The notes below the pieces were generated by a model, which worked only from the letters and a program-made list of their open reading frames with translations, made no database searches and was not told the DNA's origin. Both the position numbers and the translations under genes were made by a program. This document shows, in pieces, positions 1-64,000 of a stretch of DNA of 64,000 nt. Numbering within the stretch: position 1 is the stretch's first letter; every line of letters begins with the position of its first letter. The DNA is from Frankiales bacterium (GTDB lineage Bacteria; Actinomycetota; Actinomycetes; S36-B12; CAIYMF01): positions 62,001 through 126,000 of the forward strand of contig WGLY01000011.1 in assembly GCA_016125335.1 (NCBI GenBank), read 5' to 3'.

Positions 1-2
1 CG

Positions 3-212
3 CTCGTGGCCGCCTGGGTCGTGCTCGTGCTCGTGCCGGGACTGATGGGCGCACCGATCGCCACGATCAGCCTGTTCCAGCCCGATCTCGGGCTCGCGAT
101 GGTGGCTACCGCGGTGTGCGGCGTGCTCTGGGCCGTGGTCAGGCTGGGCGTGGCGTACACGGGCGGCGCCGGAGCGCGGCCCGAGGGAATCGACCAGCCG
201 GCCGGCGCCTGA
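3..212 (+). CDS. C-terminal end of a membrane protein (5' cut by window edge)
   Basis: An open frame enters the window at base 3 and stops at 210-212. The roughly 69 visible residues hold two hydrophobic stretches (around GTG 6 to base 75, and bases 85-160), followed by a short polar Gly/Ala/Pro tail. This looks like the last two membrane helices of a longer protein. No catalytic motif is visible, so the family cannot be named. The GTG at base 6 could serve as a start but the frame is open upstream, so truncation is more likely. The downstream neighbour is a tRNA gene on the other strand. Confidence 0.5.
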   Translation, partial: LVAAWVVLVLVPGLMGAPIATISLFQPDLGLAMVATAVCGVLWAVVRLGVAYTGGAGARPEGIDQPAGA

Positions 213-272
213 CGCCGACGACGCGCGGCGGGGCTGCCCGTCGGCCGCCCGGCGGCGCCCGGGCCGCAGCGG

Positions 273-346
273 TGCCCCGAGTGGGAGTCGAACCCACACT
301 GGATGGTGTTTGAGACCACTGCCTCTGCCGGTTGGGCTATCGGGGC
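273..346 (-). tRNA. tRNA-Leu (anticodon CAA) with a short variable loop
   Basis: Read on the minus strand the 74 nt fold as a cloverleaf: a perfect 7-bp acceptor stem (GCCCCGA/TCGGGGC), discriminator A, a 3-bp D stem with GG in the loop, anticodon stem GTGGT/ACCAT around loop CTCAAAC, a 5-nt variable loop (CCAGT) and a perfect 5-bp T stem (GTGGG/CCCAC) with loop TTCGACT. The anticodon CAA reads UUG, giving Leu. CCA is not encoded. Most bacterial tRNA-Leu have a long variable arm, which is missing here; the D arm is nevertheless Leu-like (3-bp stem, GGCAGA). From memory, mycobacteria carry a 74-nt leuX tRNA in the same place beside the ANTAR regulator gene. Confidence 0.93.
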
Positions 347-389
347 GGCGTGCTCAGACTACCGGCCGGAGGCAGACGGTCCCGTTCCG

Positions 390-395
390 TAGGCT
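390..395 (+). promoter_or_regulatory. -10 box of the ANTAR regulator gene (leaderless start)
   Basis: TAGGCT ends six bases before the GTG at 402, so transcription should begin at or next to the start codon. There is no Shine-Dalgarno sequence. No good -35 box is visible. Confidence 0.55.
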
Positions 396-401
396 TCGCC
401 C

Positions 402-998
402 GTGACCGAGACGCCCGCACCCGCCGTCCGCCGCGTCGTCGTGGCCGAGGACGAGGCCCTCATCCGGCTCGACCTCGTCGAGATGCTGCGCGAGGAGGGC
501 TACGACGTGGTGGGCGAGGCCGGCGACGGTGAGAGCGCCGTCGCCCTGGCCGAGGAGCACCGCCCGGACCTCGTGATGCTCGACGTCAAGATGCCGGTGC
601 TCGACGGGATCAGCGCGGCGGAGCGGATCGCCGGCGCGCGGCTGGCCCCCGTGGTGATGCTGACGGCGTTCAGCCAGCGCGAGCTCGTCGATCGCGCCCG
701 CGACGCCGGGGCGATGGCCTACCTCGTGAAGCCGTTCACGAAGAGCGACCTCGTGCCGGCGATCGAGCTGGCGGTGAGCAGGTTCGCCGAGATCACCGCG
801 CTCGAGGCCGAGGTGTCCGACCTCGAGGAGCGGCTCGAGACCCGCAAACGGGTGGAACGCGCCAAGGCTTTGCTGCAACAGACCTACGGGATGTCGGAGA
901 CCGACGCCTTCCGGTGGCTGCAGAAGTCGGCCATGGACCGGCGCCTGAGCATGCGCGAGGTGGCCGACGTCGTGATCCGCGAGGTTTCGCCGAGGTAA
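402..998 (+). CDS. pdtaR: ANTAR-domain response regulator (PdtaR-like)
   Basis: A 198-residue two-component response regulator that acts on RNA rather than DNA. Residues 11-125 form a receiver domain: acidic pair E16-D17, phosphoacceptor D61 in LDVKMP, T88 and K110 of the switch. Residues about 140-195 form an ANTAR domain, with a coiled stretch leading into ERAKALLQQ and a conserved AFRWLQ block. ANTAR proteins bind paired hairpins in mRNA leaders and act as antiterminators; phosphorylation normally promotes dimerisation. No histidine kinase gene lies in the window, as usual for this orphan regulator. The start is fixed by TAGGCT six bases upstream of the GTG. Position beside tRNA-Leu matches the mycobacterial pdtaR locus. 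Confidence 0.92.
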   Translation: MTETPAPAVRRVVVAEDEALIRLDLVEMLREEGYDVVGEAGDGESAVALAEEHRPDLVMLDVKMPVLDGISAAERIAGARLAPVVMLTAFSQRELVDRARDAGAMAYLVKPFTKSDLVPAIELAVSRFAEITALEAEVSDLEERLETRKRVERAKALLQQTYGMSETDAFRWLQKSAMDRRLSMREVADVVIREVSPR

Positions 999-1040
999 CG
1001 CTCCGGCGTCGGTGGGGGTCCCGGGGCCCTGATCAGCGCC

Positions 1041-1064
1041 GTCGTGTCCAAAGCGTGACACGAC
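1041..1064. promoter_or_regulatory. Perfect inverted repeat upstream of livK (operator or small terminator)
   Basis: GTCGTGTC and GACACGAC are perfect 8-base arms around an 8-base spacer. The site lies 42 bases after the regulator stop codon and about 50 bases upstream of the putative livK -10 box. It could be a repressor/activator operator (half-site GTCGTGTC) or a weak terminator; there is no T tract after it. Confidence 0.45.
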
Positions 1065-1113
1065 CGGTCGGGAATGTTGGCTCAGCCGTGACCCCTCGGC
1101 CCTGCATCGCTGC

Positions 1114-1119
1114 TAGGTT
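1114..1119 (+). promoter_or_regulatory. Putative -10 box of the liv operon
   Basis: TAGGTT fits the actinobacterial TAnnnT -10 pattern and would start transcription near 1126, leaving a leader of about 47 nt with a Shine-Dalgarno sequence. No convincing -35 box is seen. Confidence 0.35.
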
Positions 1120-1172
1120 CACGGACATTCCAGACCCGGTAGTGCCGGGCGTTTCTCACGCTAGGACGGGAT

Positions 1173-2447
1173 ATGCGTAACGCTTACAAGATCGGGGCGC
1201 TGGCGATCGCCGGAAGCCTCGCGCTCGCCGCGTGCGGCAGCTCGACGTCGAACGGCTCGTCGAGCGGGGGCGGCGGCGGCGGCGGCAAGACGGTCACGAT
1301 CTCCACCGACCTCCCGCTGCAGGGCTCGTCGAAGGACGCGTCCGACGCCACCAACCAGGCGATCGAGCTCTACCTCGACCAGATCGGCTACAAGGCCGGC
1401 GACTACACGATCGAGCTCAAGAAGTACGACGACTCGACCGCGGCCGCGGGCAAGTGGGACCAGGCGCAGTGCACCAAGAACGCGCAGGACCACGTGGCCA
1501 ACACTGCCGAGGTCGCGGTCATGGGCACCTACAACTCCGGGTGCGCGCAGATCCAGATCCCGATCCTCAACCAGGACCCCAGCGGCCCGATGCTGATGGT
1601 CTCGCAGGCCAACACCTACCCCGGCCTGACCAAGTCGTGGGCCCCTGGCGACCCTGACAAGTACTACCCGACGGGCAAGCGCAACTACGCCCGCGTCGTC
1701 ACCACCGACGACAACCAGGGCCGCGCCGCCGCGCAGTTCATGGCGAAGGACCTCGGCGTCAAGAAGTGCTACGTGCTCAACGACAACGAGACCTACGGCC
1801 AGGGCATCGCGAAGGCGTTCGCCGACGAGGCCGCCAAGCAGGGCATCACGGTGCTCGGCAACGACCCGTGGGACGCCAAGCAGCCGAACTACACCGCTCT
1901 CTTCGAGAAGATCAAGTCGCAGAGCCCCGACTGCATCTACCTCGGCGGCATCTTCGACAACAACGGCGGCCAGCTGATCAAGGACAAGGTCTCGGTCCTC
2001 GGTGACAACACCAAGGTCGCGATGATGGGTCCTGACGGCTTCACCGGCTACCCCGAGCTGAACAAGCTGCCCGAGGGCCAGGGCATGTACCTGTCCTTCC
2101 CCGGCCTCACCAACACCGACCTGCGCGCGCAGGGCGGGGCGGCCGCGAAGCTGCTCGACGACTACAAGGCCAAGTACGGCTCCGACCCGGCGTCCTCCTA
2201 CGCGCTGTACGGCGTCGCGGCGGTCCAGGTCATCCTGCAGGCCATCCAGCAGTCCGACGGCACCCGTGCCTCCGTGACCAACCAGGTCTTCAGCGGCTCG
2301 GGCATCACGATCCCCGCGGACGTGTCGGCCATCGGTAAGGAGATCAAGATCGACCCGACGACGGGCGACGTGAACCTCGTCGACCTGACGATCGAGCAGA
2401 TCAAGAACAACGAGGAGACCACCCTGAAGGCCTGGCCCGTCTCCTGA
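1173..2447 (+). CDS. livK: Branched-chain amino acid ABC transporter, substrate-binding lipoprotein
   Basis: A 424-residue type I periplasmic binding protein anchored outside the membrane. Residues 1-21 are a lipoprotein signal with lipobox LAAC (lipidated C21), followed by a Ser/Gly linker (about 22-39). The rest is the two-lobed Leu/Ile/Val-binding fold (Peripla_BP_6 type), with an early TDLPLQG motif. The ATG at 1173 is preceded by AGGACGGG. It is first in an operon with two permeases and two ATPases, so it delivers ligand to LivHMGF. Ligand could be branched-chain amino acids, other amino acids, amides or urea; sequence alone does not settle that. Confidence 0.9.
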   Translation: MRNAYKIGALAIAGSLALAACGSSTSNGSSSGGGGGGGKTVTISTDLPLQGSSKDASDATNQAIELYLDQIGYKAGDYTIELKKYDDSTAAAGKWDQAQCTKNAQDHVANTAEVAVMGTYNSGCAQIQIPILNQDPSGPMLMVSQANTYPGLTKSWAPGDPDKYYPTGKRNYARVVTTDDNQGRAAAQFMAKDLGVKKCYVLNDNETYGQGIAKAFADEAAKQGITVLGNDPWDAKQPNYTALFEKIKSQSPDCIYLGGIFDNNGGQLIKDKVSVLGDNTKVAMMGPDGFTGYPELNKLPEGQGMYLSFPGLTNTDLRAQGGAAAKLLDDYKAKYGSDPASSYALYGVAAVQVILQAIQQSDGTRASVTNQVFSGSGITIPADVSAIGKEIKIDPTTGDVNLVDLTIEQIKNNEETTLKAWPVS

Positions 2448-2488
2448 CGGTCCCGTCTCGGGTCTCCACGAGAAAAAGTCTCGACAAA

Positions 2489-2525
2489 GCAGGTCGGGCG
2501 GGGCACGCAGCCCCGCCCGACCTGC
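2489..2525 (+). terminator. Strong hairpin between livK and livH (attenuating terminator)
   Basis: Two perfect 16-base arms (2489-2504 and 2510-2525) enclose a 5-base loop ACGCA. It lies 41 bases after the livK stop and 38 bases before livH. Such stems between a binding-protein gene and its permease genes usually end most transcripts or protect the upstream mRNA, so that binding protein is made in excess. There is no T-rich tail, typical for GC-rich actinobacteria. Confidence 0.85.
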
Positions 2526-2568
2526 TAACTTTCGGGCCACTTCCTGATCGTCCGCGAAGGGGATGTCC

Positions 2569-3618
2569 ATGACCATCACGGCAGTAGAGGTAGCGGACTC
2601 ACGACCCGTACTCATGGCCCGGGAGAAGGTCGAGCGGGGGATCGGGATCGCCCTCCTGGTCGGGGTGACTGCCTGGTTGATCTGGAACTTCGTCGCCGGC
2701 CCGGTGCAGTTCGTGAACGTGGGGCTCGCGGGTCTGCGGCTCGGCGCGATCTACGCGCTGATCGCGCTGGGGTACACCCTGGTGTACGGCATCATCGAGC
2801 TGATCAACTTCGCCCACGGCGACCTGTTCATGCTGGGGTCCGTCTTCTCGGCGCTGATCCTCGTCAAGGCGCTGGGCGCTGACAGCAACACGCCGCTCAA
2901 CTGGATCCTCATGATCGGCGTCATGGTGCTCGTCATGGCCATGTGCGCCACGCTCAACGTGACCGCGGAGTTCGTCGCCTACCGGCGGCTGAGACGAGCG
3001 CCCAAGCTGGCGCCGCTCATCACCGCGGTCGGCATCAGCTTCATCTTCCAGTGGTTCGGCCTCAAGCTGAACGGCTCCGCGCCGAAGAGCTGGCCCAAGG
3101 TCATCCCCGACGGCGGTCTGAAGATCGGCTCCGTCACGATCGACTGGTCCACCATCATCGTGATCGGTGTGACGATCCCGCTCCTGCTGCTGCTGTCCTA
3201 CATCGTGCAGCGCACCCGCCAGGGCAAGGCGATGCGCGCCACCGCGCAGGACCAGGACGCCGCGCGGCTGATGGGCATCAACGTCAACCGCACGATCTCG
3301 TTCACCTTCGCCCTCGGCGGGGCGATGGCCGGCGCGGCCGGCATGCTCTACCTCGAGACCTTCGGCACCACGCGCTACGACGCCGGCTTCCAGCTCGGCC
3401 TCATCGCGTTCACCGCCGCCGTCCTGGGCGGCATCGGCAACCTGCAGGGCGCCGTGCTGGGCGGCTTCCTGATCGGCCTCATCCAGGGCTTCAACGACGG
3501 ACTGCCGTACGGCCTGGGCCAGAAGTGGTCGCAGACCGTGGTGTTCACCATCCTCATCCTGCTCATGGTCTTCAAGCCCGAAGGCATCCTGGGCAAGCCG
3601 ACCATCGAGAAGGTGTGA
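2569..3618 (+). CDS. livH: Branched-chain amino acid ABC transporter, permease LivH
   Basis: An inner-membrane permease of the LivH/BPD_transp_2 family, about 349 residues with eight or more hydrophobic helices. The family hallmark GYTLVYGIIELINFAHGD follows the second helix, and the late loop GIGNLQGAVLGG matches the region that contacts the ATPase. Two ATGs are possible: 2563 lies directly against AAGGGG, while 2569 has normal spacing of six bases, so 2569 is preferred. It forms the translocation channel with LivM. livM starts four bases after its stop, indicating one transcript. Confidence 0.9.
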   Translation: MTITAVEVADSRPVLMAREKVERGIGIALLVGVTAWLIWNFVAGPVQFVNVGLAGLRLGAIYALIALGYTLVYGIIELINFAHGDLFMLGSVFSALILVKALGADSNTPLNWILMIGVMVLVMAMCATLNVTAEFVAYRRLRRAPKLAPLITAVGISFIFQWFGLKLNGSAPKSWPKVIPDGGLKIGSVTIDWSTIIVIGVTIPLLLLLSYIVQRTRQGKAMRATAQDQDAARLMGINVNRTISFTFALGGAMAGAAGMLYLETFGTTRYDAGFQLGLIAFTAAVLGGIGNLQGAVLGGFLIGLIQGFNDGLPYGLGQKWSQTVVFTILILLMVFKPEGILGKPTIEKV

Positions 3619-3622
3619 CGAG

Positions 3623-4876
3623 ATGAGCGTGAGCACGACCGACACGGTCACCGACGAAGCAGTCAAGTCCGACCTCGTCGTCACCCACACCAAGCGCTGG
3701 GCGCTGTCGTTCGTGGCAGCGGCCGTGGTGATGTGGCTCTTCTACACCTTCGCGCTGCCCAACACGTCGGAAGGCGTCCAGACCTTCTTCCGCGAGTGGC
3801 TGCCGCTCAACTCGGTCAACGAGGCGCTGGTCTGGGTGATCTGCGCGGTCGGCCTGAACATCGTGGTCGGCTACGCCGGACTGCTCGACCTGGGGTTCGT
3901 CGCCTTCTGGGCCATCGGCGGCTACACCGCCGGCTGGATCATGTCGACGTTCTTCAACCAGATCACGAACGGCTTCTACTTCCTCTCGGCCGCTCCGCCC
4001 AACCAGCCCGGCATCCACATCAACTGGTGGATCGTGCTGGTGGTGGCCGGCTGCGTCTGTGCGCTGGCGGGCATCATCATCGGCGCGCCCACCCTGCGCC
4101 TCAAGAGCGACTACCTGGCGCTGGTCACCCTCGGCTTCGGCGAGATCATCCCCCAGGTGTTCCTCAACGGCGACGACATCAACGGCTTCAACTTCACCAA
4201 CGGCGCCCTGGGCATCGCACCCCTCGACAACGTGGCACCGCTGCCCTTCGGACCGGCCGAGATCACCATCGGCAACGCCAACATCGCCATCTCCAGACCG
4301 CTCGGGCCGTTCGACACCACGGCGAAGTTCGTGCTCTTCTCGATCGTCACGGCGTTCGCGGTGTTCGTGTCGCTGCGCATCCGCGAGGGACGCCTCGGCC
4401 GGGCCTGGCTGGCCATCCGCGAGGACGAGCTGGCGGCGTCGATGATGGGCGTGCCGCTGATGCGCTCCAAGCTCGCGGCGTACGCCGTGGGCGCGTTCAT
4501 GGGCGGCCTGGGCGGCGTGGTCTACGCCGTGCACAACAACAGCGTGTTCCCGGACCGCTTCAACTTCTCCATCTCGATCATCCTGCTCGCGATGGTGGTG
4601 CTCGGCGGCATGGGCAACGTGTGGGGCGTCATGATCGGCGCCCTGCTGCTGGCCTGGTTCAACTCGACGGGCCTGCCTCAGTTCGGCGACTCGTTCAACG
4701 CGCAGTTCGGCACGGACATCAACTTCCCGTCGTTCAACTACCTGATCTTCGGGTCGATCCTCGTGCTCATGATGCTGTTCAGACGCGAAGGCATGTTCCC
4801 CGAGACGCGCACCCGGCAGGTGCTGCAGGAAGCGGAACGGTCGGACGACGAAGAGCTCGACGGAGGAGAGGTATGA
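3623..4876 (+). CDS. livM: Branched-chain amino acid ABC transporter, permease LivM
   Basis: A 417-residue multi-pass permease, partner of LivH. It carries the LivM signature with NIVVGYAGLLDLGFVAFW followed by a glycine-rich helix, and a late loop GGMGNVWGVMIGALLL. An extra-cytoplasmic insert between the second and third blocks is longer than in short family members. The C-terminal tail is acidic (Glu/Asp rich, last 25 residues). Its stop overlaps the livG start (ATGA at 4873-4876), so the two are translationally coupled. Confidence 0.9.
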   Translation: MSVSTTDTVTDEAVKSDLVVTHTKRWALSFVAAAVVMWLFYTFALPNTSEGVQTFFREWLPLNSVNEALVWVICAVGLNIVVGYAGLLDLGFVAFWAIGGYTAGWIMSTFFNQITNGFYFLSAAPPNQPGIHINWWIVLVVAGCVCALAGIIIGAPTLRLKSDYLALVTLGFGEIIPQVFLNGDDINGFNFTNGALGIAPLDNVAPLPFGPAEITIGNANIAISRPLGPFDTTAKFVLFSIVTAFAVFVSLRIREGRLGRAWLAIREDELAASMMGVPLMRSKLAAYAVGAFMGGLGGVVYAVHNNSVFPDRFNFSISIILLAMVVLGGMGNVWGVMIGALLLAWFNSTGLPQFGDSFNAQFGTDINFPSFNYLIFGSILVLMMLFRREGMFPETRTRQVLQEAERSDDEELDGGEV

Positions 4877-5679
4877 CCGCGAGCGCGGAGGCGACCGCCA
4901 CAGCCCTGGTCGCCGACAACATCACCGTCCGGTTCGGCGGCCTGGTCGCCGTGAAGGGGGTGTCGTTCGTCATCCCCGAGAACACGATCGTCTCCCTCAT
5001 CGGGCCCAACGGCGCCGGCAAGACGACGTTCTTCAACGTCCTGACCGGGCTCTACCGCCCGGCGTCGGGTTCGGTGACCCTCGGCAGCACTGACATCACC
5101 GGCCAGTCGCCGCACAAGATCGCCCAGCTCGGCCTGGGCCGGACCTTCCAGAACATCCGGCTGTTCGGCCTCATGACCGCGGCCGAGAACGTCATGGTGG
5201 CGATGCACTCGCACACCACGTCGAACATCTTCCAGATCGTCGGCAGGACCCGGCACCAGCGGCGCGAGGAGCGCGAGTCGCGCGCGTTCGCGCAGGAGAT
5301 GCTCGAGTTCGTCGGCATCGGCCGGCACGCCGAGGAGTACGCCCGCAACCTGTCCTACGGCGACCAGCGGCGCCTGGAGATGGCGCGCGCGCTCGCCCTG
5401 CGCCCCAAGGTGCTGCTGCTCGACGAGCCCACGGCCGGCATGAACCCGCAGGAGTCGGCCGTGTTCGTCGACTTCGTGCGGCGCGTACGCGATGAGCAGC
5501 ACGTGTCGGTGCTGCTCATCGAGCACGACATGAGCGTGGTCATGCGCGTCTCGGAGCGGATCACCGTGCTCGACCAGGGCGAGAAGATCGCCGAGGGCGG
5601 ACCCGACGACATCCGCAACGACCAGCGCGTCGTCGAGGCCTACCTCGGCAAGACGGGCACCGAGGGGAGCGCCCGATGA
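4873..5679 (+). CDS. livG: Branched-chain amino acid ABC transporter, ATP-binding protein LivG
   Basis: A 268-residue ABC ATPase. Walker A GPNGAGKT lies near residue 45, a Q-loop FQNIRLF near 95, the signature LSYGDQRR near 160, Walker B VLLLDEPTAG near 180 and the switch histidine in IEHDMS near 217. The longer loop between Q-loop and signature is typical of LivG. The start is set by the ATGA overlap with livM; the frame stays open far upstream but that extension is out-of-frame livM. It pairs with LivF to drive import. Confidence 0.93.
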   Translation: MTASAEATATALVADNITVRFGGLVAVKGVSFVIPENTIVSLIGPNGAGKTTFFNVLTGLYRPASGSVTLGSTDITGQSPHKIAQLGLGRTFQNIRLFGLMTAAENVMVAMHSHTTSNIFQIVGRTRHQRREERESRAFAQEMLEFVGIGRHAEEYARNLSYGDQRRLEMARALALRPKVLLLDEPTAGMNPQESAVFVDFVRRVRDEQHVSVLLIEHDMSVVMRVSERITVLDQGEKIAEGGPDDIRNDQRVVEAYLGKTGTEGSAR

Positions 5680-6431
5680 CGGCCATGGAGCCCACCGTCG
5701 ACGCGACGGGCCGCAAGGGCGCCCCGATGCTGGCGATCGACGACATCGCCGTCTACTACGGCAACATCGCCGCGGTGAAGGGGCTCTCGCTGCGGGTGCA
5801 CCCGGGCGAGATCGTCACGCTCATCGGGTCCAACGGCGCGGGCAAGTCCACGACGCTGCGGGCCATCTCCGGGCTGATCCGGACCAAGAGCGGCACGATC
5901 CGGTTCAACGGCGACCAGATCAACGGGCGCGAGGGCCACGACATCGTCAAGGCCGGCATCTGCCAGTCGCCGGAGGGCCGGCGCATCTTCCCGCGCATGA
6001 CCGTCTCGGAGAACCTCGACCTCGGCGCGTTCCTGCGCGACGACAAGGAGGGGATCGAGGCCGACCGCCAGCGGGTGCTCGAGCTGTTCCCGCGCCTGGC
6101 CGACCGCATCCACCAGAAGGCCGGCACGATGTCCGGCGGCGAGCAGCAGATGCTCGCGGTGGCCCGCGCGCTCATGGGGCGGCCCCAGCTGCTGCTGCTC
6201 GACGAGCCGTCCATGGGTCTCGCGCCGGTGCTCGTCGACCTCATCTTCGACACCATCGAGACCATCCGCGAGCAGGGCACCACGGTGCTCGTCGTGGAGC
6301 AGAACGCCCTGGCCGCCCTGCGGATCGCCGACTACGCCTACGTGCTGGAGTCGGGCTCGCTCAAGCTCGAGGGCCCGGCAGCCCCGATGGCCGAGGACGA
6401 CGAGATCGTGCGCGCCTACCTCGGCGGCTGA
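5676..6431 (+). CDS. livF: Branched-chain amino acid ABC transporter, ATP-binding protein LivF
   Basis: A 251-residue ABC ATPase, the second motor subunit. Walker A GSNGAGKST lies near residue 52, followed by PEGRRIFPRMTV, which is diagnostic of LivF, the signature SGGEQQM near 153 and Walker B LLLLDEPSMGLAP near 172. ATGA overlap with livG couples translation. It is the last gene of the operon; a hairpin candidate follows at 6452-6489. Confidence 0.93.
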   Translation: MTAMEPTVDATGRKGAPMLAIDDIAVYYGNIAAVKGLSLRVHPGEIVTLIGSNGAGKSTTLRAISGLIRTKSGTIRFNGDQINGREGHDIVKAGICQSPEGRRIFPRMTVSENLDLGAFLRDDKEGIEADRQRVLELFPRLADRIHQKAGTMSGGEQQMLAVARALMGRPQLLLLDEPSMGLAPVLVDLIFDTIETIREQGTTVLVVEQNALAALRIADYAYVLESGSLKLEGPAAPMAEDDEIVRAYLGG

Positions 6432-6451
6432 GCGGACACCGCACCGCAGAT

Positions 6452-6489
6452 CGCCCGGCCCGGCCCGCCTGCGCACGCAGGATCGGGCG
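6452..6489 (+). terminator. Candidate terminator of the liv operon
   Basis: An inner perfect stem CCTGCG/CGCAGG (6468-6481, loop CA) sits within outer arms CGCCCG (6452-6457) and CGGGCG (6484-6489), followed by TCTTGG. The outer pairing leaves unpaired bases on the left side, so the fold is imperfect. Confidence 0.35.
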
Positions 6490-6494
6490 TCTTG

Positions 6495-6532
6495 GCAAAC
6501 CCTTGACGCAGATTCTGGGGCGAAAGGGTTGC
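6495..6532. promoter_or_regulatory. Inverted repeat around a TTGACG box upstream of the GNAT gene
   Basis: GCAAACCCTT (6495-6504) pairs with AAGGGTTGC (6524-6532) except for one bulged A. TTGACG at 6503-6508 resembles a -35 box, but the best -10 candidate downstream is poor. The arrangement suggests a promoter with a flanking operator. The leader 6533-6627 also has a GGCGCCG/CGGCGCC hairpin. Confidence 0.35.
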
Positions 6533-6627
6533 ATGGGTGGCCGGCCCGGACGAGAGTGCGGCAGGCGCCGTGGGGGCGGCGCCGAGGCGTGCCGACCGGC
6601 CGTCTCCCGCCGTCCAGGGGGTGTCGC

Positions 6628-7248
6628 GTGCTCCGAGCACCGGTCGTGGTCCGCTCCGCGAACGAGGCCGACCTGCCCGCCCTCCACGACCTGTGGGAGG
6701 AGTTCCGGGACCGGTCCGGTGCGGCAGTGCTGCCCCACGGCTCACCCGACGTCGGCGAGCGGATCTCGGCGCGCATCGCCGAGTCGCGCGCCGCGGTGGA
6801 GGCCGGCCTGCGCCCCTGCTACCGCCTGATCATCGCCTGGCGCGACGGCGAGCCGATCGCCTTCGCGTCGCTGTCCGTGGTGGACCGCGGGCTGCTGTCC
6901 GGCTCGTGCGCCGTGCTCGTGGACGCGCTGCACGTCGACGCGCGCCACCGCAAGCTGGGGGTCGGCACGGCCATGCTCCGCGATGCCGCGGCGTTCGCTG
7001 AGGAGATCGGCGCGGCCGACGTCGTGGTGAACGCGCCGCCGAACCTGCGCGACGCGAACCGGTTCTACGCCCGGCACGGCTTCGCGCCGGTGGTGGTGCG
7101 CCGCTCGGCGCCGCTGTCCGTGCTCCGGCGCAAGCTCGGGGTGGAGCCGCGGCTCGACATGCGCGACGCGACCTCCGACCTCACGGCCGTGCAGCGCACC
7201 CTGCGGCGCCGGGCCCTGCTCACACCCCGGCGCGCGGCGCGCCCCTGA
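6628..7248 (+). CDS. GNAT family N-acetyltransferase
   Basis: A 206-residue Gcn5-related acetyltransferase that would move an acetyl group from acetyl-CoA to an amine. The fold begins at VVVRSANEADLPALHDLWEE; the acetyl-CoA loop RHRKLGVGTAML lies near residue 110 (R/Q-x-x-G-x-G/A pattern), and the last block is DANRFYARHGFAPV. GTG 6628 is chosen because CAGGGGG lies six bases upstream; a TTG at 6529 would add 33 unconserved Arg/Pro-rich residues. Substrate is unknown. Basic residues in the last 20 positions are typical of high-GC ends. Confidence 0.8.
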   Translation: MLRAPVVVRSANEADLPALHDLWEEFRDRSGAAVLPHGSPDVGERISARIAESRAAVEAGLRPCYRLIIAWRDGEPIAFASLSVVDRGLLSGSCAVLVDALHVDARHRKLGVGTAMLRDAAAFAEEIGAADVVVNAPPNLRDANRFYARHGFAPVVVRRSAPLSVLRRKLGVEPRLDMRDATSDLTAVQRTLRRRALLTPRRAARP

Positions 7249-7262
7249 GCGGACGCCGGGGC

Positions 7263-7673
7263 TCAGACCCCGGGCCGGTCCCGCAGCATGCAGGTGAGCC
7301 GCACCGTGCACACCCGGCGGCCGTCGTCGTCGACGATGACGATCTCGTAGGTGGCCAGCGTGCGGCCCAGGGAGATGGCCGTCGCGGTGCCCGTCACGTG
7401 CCCGCTGGTGGCGCTGCGGTGGTGCGAGGCGGAGATCTCGATGCCCACGGCCACCCGTTCCGGGCCGGCGTGGATGTTCGCGGCGATCGAGCCGAGGCTC
7501 TCGCCGAGCACCGCGCTGGCGCCCCCGTGCAGGAGCCCGAAGGGCTGCCGGTTGCCGGCCACCGGGATCCGGCCCACGACGCGCTCCGCCGAGGCCTCGA
7601 GCAGCTCCATGCCCATGGTCTCGCCCAGCTCGCCGATGCCGATCTCGGACATGTGGTCCAGGAAGTCCGTCAC
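7263..7673 (-). CDS. Hotdog-fold thioesterase (PaaI / DUF4442-like acyl-CoA thioesterase)
   Basis: A 136-residue single hotdog domain of the PaaI family, which hydrolyses acyl- or aroyl-CoA thioesters. The helix motif LLHGGASAVLGESLGS (residues about 47-62) includes the HGG and the candidate catalytic Glu; GIEISASHHRSA follows on the next strand. Length is normal for the family. The start GTG lies only 23 bases from the divergent polA start and is preceded by TAGGCT six bases upstream, predicting a leaderless transcript. Substrate unknown; similar proteins serve phenylacetate, menaquinone or housekeeping thioester clearance. Confidence 0.85.
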   Translation of the reverse strand: MTDFLDHMSEIGIGELGETMGMELLEASAERVVGRIPVAGNRQPFGLLHGGASAVLGESLGSIAANIHAGPERVAVGIEISASHHRSATSGHVTGTATAISLGRTLATYEIVIVDDDGRRVCTVRLTCMLRDRPGV

Positions 7674-7679
7674 CGCCCC

Positions 7680-7689
7680 AGCCTAGGAT
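7680..7689. promoter_or_regulatory. Two overlapping divergent -10 boxes (thioesterase and polA)
   Basis: AGCCTAGGAT contains TAGGAT on the plus strand (7684-7689, seven bases before the polA GTG) and TAGGCT on the minus strand (7685-7680, six bases before the thioesterase GTG). They share the central TA. Both genes should be leaderless and the two promoters cannot be open at once. Confidence 0.6.
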
Positions 7690-7696
7690 CACCGAC

Positions 7697-10378
7697 GTGA
7701 CCTCGACGCAGGAACGCCCCCGGCTCCTCCTCCTGGACGGCCACTCGCTGGCCTACCGGGCGTTCTACGCCCTGCCCGTGGAGAACTTCTCCACCACCAC
7801 GGGGCAGGCCACCAACGCGGTGTACGGCTTCACGTCGATGCTCATCAACACCCTGCGCGACGAGCGGCCCACGCACGTCGCGGTGGCCTTCGACGTCAGC
7901 CGCACCACCTTCCGCACCGAGGCCTACCCGGAGTACAAGGCCAACCGCTCGACGAGCCCGGACGAGTTCAAGGGCCAGGTGTCGCTGATCCGCGAGGTGC
8001 TCGACGCGCTGTCGATCCCCTACGTCGAGGTCGACGGGTACGAGGCGGACGACCTCATCGCCACCCTCACCACCCAGGCCGAGGACGAGGGGTTCGAGGT
8101 GCTCGTGATCACCGGCGACCGCGACGCGTTCCAGCTCGTCGACCCGGACGTCACCGTGCTCTACCCGCGCAAGGGGGTCAGCGACCTCGCGCGCATGACA
8201 CCGGCGGCGATCGAGGAGAAGTACGGCCTCACGCCCGCGCAGTACCCGGACTACGCCGCGCTGCGCGGCGACCCGAGCGACAACCTCCCCTCGATCCCGG
8301 GAGTGGGGGAGAAGACGGCGTCGAAGTGGGTGCGCGAGTTCGGCTCGCTCGACGCGCTCGTCGACCGGGTCGGCGAGGTGAAGGGCAAGGCCGGCGACGC
8401 CCTGCGCGCCGCGCTGCCCGACGTCATCCGCAACCGGCGGCTCACCGAGCTCGTCCGCGACGTCGAGCTCCCCGTGCGACCGGCCGACCTCGAGCGCCGT
8501 CCCTTCGACCGCGACCGGGTGCACGAGGTGTTCGACGCCCTCCAGTTCCGCGTGCTGCGCGACCGGCTCTTCGCCGAGCACGGCGACGAGGCCGCCACCA
8601 CGGGCGAGGCCGTCGAGGTGCAGGTGGAGTCACCGGCTGAGGGTCTCGGCCCGTGGCTCGCCGAGCACGCCCCCGCCGGCGCACGCACCGGCGTGCAGCT
8701 CGAGGGCACCTGGGGCAGCGGTACCGGCGACGTGGCGGCCCTCGCCGTCGCCGCGCCGGACGGCGCGGTCGCGTGGTGGTCCGTGCCGGCCCTCGACCCG
8801 CAGGACGAGCAGGCGCTCGCCGACTGGCTCGGCGACGAGGCCCGCCCCAAGGCGATGCACGACGCGAAGGGTCCCGAGCTCGCGCTGCGCGCGCGAGGCC
8901 TGACGCTGCGCGGGCTCACCTGCGACACGGCTCTCGCGGCGTACCTCGTCCTGCCGGGGCAGCGCAGCTTCGACCTCAGCGACCTCGCCCCCCGCTTCCT
9001 GCGCCGCGAGCTCGGCGCCGCCGCCGGCGGCGACGACCAGCTCGCGTTCGACACCGACCCGGACGAGGCACGGGCCGCCGCCCTCGGGGCGCAGGCGCGC
9101 GCGGTGCTCGACCTCGCCGACGCCCTCGAGACCGAGCTCGAGACCCGCGGGGGCACGGCCCTCATGCGCGACGTCGAGCTGCCGCTGCTGCACGTGCTCG
9201 CCGACCTCGAGCAGGCCGGCATCGCGGTCGACTCCGACCACCTCGGCCGGCTCGAGGCCGAGTTCGCCGAGTCCATGCGTGCGGCCGAGTCCACCGCCCA
9301 CGAGCTGGCCGGGCGGCCGTTCAACCTCGGGTCGCCCAAGCAGCTCCAGGAGATCCTCTTCGGCGAGCGCGGCCTGCCCACCACCAAGCGGATCAAGACC
9401 GGCTACACCACGGACGCCGACGCCCTGGCCGACCTGTTCGCCCGCACCGGCGACCCGCTGCTCGAGCAGCTGCTGCGCTGGCGGGACGTCTCCAAGCTGC
9501 GGCAGACCGTGACGGGACTGCTCGCCGCCGTGCGTGACGATGGGCGCATCCACACCACCTTCAACCAGATCGTCGCGGCCACCGGCCGGCTCTCGTCGCA
9601 GGACCCGAACCTGCAGAACATCCCGATCCGCACCGACGAGGGTCGCCGGATCCGGAGCGGGTTCGTGGTGGGCCCGGGGTACGAGTCGCTGATGACCGCC
9701 GACTACAGCCAGATCGAGATGCGGCTGATGGCGCACCTCTCGGAGGACGAGGGGCTCATCGAGGCGTTCCGGTCGGGGGAGGACCTGCACCGCTACGTCG
9801 CCTCCCGTGTCTTCTCGGTGGAGCCGGCCGAGGTCGACGCCGAGATGCGCCGCAAGATCAAGGCCATGTCCTACGGCCTCGCCTACGGCCTCTCGCCGTT
9901 CGGGCTCTCCCAGCAGCTCGGCATCGAGACGTCCGAGGCGAGCCGGCTCATGAACGAGTACTTCGAGCGATTCGGCGGCGTGCGCGACTACCTGCACGAC
10001 GTCGTCGACCGCGCCCGCGGCACCGGCTACACCGAGACCATGCTCGGCCGGCGCCGCTACCTGCCCGACCTCACCTCCGACGTGCGCCAGCGCCGGGAGA
10101 TGGCCGAGCGGATGGCGCTCAACGCCCCCATCCAGGGCTCGGCGGCCGACATCGTCAAGGTCGCCATGCTGCGCGTGGACGCCGCCCTGCGCGCCGGCGG
10201 CCTGCGCTCGCGGATGCTGCTCCAGGTGCACGACGAGCTCGTCCTCGAGGTCGCACCGGGCGAGCTCGAGGCCGCCGAGGCCGTGGTGCGCGAGGGCATG
10301 GGCGGCGCGGTCCCGCTCACCGTGCCGCTCGACGTCTCCGTCGGCGTCGGACGGACCTGGGAGGACGCCGGGCACTGA
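7697..10378 (+). CDS. polA: DNA polymerase I
   Basis: An 893-residue family A polymerase for gap filling and primer removal. Residues 1-300 form the 5' nuclease (VITGDRDAFQLV; GDPSDNLPSIPGVGEKTA). The middle 3'-5' exonuclease-like domain lacks the FDTET acidic motif (VQLEGTW stands there), so proofreading is probably lost, as known for mycobacterial and Thermus Pol I. The polymerase domain has motif A TADYSQIEMRLMAHLS near 667, motif B RRKIKAMSYGLAYGLS near 718 and motif C LLQVHDELVLEV near 842. GTG 7697 is supported by the -10 box seven bases upstream. Acts with UvrABC encoded later in the window. Confidence 0.97.
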   Translation: MTSTQERPRLLLLDGHSLAYRAFYALPVENFSTTTGQATNAVYGFTSMLINTLRDERPTHVAVAFDVSRTTFRTEAYPEYKANRSTSPDEFKGQVSLIREVLDALSIPYVEVDGYEADDLIATLTTQAEDEGFEVLVITGDRDAFQLVDPDVTVLYPRKGVSDLARMTPAAIEEKYGLTPAQYPDYAALRGDPSDNLPSIPGVGEKTASKWVREFGSLDALVDRVGEVKGKAGDALRAALPDVIRNRRLTELVRDVELPVRPADLERRPFDRDRVHEVFDALQFRVLRDRLFAEHGDEAATTGEAVEVQVESPAEGLGPWLAEHAPAGARTGVQLEGTWGSGTGDVAALAVAAPDGAVAWWSVPALDPQDEQALADWLGDEARPKAMHDAKGPELALRARGLTLRGLTCDTALAAYLVLPGQRSFDLSDLAPRFLRRELGAAAGGDDQLAFDTDPDEARAAALGAQARAVLDLADALETELETRGGTALMRDVELPLLHVLADLEQAGIAVDSDHLGRLEAEFAESMRAAESTAHELAGRPFNLGSPKQLQEILFGERGLPTTKRIKTGYTTDADALADLFARTGDPLLEQLLRWRDVSKLRQTVTGLLAAVRDDGRIHTTFNQIVAATGRLSSQDPNLQNIPIRTDEGRRIRSGFVVGPGYESLMTADYSQIEMRLMAHLSEDEGLIEAFRSGEDLHRYVASRVFSVEPAEVDAEMRRKIKAMSYGLAYGLSPFGLSQQLGIETSEASRLMNEYFERFGGVRDYLHDVVDRARGTGYTETMLGRRRYLPDLTSDVRQRREMAERMALNAPIQGSAADIVKVAMLRVDAALRAGGLRSRMLLQVHDELVLEVAPGELEAAEAVVREGMGGAVPLTVPLDVSVGVGRTWEDAGH

Positions 10379-10383
10379 GTTTC

Positions 10384-10730
10384 TGTGCCGCTACGCGGCG
10401 GTCGCGCCCTCTCGGGCTTCGCCCTCGGCGGCTCGCCTTCGGCTCGCCGCGCGCGACGGGGTGGGGCGGGAGTTCCAGCGAACAGTCGGCCGCTCGGGCT
10501 TCGCCCTCGGTGCCGCTTCGCGGCACGGGGCCTTGCCTGTTGGCCGCTGTGCGGCGGTCGCGGGGTGCTTTCTGGCCGCTGCGAGGCTGTCGCGCCCATC
10601 TCGGGCTTCGCCCTCGGCGGCTCGCCTTTCGGCTCGCCGCGGCGCGACGAAGTGGGGCGTTGCTCTCGTCGGGGTAGTCGGCCTCTCGGGCTTCGCCCTC
10701 GGTGCCGCGTTCGCGGCACGGGCCTTGTGT
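10384..10730. repeat. Hairpin-rich imperfect direct repeats after polA
   Basis: Two related units (about 10384-10540 and 10571-10730) fill the gap behind polA. The 18-mer CTCGGGCTTCGCCCTCGG occurs four times exactly (10411-10428, 10493-10510, 10600-10617, 10685-10702), followed alternately by CGGCTCGCC and TGCCGC blocks. Each holds stems: GGGC-TTC-GCCC; GTGCCGC-TTC-GCGGCAC (10510-10526) and GTGCCGC-GTTC-GCGGCAC (10702-10719); GCCGC-TAC-GCGGC (10387-10399) and GCCGC-TGT-GCGGC (10543-10555). Copies differ mainly in loops, not arms. Long frames cross the region only because of its GC content; no start, Shine-Dalgarno or conserved domain supports a gene. Confidence 0.85.
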
Positions 10731-10763
10731 TCTCGACGCGGGCTGGGGTTCCTCCCGACACCT

Positions 10764-10838
10764 GGGTTCGGGGTTGCCTGGGGTGCTGGGTCGCGGGGTG
10801 GTTACGGGGGGCGCGTCGGGGTGTGTGGGGGCGGGGGG
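10764..10838 (+). other. G-run tract just upstream of the lipoprotein hydrolase gene
   Basis: Ten runs of three to six G lie on the plus strand in 75 bases, with few C. Together with the repeats it completes the 479-base gene-free stretch 10379-10857. Such a run density could form G-quadruplex structures in the coding strand or RNA. A CACACT box at 10844-10849 lies eight bases before the next start codon and may be its -10. Confidence 0.45.
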
Positions 10839-10857
10839 CGTGCCACACTCACCCGCC

Positions 10858-12303
10858 ATGAGCGCGCTTCGTCGTCCTGCCGCCCTCGTCGTCGTGGCCT
10901 CCGCCGCCCTGGTGCTGTCGGCCTGCGGGTCGTCACCGGACATCCCGCGGGCGCGCATGGTGACCCCCGACGTCGCCTTCCACGGCTGCGACACGGTGAA
11001 GTGCGAGGACACCCTCAACGGCGCGGCCTTCAAGATCGAGATGCCGACGACCTGGAACGGCACACTGCTCCTCTACTCCCACGGGTACCGCTACGCCGAG
11101 CCCGCGCCGCCGGACTTCGCGCCGGTCGACACCAACGCCACGGACGCCTCCGACGACGCGACCGCGAAGGCGCTGCTCGATCAGGGCTATGCGCTGGCCG
11201 GCTCCGCGTACGCCAGCAACGGCTGGGCGGTGGCCGACGGCGTCAAGGCAGCCGAGGACCTGCACACGTACTTCAGCCAGAACATCGGGGAGCCCTACCG
11301 CACCCTGCTCTGGGGCGACTCGCTGGGCGGGCTCATCACCCAGGTGATCGCCGAGAAGCACCCGGAGTGGGTCGACGGCGCTGCCCCGCTGTGCGGCGTG
11401 CTCGGCGGCGTCGTCCCCAACATGGACCTCGCGCTCGACGTGTCCTACGCCGTCAAGACGCTGATCTACCCCGGCCTCAAGCTCACGGGCTACAGCTCCT
11501 ACGAGGAGTCGGTCACGAACTGGACCGAGGCGGTCAAGCGCCTCGTGGCCGCGGCGAAGGACACGGCCGGAGGCGGCACGGCGAAGGTGCTCACCATCGC
11601 CGCGCTGGTCAACGCCCCCCGCCAGACCCAGCACTTCGACGGCTCCACGATCGAGTCGCAGGTGTCGGCCACGGTCGAGGCGCTGGCCACCGCGCTCGGG
11701 TACGCGACCTTCGCGCGCTACGACCTCGAGAAGCGGTTCGGGGGCAACCCCTCCACCAACGAGGGGGTCGACTACGCGTCCCGGATCGACCCGTCCGAGG
11801 CGTCCCTGATCGACGCCGTCACCCCGGGAGCGGCGGAGGCGAACGCGGCAGCCCTGGACGCCGGCACCCGCGTGGCGGCCGACCCGGCCGCTCTCGCGAA
11901 GGCGAAGGCCGACGGCGGCGACCCGCAGGCCACGCTGACCAGGCCCGAGATCACCATGCACACCGCGGCCGACCCGCTCGTGATCGCGCAGAACGAGACC
12001 TTCTTCGAGGACCGCTACCTCGCGGCGCAGAAGGCGGGCACCGCCACGGCGGGGCTCGTGCAGCTGTTCACGGTGCCGCCCGCCACCTACCCGGCCGACC
12101 CGGGTGCTCCCTACGGGGCGGGCCACTGCAACTTCACGTCGCAGTCGCGCGTGGCCGTCATCGACCTGCTCACCCACTGGGTGCAGGACGGCGTCTACCC
12201 CGGCTCCGCCGCGATCGCGGCAGCGATGGGCACCTCGAGCGGCTACGAGGCCGCCTACCGGCCGGGGGACTGGCCGGGCACGCCGGGGCCGCTGGACTCC
12301 TGA
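10858..12303 (+). CDS. Secreted lipoprotein, alpha/beta-hydrolase fold
   Basis: A 481-residue exported lipoprotein. Residues 1-23 are a signal ending in lipobox LSAC. The body is an alpha/beta hydrolase: LLYSHGYRY on the oxyanion side and a nucleophile elbow LLWGDSLGGLITQ (GxSxG, Ser near residue 152), with a late His in AGHCNFTSQ near 424. The acidic member is not certain. Bacterial relatives are annotated as esterases, aminopeptidase-like or tannase-like enzymes; substrate unknown. The ATG lacks a clear Shine-Dalgarno sequence. It lies between the structured repeats and a glycan flippase gene transcribed toward it, sharing a bidirectional terminator. Confidence 0.8.
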   Translation: MSALRRPAALVVVASAALVLSACGSSPDIPRARMVTPDVAFHGCDTVKCEDTLNGAAFKIEMPTTWNGTLLLYSHGYRYAEPAPPDFAPVDTNATDASDDATAKALLDQGYALAGSAYASNGWAVADGVKAAEDLHTYFSQNIGEPYRTLLWGDSLGGLITQVIAEKHPEWVDGAAPLCGVLGGVVPNMDLALDVSYAVKTLIYPGLKLTGYSSYEESVTNWTEAVKRLVAAAKDTAGGGTAKVLTIAALVNAPRQTQHFDGSTIESQVSATVEALATALGYATFARYDLEKRFGGNPSTNEGVDYASRIDPSEASLIDAVTPGAAEANAAALDAGTRVAADPAALAKAKADGGDPQATLTRPEITMHTAADPLVIAQNETFFEDRYLAAQKAGTATAGLVQLFTVPPATYPADPGAPYGAGHCNFTSQSRVAVIDLLTHWVQDGVYPGSAAIAAAMGTSSGYEAAYRPGDWPGTPGPLDS

Positions 12304-12304
12304 C

Positions 12305-12346
12305 GCCGGCACCCCCGACCGGGCGGCTCAGCCGGTCGGGGCCGGC
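12305..12346. terminator. Bidirectional terminator between hydrolase and flippase genes
   Basis: CCCCGACCGG (12313-12322) pairs perfectly with CCGGTCGGGG (12332-12341) around a 9-base loop; GCCGG/CCGGC arms extend it outward. It covers the stop codon of the minus-strand flippase gene and can end both convergent transcripts. Confidence 0.7.
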
Positions 12347-13578
12347 GGCACGGCGGGAGCGACCGCCGGTGGCCGGCGCAGCTCCGACCGGGCGAGCAGC
12401 GCCCCGGTCACGCAGAGCAGGCCCACGACGGCGACCGCGGAGAGCACGATCGCGCGCACCGAGTCGTGCGGGCCGAACCACACGACGGCCACGAGGGCGA
12501 CCACGGCGGCCCACAGCGCCAGCACCGCGCTGCGGTCCTCCACCGCGAGCCGGCTGTAGAGCAGGAACTGGGCCAGCGACTGCAGCGCGCCGAGAAGGGC
12601 GAACAGCGGCACGACCGGCACGAGCGCCTCGTACTGCGATCCGCCGACGACGGCCACCACGAGCCGGGGCAGCAGCGCCGTGCCGAGCACCAGGGCGGCG
12701 CCGAGGGCCAGGATCGCGCCTGCGCCCACCAGCATGGCCCGGCGGCGGCGCGCGTCGGCCATGCCGGGGAAGGCCAGCACCAGGATCGCCTGCGGCAGCC
12801 AGAACGCGACCTTCACGACGATGCCGCCGGCGGCGTAGACCCCGGCGGAGGCCGGGTCGAGGAAGTGCCGGGCCAGCAGCAGGTCGACGTTGGTGAGGGC
12901 GAACAGCGCCAGCAGCGCGTGCGAGGCGTGCAGCAGCTCGGCGCGCACCCCGGGCAGCGGCGCGCGCGGACCCGCCGCCTGCCGGCGCAGGAGCACCCAG
13001 AGGAGCAGCAGGCCGGCGGCGGAGCCGATCACCAGCCCCACGAGCGTGCCGGTGACGGTGCCCGTCACGAGCGCCCCGACGATCCCGCCGAGCGACTTGG
13101 TGACCCCGCCGAGGAAGTACGCCGCCGCGAGCAGCCCGGGTGTCTCGTGCCCCTGCGCCACACCGAGCCAGGCACCCGTGACCGTGAGGGGCACGAGGGT
13201 CAGCGCCACCAGCACCAGGTCGAGCGCGGAGTCCAGGTGCAGTACCGAGGCGAGCACCGGCCACACGACGACCACGGCCACGGCCACGCCCGCCGCAGCG
13301 GGCAGCGCCACCCGCACGCACGCCGCGGCGACCCCGCCCCGGTCGGCGGGCAGCGCCACGACCACCCGGCGCGCCGTGACCGCCTGAAGGCCGAGGGCCA
13401 CGACGTTGCCGATGGCGACGACGCCCAGCAGCGACGCGAGAGCACCGAAGCCCTCCGGACCCAGCCGCCGAGCCCCGACGAGGTTCAGCGCGTACGTCGC
13501 CACCTGCGCGGTGCCGATGCCGAGCGCCACGAGGGCGGCGGCGCCGACGAGCCCGCGGGCTCGCGTCGTGCCGTCCAT
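12328..13578 (-). CDS. Polysaccharide flippase (Wzx / MATE-like lipid-linked glycan exporter)
   Basis: A 416-residue, twelve-or-more-helix membrane protein of the polysaccharide biosynthesis / MurJ-Wzx superfamily, which flips lipid-linked glycan units across the membrane. The N-terminus has the family pattern NLVGARRLGPEGFGALASL after the first helix, then regularly spaced Ala/Val/Leu helices. ATG at 13578 is chosen because AGGAG lies eight bases upstream; an ATG at 13653 would add 25 Arg-rich residues with no Shine-Dalgarno. It heads the envelope-glycan island. The exact glycan is unknown. Confidence 0.8.
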   Translation of the reverse strand: MDGTTRARGLVGAAALVALGIGTAQVATYALNLVGARRLGPEGFGALASLLGVVAIGNVVALGLQAVTARRVVVALPADRGGVAAACVRVALPAAAGVAVAVVVVWPVLASVLHLDSALDLVLVALTLVPLTVTGAWLGVAQGHETPGLLAAAYFLGGVTKSLGGIVGALVTGTVTGTLVGLVIGSAAGLLLLWVLLRRQAAGPRAPLPGVRAELLHASHALLALFALTNVDLLLARHFLDPASAGVYAAGGIVVKVAFWLPQAILVLAFPGMADARRRRAMLVGAGAILALGAALVLGTALLPRLVVAVVGGSQYEALVPVVPLFALLGALQSLAQFLLYSRLAVEDRSAVLALWAAVVALVAVVWFGPHDSVRAIVLSAVAVVGLLCVTGALLARSELRRPPAVAPAVPPAPTG

Positions 13579-13648
13579 GCGCACGGCTCCTCGGTGGCTG
13601 GTGCGGGTGACCCGGTGGGTCGTCGCCCGGAGGCGACGGCGTCGCGAC

Positions 13649-13654
13649 ACCATA
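13649..13654 (-). promoter_or_regulatory. -10 box of the flippase gene
   Basis: TATGGT on the minus strand would start transcription near 13642, giving a leader of about 65 nt that contains the AGGAG ribosome site used for the ATG at 13578. Confidence 0.4.
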
Positions 13655-13710
13655 GGCCGTCATGGCCCCCGTCGACCCGCGCGCGCTCCGGCGGCACCTC
13701 GGCGGTCGCC

Positions 13711-15516
13711 GTGGCTGACGCTCGGCCCGTGGCCCCGGCCGCAGGGCTGCCCTCGCCACGATGGCTGCGCTGGACGCCGGCCGTCGTCGTCATGGCCGTG
13801 GTGGCGGTGGTGCTCGGGCCGGCCCTGCGTCCGGGCTACGTGCTCACCGGCGACCAGGTCTTCGTGCCGGACCAGACACTTCTGCCCTGGATGCTCGGGC
13901 TCGGTGGCGGCCTGCCCCGATCGGTGCCGCAGGACGCGGTCGTGGCACTCGTCACGGGTCCTGTCCCGGGGTGGGTGTGGGAGAAGGTGGCGCTGCTGGG
14001 GGCCCTCAGCACGCTCGGCCTCGGCGTGGCACGGCTGCTGCGACCGGCCGGACGACGTGCCGCCGTCGTGGGCGCCGTCGCGGCGGTGTGGTCGCCCTAC
14101 GTCGCCGAGCGGCTGCTCCAGGGGCACTGGAGTCTCCTCCTCGCCGTCGCGGTGCTGCCCTGGGCCGTGGCCCAGGCGGACGCTGCACGGCGCGGCGAGG
14201 TCCGGGCGGCCTCCCGGTGGGTCCTCCTCGTGGGGCTGGCCTCGCTCACGGTCACCGGAGGGCTCCTCGTGCTCCTGGTGACGGCCCCGCTGCTGCTCGT
14301 CCCGGGAGCGCTGTCCCGTCGGGCACGGGTGGCGGCGCTCGTGGGCGGAGTCGTCCTGCAGCTGCCGTGGCTGGTCCCGTCGTTGGTCCACCCGGTCTCG
14401 CCGGCCCCCCTGGGTGCCGATGTCTTCGCGCTGCGCTCGGAGGGCTGGTGGGGGTCGCTGCTGACCGCCCTGGGGACGGGCGGTCTCTGGAACGCCGGAT
14501 CCGTGCCGTCGTCTCGTGCGACCGTCCTGGCGCCGATCGTGACCGTGGTGCTTCTGGCCCTGGCCTTCCTCGGCAGCAGGGGGGCCAGGCGCGTGCTGGG
14601 GACCCCCGTGCTCGCCTGCCTCGGGACGGCCTCCGCCCTGGGCCTCGCAGTGGCAGTGGCGGGCTCGTGGTCGGCGACCGCGGGCGTCACCGCCTGGGTG
14701 GTGGCCCACGTTCCCGGGGGCGGTGTGATCCGCGACGGGCAGAAGCTGCTGGCGCCGTGGCTCATCCTGCTCTCCTGCCTCGTGGGGCTGGGTGCGGCAC
14801 GGCTCTCCCGCGCAGTCCACGCCCGCCGCGGAGCGCCGGCCGCCGCAGCGGCGGCGGGACTGCTGGCCGTCGTCCCGCTGCTCGGTGTCCCCGACCTGGT
14901 GTGGGGGGCGCAGGGGCGGCTCGCCGCCGTGCGCTACCCCGACGACTGGAACGCCGTTCGCGACGTCCTCCTGCGCGACGCCGCTCCCGGCGACGTCGTG
15001 AGCCTGCCGTGGTCGACCTTCCGACGGTTCGACTGGAACGACGGGCGCACGGTGCTCGACCCGGCGCCGCGGTTCCTCCCCAGGACCGTGGTCGCCGACG
15101 ACCGGCTCCTGGTGAGCCGCGGCGGCGAGGTCGTGGTCGTGCCCGGTGACGACCCGCGCAGCGCCGCGGTCGGAGAGGCTCTGCGCACGGGTGCCCCGCT
15201 CGGCCCCGTCCTGCGGTCCGTGGGCGTCGGATGGGTCCTCGTGGAGCCGACCACGGCCGGTCCGTCCGCTCCGAGCCCGCCCGCGGGCGCCGTGCTCGTG
15301 CACCGCGGCAGCACGCTCTCGCTCTACCGGCTGGCCGCTCCCGCTTCCCTGCCCCCGCCGCCGGGCCGACCGGCCGTCCTGTCGGCGGACGCCTCGGCCC
15401 TCGCCGTGCTGGTCACGGCGGCCCTCGTCGCGGTCGCGGCACCCCGACGACGCGCTCGTGCGCCGGGCGCCGACGGCGCACGTGCCGGCGCACGCGGCCC
15501 GGAGCGGGACGGCTGA
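13711..15516 (+). CDS. Large multi-pass membrane protein, GT-C-like (function unknown)
   Basis: About 601 residues. After the first helix an acidic outside loop (TGDQVFVPDQTLLPW) precedes ten or so further helices, then an extra-cytoplasmic segment (YPDDWNAVRDVLLRD, DVVSLPWSTFRR) and one last helix before a basic tail. This layout, acidic first loop, many helices, then an outside domain, is that of GT-C glycosyltransferases and resembles the AftD-like protein at 18003. No family can be named with certainty. GTG 13711 is a weak choice, as there is no clear Shine-Dalgarno; the frame is open far upstream. It is divergent from the flippase gene and ends at a good terminator. Confidence 0.7.
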   Translation: MADARPVAPAAGLPSPRWLRWTPAVVVMAVVAVVLGPALRPGYVLTGDQVFVPDQTLLPWMLGLGGGLPRSVPQDAVVALVTGPVPGWVWEKVALLGALSTLGLGVARLLRPAGRRAAVVGAVAAVWSPYVAERLLQGHWSLLLAVAVLPWAVAQADAARRGEVRAASRWVLLVGLASLTVTGGLLVLLVTAPLLLVPGALSRRARVAALVGGVVLQLPWLVPSLVHPVSPAPLGADVFALRSEGWWGSLLTALGTGGLWNAGSVPSSRATVLAPIVTVVLLALAFLGSRGARRVLGTPVLACLGTASALGLAVAVAGSWSATAGVTAWVVAHVPGGGVIRDGQKLLAPWLILLSCLVGLGAARLSRAVHARRGAPAAAAAAGLLAVVPLLGVPDLVWGAQGRLAAVRYPDDWNAVRDVLLRDAAPGDVVSLPWSTFRRFDWNDGRTVLDPAPRFLPRTVVADDRLLVSRGGEVVVVPGDDPRSAAVGEALRTGAPLGPVLRSVGVGWVLVEPTTAGPSAPSPPAGAVLVHRGSTLSLYRLAAPASLPPPPGRPAVLSADASALAVLVTAALVAVAAPRRRARAPGADGARAGARGPERDG

Positions 15517-15543
15517 TCACGGGCGGGTCACACCGCCCGATCA
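15514..15543 (+). terminator. Terminator after the GT-C-like gene
   Basis: CGGGCGG (15520-15526) pairs with CCGCCCG (15533-15539) around loop GTCACA, extended by TGAT/ATCA arms that include the stop codon at 15514. Confidence 0.65.
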
Positions 15544-15569
15544 GCCGCCGTCCAGGGGCTACTGGCTGG

Positions 15570-15575
15570 TAGCCT
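15570..15575 (+). promoter_or_regulatory. -10 box of the DUF2613 small-protein gene
   Basis: TAGCCT would start transcription near 15582, leaving a 34-nt leader with a strong GAGGAGG ribosome site. Confidence 0.45.
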
Positions 15576-15615
15576 GCGGCTCGCCTCCAGCACGGAGGGT
15601 CCTGAGGAGGTCGAC

Positions 15616-15759
15616 ATGACGGGTGTGGTCGCGGGTCTCGTCGCCGCGCTCATCGGTGCGGTGGTGGCAGTCGGCGGCGGCGTCGCGCTCGCGGCCAGCC
15701 AGGGCCCCACGTACCCGGCCCAGAACACCGAGTCGATCACGGTCTACGGGAACCAGTAG
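15616..15759 (+). CDS. DUF2613-type small membrane protein (47 aa)
   Basis: A 47-residue protein: one long glycine/alanine/valine-rich hydrophobic helix (residues 4-28), then a short outside tail with QGPTYPAQNTESITVYGNQ-like composition. The ATG is preceded by a near-perfect Shine-Dalgarno GAGGAGG five bases away, and by its own -10 box and an upstream terminator, so it is a real independent gene despite its size. Sequence type and location match DUF2613 proteins; from memory, mycobacteria have such a small secreted protein (Rv0236A) next to aftD. Its role is unknown; linkage to the arabinofuranosyltransferase suggests an accessory part in envelope glycan assembly. Confidence 0.8.
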   Translation: MTGVVAGLVAALIGAVVAVGGGVALAASQGPTYPAQNTESITVYGNQ

Positions 15760-15802
15760 CCCCTCTCGGCCCGCGCCCACGGTGCACGCGCTCCGCGGCA
15801 GG

Positions 15803-17107
15803 TCAGCGCAGGGGATCGCGACGTTCGATCGAACCTCCGTGGGCAGCCGGGGCATGCCCGGCCCTGAGGTCGATCACGTCGGACGCCGGGTGCCCGAGCT
15901 GGACGTGCGCCGGGCGGGCGTCGACGAGCGCCGCGGCGGCGTCCCGTCCGACCGCTCGCAGAAGCACCTGCGTGAACGCGCGAGCGGCAGCATCCCAGCC
16001 GAACTCCGAGGCCCGCGCCGCCGCGGCTGTGCCGAGCCGCCGACGCAGAGCCCGGTCGGCGAGGAGCCGTCCCAACGCCGCGGTGAAGCCGTCGAGGTCG
16101 TCGGCGAGCAAGCCGGTCACGCCGTCGACGACGGACTCGGCCACACCGCCCGCGTCGGCGTAGCCGACGGTCGGCACGCCGTAGCCGGCGGCCTCCATGA
16201 CGACCAGGCCCCAGCCCTCCTTGAGAGAGGGCAGTGCCAGGACCCATGCGCGGGACAGCTGACGGTGCTTGTCCTCCTCGGAGCAGAAGCCCGTGAACTC
16301 CACGATGTCCTCGACGCCGAGGCGTCGGGCTTCGGCGTCGAGCTCCGGAGCCCACCAGCCGTCACCGACGACCGCCACGCGGAGATCGGGGTGGTCGACG
16401 CGGAGCCGAGCGGCTGCCGCGAGCACGTGCTCGACCCTCTTGTGCGGGACGAGCCGTCCGAGCACGAGGATCCTCGGGCTCTCGTCCGGCTCCGCCGGAA
16501 GCAGCGGGCGCTCGACGCCGTTGTGCACCACCTCGATGCGCCGCGAGTCGACGCCCAGTGCGGCCAGCTCGCTGCGCGTCGACTGCGACACCGCGACGTA
16601 ACGGCAGTGCCGGTAGATCCGTGGAGCGACGGTCGATTCGAGCGCCCAGCCGATGCGCGAGCGGACCGGTCCGTACACGACCGGCCACTGCTCCCGGTGC
16701 ACGTGGTGCACGAGCACCACGACCGGCGAGGACGTGACCAGAGTGGAGGCGAAGGGGATCCCGTTCTGGACGTCGACCACGACGTCGAACCGCCCGAGCG
16801 CTCCACCGAGCTGGGTCCGCAGCGCCGCCGGGTAGACGCCGAGCTTTCCGCCCCGGCGCACGAAGCGCACCCCGTCGACGACCTCGTCCTCGGGAGCGTT
16901 CGCGTGCTGCGCGCAGAGGATGGTCACGTCGTGACCCGAACGCGCGAGCGCCGTGGCGACGCTCTCGACGTAGACCTCGGAACCGCCGCCCTCCGGGTTG
17001 CGCGTGTCGCGCCAGTTGCAGAACAGCACACGCAGCGCGGGAGCGGCCTCCCCGGACGGGTCGGACTCGGGGTTGGGACGGGGGAGCGGGACGTCCGGCA
17101 CGGGCAC
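15803..17107 (-). CDS. Glycosyltransferase family 4
   Basis: A 434-residue GT4 retaining glycosyltransferase with GT-B fold. The N-terminal domain has NWRDTRNPEGGGSEVYVES, the glycine-rich acceptor/donor loop of GT4 enzymes; the C-terminal domain has ILVLGRLVPHKRVEHVL and the E-x7-E pattern in KEGWGLVVMEA near residue 300. The last 40 residues are variable. GTG at 17107 is used; another in-frame GTG six bases inward has better spacing from GGAGAGG, so the start is uncertain by two codons. It lies divergent to the methyltransferase and AftD-like genes and probably builds a lipid-linked surface glycan from a nucleotide sugar. Confidence 0.88.
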   Translation of the reverse strand: MPVPDVPLPRPNPESDPSGEAAPALRVLFCNWRDTRNPEGGGSEVYVESVATALARSGHDVTILCAQHANAPEDEVVDGVRFVRRGGKLGVYPAALRTQLGGALGRFDVVVDVQNGIPFASTLVTSSPVVVLVHHVHREQWPVVYGPVRSRIGWALESTVAPRIYRHCRYVAVSQSTRSELAALGVDSRRIEVVHNGVERPLLPAEPDESPRILVLGRLVPHKRVEHVLAAAARLRVDHPDLRVAVVGDGWWAPELDAEARRLGVEDIVEFTGFCSEEDKHRQLSRAWVLALPSLKEGWGLVVMEAAGYGVPTVGYADAGGVAESVVDGVTGLLADDLDGFTAALGRLLADRALRRRLGTAAAARASEFGWDAAARAFTQVLLRAVGRDAAAALVDARPAHVQLGHPASDVIDLRAGHAPAAHGGSIERRDPLR

Positions 17108-17212
17108 CGCCTCTCCGCATGCCGTCCGCGCGTGCGGCCGACGGGACCGTCCCGCTGGGCGGCGATGTTACCGACAAGTAGGGCCGTGACAACCCCTCAT
17201 CTGAGGGTCCGA

Positions 17213-17218
17213 TACGGT
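17213..17218 (+). promoter_or_regulatory. -10 box of the methyltransferase-aftD transcript
   Basis: TACGGT lies eight bases before the ATG at 17227; there is no Shine-Dalgarno sequence, so the mRNA is probably leaderless or nearly so. Confidence 0.45.
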
Positions 17219-17226
17219 CCGGGGCC

Positions 17227-18006
17227 ATGCAGCGGCTCGGGTGGACCGTGAGCGACCGTCCTGACGACGCGTTCCGCGCCACGGTGCGTCGCTCCGTCGA
17301 CCTGCTCGCCGCGTTCCGCCAGGAGCAGACCCGCCCCGACGTCTTCTACAGCGCCCTGGCCCGCGACTCGGCGGCGCAGGTGGCGTCCTACCTGCCGCTG
17401 GAGGGGGCGCGACTGCTCGACGTCGGCGGAGGGCCCGGCTACTTCGCGGAGGCGTTCGAGGCACGGGGCGCCCTCTACGTGCCCCTCGACGCCGACGCCG
17501 GAGAGCTGGCGCTGCACGGCCGGGCGCCCGGCCCGCGCACCGTGCTGGGCGACGGGACGTCGTTGCCGTTCCGTGACGCCGGCTTCGACGTCGTCTACTC
17601 GAGCAACGTGGCCGAGCACGTGCGCCATCCCTGGCGCATGGCCGACGAGATGGTGCGCGTCGTGCGGCCCGGCGGCCTCGTGTTCCTGTCGTACACGCTC
17701 TGGTACGGACCCTGGGGCGGCCACGAGACCGCGCCGTGGCACTACCTCGGTGGCGACCGCGCCGCGCGCCGATACACCAGGCGGCACGGTCGACCACCGA
17801 AGAACGTCTACGGTCAGTCGCTGTTCCGGACGACGGCGGCCGCGGGCCTGCGATGGGCCCGTGCCCGCCAGCTCGACGGCACGCTCGCCGAGGTGCACGC
17901 CGTGCCGCGCTACCTCCCGCGATGGGCGTACGGGCTGGCGCGGGTGCCGGTGCTCCGCGAGGTGATCTGCTGGAACCTGGCCGTGGTCGGCCGGCGCAGC
18001 GGATGA
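17227..18006 (+). CDS. Class I SAM-dependent methyltransferase
   Basis: A 259-residue Rossmann methyltransferase. Motif [12 protein letters not shown] lies near residue 65, the acidic end of strand 2 in [10 protein letters not shown], motif [12 protein letters not shown], and [19 protein letters not shown] gives the Methyltransf_11 pattern; [13 protein letters not shown] is motif III. The C-terminal third includes a [13 protein letters not shown] insert. Its stop overlaps the aftD start (ATGA at 18003-18006), so the two are co-translated. From memory a similar methyltransferase (Rv0224c) occurs in the mycobacterial galactan/arabinan region. Likely methylates an envelope sugar or lipid; the acceptor is not visible. 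Confidence 0.85.
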
Positions 18007-21000
18007 GCCGGCTCTCCTGGAGACTGCGCCTCGTCGCGACATGCGCTGCGCTGGTGGCTCTCGCCTTCATGCAGTCCCCCGGCATGATCGCGGCGGACAC
18101 CAAGCTGGACCTCACCCAGGACCCCGGGCAGTTCCTCGGCCGGGCGTTGCACCTGTGGGACGACCAGGCGTTCTTCGGACAGCTTCAGAACCAGGCCTAC
18201 GGCTATCTCTTCCCGATGGGTCCGTTCTTCTGGCTCGGGAACCTCGTGCACCTCGACCCCTGGGTCGTTCAGCGGCTGTGGTGGTCGCTGCTGCTGTGCA
18301 CCGCCTTCCTGGGGATGGTGCGGCTCGGGCGGCTCCTGGGTCTCGAGTCACCGGGTGCGCGGTGGGTGGCAGCGGTGGTGTTCGCGCTCTCGCCCCGCGT
18401 CCTGAGCACCCTCGGTCCCATCTCAGTCGAGTCGCTGCCCTACGTGCTCACTCCCTGGATGCTGCTCCCGCTGGTCGGGCTGCGCCACGGCGGCTCCGTG
18501 CGACGAGCGGCGGCGGAATCCGCGGTCGCCGTGCTGCTCATGGGCGGCGTCAACGCCGCGGCCACCCTCGCCGCCGTGGCACTGGGGGCCGTATGGCTGG
18601 CCACGGGTGCACCGCGCCCGGTCCGTGCCCGGCTCGCCGCCTGGTGGGTGGGGTGCGTCGCGCTCGCGACCGCCTGGTTCGTGCTCCCTCTGCTGCTGCT
18701 CGGGGCGTATTCGCCGCCCTTCCTGGACTGGATCGAGTCGTCCTCCGTCACCACGTCGGTGACGGACGGTTCCGCCGCGCTGCGCGGCGTGACCGACTGG
18801 GTCGCCTACATCGCTGGTGGGGCGGGGCCGCAGTGGCCCGCGGGGTGGGCGCTCGTGTCGGAGCGGATGCTCGTCGCCGGCACCGTGGTCGTCGCCGTGG
18901 CGGGAGCGGTCGGCTTGGCGCTGCGGCGCACGCGGCATCGCGGGTTCCTCGTGGCCGCGCTCACGCTCGGTCTGCTCGTGCTGGTGTCGGCGCACGTCTC
19001 GGCCGCCGGGGGATGGGCGGACGGGGTCGCGGCGCCATGGTTGCGCTCCCTTCTGGACGGCGCGCTCGCGCCGCTGCGCAACGTCCACAAGTTCGACGTC
19101 TGGGTCCGCCTCCCGCTCTCGATGGGGGCCGGGTGGGCCGTCGCGGCGATGGCGCGGCGCGCGTCGCGTTTCCGGGCGCCGGCCTACGCGGACTACGTGG
19201 CCCGCGCATCGTCGTGGAACCTGCGCTGGGTCGCGCCGCGGCTGGCGCTGGCCGGCCTGGCCGTCGGCGTCATCGCCGGCACGGCCCCTGCGTGGCGAGG
19301 CGAGCTGGCTGGTCGAGGGTTCGCGGAGATCCCGGGCTACTGGCGCGACACGGCCTCGTGGCTGGCAGCCGCTCCCGAACGGGGGAGGGCGCTCGTGGTG
19401 CCGGGCGCCTCGTTCGGCGAGTACCTCTGGGGTCAGACCCGCGACGAGCCCCTCCAGGTCCTGGCTTCCACCCCCTGGGCCGTACGGGACGCCGTCCCGC
19501 TCTCGTCGGCAGGAAACATCCGTGCGCTCGACGAGGTGGAGGCCCTGTTCTCCGACGGTCGTGGCGACCCGTGGCTCGCGCCGTACCTCGCGCGCATGGG
19601 GGTGTCCTACCTCGTGGTCCGCAACGACCTGGACCTCTCCGCCGTGGACTCGCCCCGGCCTTCCCTGGTCCATCAGGCGCTGACCCAGTCCGGGGGCTTC
19701 ATCCGTGAGGCGTCGTTCGGGCCGCTGCTGTCCGGCTTCGCTGCCGACGGCGTGGTGGCCGACGCGGGGATCGACGGCACCTATCCGGCGGTCGAGGTGT
19801 TCCGCGTGGACGGCGCCTTGCGCGACCCGAGGGCGGTGCTGCGCGATGCCTCCGCCACGGACGTGCTCGCGGGTGAGAGCGAGTCTCTGCTCGGCGTCGC
19901 CGCGCTCACGGGGGAGGCGGGGCGGTCGGTGGTGCGCGACGCCGACCTGGTGGACGGGGTCCCGGTGGGGCGGCGGATCGTCACCGACAGCGGTCGATCG
20001 TGGGAGGTCGACTTCGGCTGGGTGCACGACAACCGCTCTTCGACGCTGGCGCCAGGCCAACCGTGGACCCTGGCCCGACGTGTGCACGACTACGTCGTGA
20101 CGCCCGTGCGCGCCGGCCCGGCCACCGCGTTCCCCGGCGGCGTCTCGGTGTCCGCGTCGAGCTCGCGCGGGGACGCGGCCTCCCTGAGGATCCTCCCCGC
20201 GTCAGGTCCGTGGAACGCCGTGGACGGCGACGTGCTGACGGCGTGGCTGCCGACCGCCGCTGACCGCGATCCCTGGTGGTCGCTCGCGGCTGCGTCGCCG
20301 TTCCGGGTCGGCGGCGCGACCGTGGTGCTCGCGATGTCCCCCGCCGCCTCGTCCGGCAGCGTCGACCTCCAGGTGTCGACGTCGACCACCTCGCGGGTCG
20401 TGACGGTCGACGCAGAGACCCGGACCGTGGTGCTGCCGGAGGCCCTCGGGTCCTCGGACTCGTTGCGCCTCGCCGTGGTGGGCCGGTCCGGGCTCGACGG
20501 GGTCACCGTGGGCGTGGCCGAGGTGACCGGCACCGGGCTGGACGCATCACGAACGCTGGTCACCGGTTCTGCCTCCGGGTACCTCCCCTCGGCCCTGGTG
20601 CTGCGGGCCCGCCACGGGAACCGGTCCCCGTGCGTGGCCCACCGGCCCACGACCTGCCTGCCCTCGTTGGCACGGTCCGGCGAGGAGGACGCCGGGATCG
20701 ACCGGACCGTCTCCGTCGGCGCGTCCGTGAGCGGCTCCCTCCACCTCGAGGTCCAGCCGGTGCCCGGGCCGGCGCTCGATCGGCTGCTGGTCCCACCGGG
20801 AGGTGCCGTCGCGTCGGCCTCGAGCACGTGGGTGGCCGATCCGGCGTACCGCGCGCAGGCGGCCATCGACCGCGACCCGTCGACGGCGTGGGTCGCCAGC
20901 CCCCTGGACCGGGCTCCGCGGCTCTCCGTCCAGCTCGCCACGCCGGTGCGGCTGTCCTGGGTGCGGGTGCTCGAGTCGCTCTCGACTGCGGCCTCCACGC

Positions 21001-22169
21001 CGCTCGCGGTGGATGTCACGGTGGGGGGTCGGACCTACTCCACGCTGCCGGACCCGCGGGGCTACCTGCGCTTCCCCGCGACGGAGACGTCGTCGGTCGT
21101 GCTCACGGTGCGCTCGTCCGTGCCGCGCCTGTCCTACGACTCCGCGCTGCGGCTGAGCACGGTGCTGCCGGTGGGGATCAGCGACCTGGTGCTCGGTGAG
21201 GCGGACGACCAGCGCAAGGGCGTGGAGCCCGGTGCCAGGATCACGATGCCGTGCGGCTTCGGCCCGGTCGTGCAGGTCGACGGACGTCGTGTGCTCACCG
21301 AGGTGACCACCACAGCGGGCGCCGCCGTGGACGGCGCACCGGCAGTGGCGAGCGAGTGCGGTGACCAGGGTGCGGTGCTCGGCCCTGGGAACCATCGGAT
21401 CCGCGTCGCCCCCAGCGCGGAGTTCCGGCCCGTCTCCCTCGTCTGGGGCTCGTCCGGCCCGCAGACGTCGCCGGACGCGGCCACGGTGCGGGACTGGACG
21501 GCGACCTCGCGGCAGGTCGAGGTGACCGCGGCGAACCGGGTCCGCACGCTCGAGCTCGGCGAGAACGCCAACGCCGGATGGGTCGCGACGCTCGACGGGA
21601 CCACGTTGATGCCCGTGCGCGTGGACGGCTGGCGTCAGGCCTGGATCGTCCCCGCGGGAGCGTCCGGCACCGTCACGATGACCTACGGGCCCGACGCGCT
21701 CTTCCGGACTGCGCTGCTCGCCGGGGCGGCGTGCGTGCTCCTGCTGCTGCCGCTGCTCCTGCTGCCCCCGCGCCGAGTGGCGACCGTGCCCCAGCACGTG
21801 CGGTCCCGTCGGCCGGGACCGAGGGCCAGGCTGCTCGGGCTGCTCGTCCTCACCGCCGCCACGACCGGGCCGGCCGGCGTGGTCGGAGCGCTGCTCGCGT
21901 TCGTGGCGGTGCGGGGACGCGAGCGGCGTCGCGTCCTGCTGGCCATCAGCGGCGTCCTCCTGGCGACGGGTGCCGCCCTGGTGACGCCCTGGCCCGTGTC
22001 GACCACGTGGACCGAACCGGTCGCCGTGGCCGTCGCGGTCCTGGTCGCCACGGGGGGCGGCGTCGTCGTCGGCGCGCTCTGGTCGCCGGTGCGCACCGGG
22101 CGCGCGGCGTCGGGGCTCAGACGCGGTGCGCCCATCTCTGCGCAGGACGCTCCACCCACCGATAGGTGA
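18003..22169 (+). CDS. aftD: AftD-like alpha-(1->3)-arabinofuranosyltransferase (GT-C, DUF3367)
   Basis: A 1388-residue membrane enzyme that would add arabinofuranose from decaprenyl-phosphoarabinose to a cell-wall or lipoglycan arabinan. Residues 1-470 are a GT-C domain: helix 1, then the acidic outside loop [14 protein letters not shown] (candidate catalytic Asp near 31) and [20 protein letters not shown], then about ten helices. The large outer part holds two discoidin/F5-8C-like carbohydrate-binding segments ([12 protein letters not shown] near 713; [21 protein letters not shown] near 933). Residues about 1235-1370 form the closing helices. Length matches mycobacterial AftD (about 1400). 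It is coupled to the upstream methyltransferase and its last 53 bases overlap the convergent acyltransferase gene. Confidence 0.9.
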
Positions 22170-23397
22170 CCGCGGCCACCACGAGGGTGGCCGGCAGCAG
22201 GAGGACGGCGAGCAGGAGCATGTGCCCCGTGAACACGGGGATGTCGAGCCACGCGAGCAGCAGCCTGAGGAAGAGCAGGTGCCACAGGAAGATCCCGTAG
22301 GAGATCAGGCCGGTCAGCCTGGGCACGCGCGACGACAGCGTCTGGGTCCATCTGCTGGGCCGGCCCAGCACGCCGGGGAGCAGCAGGAAGAACGCCGCCA
22401 CCATGTAGAGCAGGTGCTTGGACAGCGACTGCCAGGCCGTGTTGGGCGTGAAGAGGTAGGTGCCGCCGAGCGGTGTCGAGACGACGAGGAACGCCGCCAC
22501 ACCGATGACGAGAGAGGTCACGTGGTCGCGGCCGAGTCCCTCACCGACCCGGACCAGCCGCGGGGGGCAGGGGAGCCTGCCACGTACCTCCAGGACCGCC
22601 AGCAGCATCCCGGCGGCGAACCAGTCGAGGAATCCGGGCAGCCAGAGCCCGGCCAGGGGCGAGAGCGCGGAGGTCAGGGTCGCCAGCAGGTTCCAGACGA
22701 GCGCAACGAGCGCGAGCGCGCCCAGCACGACGAGCTGACGCCGGTAGGCCGCGTCCGGGGACGAGCGACGTCGACCCAGCGCGAGCGCACCGATCAGAGG
22801 CAGTGCGACGTAGAACGCGATCTCGGTGCAGAGGCTCCACGTCTGGGCCAGCCCCTCCACCGCGCCCGGCGGTGCGTAGATCTGCACGGCGAGCAGATGG
22901 CGCCACCAGGTCTCGGCCGAGACGGGCCGGACCTCGGGGAGGACGAGCAGCGTGGTGACGACCACGACCCAGTACAGCGGCAGGATGCGTGCCGCGCGCC
23001 GGAGCGCATACCTGCCCAGCTGCGGGCGGGTACGGCCCTCGATCGCCGCTCTGGCCCACGGCCGGTACAGCAGGAATCCCGACATCAGGAAGAACAACGG
23101 GACGCCGAAGTCGAACCGGCCCATCACCCGGCCGAGGGGACCGTCGACGGTGTCCGTCGCCGTCGCGAGGTGCGTCACGACCACCATGAGGGCGGCGATG
23201 GCCCGGTAGCCGTCCAGTGCCCCGAAGTGGGTGCCGGCGGAGACCTCCCGCCCGTGCTGGGCCCGCTCGGCGGGGACGTCCTGCGAGACCGGCGCCAGCT
23301 CCGCGCCGGAGGACCCGGGGGCGGTTCCTGGGTCGGACGCTCCCGTCGCCCCGGGGCGCCCGGGGGCTCGGGTCCCGGCGTCCGGCGTGGCGCTCAC
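22117..23397 (-). CDS. Acyltransferase 3 family membrane protein (O-acyltransferase)
   Basis: About 426 residues: a disordered Pro/Gly/Ala N-terminus (about 65 residues), then ten or so helices of the acyltransferase 3 family, which moves acyl groups onto surface sugars. The hallmark first helix [18 protein letters not shown] contains the conserved His, and [18 protein letters not shown] with a following Arg-rich loop is the second block; [15 protein letters not shown] is the third. GTG 23397 is chosen because GAGGAGG lies four bases upstream; the frame could extend 23 codons to 23466. Its final 53 bases overlap the end of aftD on the opposite strand. Likely decorates the glycan made by neighbouring enzymes. 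Confidence 0.87.
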
Positions 23398-23508
23398 CAG
23401 GCCTCCTCGCACCCGCGCAGGTGGTCTCGCGTGCGTGTTCTGGAGCCGCAGCACGCGACTGCCCACGGTGCAGCGGGCGGCATGAGGTTACGGGATCGTG
23501 TCGAAGAG

Positions 23509-23538
23509 TTACCCGCCAGTACGGACTTCCGCTACCTT
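23509..23538 (+). promoter_or_regulatory. Putative promoter of the DUF3068 gene
   Basis: TTACCC (23509-23514) and TACCTT (23533-23538) are 18 bases apart and fit a sigma-A-type promoter, placing the start near 23545, about 45 bases before the ATG. Confidence 0.4.
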
Positions 23539-23589
23539 TCGCCCGACGTTCACCCGGCCGGGAGGACGCCCGCGCGGGAGGAAAGACTC

Positions 23590-24513
23590 ATGCGACGTGG
23601 TCTCGGGCTGGCCCTCATCGGGCTGGGAGTGGCCTTTCTCGTGCTCGCCCCGATGGTGCGCTGGTACGTGGTGCCGCGCGTGGCTGTGGCCCCGCTGGAC
23701 CTCGACCCCAAGAACACGTCCGACTCCGCCGGCACCGTCGCCACGGTGATCGATCTCGCGGCCGGGGGCACGGAGAGCCACGACGTAGCGCTGCTCTCGA
23801 CCCGGCGTACGAAGGCCGACGTCGTCGCCTCCGAGCAGGCGGGGGGCAACGTCGGGGTCTACGACAGCCTCTCGACGGTCAGCCTGGCGTCCAACCCGAG
23901 CGGGACGCCGTTCCTCCCGACCGACGTCGAGCGCTACGCCTTCGACCGGACGACGAGCGTGATGGTGGCGACCGCCGGGGCCAACGTGGGGGGCACACCC
24001 ATCACGGACGCCATGATCGGCAGTGACACGATCATGCCGCTGAAGATGCCGTTCTTCTCCGAGAAGCGCACCTACAGCGTCTTCGACAGCACTCTCATGA
24101 AGGGCGCGCCGGCGGACTTCGTCGGCGAGGACACGGTCAACGGGCTCGCCACCTACAAGTACGAGCAGAAGATCGCGCCCGTGCAGGTGGGGGAGCAGGC
24201 CGGCCAGCCGCTCTGGTACCAGAACGACCAGGTGATCTGGGTGGAGCCCGTCACGGGGCAGATCGTCAACGGCTACCAGCAGGTGAAGCAGTGGCTGAAG
24301 AACGCGGACGGCAGCGACGGCACCGTGCTGATCGACGGCAAGATCGGGTTCACCGACCAGGAGGTCGCGGACTCGGTGGCGCAGGCGAGCGCGAACTCCA
24401 GCAAGCTCAATTTCGTGGCGAACATCCTGCCGGTCCTGAGCCTGGTGCTCGGCGTCGTGGTGCTCGTGGTGGGACTGCTCCTGGTGCGCCGGCCGGACGG
24501 CCTCGACGGCTGA
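23590..24513 (+). CDS. DUF3068 (PorA-like) membrane-anchored outside protein
   Basis: A 307-residue protein with one helix at each end (residues about 5-25 and 275-300) and a large outside domain between, typical of DUF3068. Visible blocks are FEKRTYSVFDSTLMKG-like (SEKRTYSVFDSTL), ANGLATYKYEQKI-like (VNGLATYKYEQKI) and WVEPVTGQIVNGYQ. GGGAGGAAAG precedes the ATG at 23590. Databases often label the family porin PorA, but the topology here is bitopic and not a proven pore. In many actinobacteria it sits close to aftD-type genes. Role in envelope function is inferred from location only. Confidence 0.85.
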   Translation: MRRGLGLALIGLGVAFLVLAPMVRWYVVPRVAVAPLDLDPKNTSDSAGTVATVIDLAAGGTESHDVALLSTRRTKADVVASEQAGGNVGVYDSLSTVSLASNPSGTPFLPTDVERYAFDRTTSVMVATAGANVGGTPITDAMIGSDTIMPLKMPFFSEKRTYSVFDSTLMKGAPADFVGEDTVNGLATYKYEQKIAPVQVGEQAGQPLWYQNDQVIWVEPVTGQIVNGYQQVKQWLKNADGSDGTVLIDGKIGFTDQEVADSVAQASANSSKLNFVANILPVLSLVLGVVVLVVGLLLVRRPDGLDG

Positions 24514-24526
24514 CGCTACCGAGCGA

Positions 24527-25708
24527 TCAGAGGCCGGTGGCGATGTCGCGGAAGACCGGGAGCGTGAGCTCGGGACGGCGCCGGGCCAGCTCAGGGCTCG
24601 TCGTCGTCCGGCTGACCACGACCACTGCAGGTCCACCGGGCGTGGATCCGGCGACGACGTCCGGGGAGTAGTGCGGGACTCTCTCGCCGGAGGGCGAGCG
24701 GAACAGCGTCGTGGCGGAGAACGGCCCCCAGGCGTGCTCGGACCGGAGCGCCACGACCCGATCGTCGAGGAACTCCTGCGGCTTGGTCACCAGGACCACA
24801 CCGGTGCCGGACGTCACGGCGCCCAGCACCGTCGAGACCCCCTCCCGTGCGGGACGAACCACCGCGGCGTCGAGCGGGTCGAGCGACCAGCCCCGCTGGG
24901 TCCGGTATCGCCAGCTGCCGAGGTCGTCCACGTGCGCGGTGGGGACGCGGGCGACGAGCAGCTCGCGGCCCAGCGCCTCGGAGGGGTCGACCGCGCGCGT
25001 GCCATACACGTAGGTGGTGGACCCCTGCTGAAGGATCCCGGCGCCCCACAGGACGTCGCTGGCGGGCAGGTCGCGCACCGTGCCGACGAGCGGCATCCCG
25101 CCCCACGGAACCGTGAGACGGATCATCGCCGTCCCGACGCGCGAGAACGCGAAGGGGCCGCGCCCGGTGCTCCGCACGCGCTGGGCCAGAACCACGACGG
25201 TGGCAGGAGACCCCGGACCACCTGAGGCCGCGACGACGGCGTGCATGGGCCAGAGCCAGGTCCCGTGGGCCCCGGGCAGGGCGTCGCGATCCGTGGGGAG
25301 CGCCTCGGCGCAGCGACCCTGGGTGACCACGACGCTGTTGCGCACGAGTCGCGACCCGGCGAGCCTCTGCCCGGCGATGGAGAGGCCGCCGCTCCAGGTG
25401 TCGCCGAAGAGCCAGAGCACCCGCCCGTCGGGCAGCAGCGTGCTCGCCGCGCCATCACCGCCCGACCACGCCGGTCCCAGAGAGCCCAGCACGCGGTCCC
25501 AGCCCGCCGCGGACGCGGGACGGGAACCGCAGGCGGCTGCCTCCGCCGGGCCGGTCGGGACGGCACGGGCCGTCTCAGACGGGTGCACCGGCGCCGGGGC
25601 CACGGGGGCGCCCCTGCCGTCGGCCCGGCCTGGCGCTGTCAGGGTGCCCGTCAGCACCACCCCCACCACGAGCCCGGTGGCGAGCAGGGAGCCGACAGAC
25701 CTGCGCAC
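24527..25708 (-). CDS. Secreted DUF4185-like beta-propeller protein
   Basis: A 393-residue exported protein: signal peptide (residues 1-29, ending TAPGRADG), a Pro/Ala-rich linker, then repeated blocks suiting a five-bladed propeller (DGRVLWLFGDTWSGG; RLVRNSVVVTQG; VLWGAGILQQGSTTYVYG; HYSPDVVAGSTPGGPAVVVVSR). FGDTW, NS and GxG-YVYG blocks are typical of DUF4185/DUF5005, whose relatives include carbohydrate-binding or glycosidase-like propellers. No catalytic assignment is safe. It is convergent with DUF3068 (13-base gap) and closes the glycan island, so a role in cell-surface glycan binding or trimming is plausible. Confidence 0.75.
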   Translation of the reverse strand: MRRSVGSLLATGLVVGVVLTGTLTAPGRADGRGAPVAPAPVHPSETARAVPTGPAEAAACGSRPASAAGWDRVLGSLGPAWSGGDGAASTLLPDGRVLWLFGDTWSGGLSIAGQRLAGSRLVRNSVVVTQGRCAEALPTDRDALPGAHGTWLWPMHAVVAASGGPGSPATVVVLAQRVRSTGRGPFAFSRVGTAMIRLTVPWGGMPLVGTVRDLPASDVLWGAGILQQGSTTYVYGTRAVDPSEALGRELLVARVPTAHVDDLGSWRYRTQRGWSLDPLDAAVVRPAREGVSTVLGAVTSGTGVVLVTKPQEFLDDRVVALRSEHAWGPFSATTLFRSPSGERVPHYSPDVVAGSTPGGPAVVVVSRTTTSPELARRRPELTLPVFRDIATGL

Positions 25709-25774
25709 ACGGAGGACATCGACCGGCGCGGCGGCCGGCTGATGCCCTGCGGGGCCGAACGGGTGAGCTCCGAC

Positions 25775-25797
25775 CTAGGACCCAGGCCCGGGGTCCT
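25775..25797 (-). terminator. Hairpin after the minus-strand methyltransferase gene
   Basis: AGGACCC (25776-25782) pairs perfectly with GGGTCCT (25790-25796) around a 7-base loop, 31 bases past the methyltransferase stop. Confidence 0.5.
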
Positions 25798-25827
25798 GAG
25801 GCATCCGGCCGCCGCGCCAGCCACCGC

Positions 25828-26637
25828 TCAGCGGGAACGCTCCGCGACCCAGATGGCGGTGCCGGGGATGACGGCGCCGCGCAGGGGCGACCAGCCGCCC
25901 CAGGTCTCGCGGTTGCGGGCCGGCCACTCCGGTTCCACGAGGTCGAGCACGGTGAACCCGCACGACACGAGGGCGCGCACGGTGTCGCCGAGGGTGCGGT
26001 GGTGCTCCACGTAGGTGGCGGTGCCGTCCTCGTCGCGCTCCACGTAGGGGGTGCGGTCGAAGTACGGGCGGTCCGCGACGAGGCCCTCGGGCCCGGGGGC
26101 GTCCGGGAACGCCCACCGCACGGGATGGGTCACGGAGAACACCCACCGGCCGCCGGGGCGCAGCACCCGGGCGACCTCGGCGAGGACCGCGGACAGGTCG
26201 GCCACGAAGGGGAGCGCGCCGTACGCCGAGCAGGCCAGGTCGAAGGACCGGGAAGCGAGCGGCAGGGCGGCGGCGTCGGCCTGCACCAGCGGCACCGTCG
26301 GCCGGCGGCCCCGGGCATGGGCCAGCATGGCGTGGCTGACGTCGAGCGCCACCGGGCGCGCGCCCTGCGCGGCCAGCCAGCGCGAGCCCTGCGCGCCTCC
26401 GGCACCGACCTCGAGCACCCGGCGGCCCTCGACCGGCCCGAGCAGGCCCAGCTCGGCCTCGGTCCAGCCCTCCGGGCCCCAGACGAGGTCGCCGCCGTGC
26501 CGGTCGTCGCCCAGGAAGGCGCCGTGCTCGGCGGCGTAGGCCGGCGCCTCGGCGTCCCACCACCTCCGGGAGGCCCGGACGGAGTCGCGTTCTCCCACGT
26601 CAGAGCGGTGAGGGCGGTTTGACCCCTGATCAGCCAC
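25828..26637 (-). CDS. Class I SAM-dependent methyltransferase
   Basis: A 269-residue Rossmann methyltransferase. The N-terminus SRRWWDAEAPAYAAEHGAFLG is typical of a family found next to rpsA in actinobacteria; motif I VLEVGAGGAQGSRWLA lies near residue 70, motif II QADAAALPLAS, and the Methyltransf_11 block FDLACSAYGALPFVAD follows. GTG 26637 is chosen because AAGGAT lies six bases upstream; that hexamer can be read either as a Shine-Dalgarno sequence or as a -10 box of a leaderless mRNA. It is divergent from rpsA. The substrate is not visible. Confidence 0.85.
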   Translation of the reverse strand: MADQGSNRPHRSDVGERDSVRASRRWWDAEAPAYAAEHGAFLGDDRHGGDLVWGPEGWTEAELGLLGPVEGRRVLEVGAGGAQGSRWLAAQGARPVALDVSHAMLAHARGRRPTVPLVQADAAALPLASRSFDLACSAYGALPFVADLSAVLAEVARVLRPGGRWVFSVTHPVRWAFPDAPGPEGLVADRPYFDRTPYVERDEDGTATYVEHHRTLGDTVRALVSCGFTVLDLVEPEWPARNRETWGGWSPLRGAVIPGTAIWVAERSR

Positions 26638-26642
26638 GTCCG

Positions 26643-26649
26643 TATCCTT
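26643..26649. promoter_or_regulatory. Overlapping divergent -10 boxes (rpsA and methyltransferase)
   Basis: TATCCT on the plus strand (26643-26648) would start rpsA mRNA near 26655 with a leader of about 160 nt; on the minus strand AAGGAT (26649-26644) lies six bases before the methyltransferase GTG. Confidence 0.4.
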
Positions 26650-26816
26650 GCGGGTGCGTCGCGGGCCTGCGCGCGCCTCGGACCGAGCAGGCACGCGCAT
26701 GTCGTTCGTCGTGACCCACCGCGAGAGCCGCACAGGCCCCTGCCCGGACCGCGCCGCATGATGAGGGCCCGCCGTCGCACCCGTCACGACACCCATCCAC
26801 CGGAGCTCTTCACTCC

Positions 26817-28283
26817 ATGACGTCCACCATCGACAACCCCGCGGTCGCGCAGATCGCAGTCAACGACATCGGCGACGCCGAGGCCTTCGCGGCTGCAGTT
26901 GACGAGACCATCAAGTACTTCAACGACGGCGACATCGTCGAGGGCACCATCGTCAAGGTCGACCGCGACGAGGTCCTGCTCGACATCGGCTACAAGACCG
27001 AGGGCGTCATCCCCTCGCGCGAGCTGTCCATCAAGCACGACGTGGACCCGCACGAGGTCGTGGCGCTCGGCGACGTCGTCGAGGCCCTGGTCCTCCAGAA
27101 GGAGGACAAGGAAGGCCGTCTGATCCTGTCCAAGAAGCGCGCGCAGTACGAGCGCGCCTGGGGCACGATCGAGAAGGTCAAGGAGGAGGACGGCGTCGTC
27201 ACCGGCACCGTCATCGAGGTCGTCAAGGGCGGCCTCATCCTCGACATCGGCCTGCGCGGCTTCCTCCCTGCCTCCCTCGTGGAGATGCGCCGCGTGCGCG
27301 ACCTCCAGCCGTACGTCGGCAAGGAGCTCGAGGCGAAGATCATCGAGCTGGACAAGAACCGCAACAACGTCGTGCTCTCCCGCCGCGCGTGGCTCGAGCA
27401 GACGCAGAGCGAGGTCCGGCAGAACTTCCTCACGCAGCTGCAGAAGGGCCAGATCCGCTCCGGCGTCGTCTCGTCCATCGTCAACTTCGGCGCGTTCGTC
27501 GACCTCGGCGGCGTGGACGGCCTCGTGCACGTCTCCGAGCTGTCGTGGAAGCACATCGACCACCCGTCCGAGGTCGTCGAGGTGGGCATGCCCGTCACGG
27601 TCGAGGTCCTCGACGTCGACATGGACCGCGAGCGCGTGTCCCTGTCGCTCAAGGCCACGCAGGAAGACCCGTGGCAGCAGTTCGCCCGCACGCACCAGAT
27701 CGGCCAGGTCGTCCCCGGCAAGGTCACCAAGCTGGTGCCGTTCGGCGCGTTCGTGCGGGTCGACGAGGGTATCGAGGGCCTGGTCCACATCTCCGAGCTG
27801 GCCGAGCGCCACGTGGAGCTGCCGGAGCAGGTCGTCGCGGTGGGCAGCGACATCTTCGTCAAGGTCATCGACATCGACCTCGACCGACGTCGCATCTCGC
27901 TGTCGCTCAAGCAGGCCTCCGAGGGCATCTCCGGGGCCGACGACGAGCACTTCGACCCGGCTCTCTACGGCATGACCGCCACCTACGACGAGCAGGGCAA
28001 CTACGTCTACCCGGAGGGCTTCGACCCGGAGACCGGCGAGTGGCTGCCCGGCCACGAGGCGGCCCAGGCCGAGTGGGAGCGGCAGTACGCCGAGGCCCAC
28101 TCCCGCTGGGAGGCCCACAAGAAGCAGGTGGCCGAGCAGCGCAAGGCCGACGCCGAGGCCGGCGTCACCGAGAACGCCGAGACGGGTGGGCAGTCCTACG
28201 CCTCGCCCGCCCCGGAGGCCTCGGGCACCCTCGCCACCGACGAGGCCCTGCAGGCGCTGCGCGACAAGCTCACCGGCGCCTGA
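26817..28283 (+). CDS. rpsA: 30S ribosomal protein S1
   Basis: A 488-residue S1 protein that holds mRNA on the small subunit. Four S1/OB domains lie at about residues 36-105, 122-190, 207-277 and 294-363; each has the VxGxVxxxxxxGxFVxxG-type core, for example GAFVDLGGVDGLVHVSELSW in the third. The last 110 residues are charged and low in domain structure, as in other actinobacterial S1 proteins, which have four rather than six domains. The predicted long leader (about 160 nt) could host feedback control, which is known for rpsA in other bacteria. A strong terminator follows. Confidence 0.97.
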   Translation: MTSTIDNPAVAQIAVNDIGDAEAFAAAVDETIKYFNDGDIVEGTIVKVDRDEVLLDIGYKTEGVIPSRELSIKHDVDPHEVVALGDVVEALVLQKEDKEGRLILSKKRAQYERAWGTIEKVKEEDGVVTGTVIEVVKGGLILDIGLRGFLPASLVEMRRVRDLQPYVGKELEAKIIELDKNRNNVVLSRRAWLEQTQSEVRQNFLTQLQKGQIRSGVVSSIVNFGAFVDLGGVDGLVHVSELSWKHIDHPSEVVEVGMPVTVEVLDVDMDRERVSLSLKATQEDPWQQFARTHQIGQVVPGKVTKLVPFGAFVRVDEGIEGLVHISELAERHVELPEQVVAVGSDIFVKVIDIDLDRRRISLSLKQASEGISGADDEHFDPALYGMTATYDEQGNYVYPEGFDPETGEWLPGHEAAQAEWERQYAEAHSRWEAHKKQVAEQRKADAEAGVTENAETGGQSYASPAPEASGTLATDEALQALRDKLTGA

Positions 28284-28303
28284 CCCCGGGTCACCGCACC
28301 ACC

Positions 28304-28339
28304 GCAGGAGCCCCCGACCTCGTGGTCGGGGGCTCCTGC
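28304..28339 (+). terminator. rpsA terminator
   Basis: Two perfect 16-base arms (28304-28319, 28324-28339) enclose the loop TCGT, 20 bases past the rpsA stop. No T tract follows. Confidence 0.85.
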
Positions 28340-28360
28340 GCGTCCGGGGCGGCCCCCGGT

Positions 28361-28366
28361 TAGGTT
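28361..28366 (+). promoter_or_regulatory. -10 box of coaE (leaderless start)
   Basis: TAGGTT ends six bases before the coaE GTG and no Shine-Dalgarno sequence is present. Confidence 0.55.
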
Positions 28367-28372
28367 CGCCCC

Positions 28373-28978
28373 GTGCGCGTCGCGGTCACCGGGGGCATCG
28401 GCTCGGGCAAGAGCGCGGTCTCGGCACGGCTCGCCCGCCACGGCGCGGTCGTGGTCGACGCCGACGCGATCGCCCGCGAGGTGGTCGAGCCCGGAACCCC
28501 GGGCCTGGCGGCGGTCGCCGCGGAGTTCGGGCCCTCGGTGCTCACCGCCGACGGCCGCCTGGACCGCGCGGCCATGGCGGCCCTGGTCTTCGCCGACGAC
28601 GAGCGCCGCCGCGCGCTCGAGGCGATCGTGCACCCGCTCGTCGGCGCCCGCTCGGCCGAGCTCATCGCCGCGGCGCCCCCGGACGCGGTGGTGGTCTACG
28701 ACGTCCCGCTGCTGGCCGAGTCCGCCGGGGGAGCGCTGGGCCGCGTCGAGGGGTTGGACGCTGTGGTGGTCGTGGAGGCCCCGCTGGCCGCCCGGGTGGA
28801 GCGGCTCGTAACGCGCGGGCTGTCCGAGGCCGACGCCCGGGCCAGGATCGCTGCCCAGGCCACCGACGAGGAGCGCCGACGCATCGCCGACCACGTGGTG
28901 GTGAACGACGGCGACCTCGCCGACCTCGACGCGCGGGTCGACGTCCTCTGGGCCGCGCTCGCCCCGTCGGCGACCTGA
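28373..28978 (+). CDS. coaE: Dephospho-CoA kinase
   Basis: A 201-residue P-loop kinase for the last step of coenzyme A synthesis: ATP phosphorylates the 3'-hydroxyl of dephospho-CoA. Walker A GGIGSGKS lies at residues 7-14; VVDADAIAREVVEPG binds dephospho-CoA; a DVPLLAES block near 105 and RLVTRGLSEADARARIAAQ near 143 (lid, Arg-rich) are conserved. Length is standard. The GTG start is supported by TAGGTT six bases before it. Some actinobacterial CoaE proteins carry a C-terminal UPF0157/GrpB domain; this one does not. Confidence 0.95.
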   Translation: MRVAVTGGIGSGKSAVSARLARHGAVVVDADAIAREVVEPGTPGLAAVAAEFGPSVLTADGRLDRAAMAALVFADDERRRALEAIVHPLVGARSAELIAAAPPDAVVVYDVPLLAESAGGALGRVEGLDAVVVVEAPLAARVERLVTRGLSEADARARIAAQATDEERRRIADHVVVNDGDLADLDARVDVLWAALAPSAT

Positions 28979-29074
28979 CCTGACCCGGCCGGGCCGGGGC
29001 GGCGCGCGCGGGCCACCCGTGCCGCGTTCGCTCAGGGCGCGACGTCCACCTGGGCCGTTGTCGGGGGGCCGTCG

Positions 29075-29080
29075 TACCGT
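29075..29080 (+). promoter_or_regulatory. -10 box of uvrB (leaderless start)
   Basis: TACCGT ends six bases before the uvrB ATG; there is no Shine-Dalgarno sequence. No TCGAAC-N4-GTTCGA type SOS box is visible upstream. Confidence 0.5.
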
Positions 29081-29086
29081 GGCGGC

Positions 29087-31195
29087 ATGGCCCGCCCCGT
29101 CACCGACCTCCAGCGCACCGTGGCGCCCTTCGAGGTCGTCAGCGACTACCGGCCCTCGGGCGACCAGCCGGCCGCCATCGAAGAGCTGGCCCGTCGCATC
29201 CAGGGCGGCGCGCGCGACGTCGTCCTGCTCGGTGCCACGGGCACCGGCAAGTCGGCCACCACGGCCTGGCTCATCGAGAAGCTCCAGCGGCCCACGCTGG
29301 TGATGGCCCCCAACAAGACCCTCGCCGCCCAGCTGGCGAACGAGTTCCGCGAGCTGCTGCCGAACAACGCGGTCGAGTACTTCGTCAGCTACTACGACTA
29401 CTACCAGCCCGAGGCCTACATCCCGCAGACGGACACCTACATCGAGAAGGACTCCTCGGTCAACGAGGAGGTCGAGCGGCTGCGGCACTCGGCGACCAAC
29501 TCGCTGCTCACCCGGCGCGACGTCGTCGTGGTGGCCTCGGTGTCGTGCATCTACGGCCTGGGCACGCCGCAGGAGTACGTCGACCGCATGGCCCGGCTCA
29601 AGGTCGGCGAGGAGTACGACCGCGACGACCTCCTCCGCCGGCTGGTGTCGATCCAGTACACCCGCAACGACCTCGCCTTCACCCGCGGCACCTTCCGGGT
29701 GCGTGGCGACACCATCGAGGTGTTCCCGGTCTACGAGGAGCACCCGGTCCGGATCGAGATGTTCGGCGACGAGGTCGAGCGGCTCATGACCCTGCACCCG
29801 CTGACCGGCGAGGTGCTCACCGAGGACGACGAGCTCTACATCTTCCCGGCCACGCACTACGTCGCGGGTCCCGAGCGCATGGAGCGGGCGATCGCCGGCA
29901 TCGAGGTCGAGCTCGAGGAGCGCCTCGCCGAGCTCGAGCGTCAGGGCAAGCTGCTCGAGGCGCAGCGGCTGCGCATGCGCACCACCTACGACCTCGAGAT
30001 GATGCGGCAGGTCGGCTTCTGCTCCGGCATCGAGAACTACTCCCGCCACATCGACGGCCGCTCGGCCGGCACCGCGCCCAACACGCTGCTCGACTACTTC
30101 CCCGAGGACTTCCTCCTCGTCATCGACGAGTCCCACGTGACGGTGCCGCAGATCGGCGGCATGTTCGAGGGCGACATGAGCCGCAAGCGCAACCTCGTCG
30201 AGCACGGGTTCCGCCTGCCCAGCGCGATGGACAACCGGCCGCTGAGGTGGGAGGAGTTCGTCGAGCGCATCGGCCAGACCGTCTACCTCTCGGCCACTCC
30301 CGGGCCCTACGAGCTGTCGCGGGTCGAGGGCGACGTCGTCGAGCAGGTCATCCGGCCCACCGGTCTGGTCGACCCTGAGGTGGTGGTCAAGCCCACCAAG
30401 GGCCAGATCGACGACCTCATGGGCGAGATCCGGGCGCGCACCGAGCGCGACGAGCGCGTGCTGGTCACCACGCTCACGAAGAAGATGGCCGAGGACCTCA
30501 CCGACTACCTGCTCGAGCAGGGCATCCGGGTGCGCTACCTGCACTCCGAGGTCGACACCCTGCGCCGCATCGAGCTCCTGCGCGAGCTGCGCCTCGGCCT
30601 GTTCGACGTCCTCGTCGGGATCAACCTGCTGCGCGAGGGTCTCGACCTCCCGGAGGTGTCCCTCGTCGCGATCCTCGACGCCGACAAGGAGGGGTTCCTG
30701 CGCTCGGGCACGTCGCTGATCCAGACCATCGGGCGCGCGGCCCGCAACGTCAGCGGCCAGGTGCACATGTACGCCGACACCGTCACGCCGTCGATGGCCA
30801 AGGCGATCGAGGAGACCAACCGCCGCCGGGCCAAGCAGGTGGCCTACAACGAGTCGATGGGCGTCGACCCGCAGCCGCTGCGCCGCCGGATCGCCGACAT
30901 CACCGACCTCATCACGCGCGAGGACGCCGACACCGAGGAGCTGCTCGGCGGATCCGGGCGCACCCAGAGCAGGGGCAAGGCGCCGGTGCCCGGCATGTCC
31001 TCCTCGGGGGCCGCCGCCGGCCTCGAGGTGAAGGGGCTGCCCGCGCGCGAGCTCGCCGAGCTGATCGGCCAGCTGACCGACCAGATGCACGCCGCCGCGG
31101 CCGAGCTCCAGTTCGAGGTGGCGGCCCGGCTGCGCGACGAGGTCTCCGACCTGAAGAAGGAGCTGCGGTCGATGCAGGCCGCAGGCCACGCCTGA
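29087..31195 (+). CDS. uvrB: Excinuclease ABC subunit B
   Basis: A 702-residue damage-verifying helicase-like subunit of nucleotide excision repair. Walker [12 protein letters not shown] lies near residue 48; the beta-hairpin that clamps DNA is [21 protein letters not shown]-like near 104 ([16 protein letters not shown]); [13 protein letters not shown] near 347 is Walker B; GRAARN near 547 is helicase motif VI. The last 40 residues are a UVR domain ([21 protein letters not shown]) that binds UvrC. Length is slightly above the usual 670 because of a linker before the UVR domain. Works with UvrA and UvrC encoded downstream and Pol I upstream. Confidence 0.97.
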
Positions 31196-31285
31196 GCCGG
31201 TCCGGGTGAGCGGTCGTGCCCGCACCCGGCCGCTCGCCCCCGTGCGAGGATGGCCACCCCGCCCGCCGCCGCCCGAAGGACGCCA

Positions 31286-32269
31286 GTGGACATCCCCGGC
31301 ACGATCTGGGCGGCCACGCTCGGGTTCTTCCTGGTGCTGTTCGTGGTGGACCTCGCCATCGTGGGGCGGCGCCCGCACATCCCGAGCACGGCGGAGTGCC
31401 TGCGCTGGCTGTCCCTCTACGTGGGGCTCGCGGTGGTGTTCGGCCTCGTGCTGGGCGCCTGGGCCGGCCACGAGCGCGCGACCGAGTTCTACGCGGGCTG
31501 GATCACCGAGTACAGCCTCTCGGTCGACAACCTGTTCGTGTTCCTGCTGATCATGGCGCGCTTCGCCGTGCCGCGGGTGCTCCAGCAGGCGGCGCTGATG
31601 TGGGGGATCCTCATCGCGCTGGCGCTGCGGGCCGTGTTCATCGCCCTCGGCGCGGCCGTGATCGCCCGCTACAGCTGGGTGTTCTACCTCTTCGGGCTCT
31701 TCCTCGTGGTCACCGCCGTGCGGCTGGTGCGCGAGGGCGAGACCGGCGACGACGAGTACCACGAGAACGCGCTCGTGCGCCGGCTGGAGCGCCTGCCCAA
31801 CGCCACCCACGAGTTCCACGGCACCGCGATCCGCACCGTGGTCGACGGACGACGCGTGTGGACCCCGATGCTCGTGGTGCTCATCGCGCTCGGCACCACC
31901 GACGTGCTGTTCGCGCTCGACTCCATCCCGGCGATCTACGGGCTCACCTCCGAGCCCTACATCGTCTTCGCCACGAACGTCTTCGCCCTGCTGGGCCTGC
32001 GCCAGCTCTACTTCCTGCTCGGCGACCTGCTCAACCGGATCGTGTTCCTGTCGATCGGGCTGGCGGTGGTGCTCGGCTTCATCGGCGTCAAGCTGGTGCT
32101 CGAGGCGATGCACACCAACACGGTGCCCTTCCTCAACGGCGGCGAGCCCTACGACGTCTGGGTGCCCTCGATCGGCGTCAGCCTCGCGTTCATCGTCACC
32201 GCGCTCGCCGTCACGGCGGCCACGAGCCTCGTGGTGTCCCGCAGGCGAGCGAGCGGGGCCGCGGGCTAG
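31286..32269 (+). CDS. TerC family integral membrane protein
   Basis: A 327-residue protein with about nine helices. It has the TerC hallmark acidic residues inside helices: EYSLSVDNLFVFLLIM near 62 and TTDVLFALDSIPAIYG near 210, thought to bind metal ions during export. TerC/Alx proteins help with manganese or tellurite resistance and metal loading of exported proteins. GTG 31286 is chosen because GAAGGA lies five bases upstream; an ATG at 31250 would add 12 residues. A cytoplasmic loop (EGETGDDEYHENALVRRLERLP) sits between helices. Location between uvrB and a small membrane protein gene is common in actinobacteria. Confidence 0.9.
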   Translation: MDIPGTIWAATLGFFLVLFVVDLAIVGRRPHIPSTAECLRWLSLYVGLAVVFGLVLGAWAGHERATEFYAGWITEYSLSVDNLFVFLLIMARFAVPRVLQQAALMWGILIALALRAVFIALGAAVIARYSWVFYLFGLFLVVTAVRLVREGETGDDEYHENALVRRLERLPNATHEFHGTAIRTVVDGRRVWTPMLVVLIALGTTDVLFALDSIPAIYGLTSEPYIVFATNVFALLGLRQLYFLLGDLLNRIVFLSIGLAVVLGFIGVKLVLEAMHTNTVPFLNGGEPYDVWVPSIGVSLAFIVTALAVTAATSLVVSRRRASGAAG

Positions 32270-32328
32270 CGCCGCCGGCAGGACGAACGTGTCCCTCCTC
32301 GCCATCGCCGTGATCCTGCACGCTCGCC

Positions 32329-32334
32329 TAGCCT
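32329..32334 (+). promoter_or_regulatory. -10 box of the 59-aa membrane protein gene
   Basis: TAGCCT would begin transcription near 32341, leaving a leader of about 54 nt that ends in GGGAGG. Confidence 0.4.
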
Positions 32335-32394
32335 GGGAGCGCGGCGCGAGCCGTCGGGCCCGGCGCCGAGCCGACCGCCCGCCGACGGGAGGAC

Positions 32395-32574
32395 GTGGGC
32401 GCGGTGGAGCTGCTGCTCGGGCTGGTCGCGGTGGTGGTCGTGGTGGTGGCGCTCCTGCTCTGGTCGCGGCGGCACGGCAACCGCGGCGTGCGGGGGGTGC
32501 GGCCGGGGAGCCAGCAGCACGGGATCTCCGGCGAGCCTCCGGCGTTCCGCCGCGAGGGCACCTGGGGGCCGTGA
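32395..32574 (+). CDS. Small single-helix membrane protein (59 aa)
   Basis: A 59-residue protein: a hydrophobic helix (residues 4-23, rich in Val and Leu), then a basic stretch WSRRHGNRGVRGVRPG and a polar tail ending REGTWGP. GGGAGG lies just before GTG 32395 and would suit the in-frame GTG at 32404 better, so three residues are uncertain. Its own -10 box upstream and a bidirectional terminator immediately after support a true gene. Topology is helix first, positive tail inside. No family is recognised. Confidence 0.55.
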   Translation: MGAVELLLGLVAVVVVVVALLLWSRRHGNRGVRGVRPGSQQHGISGEPPAFRREGTWGP

Positions 32575-32578
32575 GCCC

Positions 32579-32606
32579 GCCGGCCCGGTGCCGGCCGAGG
32601 GCCGGC
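32579..32606. terminator. Bidirectional terminator between the small ORF and the M1 peptidase gene
   Basis: GCCGGCCC (32579-32586) and GGGCCGGC (32599-32606) are perfect arms. It starts five bases after one stop codon and ends two bases before the other. Confidence 0.6.
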
Positions 32607-32607
32607 G

Positions 32608-34161
32608 TCAGGCGGTGGGAGCCGACCCGACCGGGGCCGCTGCGGCGACCGCTGCCGGGTCCCAGCCGTCCGGCTTGTGGGTGGAGTACAGCCAGGTGTC
32701 GAACACGGCCGTGAGGTCGCGCCCGCTCACCTGCTGCGCGAGGGCCACGAACGCGGCGGTCGTCCCGTTGCCGTCGCGGTGCTCGGCCGCCCAGCGCCGC
32801 AGCGTGGTGCGGAAGGCGTCGTCGCCCACCACCTCGCGCAGCGCCTCCAGCACGCAGGCGCCGCGGTAGTAGACCGCTGCGTCGAACAGGTGCTGCGGGC
32901 CCGGGTCGGAGATGTCGGTGGTCCAGAACGGGTCGTCGGCCGGGGCGCTGCTCAGCTCGCGCGTGATCATCGTGGCCGGGTCCAGGCCGTCCACGTGCTG
33001 CCCCCAGAGGTACTCGGCGTAGGTCGCGAAGCCCTCGTTGAGCCACACGTCGCGCCACGACGAGAGCGACACGCTGTCGCCGAACCACTGGTGGGCCAGC
33101 TCGTGGGCCAGCACGTACACCGGGTGGTCGCCGGACATGATGGGCGCGCCGTACACCGGGCGGGTCTGGGTCTCGAGCGCCACCTGCGGCACCTCGGGCA
33201 CGACGACCGCGCCGGCGGCCTCGAACGGGTAGGGGCCGAAGGTCGCGGAGAGGACGTCGATCACCTCGCCCTGGCGCGCCAGGGCGGCGTTCGCCGAGGC
33301 CGGCACCCCCGGCCCCACGGCGTCGACGACGGGCAGGCCGGAGTCCGTGGTCCACCGGTGCAGGGTGAGGTCGCCGACCGCGAGGAGCACCAGGTAGGAG
33401 GCCATGGGGTGCTGGGTGCGCCACCGCCACGTGGTGCGACCCCCGGCCGTCACGGGGGGCCCGACGGGGAGCCCGTTCGAGACCGCCGTGCGCCCCTGCG
33501 GCACCGACACCGTGACGGTGTACGTCGCCTTGTCCGAGGGGTGCTCGCTCACCGGGAACCACACGGAGGCGCCCTGCGGCTCGCCGAGCACCGCGGCGCC
33601 GCCCTGCCCGACGTACCAGCCGTTCTGCACGCCGTCGTCGCCCGGCAGCAGCGTGGGGGAGCCGGCGTAGCGCACCCGCGTGCGGAACGTCGTCCCGGCG
33701 CGCAGCGGGGCAGCGGGGGTGATCACCAGTTCCTGCCCGTCGCGCTCCCACCGGGCCGCGCGCCCGTCCACCGTCACCGAGGACACCGTGAGCCCGTGCA
33801 GGTCGAGGTCGTAGGCGGAGAGCGCCTGGGTGGTGCGCGCCGTCAGCGTGGCGTCGCCGGTGATCGTGCGCAGGTCGGCGCCCACCGACACGCGCAGGTC
33901 GTAGTGCAGGGCGTCGTAGCCGCCGTTGCCGTCGAGGGGGAAGTACGGGTCCCCGGCGCCGTCGGCGCCGGCCGAGGGCACGCCGTCGTCCACCACGGCG
34001 GGTGCCGACGACGACGCCGGCCCGGGCGCAGGGGAGGAGCCGGTGGGCGCAGCCGCCGGGCCGCCGCCGGTGCACCCCGCGAGGAGGGCGCCGAGGGCCA
34101 GGGCCGCCGCGGGGGTGGCCGCGCGGGCGCGGGCCCGGCGGGCCGGCCCGGGGCGGCTCAC
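32608..34161 (-). CDS. M1 family metallopeptidase lipoprotein
   Basis: A 517-residue exported zinc aminopeptidase. Residues 1-30 are a lipoprotein signal ending in LLAGC; a Pro/Ser/Ala linker follows. The N-terminal beta domain has HYDLRVSVGADLRTITGDATL; the catalytic domain has the gluzincin motif HELAHQW near residue 353 with the third zinc ligand Glu 18 residues later in NEGFATYAEY, and a substrate loop VALETQTRPVYG in place of GAMEN. The C-terminal M1 domain is short. GTG 34161 overlaps the stop of the upstream hydrolase gene (GTGA), so coupling is likely; a GTG 18 bases upstream is also possible. Confidence 0.88.
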   Translation of the reverse strand: MSRPGPARRARARAATPAAALALGALLAGCTGGGPAAAPTGSSPAPGPASSSAPAVVDDGVPSAGADGAGDPYFPLDGNGGYDALHYDLRVSVGADLRTITGDATLTARTTQALSAYDLDLHGLTVSSVTVDGRAARWERDGQELVITPAAPLRAGTTFRTRVRYAGSPTLLPGDDGVQNGWYVGQGGAAVLGEPQGASVWFPVSEHPSDKATYTVTVSVPQGRTAVSNGLPVGPPVTAGGRTTWRWRTQHPMASYLVLLAVGDLTLHRWTTDSGLPVVDAVGPGVPASANAALARQGEVIDVLSATFGPYPFEAAGAVVVPEVPQVALETQTRPVYGAPIMSGDHPVYVLAHELAHQWFGDSVSLSSWRDVWLNEGFATYAEYLWGQHVDGLDPATMITRELSSAPADDPFWTTDISDPGPQHLFDAAVYYRGACVLEALREVVGDDAFRTTLRRWAAEHRDGNGTTAAFVALAQQVSGRDLTAVFDTWLYSTHKPDGWDPAAVAAAAPVGSAPTA

Positions 34162-34814
34162 CAGCCGCGCTCGCGCCACTCGGCCAGGTGCGGGCGCTCG
34201 GCCCCGAGCGTCGTGTCGCGGCCGTGGCCCGGGTAGACCCAGGTCTCGTCGGGGAGGCGGTCGAAGATGCGCCCCACGACCCCGGAGTAGAGCGAGTCGA
34301 ACCGCTCCGGGTCCTTCCAGGTGTTGCCGACCCCGCCCGGGAACAGGCAGTCGCCGGTGAACAGGTGCGGAGCGCCCGTGGGGTCGTCGTACAGCAGGGC
34401 GATCGAGCCCGGGGTGTGCCCCACGAGGTGGATCGCCGTGAGCGCGACGTGGCCCACGTGCACGGTGCCGCCGTCCGGCACGGTCTCGTCGATGGCGACG
34501 CCGATGTCGCCGGCGTCGTCGGCGTGCGCGAGCGTGCGGGCGCCCGTGGCCGCCACGACCTCCGCCAGCGCGCCCCAGTGGTCACGGTGCGCGTGCGTGG
34601 TGACCACGGCGGCCAGGCCGCCGTCGCCGACCAGCTCGAGGAGGCGCTCCGGCTCGGCCGCGGCGTCGACGAGCACCTGCTCGTCGGTGGCCGTGCAGCG
34701 CAGGAGGTAGGCGTTGTTGTCGTGCGGGCCCACCGCGAGCTTGGAGATCACCAGGGCGGGCAGCTCGCGGACGTCCGCGTCGCCGCCGACGGAGACGTTG
34801 CCGGTGTAGGTCAC
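34158..34814 (-). CDS. Metallo-beta-lactamase fold hydrolase (glyoxalase II-like)
   Basis: A 218-residue MBL-fold enzyme. Metal ligands: THAHRDHWG near residue 72 (HxHxDH), H near 131 in LVGHTPGS, D near 155 in FTGDCLFPGG, and H near 196 in VYPGHGRDT. The pattern, including NNAYLL and GHTPGSI, is that of hydroxyacylglutathione hydrolase-like enzymes; in actinobacteria, which use mycothiol instead of glutathione, the substrate may be a mycothiol thioester. GAGAGGA precedes the GTG start. Coupled with the downstream peptidase gene by a GTGA overlap. Confidence 0.87.
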   Translation of the reverse strand: MTYTGNVSVGGDADVRELPALVISKLAVGPHDNNAYLLRCTATDEQVLVDAAAEPERLLELVGDGGLAAVVTTHAHRDHWGALAEVVAATGARTLAHADDAGDIGVAIDETVPDGGTVHVGHVALTAIHLVGHTPGSIALLYDDPTGAPHLFTGDCLFPGGVGNTWKDPERFDSLYSGVVGRIFDRLPDETWVYPGHGRDTTLGAERPHLAEWRERGW

Positions 34815-34859
34815 GGGGTCATCCTCTCCTGCCGCGGCGGGTGTGGCCCGCCGTCCCGG

Positions 34860-35570
34860 CTACCAGCCCGCGGGCGGGTCGCCGGGCTCGGAGCCGTCGA
34901 GCCGTCGCACGCTGGGCCCGGCCCCGCGGCCGATCCGCCACGCCAGCACCTCGGCGGGCTCGCCCACGACGTCGATGGGGCCGGTGCGGGCGTGCACCCA
35001 CAGCAGCGTGCGCTCCACGAACGCGGCCGGCCAGTCCGGGGGGCGGTAGGACGGCAGCCCGAGGTCCACGTGGTGCACCTCGACCTCCCGCAGCCGGCCG
35101 AAGAGCAGGCTGCGCGCGGGCTGGTCGGGCACCCGGCCGAGCTGGGGCGGACCGAACAGCACGAGCGAGCCGAGCACCTCCTCGCCCGCGCCCGCCAGCT
35201 CGGCCAGGACGGGGGCCAGCCCCTCGGCCGAGCGGCGCACGTCGTCGGCGATCTCGGCGGCCGGTCGCCCCGCCCCCTGCTCGATCGCGGCCTCCCGGGC
35301 CTCGGCGGAGTCGTACATCGGCGCCGGGACGCCGGCCAGCACGCCGCGGGCCGTCCGGGCCATGCCGTCGGCGTTGCGCGCCAGGTGGCTGAGCACGTGC
35401 CCCCGGGTCCATCCGGGCAGCAGCGAGGGCGCGCGCACGGCGTCGTCGTCGAGGGAGTCCGCCGAGGCGAGCAGCCGGGCCGTGGCCGCGGCCAGGTCGG
35501 CGAGGTCCGCGAGGTCGGCCTCGGTCGCGGGCGCCGGCGGGCCCGGCTCCGGGTGGCGGGGGTCGGTCAC
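34860..35570 (-). CDS. Maleylpyruvate isomerase family mycothiol-dependent enzyme
   Basis: A 236-residue DinB/MDMPI-type four-helix protein. The N-terminal block LLPGWTRGHVLSHLARNADGM is the family signature, with His residues that coordinate metal; EVEVHHVDLGL near 165 holds the third His pair. A short C-terminal domain follows. Members use mycothiol as a cofactor, for example in maleylpyruvate isomerisation, or act as uncharacterised mycothiol S-transferases; the substrate here is unknown. The GTG start has TACGGT six bases upstream, so the mRNA should be leaderless. Divergent from uvrA. Confidence 0.85.
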   Translation of the reverse strand: MTDPRHPEPGPPAPATEADLADLADLAAATARLLASADSLDDDAVRAPSLLPGWTRGHVLSHLARNADGMARTARGVLAGVPAPMYDSAEAREAAIEQGAGRPAAEIADDVRRSAEGLAPVLAELAGAGEEVLGSLVLFGPPQLGRVPDQPARSLLFGRLREVEVHHVDLGLPSYRPPDWPAAFVERTLLWVHARTGPIDVVGEPAEVLAWRIGRGAGPSVRRLDGSEPGDPPAGW

Positions 35571-35576
35571 GGCCGA

Positions 35577-35645
35577 ACCGTACCGCTCCGCTCCCACGCC
35601 CTCGGCGGACGTGGGAATGTGGCTGTCGGACCTCCTGGTTAGCCT
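35577..35645. promoter_or_regulatory. Divergent promoters between the mycothiol enzyme and uvrA
   Basis: Minus strand TACGGT (35582-35577) lies six bases before the mycothiol enzyme GTG. Plus strand TAGCCT (35640-35645) would start uvrA mRNA near 35652, leaving a leader of about 80 nt with AGGA six bases before the uvrA GTG. No SOS-type palindrome is seen. Confidence 0.45.
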
Positions 35646-35732
35646 GGACCGCGGCCGTGCTGCCCCTGGCAGGCGCGGCCGGGTCCCGTGCGCCCCCGGC
35701 CGGGACGCCTCGACTCGAGAACAGGACCTGGT

Positions 35733-38630
<2,898 letters not shown>

Positions 38631-38679
38631 GCCTGTCGCACCGCCGCGCCGTCCGCCACTGCCGCCCCGAGGAGCCCCG

Positions 38680-39177
38680 ATGACCGACCGCCCGGCCACG
38701 ACCCCCGCCCCCGCGCTGCTGCCCGTGCAGCCCGCCCCCGCCGCCGAGCCGACCCGCCGTCGCGTGCTGGTGGCCGGTGGTGTGGTGGCGGCAGCCGCGG
38801 CCGTCACGACCGCCTGCGGGAGCAGCTCGGGCACCGCGGGGACCCCCGCTGCGAGCGACACGTCCGCCGGGAGCGGGAGCAGCGCCGGCGGCGCCGCCAC
38901 CATCCCGACCTCGGACGTCCCCGTGGGCGGCGGCACCGTGCTGGCCGACCGTCAGATCGTCGTCACGCAGCCGAGCGCCGGGGAGTTCAAGGCCTTCAGC
39001 GCCGTGTGCACCCACCAGGGCTGCATCGTGGCCGGCGTGACCAACGGCGTGATCGTCTGCCCGTGCCACGGCAGCACGTACTCCATCGCGGACGGGTCCG
39101 TGCAGGGCGGCCCGGCCCCGGCCCCGCTGCCGGCCGAGACCATCACGGTCTCCGGCGGCACCATCACGCTGCCCTAG
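38680..39177 (+). CDS. Tat-exported Rieske [2Fe-2S] lipoprotein
   Basis: A 165-residue outside electron-transfer protein. Twin arginines ([11 protein letters not shown]26-R27) followed by a helix and lipobox TTAC (C46) predict Tat export with a lipid anchor. The Rieske domain has C110-T-H112-x2-C115 and C127-P-C129-H130: C110, H112, C127 and H130 bind the cluster, C115 and C129 can form the family disulfide. A Ser/Gly linker (47-75) separates anchor and domain. It resembles small actinobacterial Rieske proteins with no fixed partner. GAGGAG precedes the ATG. It sits between uvrA and uvrC, 49 bases after uvrA. Confidence 0.9.
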
Positions 39178-39223
39178 CCCCGGGGGCCGGGTGCCCCCCC
39201 CACCACCGACGAGAGCGCAGAGA

Positions 39224-41173
39224 GTGGCCGATCCCGCGACGTACCGCCCGGCACCGGGGGAGGTCCCCGACTCGCCGGGCGTGTACCGGTTCCGCGACCG
39301 CACGGGCCGGGTGATCTACGTCGGCAAGGCCAAGAGCCTGCGCTCGAGGCTCGCGTCGTACTTCCAGGACGTCGCCGCGCTGCACCCCCGCACGGCCGCC
39401 ATGGTGACCACGGCAGCCTCGGTCGACTGGGTCACCGTGGGCACCGAGGTGGAGGCCCTGCAGCTGGAGTACTCCTGGATCAAGGAGTACGACCCGCGCT
39501 ACAACGTGCGCTACCGCGACGACAAGAGCTACCCCTACCTAGCGGTCACCCTCGACGAGGAGTTCCCCCGCATCACGGTGATGCGCGGCGCTAAGCGCAA
39601 GGGCGTGCGCTACTTCGGTCCCTACGCCCACGCGTGGGCGATCCGCGAGACGGTCGACCTGCTGCTGCGGGTCTTCCCGGCCCGCACCTGCAGCGCCGGG
39701 GTGTTCAAGCGGCACGGCCAGATCGGGCGCCCGTGCCTGCTCGGCTACATCGGCAAGTGCTCGGCGCCGTGCGTGGGACGGGTGGACGCCGAGGAGCACC
39801 GGCGCATCGTCGAGGACTTCTGCGCGTTCCTGTCCGGGCAGACCGTCGCCTACACCAAGCGCATCGAGCGTGAGATGAAGGCCGCCGCCGCCGAGCTCGA
39901 CTACGAGCGGGCCGCCCGCCTGCGCGACGACCTCCGGGCGCTCGAGCGCGCGCTGGAGAAGAACGCGATCGTGCTCGGCGACGGCACCGACGCCGACGTC
40001 GTCGGCATCGCCGAGGACGAGCTCGAGGCAGCCGTCCAGGTCTTCCACGTGCGCGGCGGACGCGTGCGCGGCCAGCGCGGGTTCGTCGTGGAGAAGGTCG
40101 AGGAGGTCTCCACCTCCGACCTCGTCGACCACCTGCTCCAGCAGCTCTACGGCGACGTCGTGCCGGACTCCGTGCCCCGCGAGGTGCTGGTACCCGTGCT
40201 GCCCCCCGACGCCGCCACCAGCACCGCGTGGCTGTCCGGCCTGCGCGGCAGCCACGTGGAGCTGCGCGTGCCGCAGCGCGGCGACAAGCGCGACCTGCTC
40301 GAGACCGTCACTCGCAACGCGGCCCAGGCGCTCGTGCTGCACAAGACCCGTCGCGCCGGCGACCTCACCACCCGCAGCCAGGCGCTCGAGGAGCTCCAGG
40401 AGGCCCTGGGGCTGTCCGAGGCGCCGCTGCGCATCGAGTGCGTCGACGTCTCCCATCTCCAGGGCACCGACGTCGTCGCGAGCCTCGTCGTCTTCGAGGA
40501 CGGCCTGGCGCGCAAGTCGGAGTACCGGCGCTTCGCGATCCGCGGCGCCGCCGGCGACGGCGTCAGCGACGACACCCGGTCGGTGGCCGAGGTCGTCACC
40601 CGCCGCTTCCGCCGGCTCCTCGAGGAGCAGCCGGACCCGGACGACCCGAACCCCGGCATCGACCCGGTCACGGGCCGCCCCCGCAAGTTCGCCTACCCGC
40701 CGCAGCTGTTCGTCGTCGACGGCGGCCAGCCGCAGGTGGAGGCCGCGCAGGCGGCGCTCTCCGAGCTCGGGGTCACCGACGTCGCGGTGGTCGGCCTCGC
40801 CAAGCGGCTCGAGGAGGTGTGGCTGCCCGGCGACCCGGACCCGGTCATCCTGCCGCGCGCCTCGGAGGGCCTCTACCTGCTCCAGCGGGTGCGCGACGAG
40901 GCGCACCGGTTCGCCATCACCTACCAGCGCCAGAAGCGCGGCAAGCGCATGGTCGAGAGCCTGCTCGACGACGTGCCCGGCCTCGGCGAGGCCCGCAAGA
41001 AGGCGCTGCTGCGCCAGTTCGGCTCGCTCAAGCGGCTGCGCGCGGCCACCGCCGACGAGCTCGCCACGGTCCCCGGCATCGGCCCCACCGTGGCGCAGGC
41101 CGTCGTCGACGCGCTCGCCGCGGAGGCGCCGGCGCCCGCGGTCAACACGGCCACCGGCGAGATCCTCGACTGA
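39224..41173 (+). CDS. uvrC: Excinuclease ABC subunit C
   Basis: A 649-residue nuclease making both incisions in nucleotide excision repair. Residues about 13-95 are a GIY-YIG domain ([21 protein letters not shown]), followed by a four-Cys region ([25 protein letters not shown]), the UVR motif [19 protein letters not shown] near 225 that binds UvrB, the RNase H-like 5' incision domain ([16 protein letters not shown] near 407; VVDGGQPQ near 504) and two helix-hairpin-helix motifs at the end ([26 protein letters not shown]). GTG 39224 is used; it begins the conserved [14 protein letters not shown] block. Confidence 0.97.
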
Positions 41174-41272
41174 CACCGGGGGCCGGGCTGCCGGGCGCAC
41201 GCGTCCGGGTGTGACACGCTCGTGCCGGCACACCAGGAGCCCGGGCGCCGCCCGGCCGTCAGGGAGGACCTC

Positions 41273-42142
41273 GTGATCACGGACCCCTCGTTCGAGCTCG
41301 TGCTCGTCACCGGCATGTCCGGCGCCGGCCGCTCCACGGCGGCCCGGGCGCTCGAGGACATCGGGTGGTTCGTGATCGACAACCTCCCGCCGGCGCTGCT
41401 CATGGACGCCGTCGACCAGGTCGTGCACGAGGTCGGCGCGCAGCGCGTGGCGGTCGTCGTCGACGTGCGGGGCGGGCGGGTGTTCGACGACCTCGCGGAG
41501 AGCCTCCAGCAGGTGGTGAACGCGGGGCTCGACCTGCGCGTGCTCTTCCTCGAGGCCCGCGACAACGAGCTGGTGCGGCGCTTCGAGTCCAGCCGCCGCC
41601 CGCACCCGCTCCAGGGCTCGTCCACCGTCCTGCAGGGCCTGGCCCGCGAGCGCGAGCTGCTCGGCGACCTGCGCGCCCGCGCGGACCTCGTCATCGACAC
41701 GACCGACCTCAACGTGCACGACCTGCGACGCAAGATCGACGCGGCCTTCGGCGGCGACGACCAGGTGCGGCTGCGGGCCACGGTGATGTCGTTCGGCTTC
41801 AAGTACGGCATCCCGATCGACGCCGACATCGTCAACGACGTCCGGTTCCTGCCCAACCCCTACTGGGAGCCGGAGCTGCGCGACCTCACCGGGCTCGACC
41901 CCGACGTGAGCGACTACGTCACCGGGCAGCCCCACGCCCGCGAGTTCCTCGACGCGATGGCCGGCATGCTCGACCTGGTCTCGGACGGCTACCTGCGCGA
42001 GGGCAAGCGCTACGTCACGGTCGCCGTCGGCTGCACCGGGGGCAAGCACCGCAGCGTGGCCATGGCCGAGAACCTCGCTGCGCGGCTGGTCAAGGACGGG
42101 GTCGAGGTGCTCGTCGTCCACCGCGACCTGGGCCGCGAGTGA
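41273..42142 (+). CDS. rapZ: RapZ / YvcJ family nucleotide-binding protein
   Basis: A 289-residue P-loop protein. Walker A GMSGAGRST lies near residue 12 and DIGWFVIDNLPPAL follows as in all members. The C-terminal domain ends with VAVGCTGGKHRSVAMAENLA, the part that in E. coli RapZ senses glucosamine-6-phosphate and binds small RNAs; in Gram-positive bacteria the role is less clear, linked to nucleotide sensing. AGGGAGGA five bases before GTG 41273 fixes the start; an earlier in-frame start would add 17 residues. It is coupled to yvcK by a GTGA overlap, part of the conserved uvrC-rapZ-yvcK-whiA cluster. Confidence 0.95.
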   Translation: MITDPSFELVLVTGMSGAGRSTAARALEDIGWFVIDNLPPALLMDAVDQVVHEVGAQRVAVVVDVRGGRVFDDLAESLQQVVNAGLDLRVLFLEARDNELVRRFESSRRPHPLQGSSTVLQGLARERELLGDLRARADLVIDTTDLNVHDLRRKIDAAFGGDDQVRLRATVMSFGFKYGIPIDADIVNDVRFLPNPYWEPELRDLTGLDPDVSDYVTGQPHAREFLDAMAGMLDLVSDGYLREGKRYVTVAVGCTGGKHRSVAMAENLAARLVKDGVEVLVVHRDLGRE

Positions 42143-43131
42143 GCGTCGTCCCGCCCGGGCGGCGCACCCTGGCCGCGCCGGGATCCGTGCGCACCGGCCC
42201 GCGTGTGGTGGCGCTGGGCGGCGGTCACGGGCTGGCCGCCTCCCTGCGGGCGCTGCGACGCGTGTCCGACGACGTGACCGCCGTCGTCGGGGTCTCGGAC
42301 AACGGCGGCTCCAGCGGCCGCCTGCGCGACGAGTTCGACGTCGTGCCGCCGGGCGACCTGCGGATGGCGCTGGCGGCCCTGTGCGGCGACGACACCTGGG
42401 GCCGCACGTGGAGCCGGGTCGTGCAGCACCGGTTCGCCGGCTCCGGCGACCTGGCCGGGCACTCGGTCGGCAACCTGCTCATCACGGCCCTGTGGGAGGA
42501 GACCGGCGACATCGTCGCCGGGCTCGACTGGGTGGGCGCGCTGCTCGGCGCGCACGGCCGCGTGCTGCCCGTGGCCACGCGGCCGTTGCAGGTCGTCGCG
42601 GAGGTCGCCGGCCTGCACCCGGAGGACCCCGCGGCGGTCGAGCGCGTCGTGGGGCAGGTCGAGGTGGCCACCACGCGCGGCGAGGTGGTGGCGCTGCACC
42701 TCGAGCCGCCCGACGCCGAGGCGTGCCCCGCAGCGGTGGACGCGATCGCCGCGGCGGACGCCGTCGTGCTCGGTCCGGGCTCGTGGTTCACCAGCGTGCT
42801 CGCGCCGTTGCAGGTGCCGGGGATCGGCCGCGCCGTCACACAGGCCACGGGCCGCGTGGTCGTGGTGCTCAACCTCGCGGCGCAGCCGGGGGAGACCGAC
42901 GGCTTCTCGCCGCACCGTCATCTCGAGGTGCTCCATGCGCAGGTCCCCGCGCTGCGGGTGGACACCGTCATCGCCGACCCGGGCCTCGTCGGCGACGTCG
43001 ACGCCCTCGCGGACGCGGCCGCCCGCCTCGGCGCCCGTGTCGTGCTCGCGTCGGTGGCCAGCCGCGACGGATCGCCCGCGCACGACGTCGACCTGCTGGC
43101 CTCGGCGTTCGGCGGCGTGCTCGGCCGCTGA
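42139..43131 (+). CDS. yvcK: YvcK / gluconeogenesis factor (UPF0052, CofD-like)
   Basis: A 330-residue member of the YvcK family, which binds UDP-sugars and is needed for growth on gluconeogenic carbon and for cell-wall homeostasis (known for Bacillus YvcK and mycobacterial CuvA). Conserved blocks: VALGGGHGLAASLRAL near 18, DNGGSSGRLRDEF near 54, GHSVGNLLITAL near 108 and LGPGSWFTSVLAPLQVPGI near 213. The GTG overlaps the rapZ stop. Its proximity to whiA and the glycolytic genes is the usual actinobacterial order. Confidence 0.95.
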   Translation: MSVVPPGRRTLAAPGSVRTGPRVVALGGGHGLAASLRALRRVSDDVTAVVGVSDNGGSSGRLRDEFDVVPPGDLRMALAALCGDDTWGRTWSRVVQHRFAGSGDLAGHSVGNLLITALWEETGDIVAGLDWVGALLGAHGRVLPVATRPLQVVAEVAGLHPEDPAAVERVVGQVEVATTRGEVVALHLEPPDAEACPAAVDAIAAADAVVLGPGSWFTSVLAPLQVPGIGRAVTQATGRVVVVLNLAAQPGETDGFSPHRHLEVLHAQVPALRVDTVIADPGLVGDVDALADAAARLGARVVLASVASRDGSPAHDVDLLASAFGGVLGR

Positions 43132-43221
43132 AGCGCTGGATGGACCCACGCCGGGGCCCGACCGTCCGGCAGCCCCCACTCAGGGAGCAGGGTGTTTGAC
43201 CCGGGTGGCAGGATGCCCGGC

Positions 43222-44205
43222 ATGGCGATGACGGCAGCGGTCAAGGACGAGTTGGCGCGCCTCACGATCACCAAGCCCTGCTGCCGCAAGGCCGAGGTGT
43301 CGGCGATCCTGCGCTTCGCATCGGGGCTGCACATCGTGGGCGGCAAGATCGTCATCGAGGCCGACCTCGACACCGCGTTCGCCGCGCGACGCCTGCGCAA
43401 GGACATCGCCGAGGTGTTCGGCCACTCCAGCGAGATGGCCGTGGTGCACCCCGGAGGGCTGCGCAAGGGCAACCGCTACCTCGTCCGCGTGCACTCCGAC
43501 GGCGAGCAGCTCGCCCGGCAGACGGGGCTCGTCGACGCGTCGGGCCGCCCCGCGCGCGGGCTCCCCACGGCCATCGTCAACGGGTCGCTGTGCGACTCGG
43601 AGGCGGCCTGGCGCGGCGCGTTCCTGGCCCACGGCTCGCTCACCGAGCCGGGCCGCTCGTCCTCGCTCGAGGTCACCTGCCCCGGCCCGGAGGCCGCGCT
43701 GGCGCTCTCCGGGGCGGCCCGCCGGCTGGGGATCGCGGCCAAGCCGCGCGAGGTCCGCGGCGTCGACCGCGTGGTCATCCGCGACGGCGACGCCATCGCC
43801 GCGCTGCTCACGAGGCTGGGGGCGCACGAGTCCGTGCTGGCGTGGGAGGAGCGCCGCATGCGGCGCGAGGTGCGGGCCACGGCCAACCGGCTCGCGAACT
43901 TCGACGACGCCAACCTGCGCCGCTCGGCCCGGGCGGCGGTGGCCGCGGGCGCCCGGGTGTCGCGCGCGCTGGAGATCCTCGGCGCCGAGGTGCCCGACCA
44001 CCTCGCGGACGCCGGCCGGCTGCGCATGGAGCACCAGCAGGCCTCCCTGGAGGAGCTCGGCGCCCTGGCCGACCCGCCCATGACCAAGGACGCCATCGCG
44101 GGCCGCATCCGCCGCCTGCTGGCGCTGGCGGACAAGCGCGCCGCGGAGCTCGGCATCCCGGACACCGAGGCGGGCATCCCGGCCGATCTCGTCGAGACCG
44201 ACTGA
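43222..44205 (+). CDS. whiA: DNA-binding protein WhiA
   Basis: A 327-residue regulator of cell division and, in Streptomyces, sporulation. The N-terminal two thirds have a LAGLIDADG homing-endonuclease fold without nuclease activity ([40 protein letters not shown]), and the C-terminal part is a helix-turn-helix ([25 protein letters not shown]). ATG 43222 follows an AGGA eight bases away and gives the standard length; GTG 43192 or ATG 43228 are less likely. Known to work with WhiB in other species; no whiB gene is in this window. Confidence 0.96.
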
Positions 44206-44241
44206 GCTCTCGGCGGCACGCAACCGCTTCCACGCGTCCGA

Positions 44242-44309
44242 TAGGGTCGGAGACGCCACGCGGGCACCGTCGGTGCCCCGCGACCGAAGAGCCGGCAACG
44301 AGGCCGGCT
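44242..44309 (+). promoter_or_regulatory. gap promoter and structured leader
   Basis: TAGGGT at 44242-44247 fits a -10 box with a start near 44254. The leader of about 90 nt carries two perfect hairpins: GGGCACC/GGTGCCC (44262-44278, loop GTC) and AGCCGGC/GCCGGCT (44290-44309, loop AACGAG). Confidence 0.5.
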
Positions 44310-44338
44310 GTCGTCTGTCGACCCAAGACGAGGACTGA

Positions 44339-45349
<1,011 letters not shown>

Positions 45350-45357
45350 GACGCGCC

Positions 45358-46560
45358 GTGCAGACGATCGACGACCTCGACGTCGCCGGTCGCCGGGTCC
45401 TCGTGCGGGCGGACTTCAACGTCCCGCTCGAGGACGCCGGCGACGGCACGCGACACATCACCGACGACGGCCGGATCCGCGCGGCGCTGCCCACCATCGA
45501 GTCGCTGCGCTCGCGCGGCGCCCGGGTGGTGCTCGTGGCGCACCTCGGCCGGCCCAAGGGCGAGGCGAAGCCGGAGCTCTCGCTGGCGCCCGTCGCCGCC
45601 CGGCTCTCCGAACTGCTCGGGGCCCCGGTGGCCCTGGCCGCCGACGTCACCGGCCCCTCGGCCCGCGACACGGTCGCGGCGCTGGGCGACGGCGACGTCT
45701 GCCTGCTCGAGAACGTGCGCTACGACGCGCGCGAGGACAGCAAGGACGACGCCGCCCGGGCCGAGCTCGCCGGCGAGCTGGCCTCGCTCGCGGACGTGTT
45801 CGTCAGCGACGGGTTCGGCGTGGTGCACCGCAAGCAGGCCAGCGTCTCGGACGTCGCCACCCTGCTCCCGCACGCGGCGGGCCGGCTCGTCCTCGCCGAG
45901 GTCGAGGTCTTCCGCACGGTGCTCGGCGACCCGGACCGGCCCTACGCCGTCGTGCTGGGCGGGTCGAAGGTCAGCGACAAGCTCGGGGTGATCGAGAACC
46001 TGCTCACCTCGGTGGACCGGCTCCTCGTCGGCGGCGGGATGTGCTTCACGTTCCTGGCCGCCCTCGGCAAGAACGTGGGCTCCTCGCTCCTCGAGACCGA
46101 CCAGGTGGAGACGGTGCGCGGGCTCATCGCCACCGCGGAGGCCCGCGGCGTCGAGCTCGTGCTGCCCGTCGACGTCATCGTCGCGACCGCGTTCTCGGCC
46201 GACGCCGAGCACAAGGACGTGTCGGTCGACGACATCGAGGACGGCTGGATGGGCCTGGACATCGGGCCCAACTCCCGCGCCCTGTTCGCCGACCGGCTCG
46301 CGGACGCCCGCACGGTGGTCTGGAACGGGCCGATGGGCGTGTTCGAGATGGCCCCGTACGCCGAGGGCACGCGCGCGGTCGCCGAGGCGATCACCCGCGT
46401 CGACGGCCTCACCGTCGTGGGCGGCGGCGACAGCGCCGCGGCCGTCCGGCTGCTGGGCATCGACGAGTCCGGCTTCTCCCACATCTCCACCGGCGGCGGC
46501 GCGTCGCTGGAGTTCCTCGAGGGTCGCACCCTCCCCGGCATCGCGGTCCTGGAGGACTGA
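45358..46560 (+). CDS. pgk: Phosphoglycerate kinase
   Basis: A 400-residue two-domain kinase making ATP from 1,3-bisphosphoglycerate. N-terminal substrate residues in [15 protein letters not shown] and [25 protein letters not shown]-terminal nucleotide domain with [34 protein letters not shown] and [16 protein letters not shown] 45358 lies eight bases past the gap stop and gives the standard length; the frame is open upstream but that is gap sequence. Second gene of the glycolytic operon. Confidence 0.97.
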
Positions 46561-46563
46561 CCC

Positions 46564-47364
46564 GTGGCAGACCGGACCGGCCGGCTCCCGCTCATGGCGG
46601 GCAACTGGAAGATGAACCTCAACCACCTCGAGGCCATCGCGGTGGTGCAGAAGCTCGCCTTCGCGCTCTCCGAGGCGGACCTGGCCGCCTGCGAGGTGGC
46701 GGTGCTGCCGCCCTTCACCGACATCCGGTCGGTGCAGACCCTCATCGACGCCGACAAGCTCGACCTGCGCTACGGCGCGCAGGACCTCTCCGAGCACGAC
46801 AAGGGCGCCTACACCGGCGAGGTCAGCGGCGCCATGCTGGCCAAGCTCGGGTGCACCTACGTCGTCGTGGGCCACAGCGAGCGGCGGCAGTACCACGCCG
46901 AGACCGACGAGGTCGTGGGCGCCAAGGTGCGCGCCGCCTACCGCCACGGCCTGGTGCCGATCCTGTGCGTGGGCGAGGGGCTCGACGTCCGCCAGGCGGG
47001 CACGCACGTGCCGCACACGCTGGCCCAGCTCGACGGCGCCCTCGCCGGGCTGCCCGCCGCGAGCGCCCGCAGCCTGGTCGTGGCCTACGAGCCGGTGTGG
47101 GCGATCGGCACCGGCGAGGTCGCGACGCCGCAGGACGCCCAGGAGGTCTGCGCGGCCATCCGGGGCCGGCTCGCCGAGCTCTACGACGGCGAGCTCGCCG
47201 ACGGCGTCCGCGTGCTCTACGGCGGCTCGGTCAAGGCGTCCAACGTGGCCGCGATCATGGCCCAGCCGGACGTCGACGGTGCCCTCGTGGGCGGCGCGAG
47301 CCTCGACCCGGACGAGTTCGTGGCGATCGCGAAGTTCCGGCTGCACCCGGCCGAGGCTTCCTGA
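46564..47364 (+). CDS. tpiA: Triosephosphate isomerase
   Basis: A 266-residue TIM barrel interconverting dihydroxyacetone phosphate and glyceraldehyde-3-phosphate. Substrate Asn/Lys in [14 protein letters not shown], catalytic His in [10 protein letters not shown], catalytic Glu in [15 protein letters not shown] with the flexible lid (IGTGEVA), and phosphate loop [12 protein letters not shown]. It begins three bases after the pgk stop, so translation is coupled. A hairpin at 47371-47396 closes the operon. Confidence 0.97.
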
Positions 47365-47370
47365 GCCACG

Positions 47371-47396
47371 ACCGCCGGGCGACCCGGGACGGCGGT
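47371..47396 (+). terminator. Terminator of gap-pgk-tpiA
   Basis: ACCGCCG and CGGCGGT pair perfectly as outer arms, with an additional CCGGG/CCCGG fold inside. It starts six bases after the tpiA stop. Confidence 0.6.
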
Positions 47397-47424
47397 GCGG
47401 CACCCGGTCCGGGGCCGGGTCACG

Positions 47425-47430
47425 TATCCT
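47425..47430 (+). promoter_or_regulatory. -10 box of secG
   Basis: TATCCT predicts a start near 47437 and a leader of about 32 nt that includes GAGAGGA just before the ATG. Confidence 0.45.
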
Positions 47431-47468
47431 GACCTGACGCGTCGGGCCTGCGACGCGAGACGAGAGGA

Positions 47469-47714
47469 ATGAGCACCGCCGTGGTCCTGGCCTTCGAGAT
47501 CCTGCTGATGATCATCAGCGCTCTCCTCGTGGTCCTCGTGCTGCTGCACAAGGGCAAGGGCGGGGGACTGTCGGACATGTTCGGCGGCGGCATCTCCTCC
47601 TCGTTCGGGGGGTCGAGCGCGGCCGAGCGCAACCTCGACCGCATCACGATCGGCCTGGGCGTGCTCTGGGCCGCTCTCATCATCGGGCTCGGGCTGCTGC
47701 TCAAGTCGGCCTGA
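47469..47714 (+). CDS. secG: Preprotein translocase subunit SecG
   Basis: An 81-residue protein with two helices (residues 4-24 and 55-77) joined by the glycine-rich cytoplasmic loop KGKGGGLSDMFGGGISSSFGG, the SecG signature. It is part of the SecYEG channel. GAGAGGA precedes the ATG. The GSSAAERNLDRIT stretch before helix 2 is conserved in actinobacteria. Location between tpiA and rbpA is standard. Confidence 0.95.
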   Translation: MSTAVVLAFEILLMIISALLVVLVLLHKGKGGGLSDMFGGGISSSFGGSSAAERNLDRITIGLGVLWAALIIGLGLLLKSA

Positions 47715-47750
47715 CCCCCGTACGTCCGTCCGCGAGAAAGGGCACCACCT

Positions 47751-48083
47751 GTGGCCAGTGGCAGTGCGATCCGTGGCAGCCGTGTGGGCGCCGGGCCGAT
47801 GGGCGAGGCGGAGCGCGGCGACGCCGCACCCCGCCACCGGGTGGCGTTCTACTGCGCCAACAACCACGAGACCCGGCCCAGCTTCGCGACCGAGGCCGCC
47901 GTGCCGGAGACCTGGGACTGCCCGCGCTGCGGCCTGCCGGCCGGTCGCGACAAGGACAACCCGCCCGCGGCCCCCAAGATCGAGCCGTACAAGACCCATC
48001 TCGCCTACGTGAAGGAGCGGCGCAGCGACGCCGACGGCGAGGCGATCCTCAACGAGGCGCTGGCCAAGCTGCGCGACAAGTAG
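47751..48083 (+). CDS. rbpA: RNA polymerase-binding protein RbpA
   Basis: A 110-residue actinobacterial transcription activator that binds RNA polymerase and the main sigma factor and stabilises the open complex. It has the RbpA core VAFYCANNHETRPSFATEA, the Cys pair in WDCPRCGLPAGRD, the basic linker and the sigma-interaction helix YKTHLAYVKERRSDADGEAILNEAL. Start GTG 47751. RbpA favours promoters with weak -35 boxes, which fits the many -10-only promoters in this window. A strong terminator follows. Confidence 0.95.
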   Translation: MASGSAIRGSRVGAGPMGEAERGDAAPRHRVAFYCANNHETRPSFATEAAVPETWDCPRCGLPAGRDKDNPPAAPKIEPYKTHLAYVKERRSDADGEAILNEALAKLRDK

Positions 48084-48099
48084 CGTCTCCCCGCACCGC

Positions 48100-48140
48100 C
48101 CGTGAGGGCCCCACCCGGATCCCGGGCGGGGCCCTCACGG
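48100..48140 (+). terminator. rbpA terminator
   Basis: Two 19-base arms (48100-48118 and 48122-48140) pair with one A-C mismatch around a 3-base loop ATC. Confidence 0.8.
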
Positions 48141-48146
48141 CATGCT
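48141..48146 (+). promoter_or_regulatory. Possible -10 box of the PHP gene
   Basis: CATGCT directly follows the terminator and ends six bases before GTG 48153; the first base departs from TAnnnT. Confidence 0.35.
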
Positions 48147-48152
48147 GGACGG

Positions 48153-49016
48153 GTGAGCGCGGACGAGCCGACGACGCAGCACCCCGCCGACGACCACGTC
48201 CACTCCCAGTGGTCCTGGGACACCGACACGGGCGACATGGCGGCCACCTGCGCCCGGGCGGTGGAGCTGGGCCTGCCGTCGGTGGCGTTCACCGAGCACG
48301 TCGACCACTGGCGCTGGCGCCTCGGCGACGACGCTCGCCTCCCGGGCCACTGGTGGCCCATGGTGGACGACGGGGTGATGGCGCCGCGGCCGTTCGACGT
48401 CGCCGGGTACCTCGCGGAGGTGGAGCGCTGCCGCGAGCGGTTCCCGTCGCTGCGGATCCTCACCGGCATCGAGTCCGGCGAGCCCCACCGCCATCCGGAG
48501 GCCGTGCGCTCGGTGCTGCGCGGCGGCGCCTTCGAGCGGGTGCTCGCGTCCGTGCACGCCGAGCCCTACGGTCCGCCCGGCGAGTGGCGCGACGTCGGGT
48601 TCGGCCTCGGCGAGGGCGATCCCTACGCGGTGCTGCGGCGCTACCTGGCCGAGCTGCGCACCCTGATCACCACCTGGGACGACTTCGAGGTGCTCGCCCA
48701 CATCGACTACCCGCTGCGCTACTGGCCGCAGGCGGCCGCCGGTCCGTTCGACCCGGCCGTGGTCGAGGACGACGTGCGCGAGACGCTGCGCACGCTCGCG
48801 CGGGCCGACCGCGTGCTCGAGCTCAACACGCGTCGCCCGCTGGAGCCGGTGGTGCTGCGCTGGTGGCGCGAGGAGGGCGGCCGGGCGATCAGCTTCGCCA
48901 GCGACGCCCACGAGCCGGCCGCGCTGGCCCGCGGCTTCCGCGAGGCGGCTCAGGTGGCGGCCGCCGCGGGGTTCCGGGGCGGGGCGGCGCCGCACGACTT
49001 CTGGGTCCGCGCCTGA
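48153..49016 (+). CDS. PHP-domain phosphoesterase (histidinol phosphatase-like)
   Basis: A 287-residue protein of the PHP superfamily, TIM-barrel metal-dependent phosphoesterases. Metal ligands: HVHSQWSWD near residue 16 (HxH), AFTEHVDHW near 50, GIESGEPH near 108, SVHAEPYG near 137, HIDYPLRYW near 185, and SFASDAHEPAA near 248. Conserved sites at both ends suggest an active enzyme such as histidinol-phosphatase; the his operon is not nearby, so another phosphate ester is possible. GTG 48153 gives a compact start; an earlier frame at 48102 runs through the terminator. Confidence 0.85.
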   Translation: MSADEPTTQHPADDHVHSQWSWDTDTGDMAATCARAVELGLPSVAFTEHVDHWRWRLGDDARLPGHWWPMVDDGVMAPRPFDVAGYLAEVERCRERFPSLRILTGIESGEPHRHPEAVRSVLRGGAFERVLASVHAEPYGPPGEWRDVGFGLGEGDPYAVLRRYLAELRTLITTWDDFEVLAHIDYPLRYWPQAAAGPFDPAVVEDDVRETLRTLARADRVLELNTRRPLEPVVLRWWREEGGRAISFASDAHEPAALARGFREAAQVAAAAGFRGGAAPHDFWVRA

Positions 49017-49046
49017 CGGCAGCGCGGCGTACGCCGGACCCGGACC

Positions 49047-49823
49047 TCAGGGGCTGGCGATGCGGCGGATGTCCGGGGGCAGGGCGGAGGCCGCCGCCTC
49101 GTCGAGCAGCACGAGCGTGCGCTCGCGGCCACGCGCCCCGGCGGCGGGCACCTGCACCGGGCCGGCGCCCGAGAGCGCCAGCCGGATCGCGTCGGCCTTG
49201 CCCTGGCCCGAGGCGATGAGCCAGACCTCGCGCGAGGCCTGCAGGGCCGGCAGGGTGAGCGACACGCGCGTGGGCGGGGGCTTGGGGGAGCCGTGCACGC
49301 CCACCACCGTCCGGCGGGTCTCGTGGATCCCGGCCATCTGCGGGAACAGGCTCGCGATGTGCGCGTCCGGCCCGATGCCCAGCAGGCAGACGTCGAACGA
49401 GGGCAGGTCGGCGTGGTCCTCCGTGCGGGCGTGACGGCGCAGCTCCTCGGCGTAGGCCTCGGCGGCACCCTCGGCGTCGAGCCCCGAGTCGGTGCTCGGC
49501 ATCGGGTGGACCCGGGCCGGGTCCAGGGGCACGTGGTCGAGCAGCGCCTGCCGCGCCTGGAGCTCGTTGCGGTCGGGGTCGCCGGAGGGGACGAAGCGCT
49601 CGTCGCCCCACCACACGTGCAAGGCCGGCCAGTCGATCGCGTCGTGGGCCGGCGAGGCGAGCAGCGCGGCCAGGCACGAGATGCCCAGCGTGCCGCCGGT
49701 GAGGCACACGTGCGCCTCCCGGCCCCCGGCCTGCGCGTCCACGAGCGCCGTGACCAGGCGCGCCGCGATGGCGTCGTCGAGTGCGCGCTCGTCGCGGTGG
49801 ACGAGGACCTCGGGCGTGCTCAC
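49047..49823 (-). CDS. pgl: 6-phosphogluconolactonase
   Basis: A 258-residue SugarP isomerase-fold lactonase, second step of the oxidative pentose phosphate path. Blocks: HVCLTGGTLG near 40 (sugar-phosphate loop), VWWGDERFVPSGDPDRN near 72 (catalytic region), LLGIGPDAHIASLFP near 145 with the conserved His. The GTG overlaps the opcA stop (GTGA). It is the last gene of tkt-tal-zwf-opcA-pgl, converting the lactone made by Zwf. Confidence 0.94.
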   Translation of the reverse strand: MSTPEVLVHRDERALDDAIAARLVTALVDAQAGGREAHVCLTGGTLGISCLAALLASPAHDAIDWPALHVWWGDERFVPSGDPDRNELQARQALLDHVPLDPARVHPMPSTDSGLDAEGAAEAYAEELRRHARTEDHADLPSFDVCLLGIGPDAHIASLFPQMAGIHETRRTVVGVHGSPKPPPTRVSLTLPALQASREVWLIASGQGKADAIRLALSGAGPVQVPAAGARGRERTLVLLDEAAASALPPDIRRIASP

Positions 49824-50926
49824 GAGCCCGCCTTGCCGCGGCCGGACGTGCCGGCCGACGAGCGGGCGCGCCCGGTGCCGGTGCCGGCGGCGGCGCGTCG
49901 GCGGGGGGCCTCGCCGTCCGCGGCCGCCGCTCCGTCCGGTGCGGGGAGCCGCGTGGTGGCCGCGACGTCCGTGGAGCGCTTGGCCACGGGCTTCTCCTTG
50001 TCCGGGACGTGGGCCGCGAACAGCGCGAGCGAGGGCAGCGCGCCGAGGGTCTCGCCATAGATCTCGTCGGGGTCGAGCCGGCGCAGCTCCTCCGCGATGA
50101 GGCCCTCCACGGTGCGGCGCTGGAGGGCCGCCTCGCGGTGGGGGAAGCCGGGCCGCGTCATGGTCGCCACGCGCCCGTCGGGACGGGTGACGGAGATGTC
50201 CCCGCGCTTGGTCCGGATGGTCACCCCGGTGATCCCCGGACCGCGGCTGGTCGTGACGTCGACCCGCACGCCGAGGCCGTGCTGGAGCCACGCGGCCAGC
50301 AGCACCGCGGAGGGGTTGCTGCGCTGGGCCTGCACGGTGGCGCCGGTGATGGTCTCGTAGGGCAGGTCCAGGGCGCTGGCCAGCAGCGCGCGCCAGGGCG
50401 TGATGCGGGTCCAGGCGAGGTCGGTGTCGCCCGCGGCGTAGTGCTGCCGGCGCACGTCGAGTGCCTTGAGCGGCCGTGAGGCCGCCGAGGCGTCGGTGAT
50501 CCGTCGCTGGGCCAGCCGGCCGACCGGGTCCGACGCCGGGTCGTCGGGCGCGTCCTCCGGCCACCAGGCGACCACCGGCGCGTCCGGGACCAGCAGCGGC
50601 AGCACGACCGAGGCCACGTGGTGCGAGAGCGGGCCGCGCAGCCGCAGCACGGCCAGCTCGCCCATGCCGTCGCTGCCGCCGACGGTGATCTCGGCGTCGA
50701 GGCGGGCCGGCCCGCGGCCGGGCCGGGGGATGGCGGTGAGGATCCGGCACGGGTGCTCGCGGGCCGCCTCGGCGGCGGCGCGCACGGCGTCGGCCTGGGT
50801 GGCCTCGTCGGCCACGATGACCAGGGTGAGCACCCGGCCCACGGCCGAGGAGCCCTGCCGGAAGCGCTCGGAGGAGATGGCGAGGCCGACCTGCGCGGCG
50901 GTGGTGTCGTCGAGCCGCACGCTCAT
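49820..50926 (-). CDS. opcA: Glucose-6-phosphate dehydrogenase assembly protein OpcA
   Basis: A 368-residue OpcA, required for active glucose-6-phosphate dehydrogenase in actinobacteria and cyanobacteria. Blocks seen: SERFRQGSSAVGRVLTLVIV near 20, RPLKALDVRRQHYAAGDTDLAWTRITPWRALLAS near 155-190, and FPHREAALQRRTVEGLIAEELRRLDPDEIYGETL near 262. The last 65 residues are a low-complexity Ala/Arg/Gly/Thr tail not needed for the fold. ATG overlaps the zwf stop (ATGA), so it is made along with its partner. Confidence 0.94.
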   Translation of the reverse strand: MSVRLDDTTAAQVGLAISSERFRQGSSAVGRVLTLVIVADEATQADAVRAAAEAAREHPCRILTAIPRPGRGPARLDAEITVGGSDGMGELAVLRLRGPLSHHVASVVLPLLVPDAPVVAWWPEDAPDDPASDPVGRLAQRRITDASAASRPLKALDVRRQHYAAGDTDLAWTRITPWRALLASALDLPYETITGATVQAQRSNPSAVLLAAWLQHGLGVRVDVTTSRGPGITGVTIRTKRGDISVTRPDGRVATMTRPGFPHREAALQRRTVEGLIAEELRRLDPDEIYGETLGALPSLALFAAHVPDKEKPVAKRSTDVAATTRLPAPDGAAAADGEAPRRRAAAGTGTGRARSSAGTSGRGKAGS

Positions 50927-52464
50927 GGCCGCCTCCAGCTGCGCCCGTCGCGGGCGATCATCTCGTGCGCGGACGCGGGCCCCCACGTGCCGGACTCGTA
51001 CTGGTCCGGCGCGCCGCGGGCGGCCCAGTGGTCGAGCACCGGGTCGAGCACCTTCCAGCCGAGCTCGACCTCCTCGTGCCGCGGGAACAGCGGCGGGTCG
51101 CCCAGGAGGACGTCGAGGATGAGGCGCTCGTAGGCCTCGGGGCTGGACTCGGTGAAGGAGTCGCCGTAGGCGAAGTCCATGTTGACGTCGCGCACCTCCA
51201 TGTGGGTGCCGGGCACCTTGGACCCGAACCGCATGGTGACGCCCTCGTCGGGCTGGATCCGCACCACGATGGCGTTCTGCCCGAGCTCCTCGGTGTCGGT
51301 CGCCGTGAACGGCAGGTGCGGCGCACGCTTGAAGACGATCGCCAGCTCCGTGACGCGCCGGCCGAGCCGCTTGCCGGTGCGCAGGTAGAACGGCACCCCG
51401 GCCCAGCGGCGGGTGTCGACGCCGAGTCGGACCGCGGCGAAGGTCTCGGTGTGCGAGTCCGGGGCGATGCCCTCCTCGTCGAGGAACCCGATCACCTGCT
51501 CGCCGCCCTGCCACCCCGCGGCGTACTGCCCGCGGGCGGTGTGCAGGTCGAGGTCGTGCGGCAGCGTCAGCGCGGCCAGCACCTTCTCCTTCTCCAGGCG
51601 GACGTCGTTGGCCTGGAACGACAGCGGCTCCTCCATCGCGGTGAGGGCGAGCAGCTGGAGCAGGTGGTTCTGCATGACGTCGCGGGCCGCGCCGATGCCG
51701 TCGTAGTAGCCGGCCCGGCCGCCGATGCCGATGTCCTCGGCCATCGTGATCTGCACGTGGTCGACGTAGTTGGCGTTCCAGATCGGCTCGAACATGGTGT
51801 TGGAGAAGCGCAGCGCCATGAGGTTCTGCACGGTCTCCTTGCCCAGGTAGTGGTCGATGCGGAACACCGAGCCGGACGGGAACACCTCGTCGATCGTGGC
51901 GTTGAGCGCCCGGGCGCTCTCGAGGTCGTGGCCGAACGGCTTCTCGATCACCACCCGGCGCCAGGCGCCGTCGTTCGACACCGACAGCCCCGAGCGCTTG
52001 AGCTGCTGGACCACGTCGCCGAAGAACTTCGGCGGGATCGACAGGTAGAACGCGTGGTTGCCCCGCGTGCCGCGGACCCGGTCGAGGTCGAGGACGACCT
52101 GCGAGAGGTTGTCGAAGGCATCCTCGTCGGCGAAGTCGCCCGCCACGAAGCGAAGGCCCTTGCAGAGCTCGTTCCACACGTCCTCGCGGAACTCGGTGCG
52201 CGCGTGCTCGCGCACGGAGTCGTGCACGATCTGCTGGAAGTCCTGGTCCGCCCAGTCGCGCCGCGCGAACCCGACGAGAGCGAACCCGGGCGGGAGCAGC
52301 CCGCGGTTGGCGAGGTCGTAGACCGCGGGCATGAGCTTCTTGCGCGCGAGGTCGCCGGTGACGCCGAAGATCACGAGGCTGCACGGCCCCGCGATCTTGG
52401 GCAGCCGTCGGTCGCGCGGGTCGCGCAGCGGGTTGTCCGACGGCGTCGAGACCGTGGTCCTCAT
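50923..52464 (-). CDS. zwf: Glucose-6-phosphate 1-dehydrogenase
   Basis: A 513-residue NADP-dependent enzyme opening the oxidative pentose phosphate path. Nucleotide loop IFGVTGDLARKKLMP near 33; active-site RIDHYLGKETVQNLMALR near 202 (His-Tyr-Leu-Gly-Lys); EKPFGHDLESARALN near 174. A GAGGGG ribosome site lies before the ATG, 12 bases after the tal stop. Made with OpcA. Supplies NADPH for mycothiol reduction and biosynthesis. Confidence 0.97.
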   Translation of the reverse strand: MRTTVSTPSDNPLRDPRDRRLPKIAGPCSLVIFGVTGDLARKKLMPAVYDLANRGLLPPGFALVGFARRDWADQDFQQIVHDSVREHARTEFREDVWNELCKGLRFVAGDFADEDAFDNLSQVVLDLDRVRGTRGNHAFYLSIPPKFFGDVVQQLKRSGLSVSNDGAWRRVVIEKPFGHDLESARALNATIDEVFPSGSVFRIDHYLGKETVQNLMALRFSNTMFEPIWNANYVDHVQITMAEDIGIGGRAGYYDGIGAARDVMQNHLLQLLALTAMEEPLSFQANDVRLEKEKVLAALTLPHDLDLHTARGQYAAGWQGGEQVIGFLDEEGIAPDSHTETFAAVRLGVDTRRWAGVPFYLRTGKRLGRRVTELAIVFKRAPHLPFTATDTEELGQNAIVVRIQPDEGVTMRFGSKVPGTHMEVRDVNMDFAYGDSFTESSPEAYERLILDVLLGDPPLFPRHEEVELGWKVLDPVLDHWAARGAPDQYESGTWGPASAHEMIARDGRSWRRP

Positions 52465-52476
52465 CGGGCCGGCCCC

Positions 52477-53586
52477 TCAGCGACCGGCGGACGCGCGGGC
52501 CAGGTCGAGCGCGGAGGAGACGGTGGAGAGCAGCTCCTCCCAGGAGGCGACGAACTTCGCGACCCCCTCCTCCTCGAGCACTTGCACCACGTCGTCGAGG
52601 TCGATCCCCGCGGCGGTGAGCGCGTCGAGGGCGGCGTGCGCGGCGGCGTAGTTCGGCACGATCGTGTCGCCCACGACCTCGCCGTGGTCGCGGGTCGCGT
52701 CGAGCGTGGCCTCCGGCATGGTGTTGACGACGTCGCGCGTGACCAGGTCGACCACGTACCGGGTGTCGGCGTACGCCGGGTCCTTGACGCCGGTGGAGGC
52801 CCACAGCGGCCGCTGCACGTGCGCCCCGGCGGCCGCGAGCGCCTGCCAGCGCTCGCCGGCGACCACCTGAGAGAACGTCTCGTGGGCGACGCGCGCGTTC
52901 GCGATCGCCGCGGTGCCGCGCAGCGGCGAGTCGGCCGGCAGCCGCTTGTCGACCTCGGTGTCGACCCGGCTGACGAAGAACGAGGCCACGCTCTCGATGC
53001 GCGAGAGGTCGCGCCCGGCGTCGCGGGCCCGCTCCAGGCCGGTGAGCCAGGCGTCGAGCACGGCGCGGTAGCGCTCCACGGAGAAGATCAGCGTCACGTT
53101 CACGCTGATGCCCTCGGCCAGCACCGCGGTGATGGCCGGCAGGCCCTCGACCGTGGCCGGGATCTTGATGAACGTGTTGGGCCGGTCGACCGCCCAGGCC
53201 AGCGCCTTGGCCTCGGCCACGGTCGCCTCGGTGTCCCGGGCCAGGCGCGGGTCGACCTCGATGCTCACCCGACCGTCGACGCCGGCGGTGCGCGACCACG
53301 TGGGCTCGAGCACGTCGCAGGCCCAGCGCACGTCATACGTGGTCAGGGCCCGCACCGCCTCACCGAGGTCGACCCCGCGCACGGCGAGGTCGTGCACCTG
53401 GTCGGCGTAGTCGGTGGCGCCCTTGCTGATGGCCTTCTCGAAGATCGAGGGGTTGGTGGTGACGCCCACGACGTGCGACCCCGCGACCAGCGCGGCGAGG
53501 CCACCGCCCGAGAGCCGGGCACGGTCGAGGTCGTCGAGCCAGATGGAGACGCCGGCGGCGGACAGGGCAGCGAGTGGGTCGGTCAT
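52477..53586 (-). CDS. tal: Transaldolase
   Basis: A 369-residue class I aldolase-type enzyme of the non-oxidative pentose phosphate path, exchanging three-carbon units. Blocks: [12 protein letters not shown] near 14, [13 protein letters not shown] near 41, the Schiff-base Lys in [12 protein letters not shown] near 137, and [16 protein letters not shown] near 263. ATG 53586 has TAGGGT six bases upstream on the minus strand, so the gene has its own promoter and probably a leaderless mRNA even though tkt lies 85 bases upstream in the same direction. Confidence 0.96.
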
Positions 53587-53592
53587 GGTCCG

Positions 53593-53598
53593 ACCCTA
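53593..53598 (-). promoter_or_regulatory. -10 box of tal (leaderless start)
   Basis: TAGGGT on the minus strand ends six bases before the tal ATG, inside the tkt-tal gap, so tal-zwf-opcA-pgl can be expressed apart from tkt. Confidence 0.55.
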
Positions 53599-53671
53599 AC
53601 GAGGCACGGCCGGGCCCGCCCCCGGCACCGCCCGGTTGACGGGCCGGCCGCCGCGGCGCGGGCCACCGCCG

Positions 53672-55783
53672 TCACAGCGAGGCGAGGGACTCCCGTGCCG
53701 CCGCGGCCACCGCCTCCGGCGTGATGCCGAACTCGCGGAAGAGGGTCTTGTAGTCGGCCGAGGCCCCGAAGTGCTCGAGCGACACGGCCCGGCCGTGCGT
53801 GCCGAGGTACTTCCACCAGCCCTGCGCGATCCCCGCCTCCACGGACACCCGGGCGCGGACGCCCGCGGGCAGCACCTGCTCGCGGTAGGCGTCGTCCTGC
53901 TCGTCGAACCACTCGAGGCAGGGCATCGAGACCACGCGCGCGGGCACGCCGTCGGCCTCGAGCAGGTCGCGCGCGGCCAGCGCCAGCGAGACCTCCGACC
54001 CGGTCGCCAGCAGCAGCACCGAGGGCGTCCCGCCGGAGGCCTCGGCCAGCACGTAGCCGCCACGTGCCGCGCCGTCGGCCGGCGCCAGCTCGGTGCGGTC
54101 GAGCGTGGGGAGGTTCTGGCGGGTCAGCGCGAGGCCCGTGGTGGTGCGGCGGCGCAGGATCTCGCCCCACACCACCGAGGTCTCGTTCGCGTCGCCGGGC
54201 CGCACGACCGAGAGGCCCGGGATCGCCCGCAGCGCCCAGAGGTGCTCCACCGGCTGGTGCGTGGGCCCGTCCTCGCCGAGCCCGATCGAGTCGTGGGTCC
54301 ACACGTAGGTGACGCCGACACCCATGAGCGACGCGAGGCGCACCGCGCCGCGCATGTAGTCGCTGAACACCAGGAAGGTGCCGCCGAACGGGCGCAGCAG
54401 GCCCGACAGCGCCAGGCCGGACAGCGCCGAGCCCATCGCGTGCTCGCGGATGCCGAAGTGCAGCACGCGGCCGTAAGGGGACTGGCTCTTGCCGAACGGC
54501 GACGTCGGCGACACCTCGGTGCCCGGCGGCAGGAACGAGGGAGCGCCCTCGATGGTGGTGTTGTTGCTCTCGGCCAGGTCGGCGCTGCCGCCGAGGAACT
54601 CCGGCAGGGCCGCCGCGATCGCCTGGATCACCTCGCCGCTGGCCTTGCGGGTGGCGACGTCCTTGCCCGCGGGGAACTCGGGCAGCTGCAGGTCGTCGGG
54701 CAGCGCGCCGGAGACGAGCCGGTCGAGCAGGGCCGCGCGCTCCGGCGCGCCGGCGCGCCACGCCTCGTAGCGCTCGTCCCAGGCGGCGCGCCGCGCGGCG
54801 CCGCGCTCGCGGACCTGCCGGGCGTGCGCGAGGACGTCGTCTTCGACGACGAACGAGGCGTCCGGGTCGAAGCCGAGGATCTCCTTGACCGCGCGCACCT
54901 CGTCGACGCCGAGCGCGCTGCCGTGCGCCTTGAAGGTGTTGCGCAGAGTGGGTGCCGGCCAGCCGATCACCGTGCGCAGCCGGATGAAGGACGGGCGCTC
55001 GGTCTCGGCCCGGGCGGCGTCGAGCGCCGCGGCGAGCGCCGGCACGTCGACCGTGCCGTCCTCGCCCATCTCGACGGTCTGGACGTGCCAGCCGTACGCC
55101 GCGTAGCGGGCCACGGCGTCCTCGCTGAAGGCGACGGCGGTGTCGTCCTCGATGGAGATGCGGTTGTCGTCCCAGACGACCGTGAGGTTGCCCAGCCGCT
55201 GCGTGCCCGCGAGCGAGGACGCCTCGGACGTGACGCCCTCCTCGAGGTCGCCGTCGGAGGCGATGACCCACACGTGGTGGTCGAACGGGCTGGTGCCCGG
55301 GGCGGCGTCCGGGTCGAGCAGGCCGCGCTCGTAGCGCTGGCCCATCGCCATGCCGACCGCGGTGGCCAGCCCCTGGCCCAGGGGGCCGGTGGTGGTCTCG
55401 ACGCCGACGGTGTGGTGCAGCTCGGGGTGGCCGGGGGTGAGCGAGCCCCAGGTGCGGAACGACTCGAGGTCGGCGAGCTCGAGCCCGTAGCCGGACAGGA
55501 ACAGCTGGATGTAGAGGGTCAGCGACGAGTGCCCGCAGGACAGCACGAACCGGTCGCGGCCCAGCCACCCGGCGTCGGCGGGGTCGTGGCGCAGGTAGCG
55601 CTGGAAGAGCAGGTAGGCCGCCGGGGCCAGGCTCATCGCGGTGCCCGGGTGGCCGTTGCCGACCTTCTGCACCGCATCGGCCGCCAGCACCCGGATCGTG
55701 TCGACGGCGCGCCGGTCCAGGTCGGTCCACGAGGCGGGGTCGAACGGGGCGGGGGCAGCGGTGTCGACCGCGTCAGACGTCAC
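53672..55783 (-). CDS. tkt: Transketolase
   Basis: A 703-residue thiamine diphosphate enzyme exchanging two-carbon units in the pentose phosphate path. N-terminal [18 protein letters not shown]; ThDP/Mg motif [19 protein letters not shown] near 163; [14 protein letters not shown] near 400; pyrimidine-domain [14 protein letters not shown] near 435; [19 protein letters not shown] near 495. GTG 55783 has TAGGCT six bases upstream. It starts the run of five pentose phosphate genes; pgi, often between tal and zwf in actinobacteria, is absent. Confidence 0.97.
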
Positions 55784-55789
55784 GGTTCG

Positions 55790-55795
55790 AGCCTA
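55790..55795 (-). promoter_or_regulatory. -10 box of tkt (leaderless start)
   Basis: TAGGCT on the minus strand ends six bases before the tkt GTG; no Shine-Dalgarno sequence is present. Confidence 0.55.
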
Positions 55796-55826
55796 CCGGC
55801 GCGACCTGCGCCGGCGACCCGGCCGG

Positions 55827-55832
55827 TAGACT
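55827..55832 (+). promoter_or_regulatory. -10 box of ctaB
   Basis: TAGACT predicts a start near 55839 and a leader of about 74 nt, ending with GGGGAG eight bases before the ctaB GTG. Confidence 0.4.
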
Positions 55833-55912
55833 CCGCCAGGCGGCGCCGTCCGGTGTCGCCGAGGCCGCCGGACCGCCGTCGTGCACCGGCCGCATTCCGG
55901 GGAGCGTGGTCC

Positions 55913-56893
55913 GTGACGGCTGTCGACCCGCGGGCCGCCGACTCCGGGGAGTCGACCCAGGACGGCCTCGTCATCGACATCCGCGACGGCCTCGCGCCGG
56001 TGGGGCCGGTGCGCACCCGCTCGCGGCTCGCGGCCTACGTGTCGCTCACCAAGCCCCGGATCATCGAGCTGCTGCTCGTCACCACCGTGCCCACCATGTT
56101 CCTCGCGGCCGGTGGGGTGCCCTCGCTGCGGCTGGTCGCCGCCACCCTCGTGGGCGGCTACCTGGCCGCCGGCGGCGCCAACGCCCTCAACATGTACGTC
56201 GACCGCGACATCGACGGGCTCATGGCCCGCACCGGGCACCGCCCGCTCGTCACGGGGGAGATCAGCCCCCGCGCCGGGCTGGTGTTCGGGCTGACGCTGT
56301 CGGTCGTCTCGGTCGCGTGGTTCGCGCTCACCACCACGTGGCTGGCCAGCGTGCTCACCGCGGCCGCGATCCTGCTCTACGTCGTCGGCTACACGATGCT
56401 GCTCAAGCGGCGGACCCCGCAGAACATCGTCTGGGGCGGCGCGGCGGGCTGCATGCAGATCCTCATCGGCTGGGCCGCGGTGACCGGGTCGCTCTCGTGG
56501 GCGCCGCTCGTGCTCTTCGGAGTCGTGTTCTTCTGGACCCCGCCGCACTACTGGCCGCTGTCGCTGCGGTTCAAGGACGACTACGCCGCCGCGGGCGTGC
56601 CGATGCTGCCGGTGGTCGCTCCGCTGTCACGCGTGGCCCGCGAGATCATCGGCTACTCGTGGGCCATGGTGCTCACGTCGCTGCTGCTGGTGCCGGCGGC
56701 GGGCACCGGTCCCGTCTACGCCGTGGCCGCGGTGGCGCTGGGCGGCTGGTTCCTCCTCGAGGCGCACGCCCTGCTGCGCCGGGTGCGCCGCGGCGAGCGC
56801 AACGTGCGGGCCATGCGCCTGTTCCACGGCTCGATCTCGTACCTCGCGCTGCTGTTCCTCGCCGTCGCCGTCGACGTGCTCGTGCGGCGCTGA
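55913..56893 (+). CDS. ctaB: Protoheme IX farnesyltransferase (heme O synthase)
   Basis: A 326-residue UbiA-family prenyltransferase with about nine helices that adds farnesyl to heme B for the cytochrome oxidase. First Asp-rich motif [20 protein letters not shown] near 98; second region [21 protein letters not shown] near 165; [25 protein letters not shown] near 210. An N-terminal tail of 40 residues precedes the first helix ([14 protein letters not shown]). GGGGAG precedes GTG 55913. Divergent from tkt and convergent with ctaA, the usual actinobacterial layout. Confidence 0.95.
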
Positions 56894-56946
56894 GCGGTGC
56901 CGCTCGGCCGGCTGCTACGTCGGCATCCGCCCCACCTGGTGCGGGA

Positions 56947-57939
56947 TCAGGCGGCGGGTGCGTCTGGGAGCTCGAGGCCGCGCGTGCGGGTGGTCAGCAG
57001 CAGCCGCACCGCCGCCCACCACACGACTGTCGCGCCCAGCACGTGCACCGCGACCAGCGCCCAGGGCAGGCCGGTGAAGTACTGCGTGTAGCCCACGAAC
57101 CCCTGGGCCAGCACGAGCACGAGCAGCAGGCTCGCGGCCTCGCGGACCCTCGGCGGCGCGGAGGTGGCGCGCAGCGCCACGAGCAGGCCCGCGAGGAGCC
57201 CCAGCGAGAGCACCACGACGTCGGCGTGCAGCCAGCTCACCGTCTGCGGGTCGAGCCCGAGGCGGTGGGTGCGCTCGTCGCCGGCGTGCGGGCCGCTCGC
57301 GGTCACCACCATGCCGATCACCAGGACGGCGCCGAACAGCGCGGTGAGCACCATCACCCCGGCCCGCACCTCGCGCCGGACGACCACCGCCACCGGCTGG
57401 TCCCCGGGCTCGCCCGCGCGGTGCACGAGCACGGTCGTCAGGGCGATCAGGCCCATGGAGAGCAGCAGGTGGGAGCCGACCGCCAGGGGGTTCAGCCCGG
57501 TCAGCACCGTGACGCCGCCCAGGGGGATCTGGGCGAAGGTGCCCAGCAGCGGCACCGCCGCCAGCCAGGTCAGGGCGCGCCGGGCCGGCAGGCCGTCGCG
57601 CCGGCGCCGCCAGAGGGCGTCGAGCAGTCCCGCGGCCAGCGCGGCGAGGGCCAGCACGATGAGCACGCCGGTGAGCAGCCGGTTGCCGAACTCGACGTAC
57701 TTGTGCCAGCTCTCCGGCTGGTTGGCCACGGGCGTGAGCGAGTCGTCGGTGCAGCGCGGCCACGTGGGGCAGCCCAGCCCGGACCCGGTCAGGCGGACGA
57801 CGGCACCGGTCACGACGATGCCCATCTGGGCGACGAGGTTGGCCACGTAGACGCCGCGCGCCGCGCGCGGGGCCCGGCCGTCCGGGTGGTCGGCCGCGGC
57901 CGCGCCGCGCTCGGCGGTCCCGGGCAGCTGCGTCGTCAC
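56947..57939 (-). CDS. ctaA: Heme A synthase
   Basis: A 330-residue eight-helix membrane enzyme oxidising heme O to heme A. The N-terminal half has VVRLTGSGLGCPTWPRCTDD, including the paired Cys of the type B CtaA loop, and SWHKYVEFGNRLLTG with a heme-ligand His near 80; later His residues lie in VGSHLLLSMG and SWLHADVV, and LVAVHVLGATVVWW. GTG 57939 has TACGCT seven bases upstream, so the mRNA should be leaderless. Convergent with ctaB, 53 bases apart, together giving heme A for cytochrome aa3 oxidase. Confidence 0.93.
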   Translation of the reverse strand: MTTQLPGTAERGAAAADHPDGRAPRAARGVYVANLVAQMGIVVTGAVVRLTGSGLGCPTWPRCTDDSLTPVANQPESWHKYVEFGNRLLTGVLIVLALAALAAGLLDALWRRRRDGLPARRALTWLAAVPLLGTFAQIPLGGVTVLTGLNPLAVGSHLLLSMGLIALTTVLVHRAGEPGDQPVAVVVRREVRAGVMVLTALFGAVLVIGMVVTASGPHAGDERTHRLGLDPQTVSWLHADVVVLSLGLLAGLLVALRATSAPPRVREAASLLLVLVLAQGFVGYTQYFTGLPWALVAVHVLGATVVWWAAVRLLLTTRTRGLELPDAPAA

Positions 57940-57946
57940 GGGAGCC

Positions 57947-57952
57947 AGCGTA
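57947..57952 (-). promoter_or_regulatory. -10 box of ctaA (leaderless start)
   Basis: TACGCT on the minus strand ends seven bases before the ctaA GTG; no Shine-Dalgarno sequence. Confidence 0.5.
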
Positions 57953-57995
57953 GGTGAGGGCCCCGCCGGTCGCCGGGCACCCGCCCGGCCGAGGG

Positions 57996-58784
57996 TCAGG
58001 ACGACCAGCGGAACGTGCGCACCGTGGCCCAGGCGGCGGCCGCGCCCCACACGAGCAGCAGCGCCACCGAGCCCCACGGCAGGCCCTGCCCGTGCAGGAG
58101 CACCTCGCGCAGGCCCTGGCCCAGTGCCGAGGAGGGGAGCAGGGACACCAGCGGCGAGAGCACGGCCGGGAGCCGGTCGGCCGGCACCACGACCCCACCG
58201 AGCGCCAGCAGGAGCAGGTAGATGCCGTTGGCCGCCGCGAGGGTCGCCTCGGCGCGCAGGGTGCCGGCGAGCAGCAGGCCGAGGGCCGAGAAGGCGAACG
58301 TGCCGGCGACGAGGAGCACGGCCGCGGACAGCGGGTCGCCCACCGGGGCCCAGCCCAGCGCGAGGCCCACTCCGCACACGAGCACCACCTGCACCACCTC
58401 GACCGCGAGCACGCCGAGGGTCTTGGCCACGAGCAGGCCGTCGCGGCCCAGCGGGGTCGACCCGAGGAGGCGCAGGACTCCGTAGCGCCGCTCGAACCCG
58501 GTGGCGATCGCCTGGCCGGTGAACGCGGTGGAGATCACCGAGAGCGCGAGGATGCCCGGCACCACGGCGTCCACGGCGGGGGAGTGCCCGACGACGGACT
58601 CGGGCAGGTGGGAGAGCGCGACCAGCAGGACGACCGGGATCACCAGCGTGAGCAGCAGCTGCTCGCCGTTGCGCAGCGTCATGCGGATCTCGGCGAGGGT
58701 CTGGGTGGCGAGCACGCGCCCGCGCGGGGCCGCCCCGGGTCGCGGGGCGAGGCCGCCGGGGGCCGAGGTGGCGGAGGCGCTCAC
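57996..58784 (-). CDS. ABC-2 type transporter, permease subunit
   Basis: A 262-residue ABC-2 permease with six helices: a cytoplasmic N-terminus (LATQTLAEIRMTLRNGEQLLL), helix 1 (VIPVVLLVALSHLP), then the family pattern ending with RTFRWSS. The GTG overlaps the ATPase stop (GTGA at 58781-58784), so both are translated together. Substrate unknown; location between ctaA and sufR is recurrent in actinobacteria, and pairs at this site are often called multidrug or daunorubicin-like exporters. Confidence 0.87.
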   Translation of the reverse strand: MSASATSAPGGLAPRPGAAPRGRVLATQTLAEIRMTLRNGEQLLLTLVIPVVLLVALSHLPESVVGHSPAVDAVVPGILALSVISTAFTGQAIATGFERRYGVLRLLGSTPLGRDGLLVAKTLGVLAVEVVQVVLVCGVGLALGWAPVGDPLSAAVLLVAGTFAFSALGLLLAGTLRAEATLAAANGIYLLLLALGGVVVPADRLPAVLSPLVSLLPSSALGQGLREVLLHGQGLPWGSVALLLVWGAAAAWATVRTFRWSS

Positions 58785-59716
58785 GGCCGCAGCTCCCGTC
58801 CGGTGAGGTCGAGGAAGACGTCCTCGAGGCTGCGCCTCCCGGTGGTCATGCCGGAGGGCTCGACGCCGAGGTCGGACAGCCAGGTGCCCACCGCGGTGAG
58901 CACGTCCGGGCCGAGGCTGCCCTCCACGCGGTAGGACCCGGCGGAGGCCTCCAGCGCGCGCGCCCCGGCGGGCAGCCGCCCGCGCAGCCCGTCCAGGGGG
59001 AGCCCGGCCCGGGCGCCGAAGGCGAGGACCTCGCCGCCGCCGGTCAGCTCGGCCGGCGTCCCGGTGGCCACGACGCGGCCGTGGTCGACGATCACGACAT
59101 GGTCGGCGAGCCGCTCGGCCTCGTCCATGAGGTGGGTGGTGAGCACGACGGTGACGCCGTCGCGGCGCAGCTGCTCCACGAGGTCCCAGGCCGCCAGCCG
59201 CGTCTGCGGGTCCATCCCGGCGCTCGGCTCGTCGAGGAAGACCAGGTCCGGGCGGCCGACGACGGCGCAGGCCAGGGCCAGGCGCTGCTTCTCCCCGCCC
59301 GACATCCGCCGGTAGGTGGCGCGCACCGTCTCGAGGCCGAGCCGGGCGACGAGGTCGTCGACGTCGAGCGGGTCGGCGTAGAAGGCCGCGAGGTGGCGCA
59401 GCATCGCCGCCGGACGCGCCGAGGCGTAGATCCCGCCCTCCTGGAGCATGACGCCGACCCGCGGCCGCAGCGCGGCGCCGTCGCGCTGCGGGTCGAGGCC
59501 CCACACCCGCACCGTGCCGGAGTCCGGACGCCGGTACCCCTCGCAGATCTCGACGGTGCTCGTCTTGCCGGCCCCGTTGGGGCCGAGCAGGGCCAGGATC
59601 GAGCCGGCCGGCACGCTCAGGGAGAGCCCGTCGAGCGCCGTGACCTCGCCGTACGACAGCCGCAGGTCCTCGAGCACGACCGCCGCGGGCGCGGGCTCGG
59701 GCGCCGGGATCGTCAC
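58781..59716 (-). CDS. ABC transporter ATP-binding protein (DrrA/CcmA-like)
   Basis: A 311-residue ATPase. Walker A GPNGAGKTS near residue 41, Q-loop VMLQEGGIY near 88, signature MSGGEKQRLALA near 136, Walker B LVFLDEPSAGMDP near 156, switch His in TTHLMDEAERLADH near 190, and a C-terminal DUF4162-like extension with EDVFLDLTGRE at the end, typical of exporters of the DrrA type. GTG 59716 is fixed by TACACT six bases upstream. It forms one unit with the permease gene. Confidence 0.93.
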   Translation of the reverse strand: MTIPAPEPAPAAVVLEDLRLSYGEVTALDGLSLSVPAGSILALLGPNGAGKTSTVEICEGYRRPDSGTVRVWGLDPQRDGAALRPRVGVMLQEGGIYASARPAAMLRHLAAFYADPLDVDDLVARLGLETVRATYRRMSGGEKQRLALACAVVGRPDLVFLDEPSAGMDPQTRLAAWDLVEQLRRDGVTVVLTTHLMDEAERLADHVVIVDHGRVVATGTPAELTGGGEVLAFGARAGLPLDGLRGRLPAGARALEASAGSYRVEGSLGPDVLTAVGTWLSDLGVEPSGMTTGRRSLEDVFLDLTGRELRP

Positions 59717-59722
59717 GTCCGG

Positions 59723-59728
59723 AGTGTA
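59723..59728 (-). promoter_or_regulatory. -10 box of the ABC exporter genes (leaderless start)
   Basis: TACACT on the minus strand ends six bases before the ATPase GTG. Confidence 0.5.
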
Positions 59729-59810
59729 GGCAGGCGCCCGCGGGCCGCCCCCGTGGGGGCGGGGCCCCACGGCCCGTCGGACCCCGCGTTCGCGGTGCCG
59801 GAGGAATTAG

Positions 59811-59828
59811 GCAACAATGAGGTTGTGA
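59811..59828 (+). promoter_or_regulatory. Promoter/operator candidate at the sufR start
   Basis: AACAAT (59813-59818) ends six bases before GTG 59825 and could act as a weak -10 box for a leaderless sufR mRNA. CAAC (59812-59815 region) and GTTG (59822-59825 region) form an inverted repeat with a 6-base spacer spanning the start, a possible autoregulatory SufR site. Confidence 0.35.
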
Positions 59829-60559
59829 AATCGACGGTCCGCCTCACCGGGGCTCCTGCGCGCGTGGCGCAGGCCCTGCTCGAGGGCGGCCCGCAGACCG
59901 CGGCGGCCCTCGCCGAGCGGCTCGAGCTGTCCACCACCGCGGTGCGGCGCCACCTCGACTCCCTCGTCGAGTCCGGCCACGTGGAGGCGGGGGAGCGGGC
60001 GCCGTACGGGCCCGGTGCCGGCCGCTCCGTGGCCCGGGGCCGAGGCCGCCCGGCCCGGGTCTACTCGGTGACCGACGCCGGCCGGGAGTCCTTCGAGTCC
60101 GCCTACGACGACATCGCCGTCGGCGCCCTGCGCTTCCTCGGCGAGACCCTCGGCCCGGACGCCGTCGCCGCCTTCGCCGCCCAGCGCGTGCTCGAGCTCG
60201 AGCGCCGCTACGGGCCCCGCGTGGCCGGCGTCGCGCCGGACGAGCGGGCGCAGGCCCTGGTCGAGGCGCTCAACACCGACGGCTACGCCGCCTCGCTGTC
60301 GCAGGCGAGCACCGGCGGCACCGCCCAGGTCTGCCAGCACCACTGCCCGGTCGCGCACGTGGCGGCCGAGTTCCCCGCGCTCTGCGACGCCGAGACCGAG
60401 GCCTTCGGCCGGCTGCTGGGCGCGCACGTGACCCGCCTGGCCACGATCGCCCACGGCGACGGCGTCTGCACGACGCTCGTCTCCCGCGCGCCCAGTGCGG
60501 CACCCGCCGCGCCGCGCACCACGACCCGTCCCGACGCACCTCTGGAGGTCCTGTCATGA
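59825..60559 (+). CDS. sufR: SufR-type Fe-S cluster-sensing transcriptional regulator
   Basis: A 244-residue winged-helix repressor of Suf genes. Residues 1-75 are a DeoR/ArsR-like HTH ([29 protein letters not shown]) with a wing containing [20 protein letters not shown]. The C-terminal half holds the Fe-S ligand region [22 protein letters not shown] near 172-193, as in SufR proteins. Known SufR family members bind DNA in the holo form and release it when clusters are damaged or iron is low. GTG 59825 is used. Its stop overlaps the sufB start (ATGA). Confidence 0.92.
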
Positions 60560-61968
60560 CGACCGAGATCCACGACGAGCTCGAGGGCCTGGGTCGCTAC
60601 GACTTCGGCTGGGCCGACGCCGACGTCGCGGGCGCCAACGCCCGCCGCGGCCTGTCCGAGGACGTCGTGCGCGACATCAGCGCGAAGAAGAACGAGCCGG
60701 ACTGGATGCTGCAGACCCGCCTGAAGGCGCTGCGGCTGTTCCAGAAGAAGCCGATGCCCTCGTGGGGCTCGGACCTCAGCGGCATCGACTTCGACAACAT
60801 CAAGTACTTCGTGCGCTCGACGGAGAAGCAGGCGGCCTCCTGGGACGACCTGCCCGACGACATCCGCAACACCTACGACCGCCTGGGCATCCCCGAGGCC
60901 GAGAAGCAGCGTCTCGTGGCCGGCGTGGCCGCCCAGTACGAGTCCGAGGTCGTCTACCACAAGATCCGCGAGGACCTCGAGGAGCAGGGCGTCGTCTTCC
61001 TCGACACCGACACCGGCCTGCGCGAGCACGAGGACCTGTTCAAGGAGTACTTCGGGAGCGTCATCCCCAGCGGCGACAACAAGTTCGCGGCGCTCAACAC
61101 CGCGGTGTGGTCCGGCGGCTCGTTCATCTACGTGCCCCCGGGCGTCCACGTCGAGATCCCGCTGCAGGCCTACTTCCGCATCAACACCGAGAACATGGGT
61201 CAGTTCGAGCGGACGCTGATCATCGTCGACGAGGGCGCGTACGTGCACTACGTCGAGGGCTGCACCGCCCCGATCTACTCGAGCGACTCGCTGCACTCGG
61301 CCGTCGTCGAGATCATCGTGCGCAAGGGCGCGCGCTGCCGCTACACCACCATCCAGAACTGGTCCAACAACGTCTACAACCTCGTCACCAAGCGCGCGGT
61401 CGCGCAGGCCGGGGCCACGATGGAGTGGGTCGACGGCAACATCGGGTCGAAGGTCACGATGAAGTACCCGGCCGTCTGGATGGTGGGGGAGCACGCCCGG
61501 GGCGAGACGCTGTCGATCGCGTTCGCCGGCGAGGGCCAGCACCAGGACGCCGGCGCCAAGATGGTGCACGCGGCGCCGCGCACGTCGTCGTCGATCGTGT
61601 CGAAGTCGGTGGCCCGCGGCGGCGGACGCACGTCCTACCGCGGCCTCATCCAGATCAACGAGGACGCGCACGGGTCCAAGAGCACGGTGAAGTGCGACGC
61701 GCTGCTCGTCGACGACATCAGCCGGTCTGACACGTACCCCTATGTCGACGTCCGCACCGACGACGCGTCGATGGGCCACGAGGCCACGGTCTCGAAGATC
61801 AGCGCCGACCAGCTCTTCTACCTGATGTCGCGCGGGCTCACCGAGGACGAGGCGATGGCGATGATCGTGCGCGGCTTCGTCGAGCCGATCGCCCGCGAGC
61901 TGCCCATGGAGTACGCCCTCGAGCTCAACCGGCTCATCGAGCTGCAGATGGAAGGAGCGGTGGGCTGA
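60556..61968 (+). CDS. sufB: Fe-S cluster assembly protein SufB
   Basis: A 470-residue scaffold subunit of SufBCD. Blocks: [21 protein letters not shown] near 52, the beta-helix core ([28 protein letters not shown] near 190; [22 protein letters not shown] near 260), and the C-terminal [20 protein letters not shown] with helices that meet SufC. No intein is present; mycobacterial SufB often contains one. ATG overlaps the sufR stop. The next gene begins directly after its stop codon. Confidence 0.97.
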
Positions 61969-63180
61969 GTGTCCGCGGCCACCACCGAGACCCGCGAGAA
62001 CGAGGTCTCGCTCACCACCCCCGCACGCGACCACGCGCCGCGGGTGCTCTCGCGCGACCCTGAGGACTTCGCGCGGCCCACGGGTCGCGAGGAGGAGTGG
62101 CGGTTCACCCCGCTGCGCCGGTTCGCGGCGCTGCTCGACGGCGCCCCGTCCGACGTCCGGCTGTCGTGGACCTCGCAGACGCCCGTCGGGGTCGTCGTCG
62201 ACGAGCTCGCCGCGGACGACCCGGCCCTCGCCGGGCTGCCGCTGCCCGTCGACCGGATCTCCGCGCTCGCCGTGGCGCGCGCCGACGGCGCCGTGCGCGT
62301 GACCGTCCCCGAGTCCGCCGCCGACGAGCCCGTCGTGCTGCGCCTGCGCGGCGACGACGCCGCCTCGGTCGCCTGGAGCCACGTCGTGCTCGACGTGCGC
62401 CCGTTCGCCCGTGCCACCGTCGTCGTCGAGCACAGCGGCTCGGCCCAGTACGCCGAGCACCTCAGCGTGCTCGTGGGCGACGGGGCCAGCCTGCGCCTGC
62501 TGCACGTGCAGGACTGGGCCGACGACGCCGTGCACGCCGCCCACGTCGCGGTCCGCGTCGGGCGCGACGCGACGTTCCGCTCCTTCCAGGCCTCCCTGGG
62601 CGGCTCGGCCGTGCGGGTCCTGGAGACGGTGGAGTACGCCGGCACCGGCGGCGACGCCGAGCTGCTCGGCGTCTTCCTCAGCCGCGCCGGCCAGCACATC
62701 GAGCACCGGATGCTGGTCGACCACGCCGTGCCCCACTGCCGCAGCAACGTGCTCTACAAGGGCGCGCTGTCCGGCGACCCGGACGCCGGGGAGGACGGCG
62801 TCGCCCGCAGCGTGTGGATCGGTGACGTGCTCATCCGCGCCGCGGCCGTCGGCACCGACACCTACGAGCTCAACCGGAACCTGCTGCTCACCACCGCGAG
62901 CCGCGCCGACAGCGTGCCCAACCTCGAGATCGAGACCGGCGAGATCGTGGGCGCCGGCCACGCGAGCGCCACGGGCCGCTTCGACGACGAGCAGATGTTC
63001 TACCTCCAGGCGCGCGGCATCCCGGCCGACGTCGCGACCCGGCTGGTCGTCCGCGGCTTCTTCGCCGACGTCGTCAACCGGCTCGGCCTGCCGGAGTGGC
63101 AGCGCGACCTGACCACCCGCATCGAGCAGCGGCTCGGCTTCGGCGAGACCGCCGGCGACGACGAGGAGGAGTCCGAGTGA
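61969..63180 (+). CDS. sufD: Fe-S cluster assembly protein SufD
   Basis: A 403-residue partner of SufB in the SufBC2D complex. REEEWRFTPLRRFAALLDG near 44 is the family N-terminal block; the beta-helix core includes FLSRAGQHIEHRMLVDHAVPHCRSNVLYKGAL near 241; the C-terminal block FYLQARGIPADVATRLVVRGFF binds SufC. GTG 61969 abuts the sufB stop. Its stop overlaps the ferredoxin gene start (GTGA). SufD is needed for iron acquisition in the E. coli complex. Confidence 0.95.
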   Translation: MSAATTETRENEVSLTTPARDHAPRVLSRDPEDFARPTGREEEWRFTPLRRFAALLDGAPSDVRLSWTSQTPVGVVVDELAADDPALAGLPLPVDRISALAVARADGAVRVTVPESAADEPVVLRLRGDDAASVAWSHVVLDVRPFARATVVVEHSGSAQYAEHLSVLVGDGASLRLLHVQDWADDAVHAAHVAVRVGRDATFRSFQASLGGSAVRVLETVEYAGTGGDAELLGVFLSRAGQHIEHRMLVDHAVPHCRSNVLYKGALSGDPDAGEDGVARSVWIGDVLIRAAAVGTDTYELNRNLLLTTASRADSVPNLEIETGEIVGAGHASATGRFDDEQMFYLQARGIPADVATRLVVRGFFADVVNRLGLPEWQRDLTTRIEQRLGFGETAGDDEEESE

Positions 63181-63518
63181 GCCTGGTCGAGGTCTGCAAG
63201 CTCGTCGACGTCCCGAGCCCCGGCGCGCTAGGCGTCGTGGCGCAGGGCGTGCCCGTGGCCGTCGTGCGCGACGGCGAGGGCGGCGTGCACGCGCTGCGCG
63301 ACGTCTGCTCGCACGCCGACGTGGCCCTCTCCGAGGGCGAGGTCGATGGCTGCACGCTGGAGTGCTGGCTGCACGGGTCGCGCTTCGACGTCCGCACCGG
63401 CCAGCCCTCCGGACCCCCCGCCTCCACCCCCGTCCCCGTCTACCTGGTGAGCGTCGAGGGCGAGGGCGACGACGCCGTCGTCCTCGTCGACGTCACCGTC
63501 GACGCATCCGCCCGCTGA
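63177..63518 (+). CDS. Rieske-type [2Fe-2S] ferredoxin of the Suf operon
   Basis: A 113-residue non-heme dioxygenase-type Rieske ferredoxin. Cluster ligands lie in VCSHADVALSEGEVDGCTLECWLHGSRFD: C-x-H near residue 43 and C-x2-H near 62, the pattern of soluble Rieske proteins without a disulfide pair. GTG 63177 overlaps the sufD stop. In actinobacterial suf operons a ferredoxin of this kind commonly lies between sufD and sufC and may give electrons for cluster assembly; that role is inferred. Confidence 0.92.
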   Translation: MSLVEVCKLVDVPSPGALGVVAQGVPVAVVRDGEGGVHALRDVCSHADVALSEGEVDGCTLECWLHGSRFDVRTGQPSGPPASTPVPVYLVSVEGEGDDAVVLVDVTVDASAR

Positions 63519-63533
63519 AGGAGCACCGACCCC

Positions 63534-64000
63534 ATGGCCACTCTCGAGATCCGCGACCTGCACGTCTCCGTCGAGACCGACGGCGGCGCGCGCGAGATCC
63601 TGCGCGGCGTCGACCTCACCGTCCGATCGGGTGAGACCCACGCGATCATGGGCCCCAACGGCTCGGGCAAGTCCACGCTCGCCTACTCGATCGCCGGGCA
63701 CCCCAAGTACACCGTCACCAGCGGCACGGTCACCCTCGACGGCGAGGACGTCCTCACGATGAGCGTCGACCAGCGCGCGCGGGCGGGCCTCTTCCTGGCG
63801 ATGCAGTACCCGGTCGAGGTGCCCGGCGTCTCGGTGTCGAACTTCCTGCGCACCTCGGTCACCGCGGTCCGCGGCGAGGCGCCCAAGCTGCGCACCTGGC
63901 TGGGCGAGATGAAGTCCGCGATGCAGGCGCTCTCGATCGACCCGAGCTTCGCCGAGCGCAGCGTGAACGAGGGGTTCTCCGGCGGCGAGAAGAAGCGCCA
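63534..64000 (+). CDS. sufC: Fe-S cluster assembly ATPase SufC (3' cut by window edge)
   Basis: The first 155 residues of an ABC-type ATPase; the usual length is about 250. Walker A MGPNGSGKST lies near residue 38; the Q-loop region LFLAMQYPVEVPGVSVSNFLRT follows near 85, and the signature GFSGGEKKR is the last visible block at the window end. GAAGGAG precedes the ATG at ten bases. SufC powers SufBC2D. sufS and sufU probably lie beyond the window, judged from the usual operon order. Confidence 0.96.
   Translation, partial: MATLEIRDLHVSVETDGGAREILRGVDLTVRSGETHAIMGPNGSGKSTLAYSIAGHPKYTVTSGTVTLDGEDVLTMSVDQRARAGLFLAMQYPVEVPGVSVSNFLRTSVTAVRGEAPKLRTWLGEMKSAMQALSIDPSFAERSVNEGFSGGEKKR

Follow-up and report, generated by a model that had tools for sequence, protein, structure and literature searches.

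What kind of element fills the gap behind polA in this actinobacterial genome, and do its hairpins fold as RNA or as DNA? Hairpins between bacterial genes are commonly taken for RNA terminators or REP elements. The window, by which we mean the whole 64,000-base stretch that was analysed, comes from a 3.93-Mb genome of 41 contigs (contig C11, positions 62001–126000), and the closest relatives of its polA in the genome collection are MAGs, named Candidatus Nanopelagicales bacterium (84%) and Actinomycetes bacterium (82%). Between the polA stop at 10378 and the start of the next gene on the same strand at 10858 lies a gap of 479 bases, of which 10384–10721 is occupied by an array of about ten small hairpins in two tandem units of about 190 bases, the first hairpin beginning 9 bases past the stop. 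The parts follow one another as H1, A1 and B1 within an outer stem, a spacer, A2, C1, H2, H3, A3 and B2 within a second outer stem, a spacer, A4 and C2 (Table 1).

Table 1. Parts of the array and the features on either side of it, in window positions.
Feature	Positions	Strand	Basis
polA, encoding DNA polymerase I, upstream of the array	7697–10378	+	893-aa ORF; relatives by tblastn
H1 hairpin GCCGC-TAC-GCGGC, minus-strand loop GTA	10387–10399		hairpin listing
Left arm GTCGCGC, outer stem around A1 and B1	10401–10407		seen in folds
A1, 18-mer copy 1; minus strand C-GA-GGGC-GAA-GCCC-GA-G	10411–10428		exact match
B1 hairpin; minus strand GCGGC-GA-GCC-GAA-GGC-GA-GCCGC	10428–10450		hairpin listing
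Right arm GCGCGAC, outer stem around A1 and B1	10451–10457		seen in folds
Unit 1 spacer, diverged between units	10459–10492		unit alignment
A2, 18-mer copy 2	10493–10510		exact match
C1 hairpin GTGCCGC-TTC-GCGGCAC, minus-strand loop GAA	10510–10526		hairpin listing
H2 hairpin GCCGC-TGT-GCGGC, minus-strand loop ACA, not GNA	10543–10555		hairpin listing
H3, H copy with broken arm pair	10575–10587		unit alignment, hairpin listing
Left arm GTCGCGCC, outer stem of unit 2	10589–10596		seen in fold
A3, 18-mer copy 3	10600–10617		exact match
B2 hairpin; minus-strand loop GAAA, longer by one base	10617–10640		hairpin listing
Right arm GGCGCGAC, outer stem of unit 2	10641–10648		seen in fold
A4, 18-mer copy 4	10685–10702		exact match
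C2 hairpin, loop GTTC, minus-strand loop GAAC	10702–10719		hairpin listing
CGTGCCANNNT block ahead of the next gene's start codon, candidate −10 of a leaderless promoter	10839–10849	+	relatives
Alpha/beta-hydrolase-like lipoprotein gene (named by eye), downstream of the array	10858–12303	+	first gene call; homologous starts in relatives

The repeats themselves are as the first-pass annotation had described them. The 18-base core CTCGGGCTTCGCCCTCGG occurs in four exact copies on the plus strand (A1–A4), spaced by 82, 107 and 85 bases, and the alternating hairpin modules make up two larger units with offsets of 189 and 192 bases. The exact 18-mer is confined in the window to its four array sites, in agreement with the remark that no second copy was noticed there; when up to three mismatches are allowed, five matches are found where 0.54 are expected, a number that was reached in 0 of 100 shuffles. 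Aligned over 162 columns, the two units are identical in 74 of the 76 columns of hairpins A, B, A and C, with no substitutions and with two indels that both fall in loops, whereas the spacer, compared between units, has 20 identical and 14 substituted columns of 34 and one indel (Fisher p 1e-8 for substitutions in hairpins A, B, A and C versus spacer). The loop changes that had been listed (TTC to GTTC, TAC to TGT and an extra T in the GGCTCGCC pair) all appear in this alignment. That the arms stay intact holds for A, B, A and C, which are free of substitutions between units; it does not hold for H, which has four substitutions in 16 columns and whose third copy, H3, is no longer fully paired. 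Hairpins that stayed alike beside spacers that diverged agree with the structured, non-coding element that had been proposed. Repetitive coding sequence is a most improbable account: open frames do cross the array on both strands, but the copy spacings are not multiples of three and single-base indels separate the units, both of which argue against coding, and a codon-usage gene caller leaves the array intergenic.

The source genome holds the array at a single place. Throughout the 3.9-Mb genome the 18-mer has four places, every one of them in the array, and the 20 genomic places that lie one or two mismatches from the 17-base minus-strand core of A are all within called genes. A candidate second copy, a 17-base match on contig C35, was dropped as it sits in a small ORF (L095, 8503–8820). 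Among 396 genomes of the phylum, only the source genome has the 18-mer. With the array as query against 40 genomes, four gave a match at E 0.001, namely the source genome and three with matches of 27–58 bases that by eye resemble coding DNA, and plasmid and phage records gave short matches only, at E 0.03 or worse. In the genus, polA was found in 10 of 11 genomes (the eleventh, G008, has a weak match only), and the polA–lipoprotein pair is kept in six of nine relatives, with gaps of 53, 58, 64, 106, 108 and 162 bases. The array was not found in any of these six gaps; the first-pass annotation had counted absence from close relatives as evidence against selection for folding, and absence is what these relatives show. 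The gaps fold no better than shuffles (z −1.24 to +1.21 over the two strands). The array was likewise not seen in the readable DNA downstream of polA in G003 and G007, which have another neighbour, and in G006, where that DNA ends 161 bases after polA. In G003 and G007 (L046, L047), a gene on the opposite strand that looks by eye like a methyltransferase follows polA instead of the lipoprotein gene. The CGTGCCANNNT block, which is possibly a leaderless promoter element of the next gene, is identical in four of the six relatives and differs by one or two changes in the remaining pair, and since relatives share it before the next start, the array is an addition made between polA and this block.

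Read on the minus strand, A and B follow one design, stem-GA-stem-GAA-stem-GA-stem, in which an inner stem carries a GNA loop and is joined to an outer stem through a 2x2 GA/GA mismatch. Of the 10 hairpins that are intact, 8 show a GNA or GNNA loop when read on the minus strand, against none when read on the plus strand (9e-9 for independent hairpins and 1.5e-5 for four modules, although the copies are not independent). All of A1–A4, B1 and B2 have such a loop on the strand that carries GA/GA. The 2x2 pair between inner and outer stem is a property of A and B only, C and H being without it, and the outer stem beyond it has five pairs in B1 and B2 and one pair in A. The loop change from B1 to B2 (GAA to GAAA) keeps the GNA/GNNA rule and that from C1 to C2 (GAA to GAAC) breaks it; besides C2, H2 (ACA) is without such a loop, and H3 is broken. 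Compared with shuffles, the minus strand folds better, with an RNA z of −3.8 (halves −2.4 and −3.6) and a modest DNA-parameter z of −1.9, and the plus strand does so to a lesser degree, with −1.5 (halves −1.3 and −0.8) and −1.2, respectively. The direction of replication could not be read from base skew. Simple hairpins are more numerous in other 350-base windows than in the array, and three-base-loop hairpins with stems of at least 5 are not enriched in the intergenic DNA of the source genome (3.5 per kb versus 3.3 per kb coding), those with stems of at least 7 showing a slight intergenic excess (0.56 versus 0.36 per kb coding). Hairpins that combine GA/GA with a GNA or GNNA loop number ten, at the thresholds applied, in 864 kb (about one fifth, the window included) of the source genome, six in the array and four elsewhere.

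Tandem sheared G–A pairs are stable in a 5'-Py-GA-Pu-3' context. A GNA or GNNA loop closed by at least two G–C pairs is described, in the accessible text of the source, as giving DNA mini-hairpins of extraordinary stability (78 C for GCGAAGC) and remarkable nuclease resistance (PMC4686876). The minus-strand loops GAA, GTA and GAAA of the array, closed by G–C pairs, are common to that d(GCGAAGC) type, which as presented there is a chemical or aptamer motif, whereas the polA array is natural and its A and B hairpins carry, besides the loop, tandem GA and an outer stem (PMC4686876). The GNA DNA mini-hairpin motif is already known; what is new is its combination with GA/GA and the recurrence of that combination.

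Recurrence was examined in IMG/VR contigs, which may contain cellular or organelle DNA, for a hairpin class that we define by a GA/GA mismatch and a GNA or GNNA loop on one strand. The 18-mer was found in three of these contigs, and an exact copy of the 23-base B1 hairpin is present in two that were fetched. Duplicate contexts were counted once, and sets (i) and (ii) and the tetraloop set are samples of the matches listed. With outer stem and GA/GA fixed and the loop left free (set i), GNA makes up 44 of 114 contexts among the matches listed (26.2 expected if first and third letters are independent) and TNC 2 (2.3 expected); in the mirror orientation with another stem (set ii), TNC makes up 55 of the 111 contexts listed (36.2 expected) and GNA 4 (1.5 expected). 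Conversely, when outer stem and GAA loop are fixed and the 2x2 position is free (set iii), 21 of 76 contexts are fully paired and 30 have double mismatches, 18 of which are GA/GA. The B form (62 contexts) has TNC 13 times (6.4 expected) and GNA 14 times (11.4 expected; ten from one tandem repeat), and the A form (78 contexts) has a weak loop bias, with TNC 9 times (5.8 expected). Among the 110 tetraloop contexts listed, GNNA occurs 23 times (16.0 expected, a weak bias), GNRA 7 times and TNNC twice. For three-base loops, the coupling of GA/GA and GNA on one strand is strong.

Class members in these contigs tend to lie outside long frames and to have flanks that extend the hairpin. Stop-to-stop frames over them are shorter, with medians of 108–137 codons versus 245–409 in other matches. 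Positions outside frames of at least 100 codons are taken by 11/43 class members versus 5/70 others in set (i) and by 16/55 versus 5/56 in set (ii) (matches listed; both uncorrected p < 0.05), by 3/9 versus 4/68 for the A form (uncorrected p < 0.05) and by 6/13 versus 1/38 for the B form (uncorrected p 6e-4); the difference is not significant in set (iii) (6/18 versus 9/58). Most class members are still crossed by an open frame of at least 100 codons (e.g. 32 of 43), so that intergenic position is only a tendency. Their surroundings are also lower in GC (0.52–0.57 versus 0.59–0.65). Both checks, on frames and on flanking bases, relied on letters outside the search patterns. The next bases pair in 18/43 class members versus 15/70 others in set (i) and in 24/55 versus 12/56 in set (ii), among the matches listed, and in 7/13 versus 6/38 for the B form (uncorrected p 0.011), the differences for the A form (5/9 versus 27/68) and for set (iii) (8/18 versus 23/58, where many of the others are also hairpins) not being significant. 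The pairs added in set (i) are of all four types, so the outer stem varies while its pairing is kept; this covariation is seen across genomes and not within the polA array. One contig (L208 and L239, a tandem repeat) was included in the loop counts of the B set and excluded from its frame and flank counts; a tandem array of the 11-base unit GGCTCGCCGGA stands at one end of both of its stretches.

Among cellular genomes, the set (i) pattern is present in 98 of 246 actinobacterial ones, and among the 150 places listed there GNA occurs 15 times (7.1 expected) and TNC 8 times (8.5 expected), which makes the class rare in actinobacteria; any enrichment in the phylum of the window would be weak at most. 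The B pattern gave, over 198 genomes, five listed three-base loops, the sole TNC among them being that of the source genome itself. Fetching every one of the 15 GNA places and five from the 135 others showed that flanks pair at 11/15 class loci versus 0/5 others, and open frames of at least 100 codons cross 14 of the 15 GNA sites and all five others. We read these matches tentatively, and at a little below an even chance, as members of a scattered class of natural DNA hairpins with a GNA loop, tandem G–A pairs and a free outer stem, which would be found in viral contigs and bacterial chromosomes alike and be kept or recreated for exceptional single-strand stability, the polA array being a local expansion of it.

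Set against known systems, the array is neither a REP element nor a CRISPR array, and it matches no Rfam family: the Rfam covariance models gave no match up to E 1 in 9800–11400, in line with the earlier statement that no known family was recognised. A CRISPR array was rejected on the irregular copy spacings and the repetition of the units themselves. The first-pass annotation had named a REP-like element among its candidates. Short GC-rich palindromes at the 3' end of a gene are what a dispersed palindromic element of the REP/RAYT type would offer, and in the accessible text the GTAG/CGTC-tagged REP elements are alike in being short intergenic palindromes with short loops (PMC3733652). That identity is nonetheless contradicted and can hardly be credited. 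The genome search for the 18-mer returned a single locus in place of dispersal, the Y1 transposase family PF01797 was not matched in the source genome (controls positive in 5 of 14), and the hairpins have no common unpaired GTAG or CGTC tag as defined in that source (PMC3733652). The two-base GA/GA mismatch of A and B, which lies on one strand, is a further difference. GTAG or CGTC tetramers occur on either strand at 10391, 10455, 10646, 10667 and 10674; those at 10455 and 10646 occupy equivalent outer-stem ends in the two units, yet each has three of its four bases paired, and no such tag stands at a shared end in A, B, C or H. The short palindromic repeats of Volvox organelles are likewise non-coding hairpins with loops of 3–5 bases, often nested or clustered, although, as far as the source text consulted describes them, their loops are mostly TAAA/TTTA and they account for about 75–80% of non-coding organelle DNA, whereas the polA array is one locus with GNA loops (PMC2670323). 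Intergenic stem-loops of 40 prokaryotes share the location on the 3' side of coding sequence, and the GA/GA + GNA class is absent from their description in the accessible text (PMC1590033). Perfect inverted repeats in 118,019 genomes resemble the array in having arms more conserved than spacers near terminators; according to the accessible text, that survey took only mismatch-free arms of at least 10 bases, which puts the class outside it (PMC13155455).

Three explanations for the existence and persistence of the hairpins were weighed; they overlap, and the probabilities that we attach to them do not have to add up to one. Folding of the minus strand at the DNA level is the most likely, and we give it about an even chance. 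The array would have grown in the polA–lipoprotein gap by tandem duplication of the unit of about 190 bases, as a non-coding and lineage-specific element whose A and B hairpins follow the recurrent class design (minus-strand stem, GA, stem, GNA loop, stem, GA, stem). From established chemistry, a strand of this design forms, as DNA, a mini-hairpin of high stability that resists nucleases, with G–A pairs where an internal loop would otherwise be. The working form would then be folded single-stranded (or cruciform) minus-strand DNA, exposed in replication, repair or transcription, and the stability of the fold would explain why hairpins persist or are remade as spacers drift. A neutral by-product, in which a chance hairpin was multiplied by replication slippage and template switching and kept alike by hairpin-templated repair without any function, is a doubtful alternative. 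It accommodates the single locus, the lineage-specific occurrence, the tandem duplication and the restriction of indels within the hairpin stretch to loops and hinges; template-switch correction would be expected, however, to remove GA/GA, and GA/GA persists in every copy of A (four) and of B (two) and recurs elsewhere, which argues against this account.

An RNA element of the plus strand, serving as a multi-hairpin terminator or stabiliser where the polA transcript ends, seems unlikely to us. In its favour, the array starts soon after polA and stops short of a conserved promoter-like block that belongs to the next gene, the plus-strand RNA hairpins are strong (C −13 to −14 and B −14 to −15 kcal/mol), and two terminator-like sites are present where 0.8 are expected. 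Both of these sites are weak (five pairs), however, the plus-strand fold reaches a z of just −1.5, the lack of an Rfam match and of any unusual fold in the gaps of relatives counts against a transcript-level role, and the bias of both loops and GA pairs is toward the minus strand. GNRA is the tetraloop that RNA favours, and it is not favoured in the class (7 of 110 tetraloops among the matches listed), which points to DNA rather than RNA. If minus-strand DNA folding does act in the cell, its effect might most probably be that of a barrier between the polA transcript and a separate promoter of the next gene. Should the class follow the rules of single-stranded DNA (GNA loops and GA/GA), DNA-folding sites in chromosomes would become testable from sequence alone, and the class, if real, would supply a search rule that perfect-palindrome surveys overlook.

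The GA/GA + GNA class is not named in the literature that was searched, as far as its texts were accessible, most subscription journals lying outside that coverage. The published terminal inverted repeats of an archaeal virus contain the class core, in the part of the source consulted (PMC10342651), and by our own reading of those letters it could form a class hairpin. Several arrangements of class hairpins were also seen at other loci. In L176, one of the three IMG/VR contigs with the 18-mer, class hairpins at 1841–1861 and 1945–1967 stand in opposite orientation with 83 bases of an AT-rich stretch between them. Among the 15 GNA places of actinobacteria, those in G136 and G084 include hairpins whose outer stems, 4–7 bases long, pair perfectly and differ in sequence around one core. 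Those of G136 have the core GAGCG(A/C)AGCGA within different perfect outer stems (L949 at 1548, L950 at 1362 and 1533, L951 at 1486 and 1513), the two in L951 being separated by 2 bases. A longer element, TCAT followed by the hairpin CCCGAGCGNAGCGAGGG and an overlapping ATCT, spans two actinobacterial genomes of different families (L953 at 7, L954 at 1579, L956 at 1546) and three IMG/VR contigs (L405, L410, L426), as if it were carried by one dispersed family.
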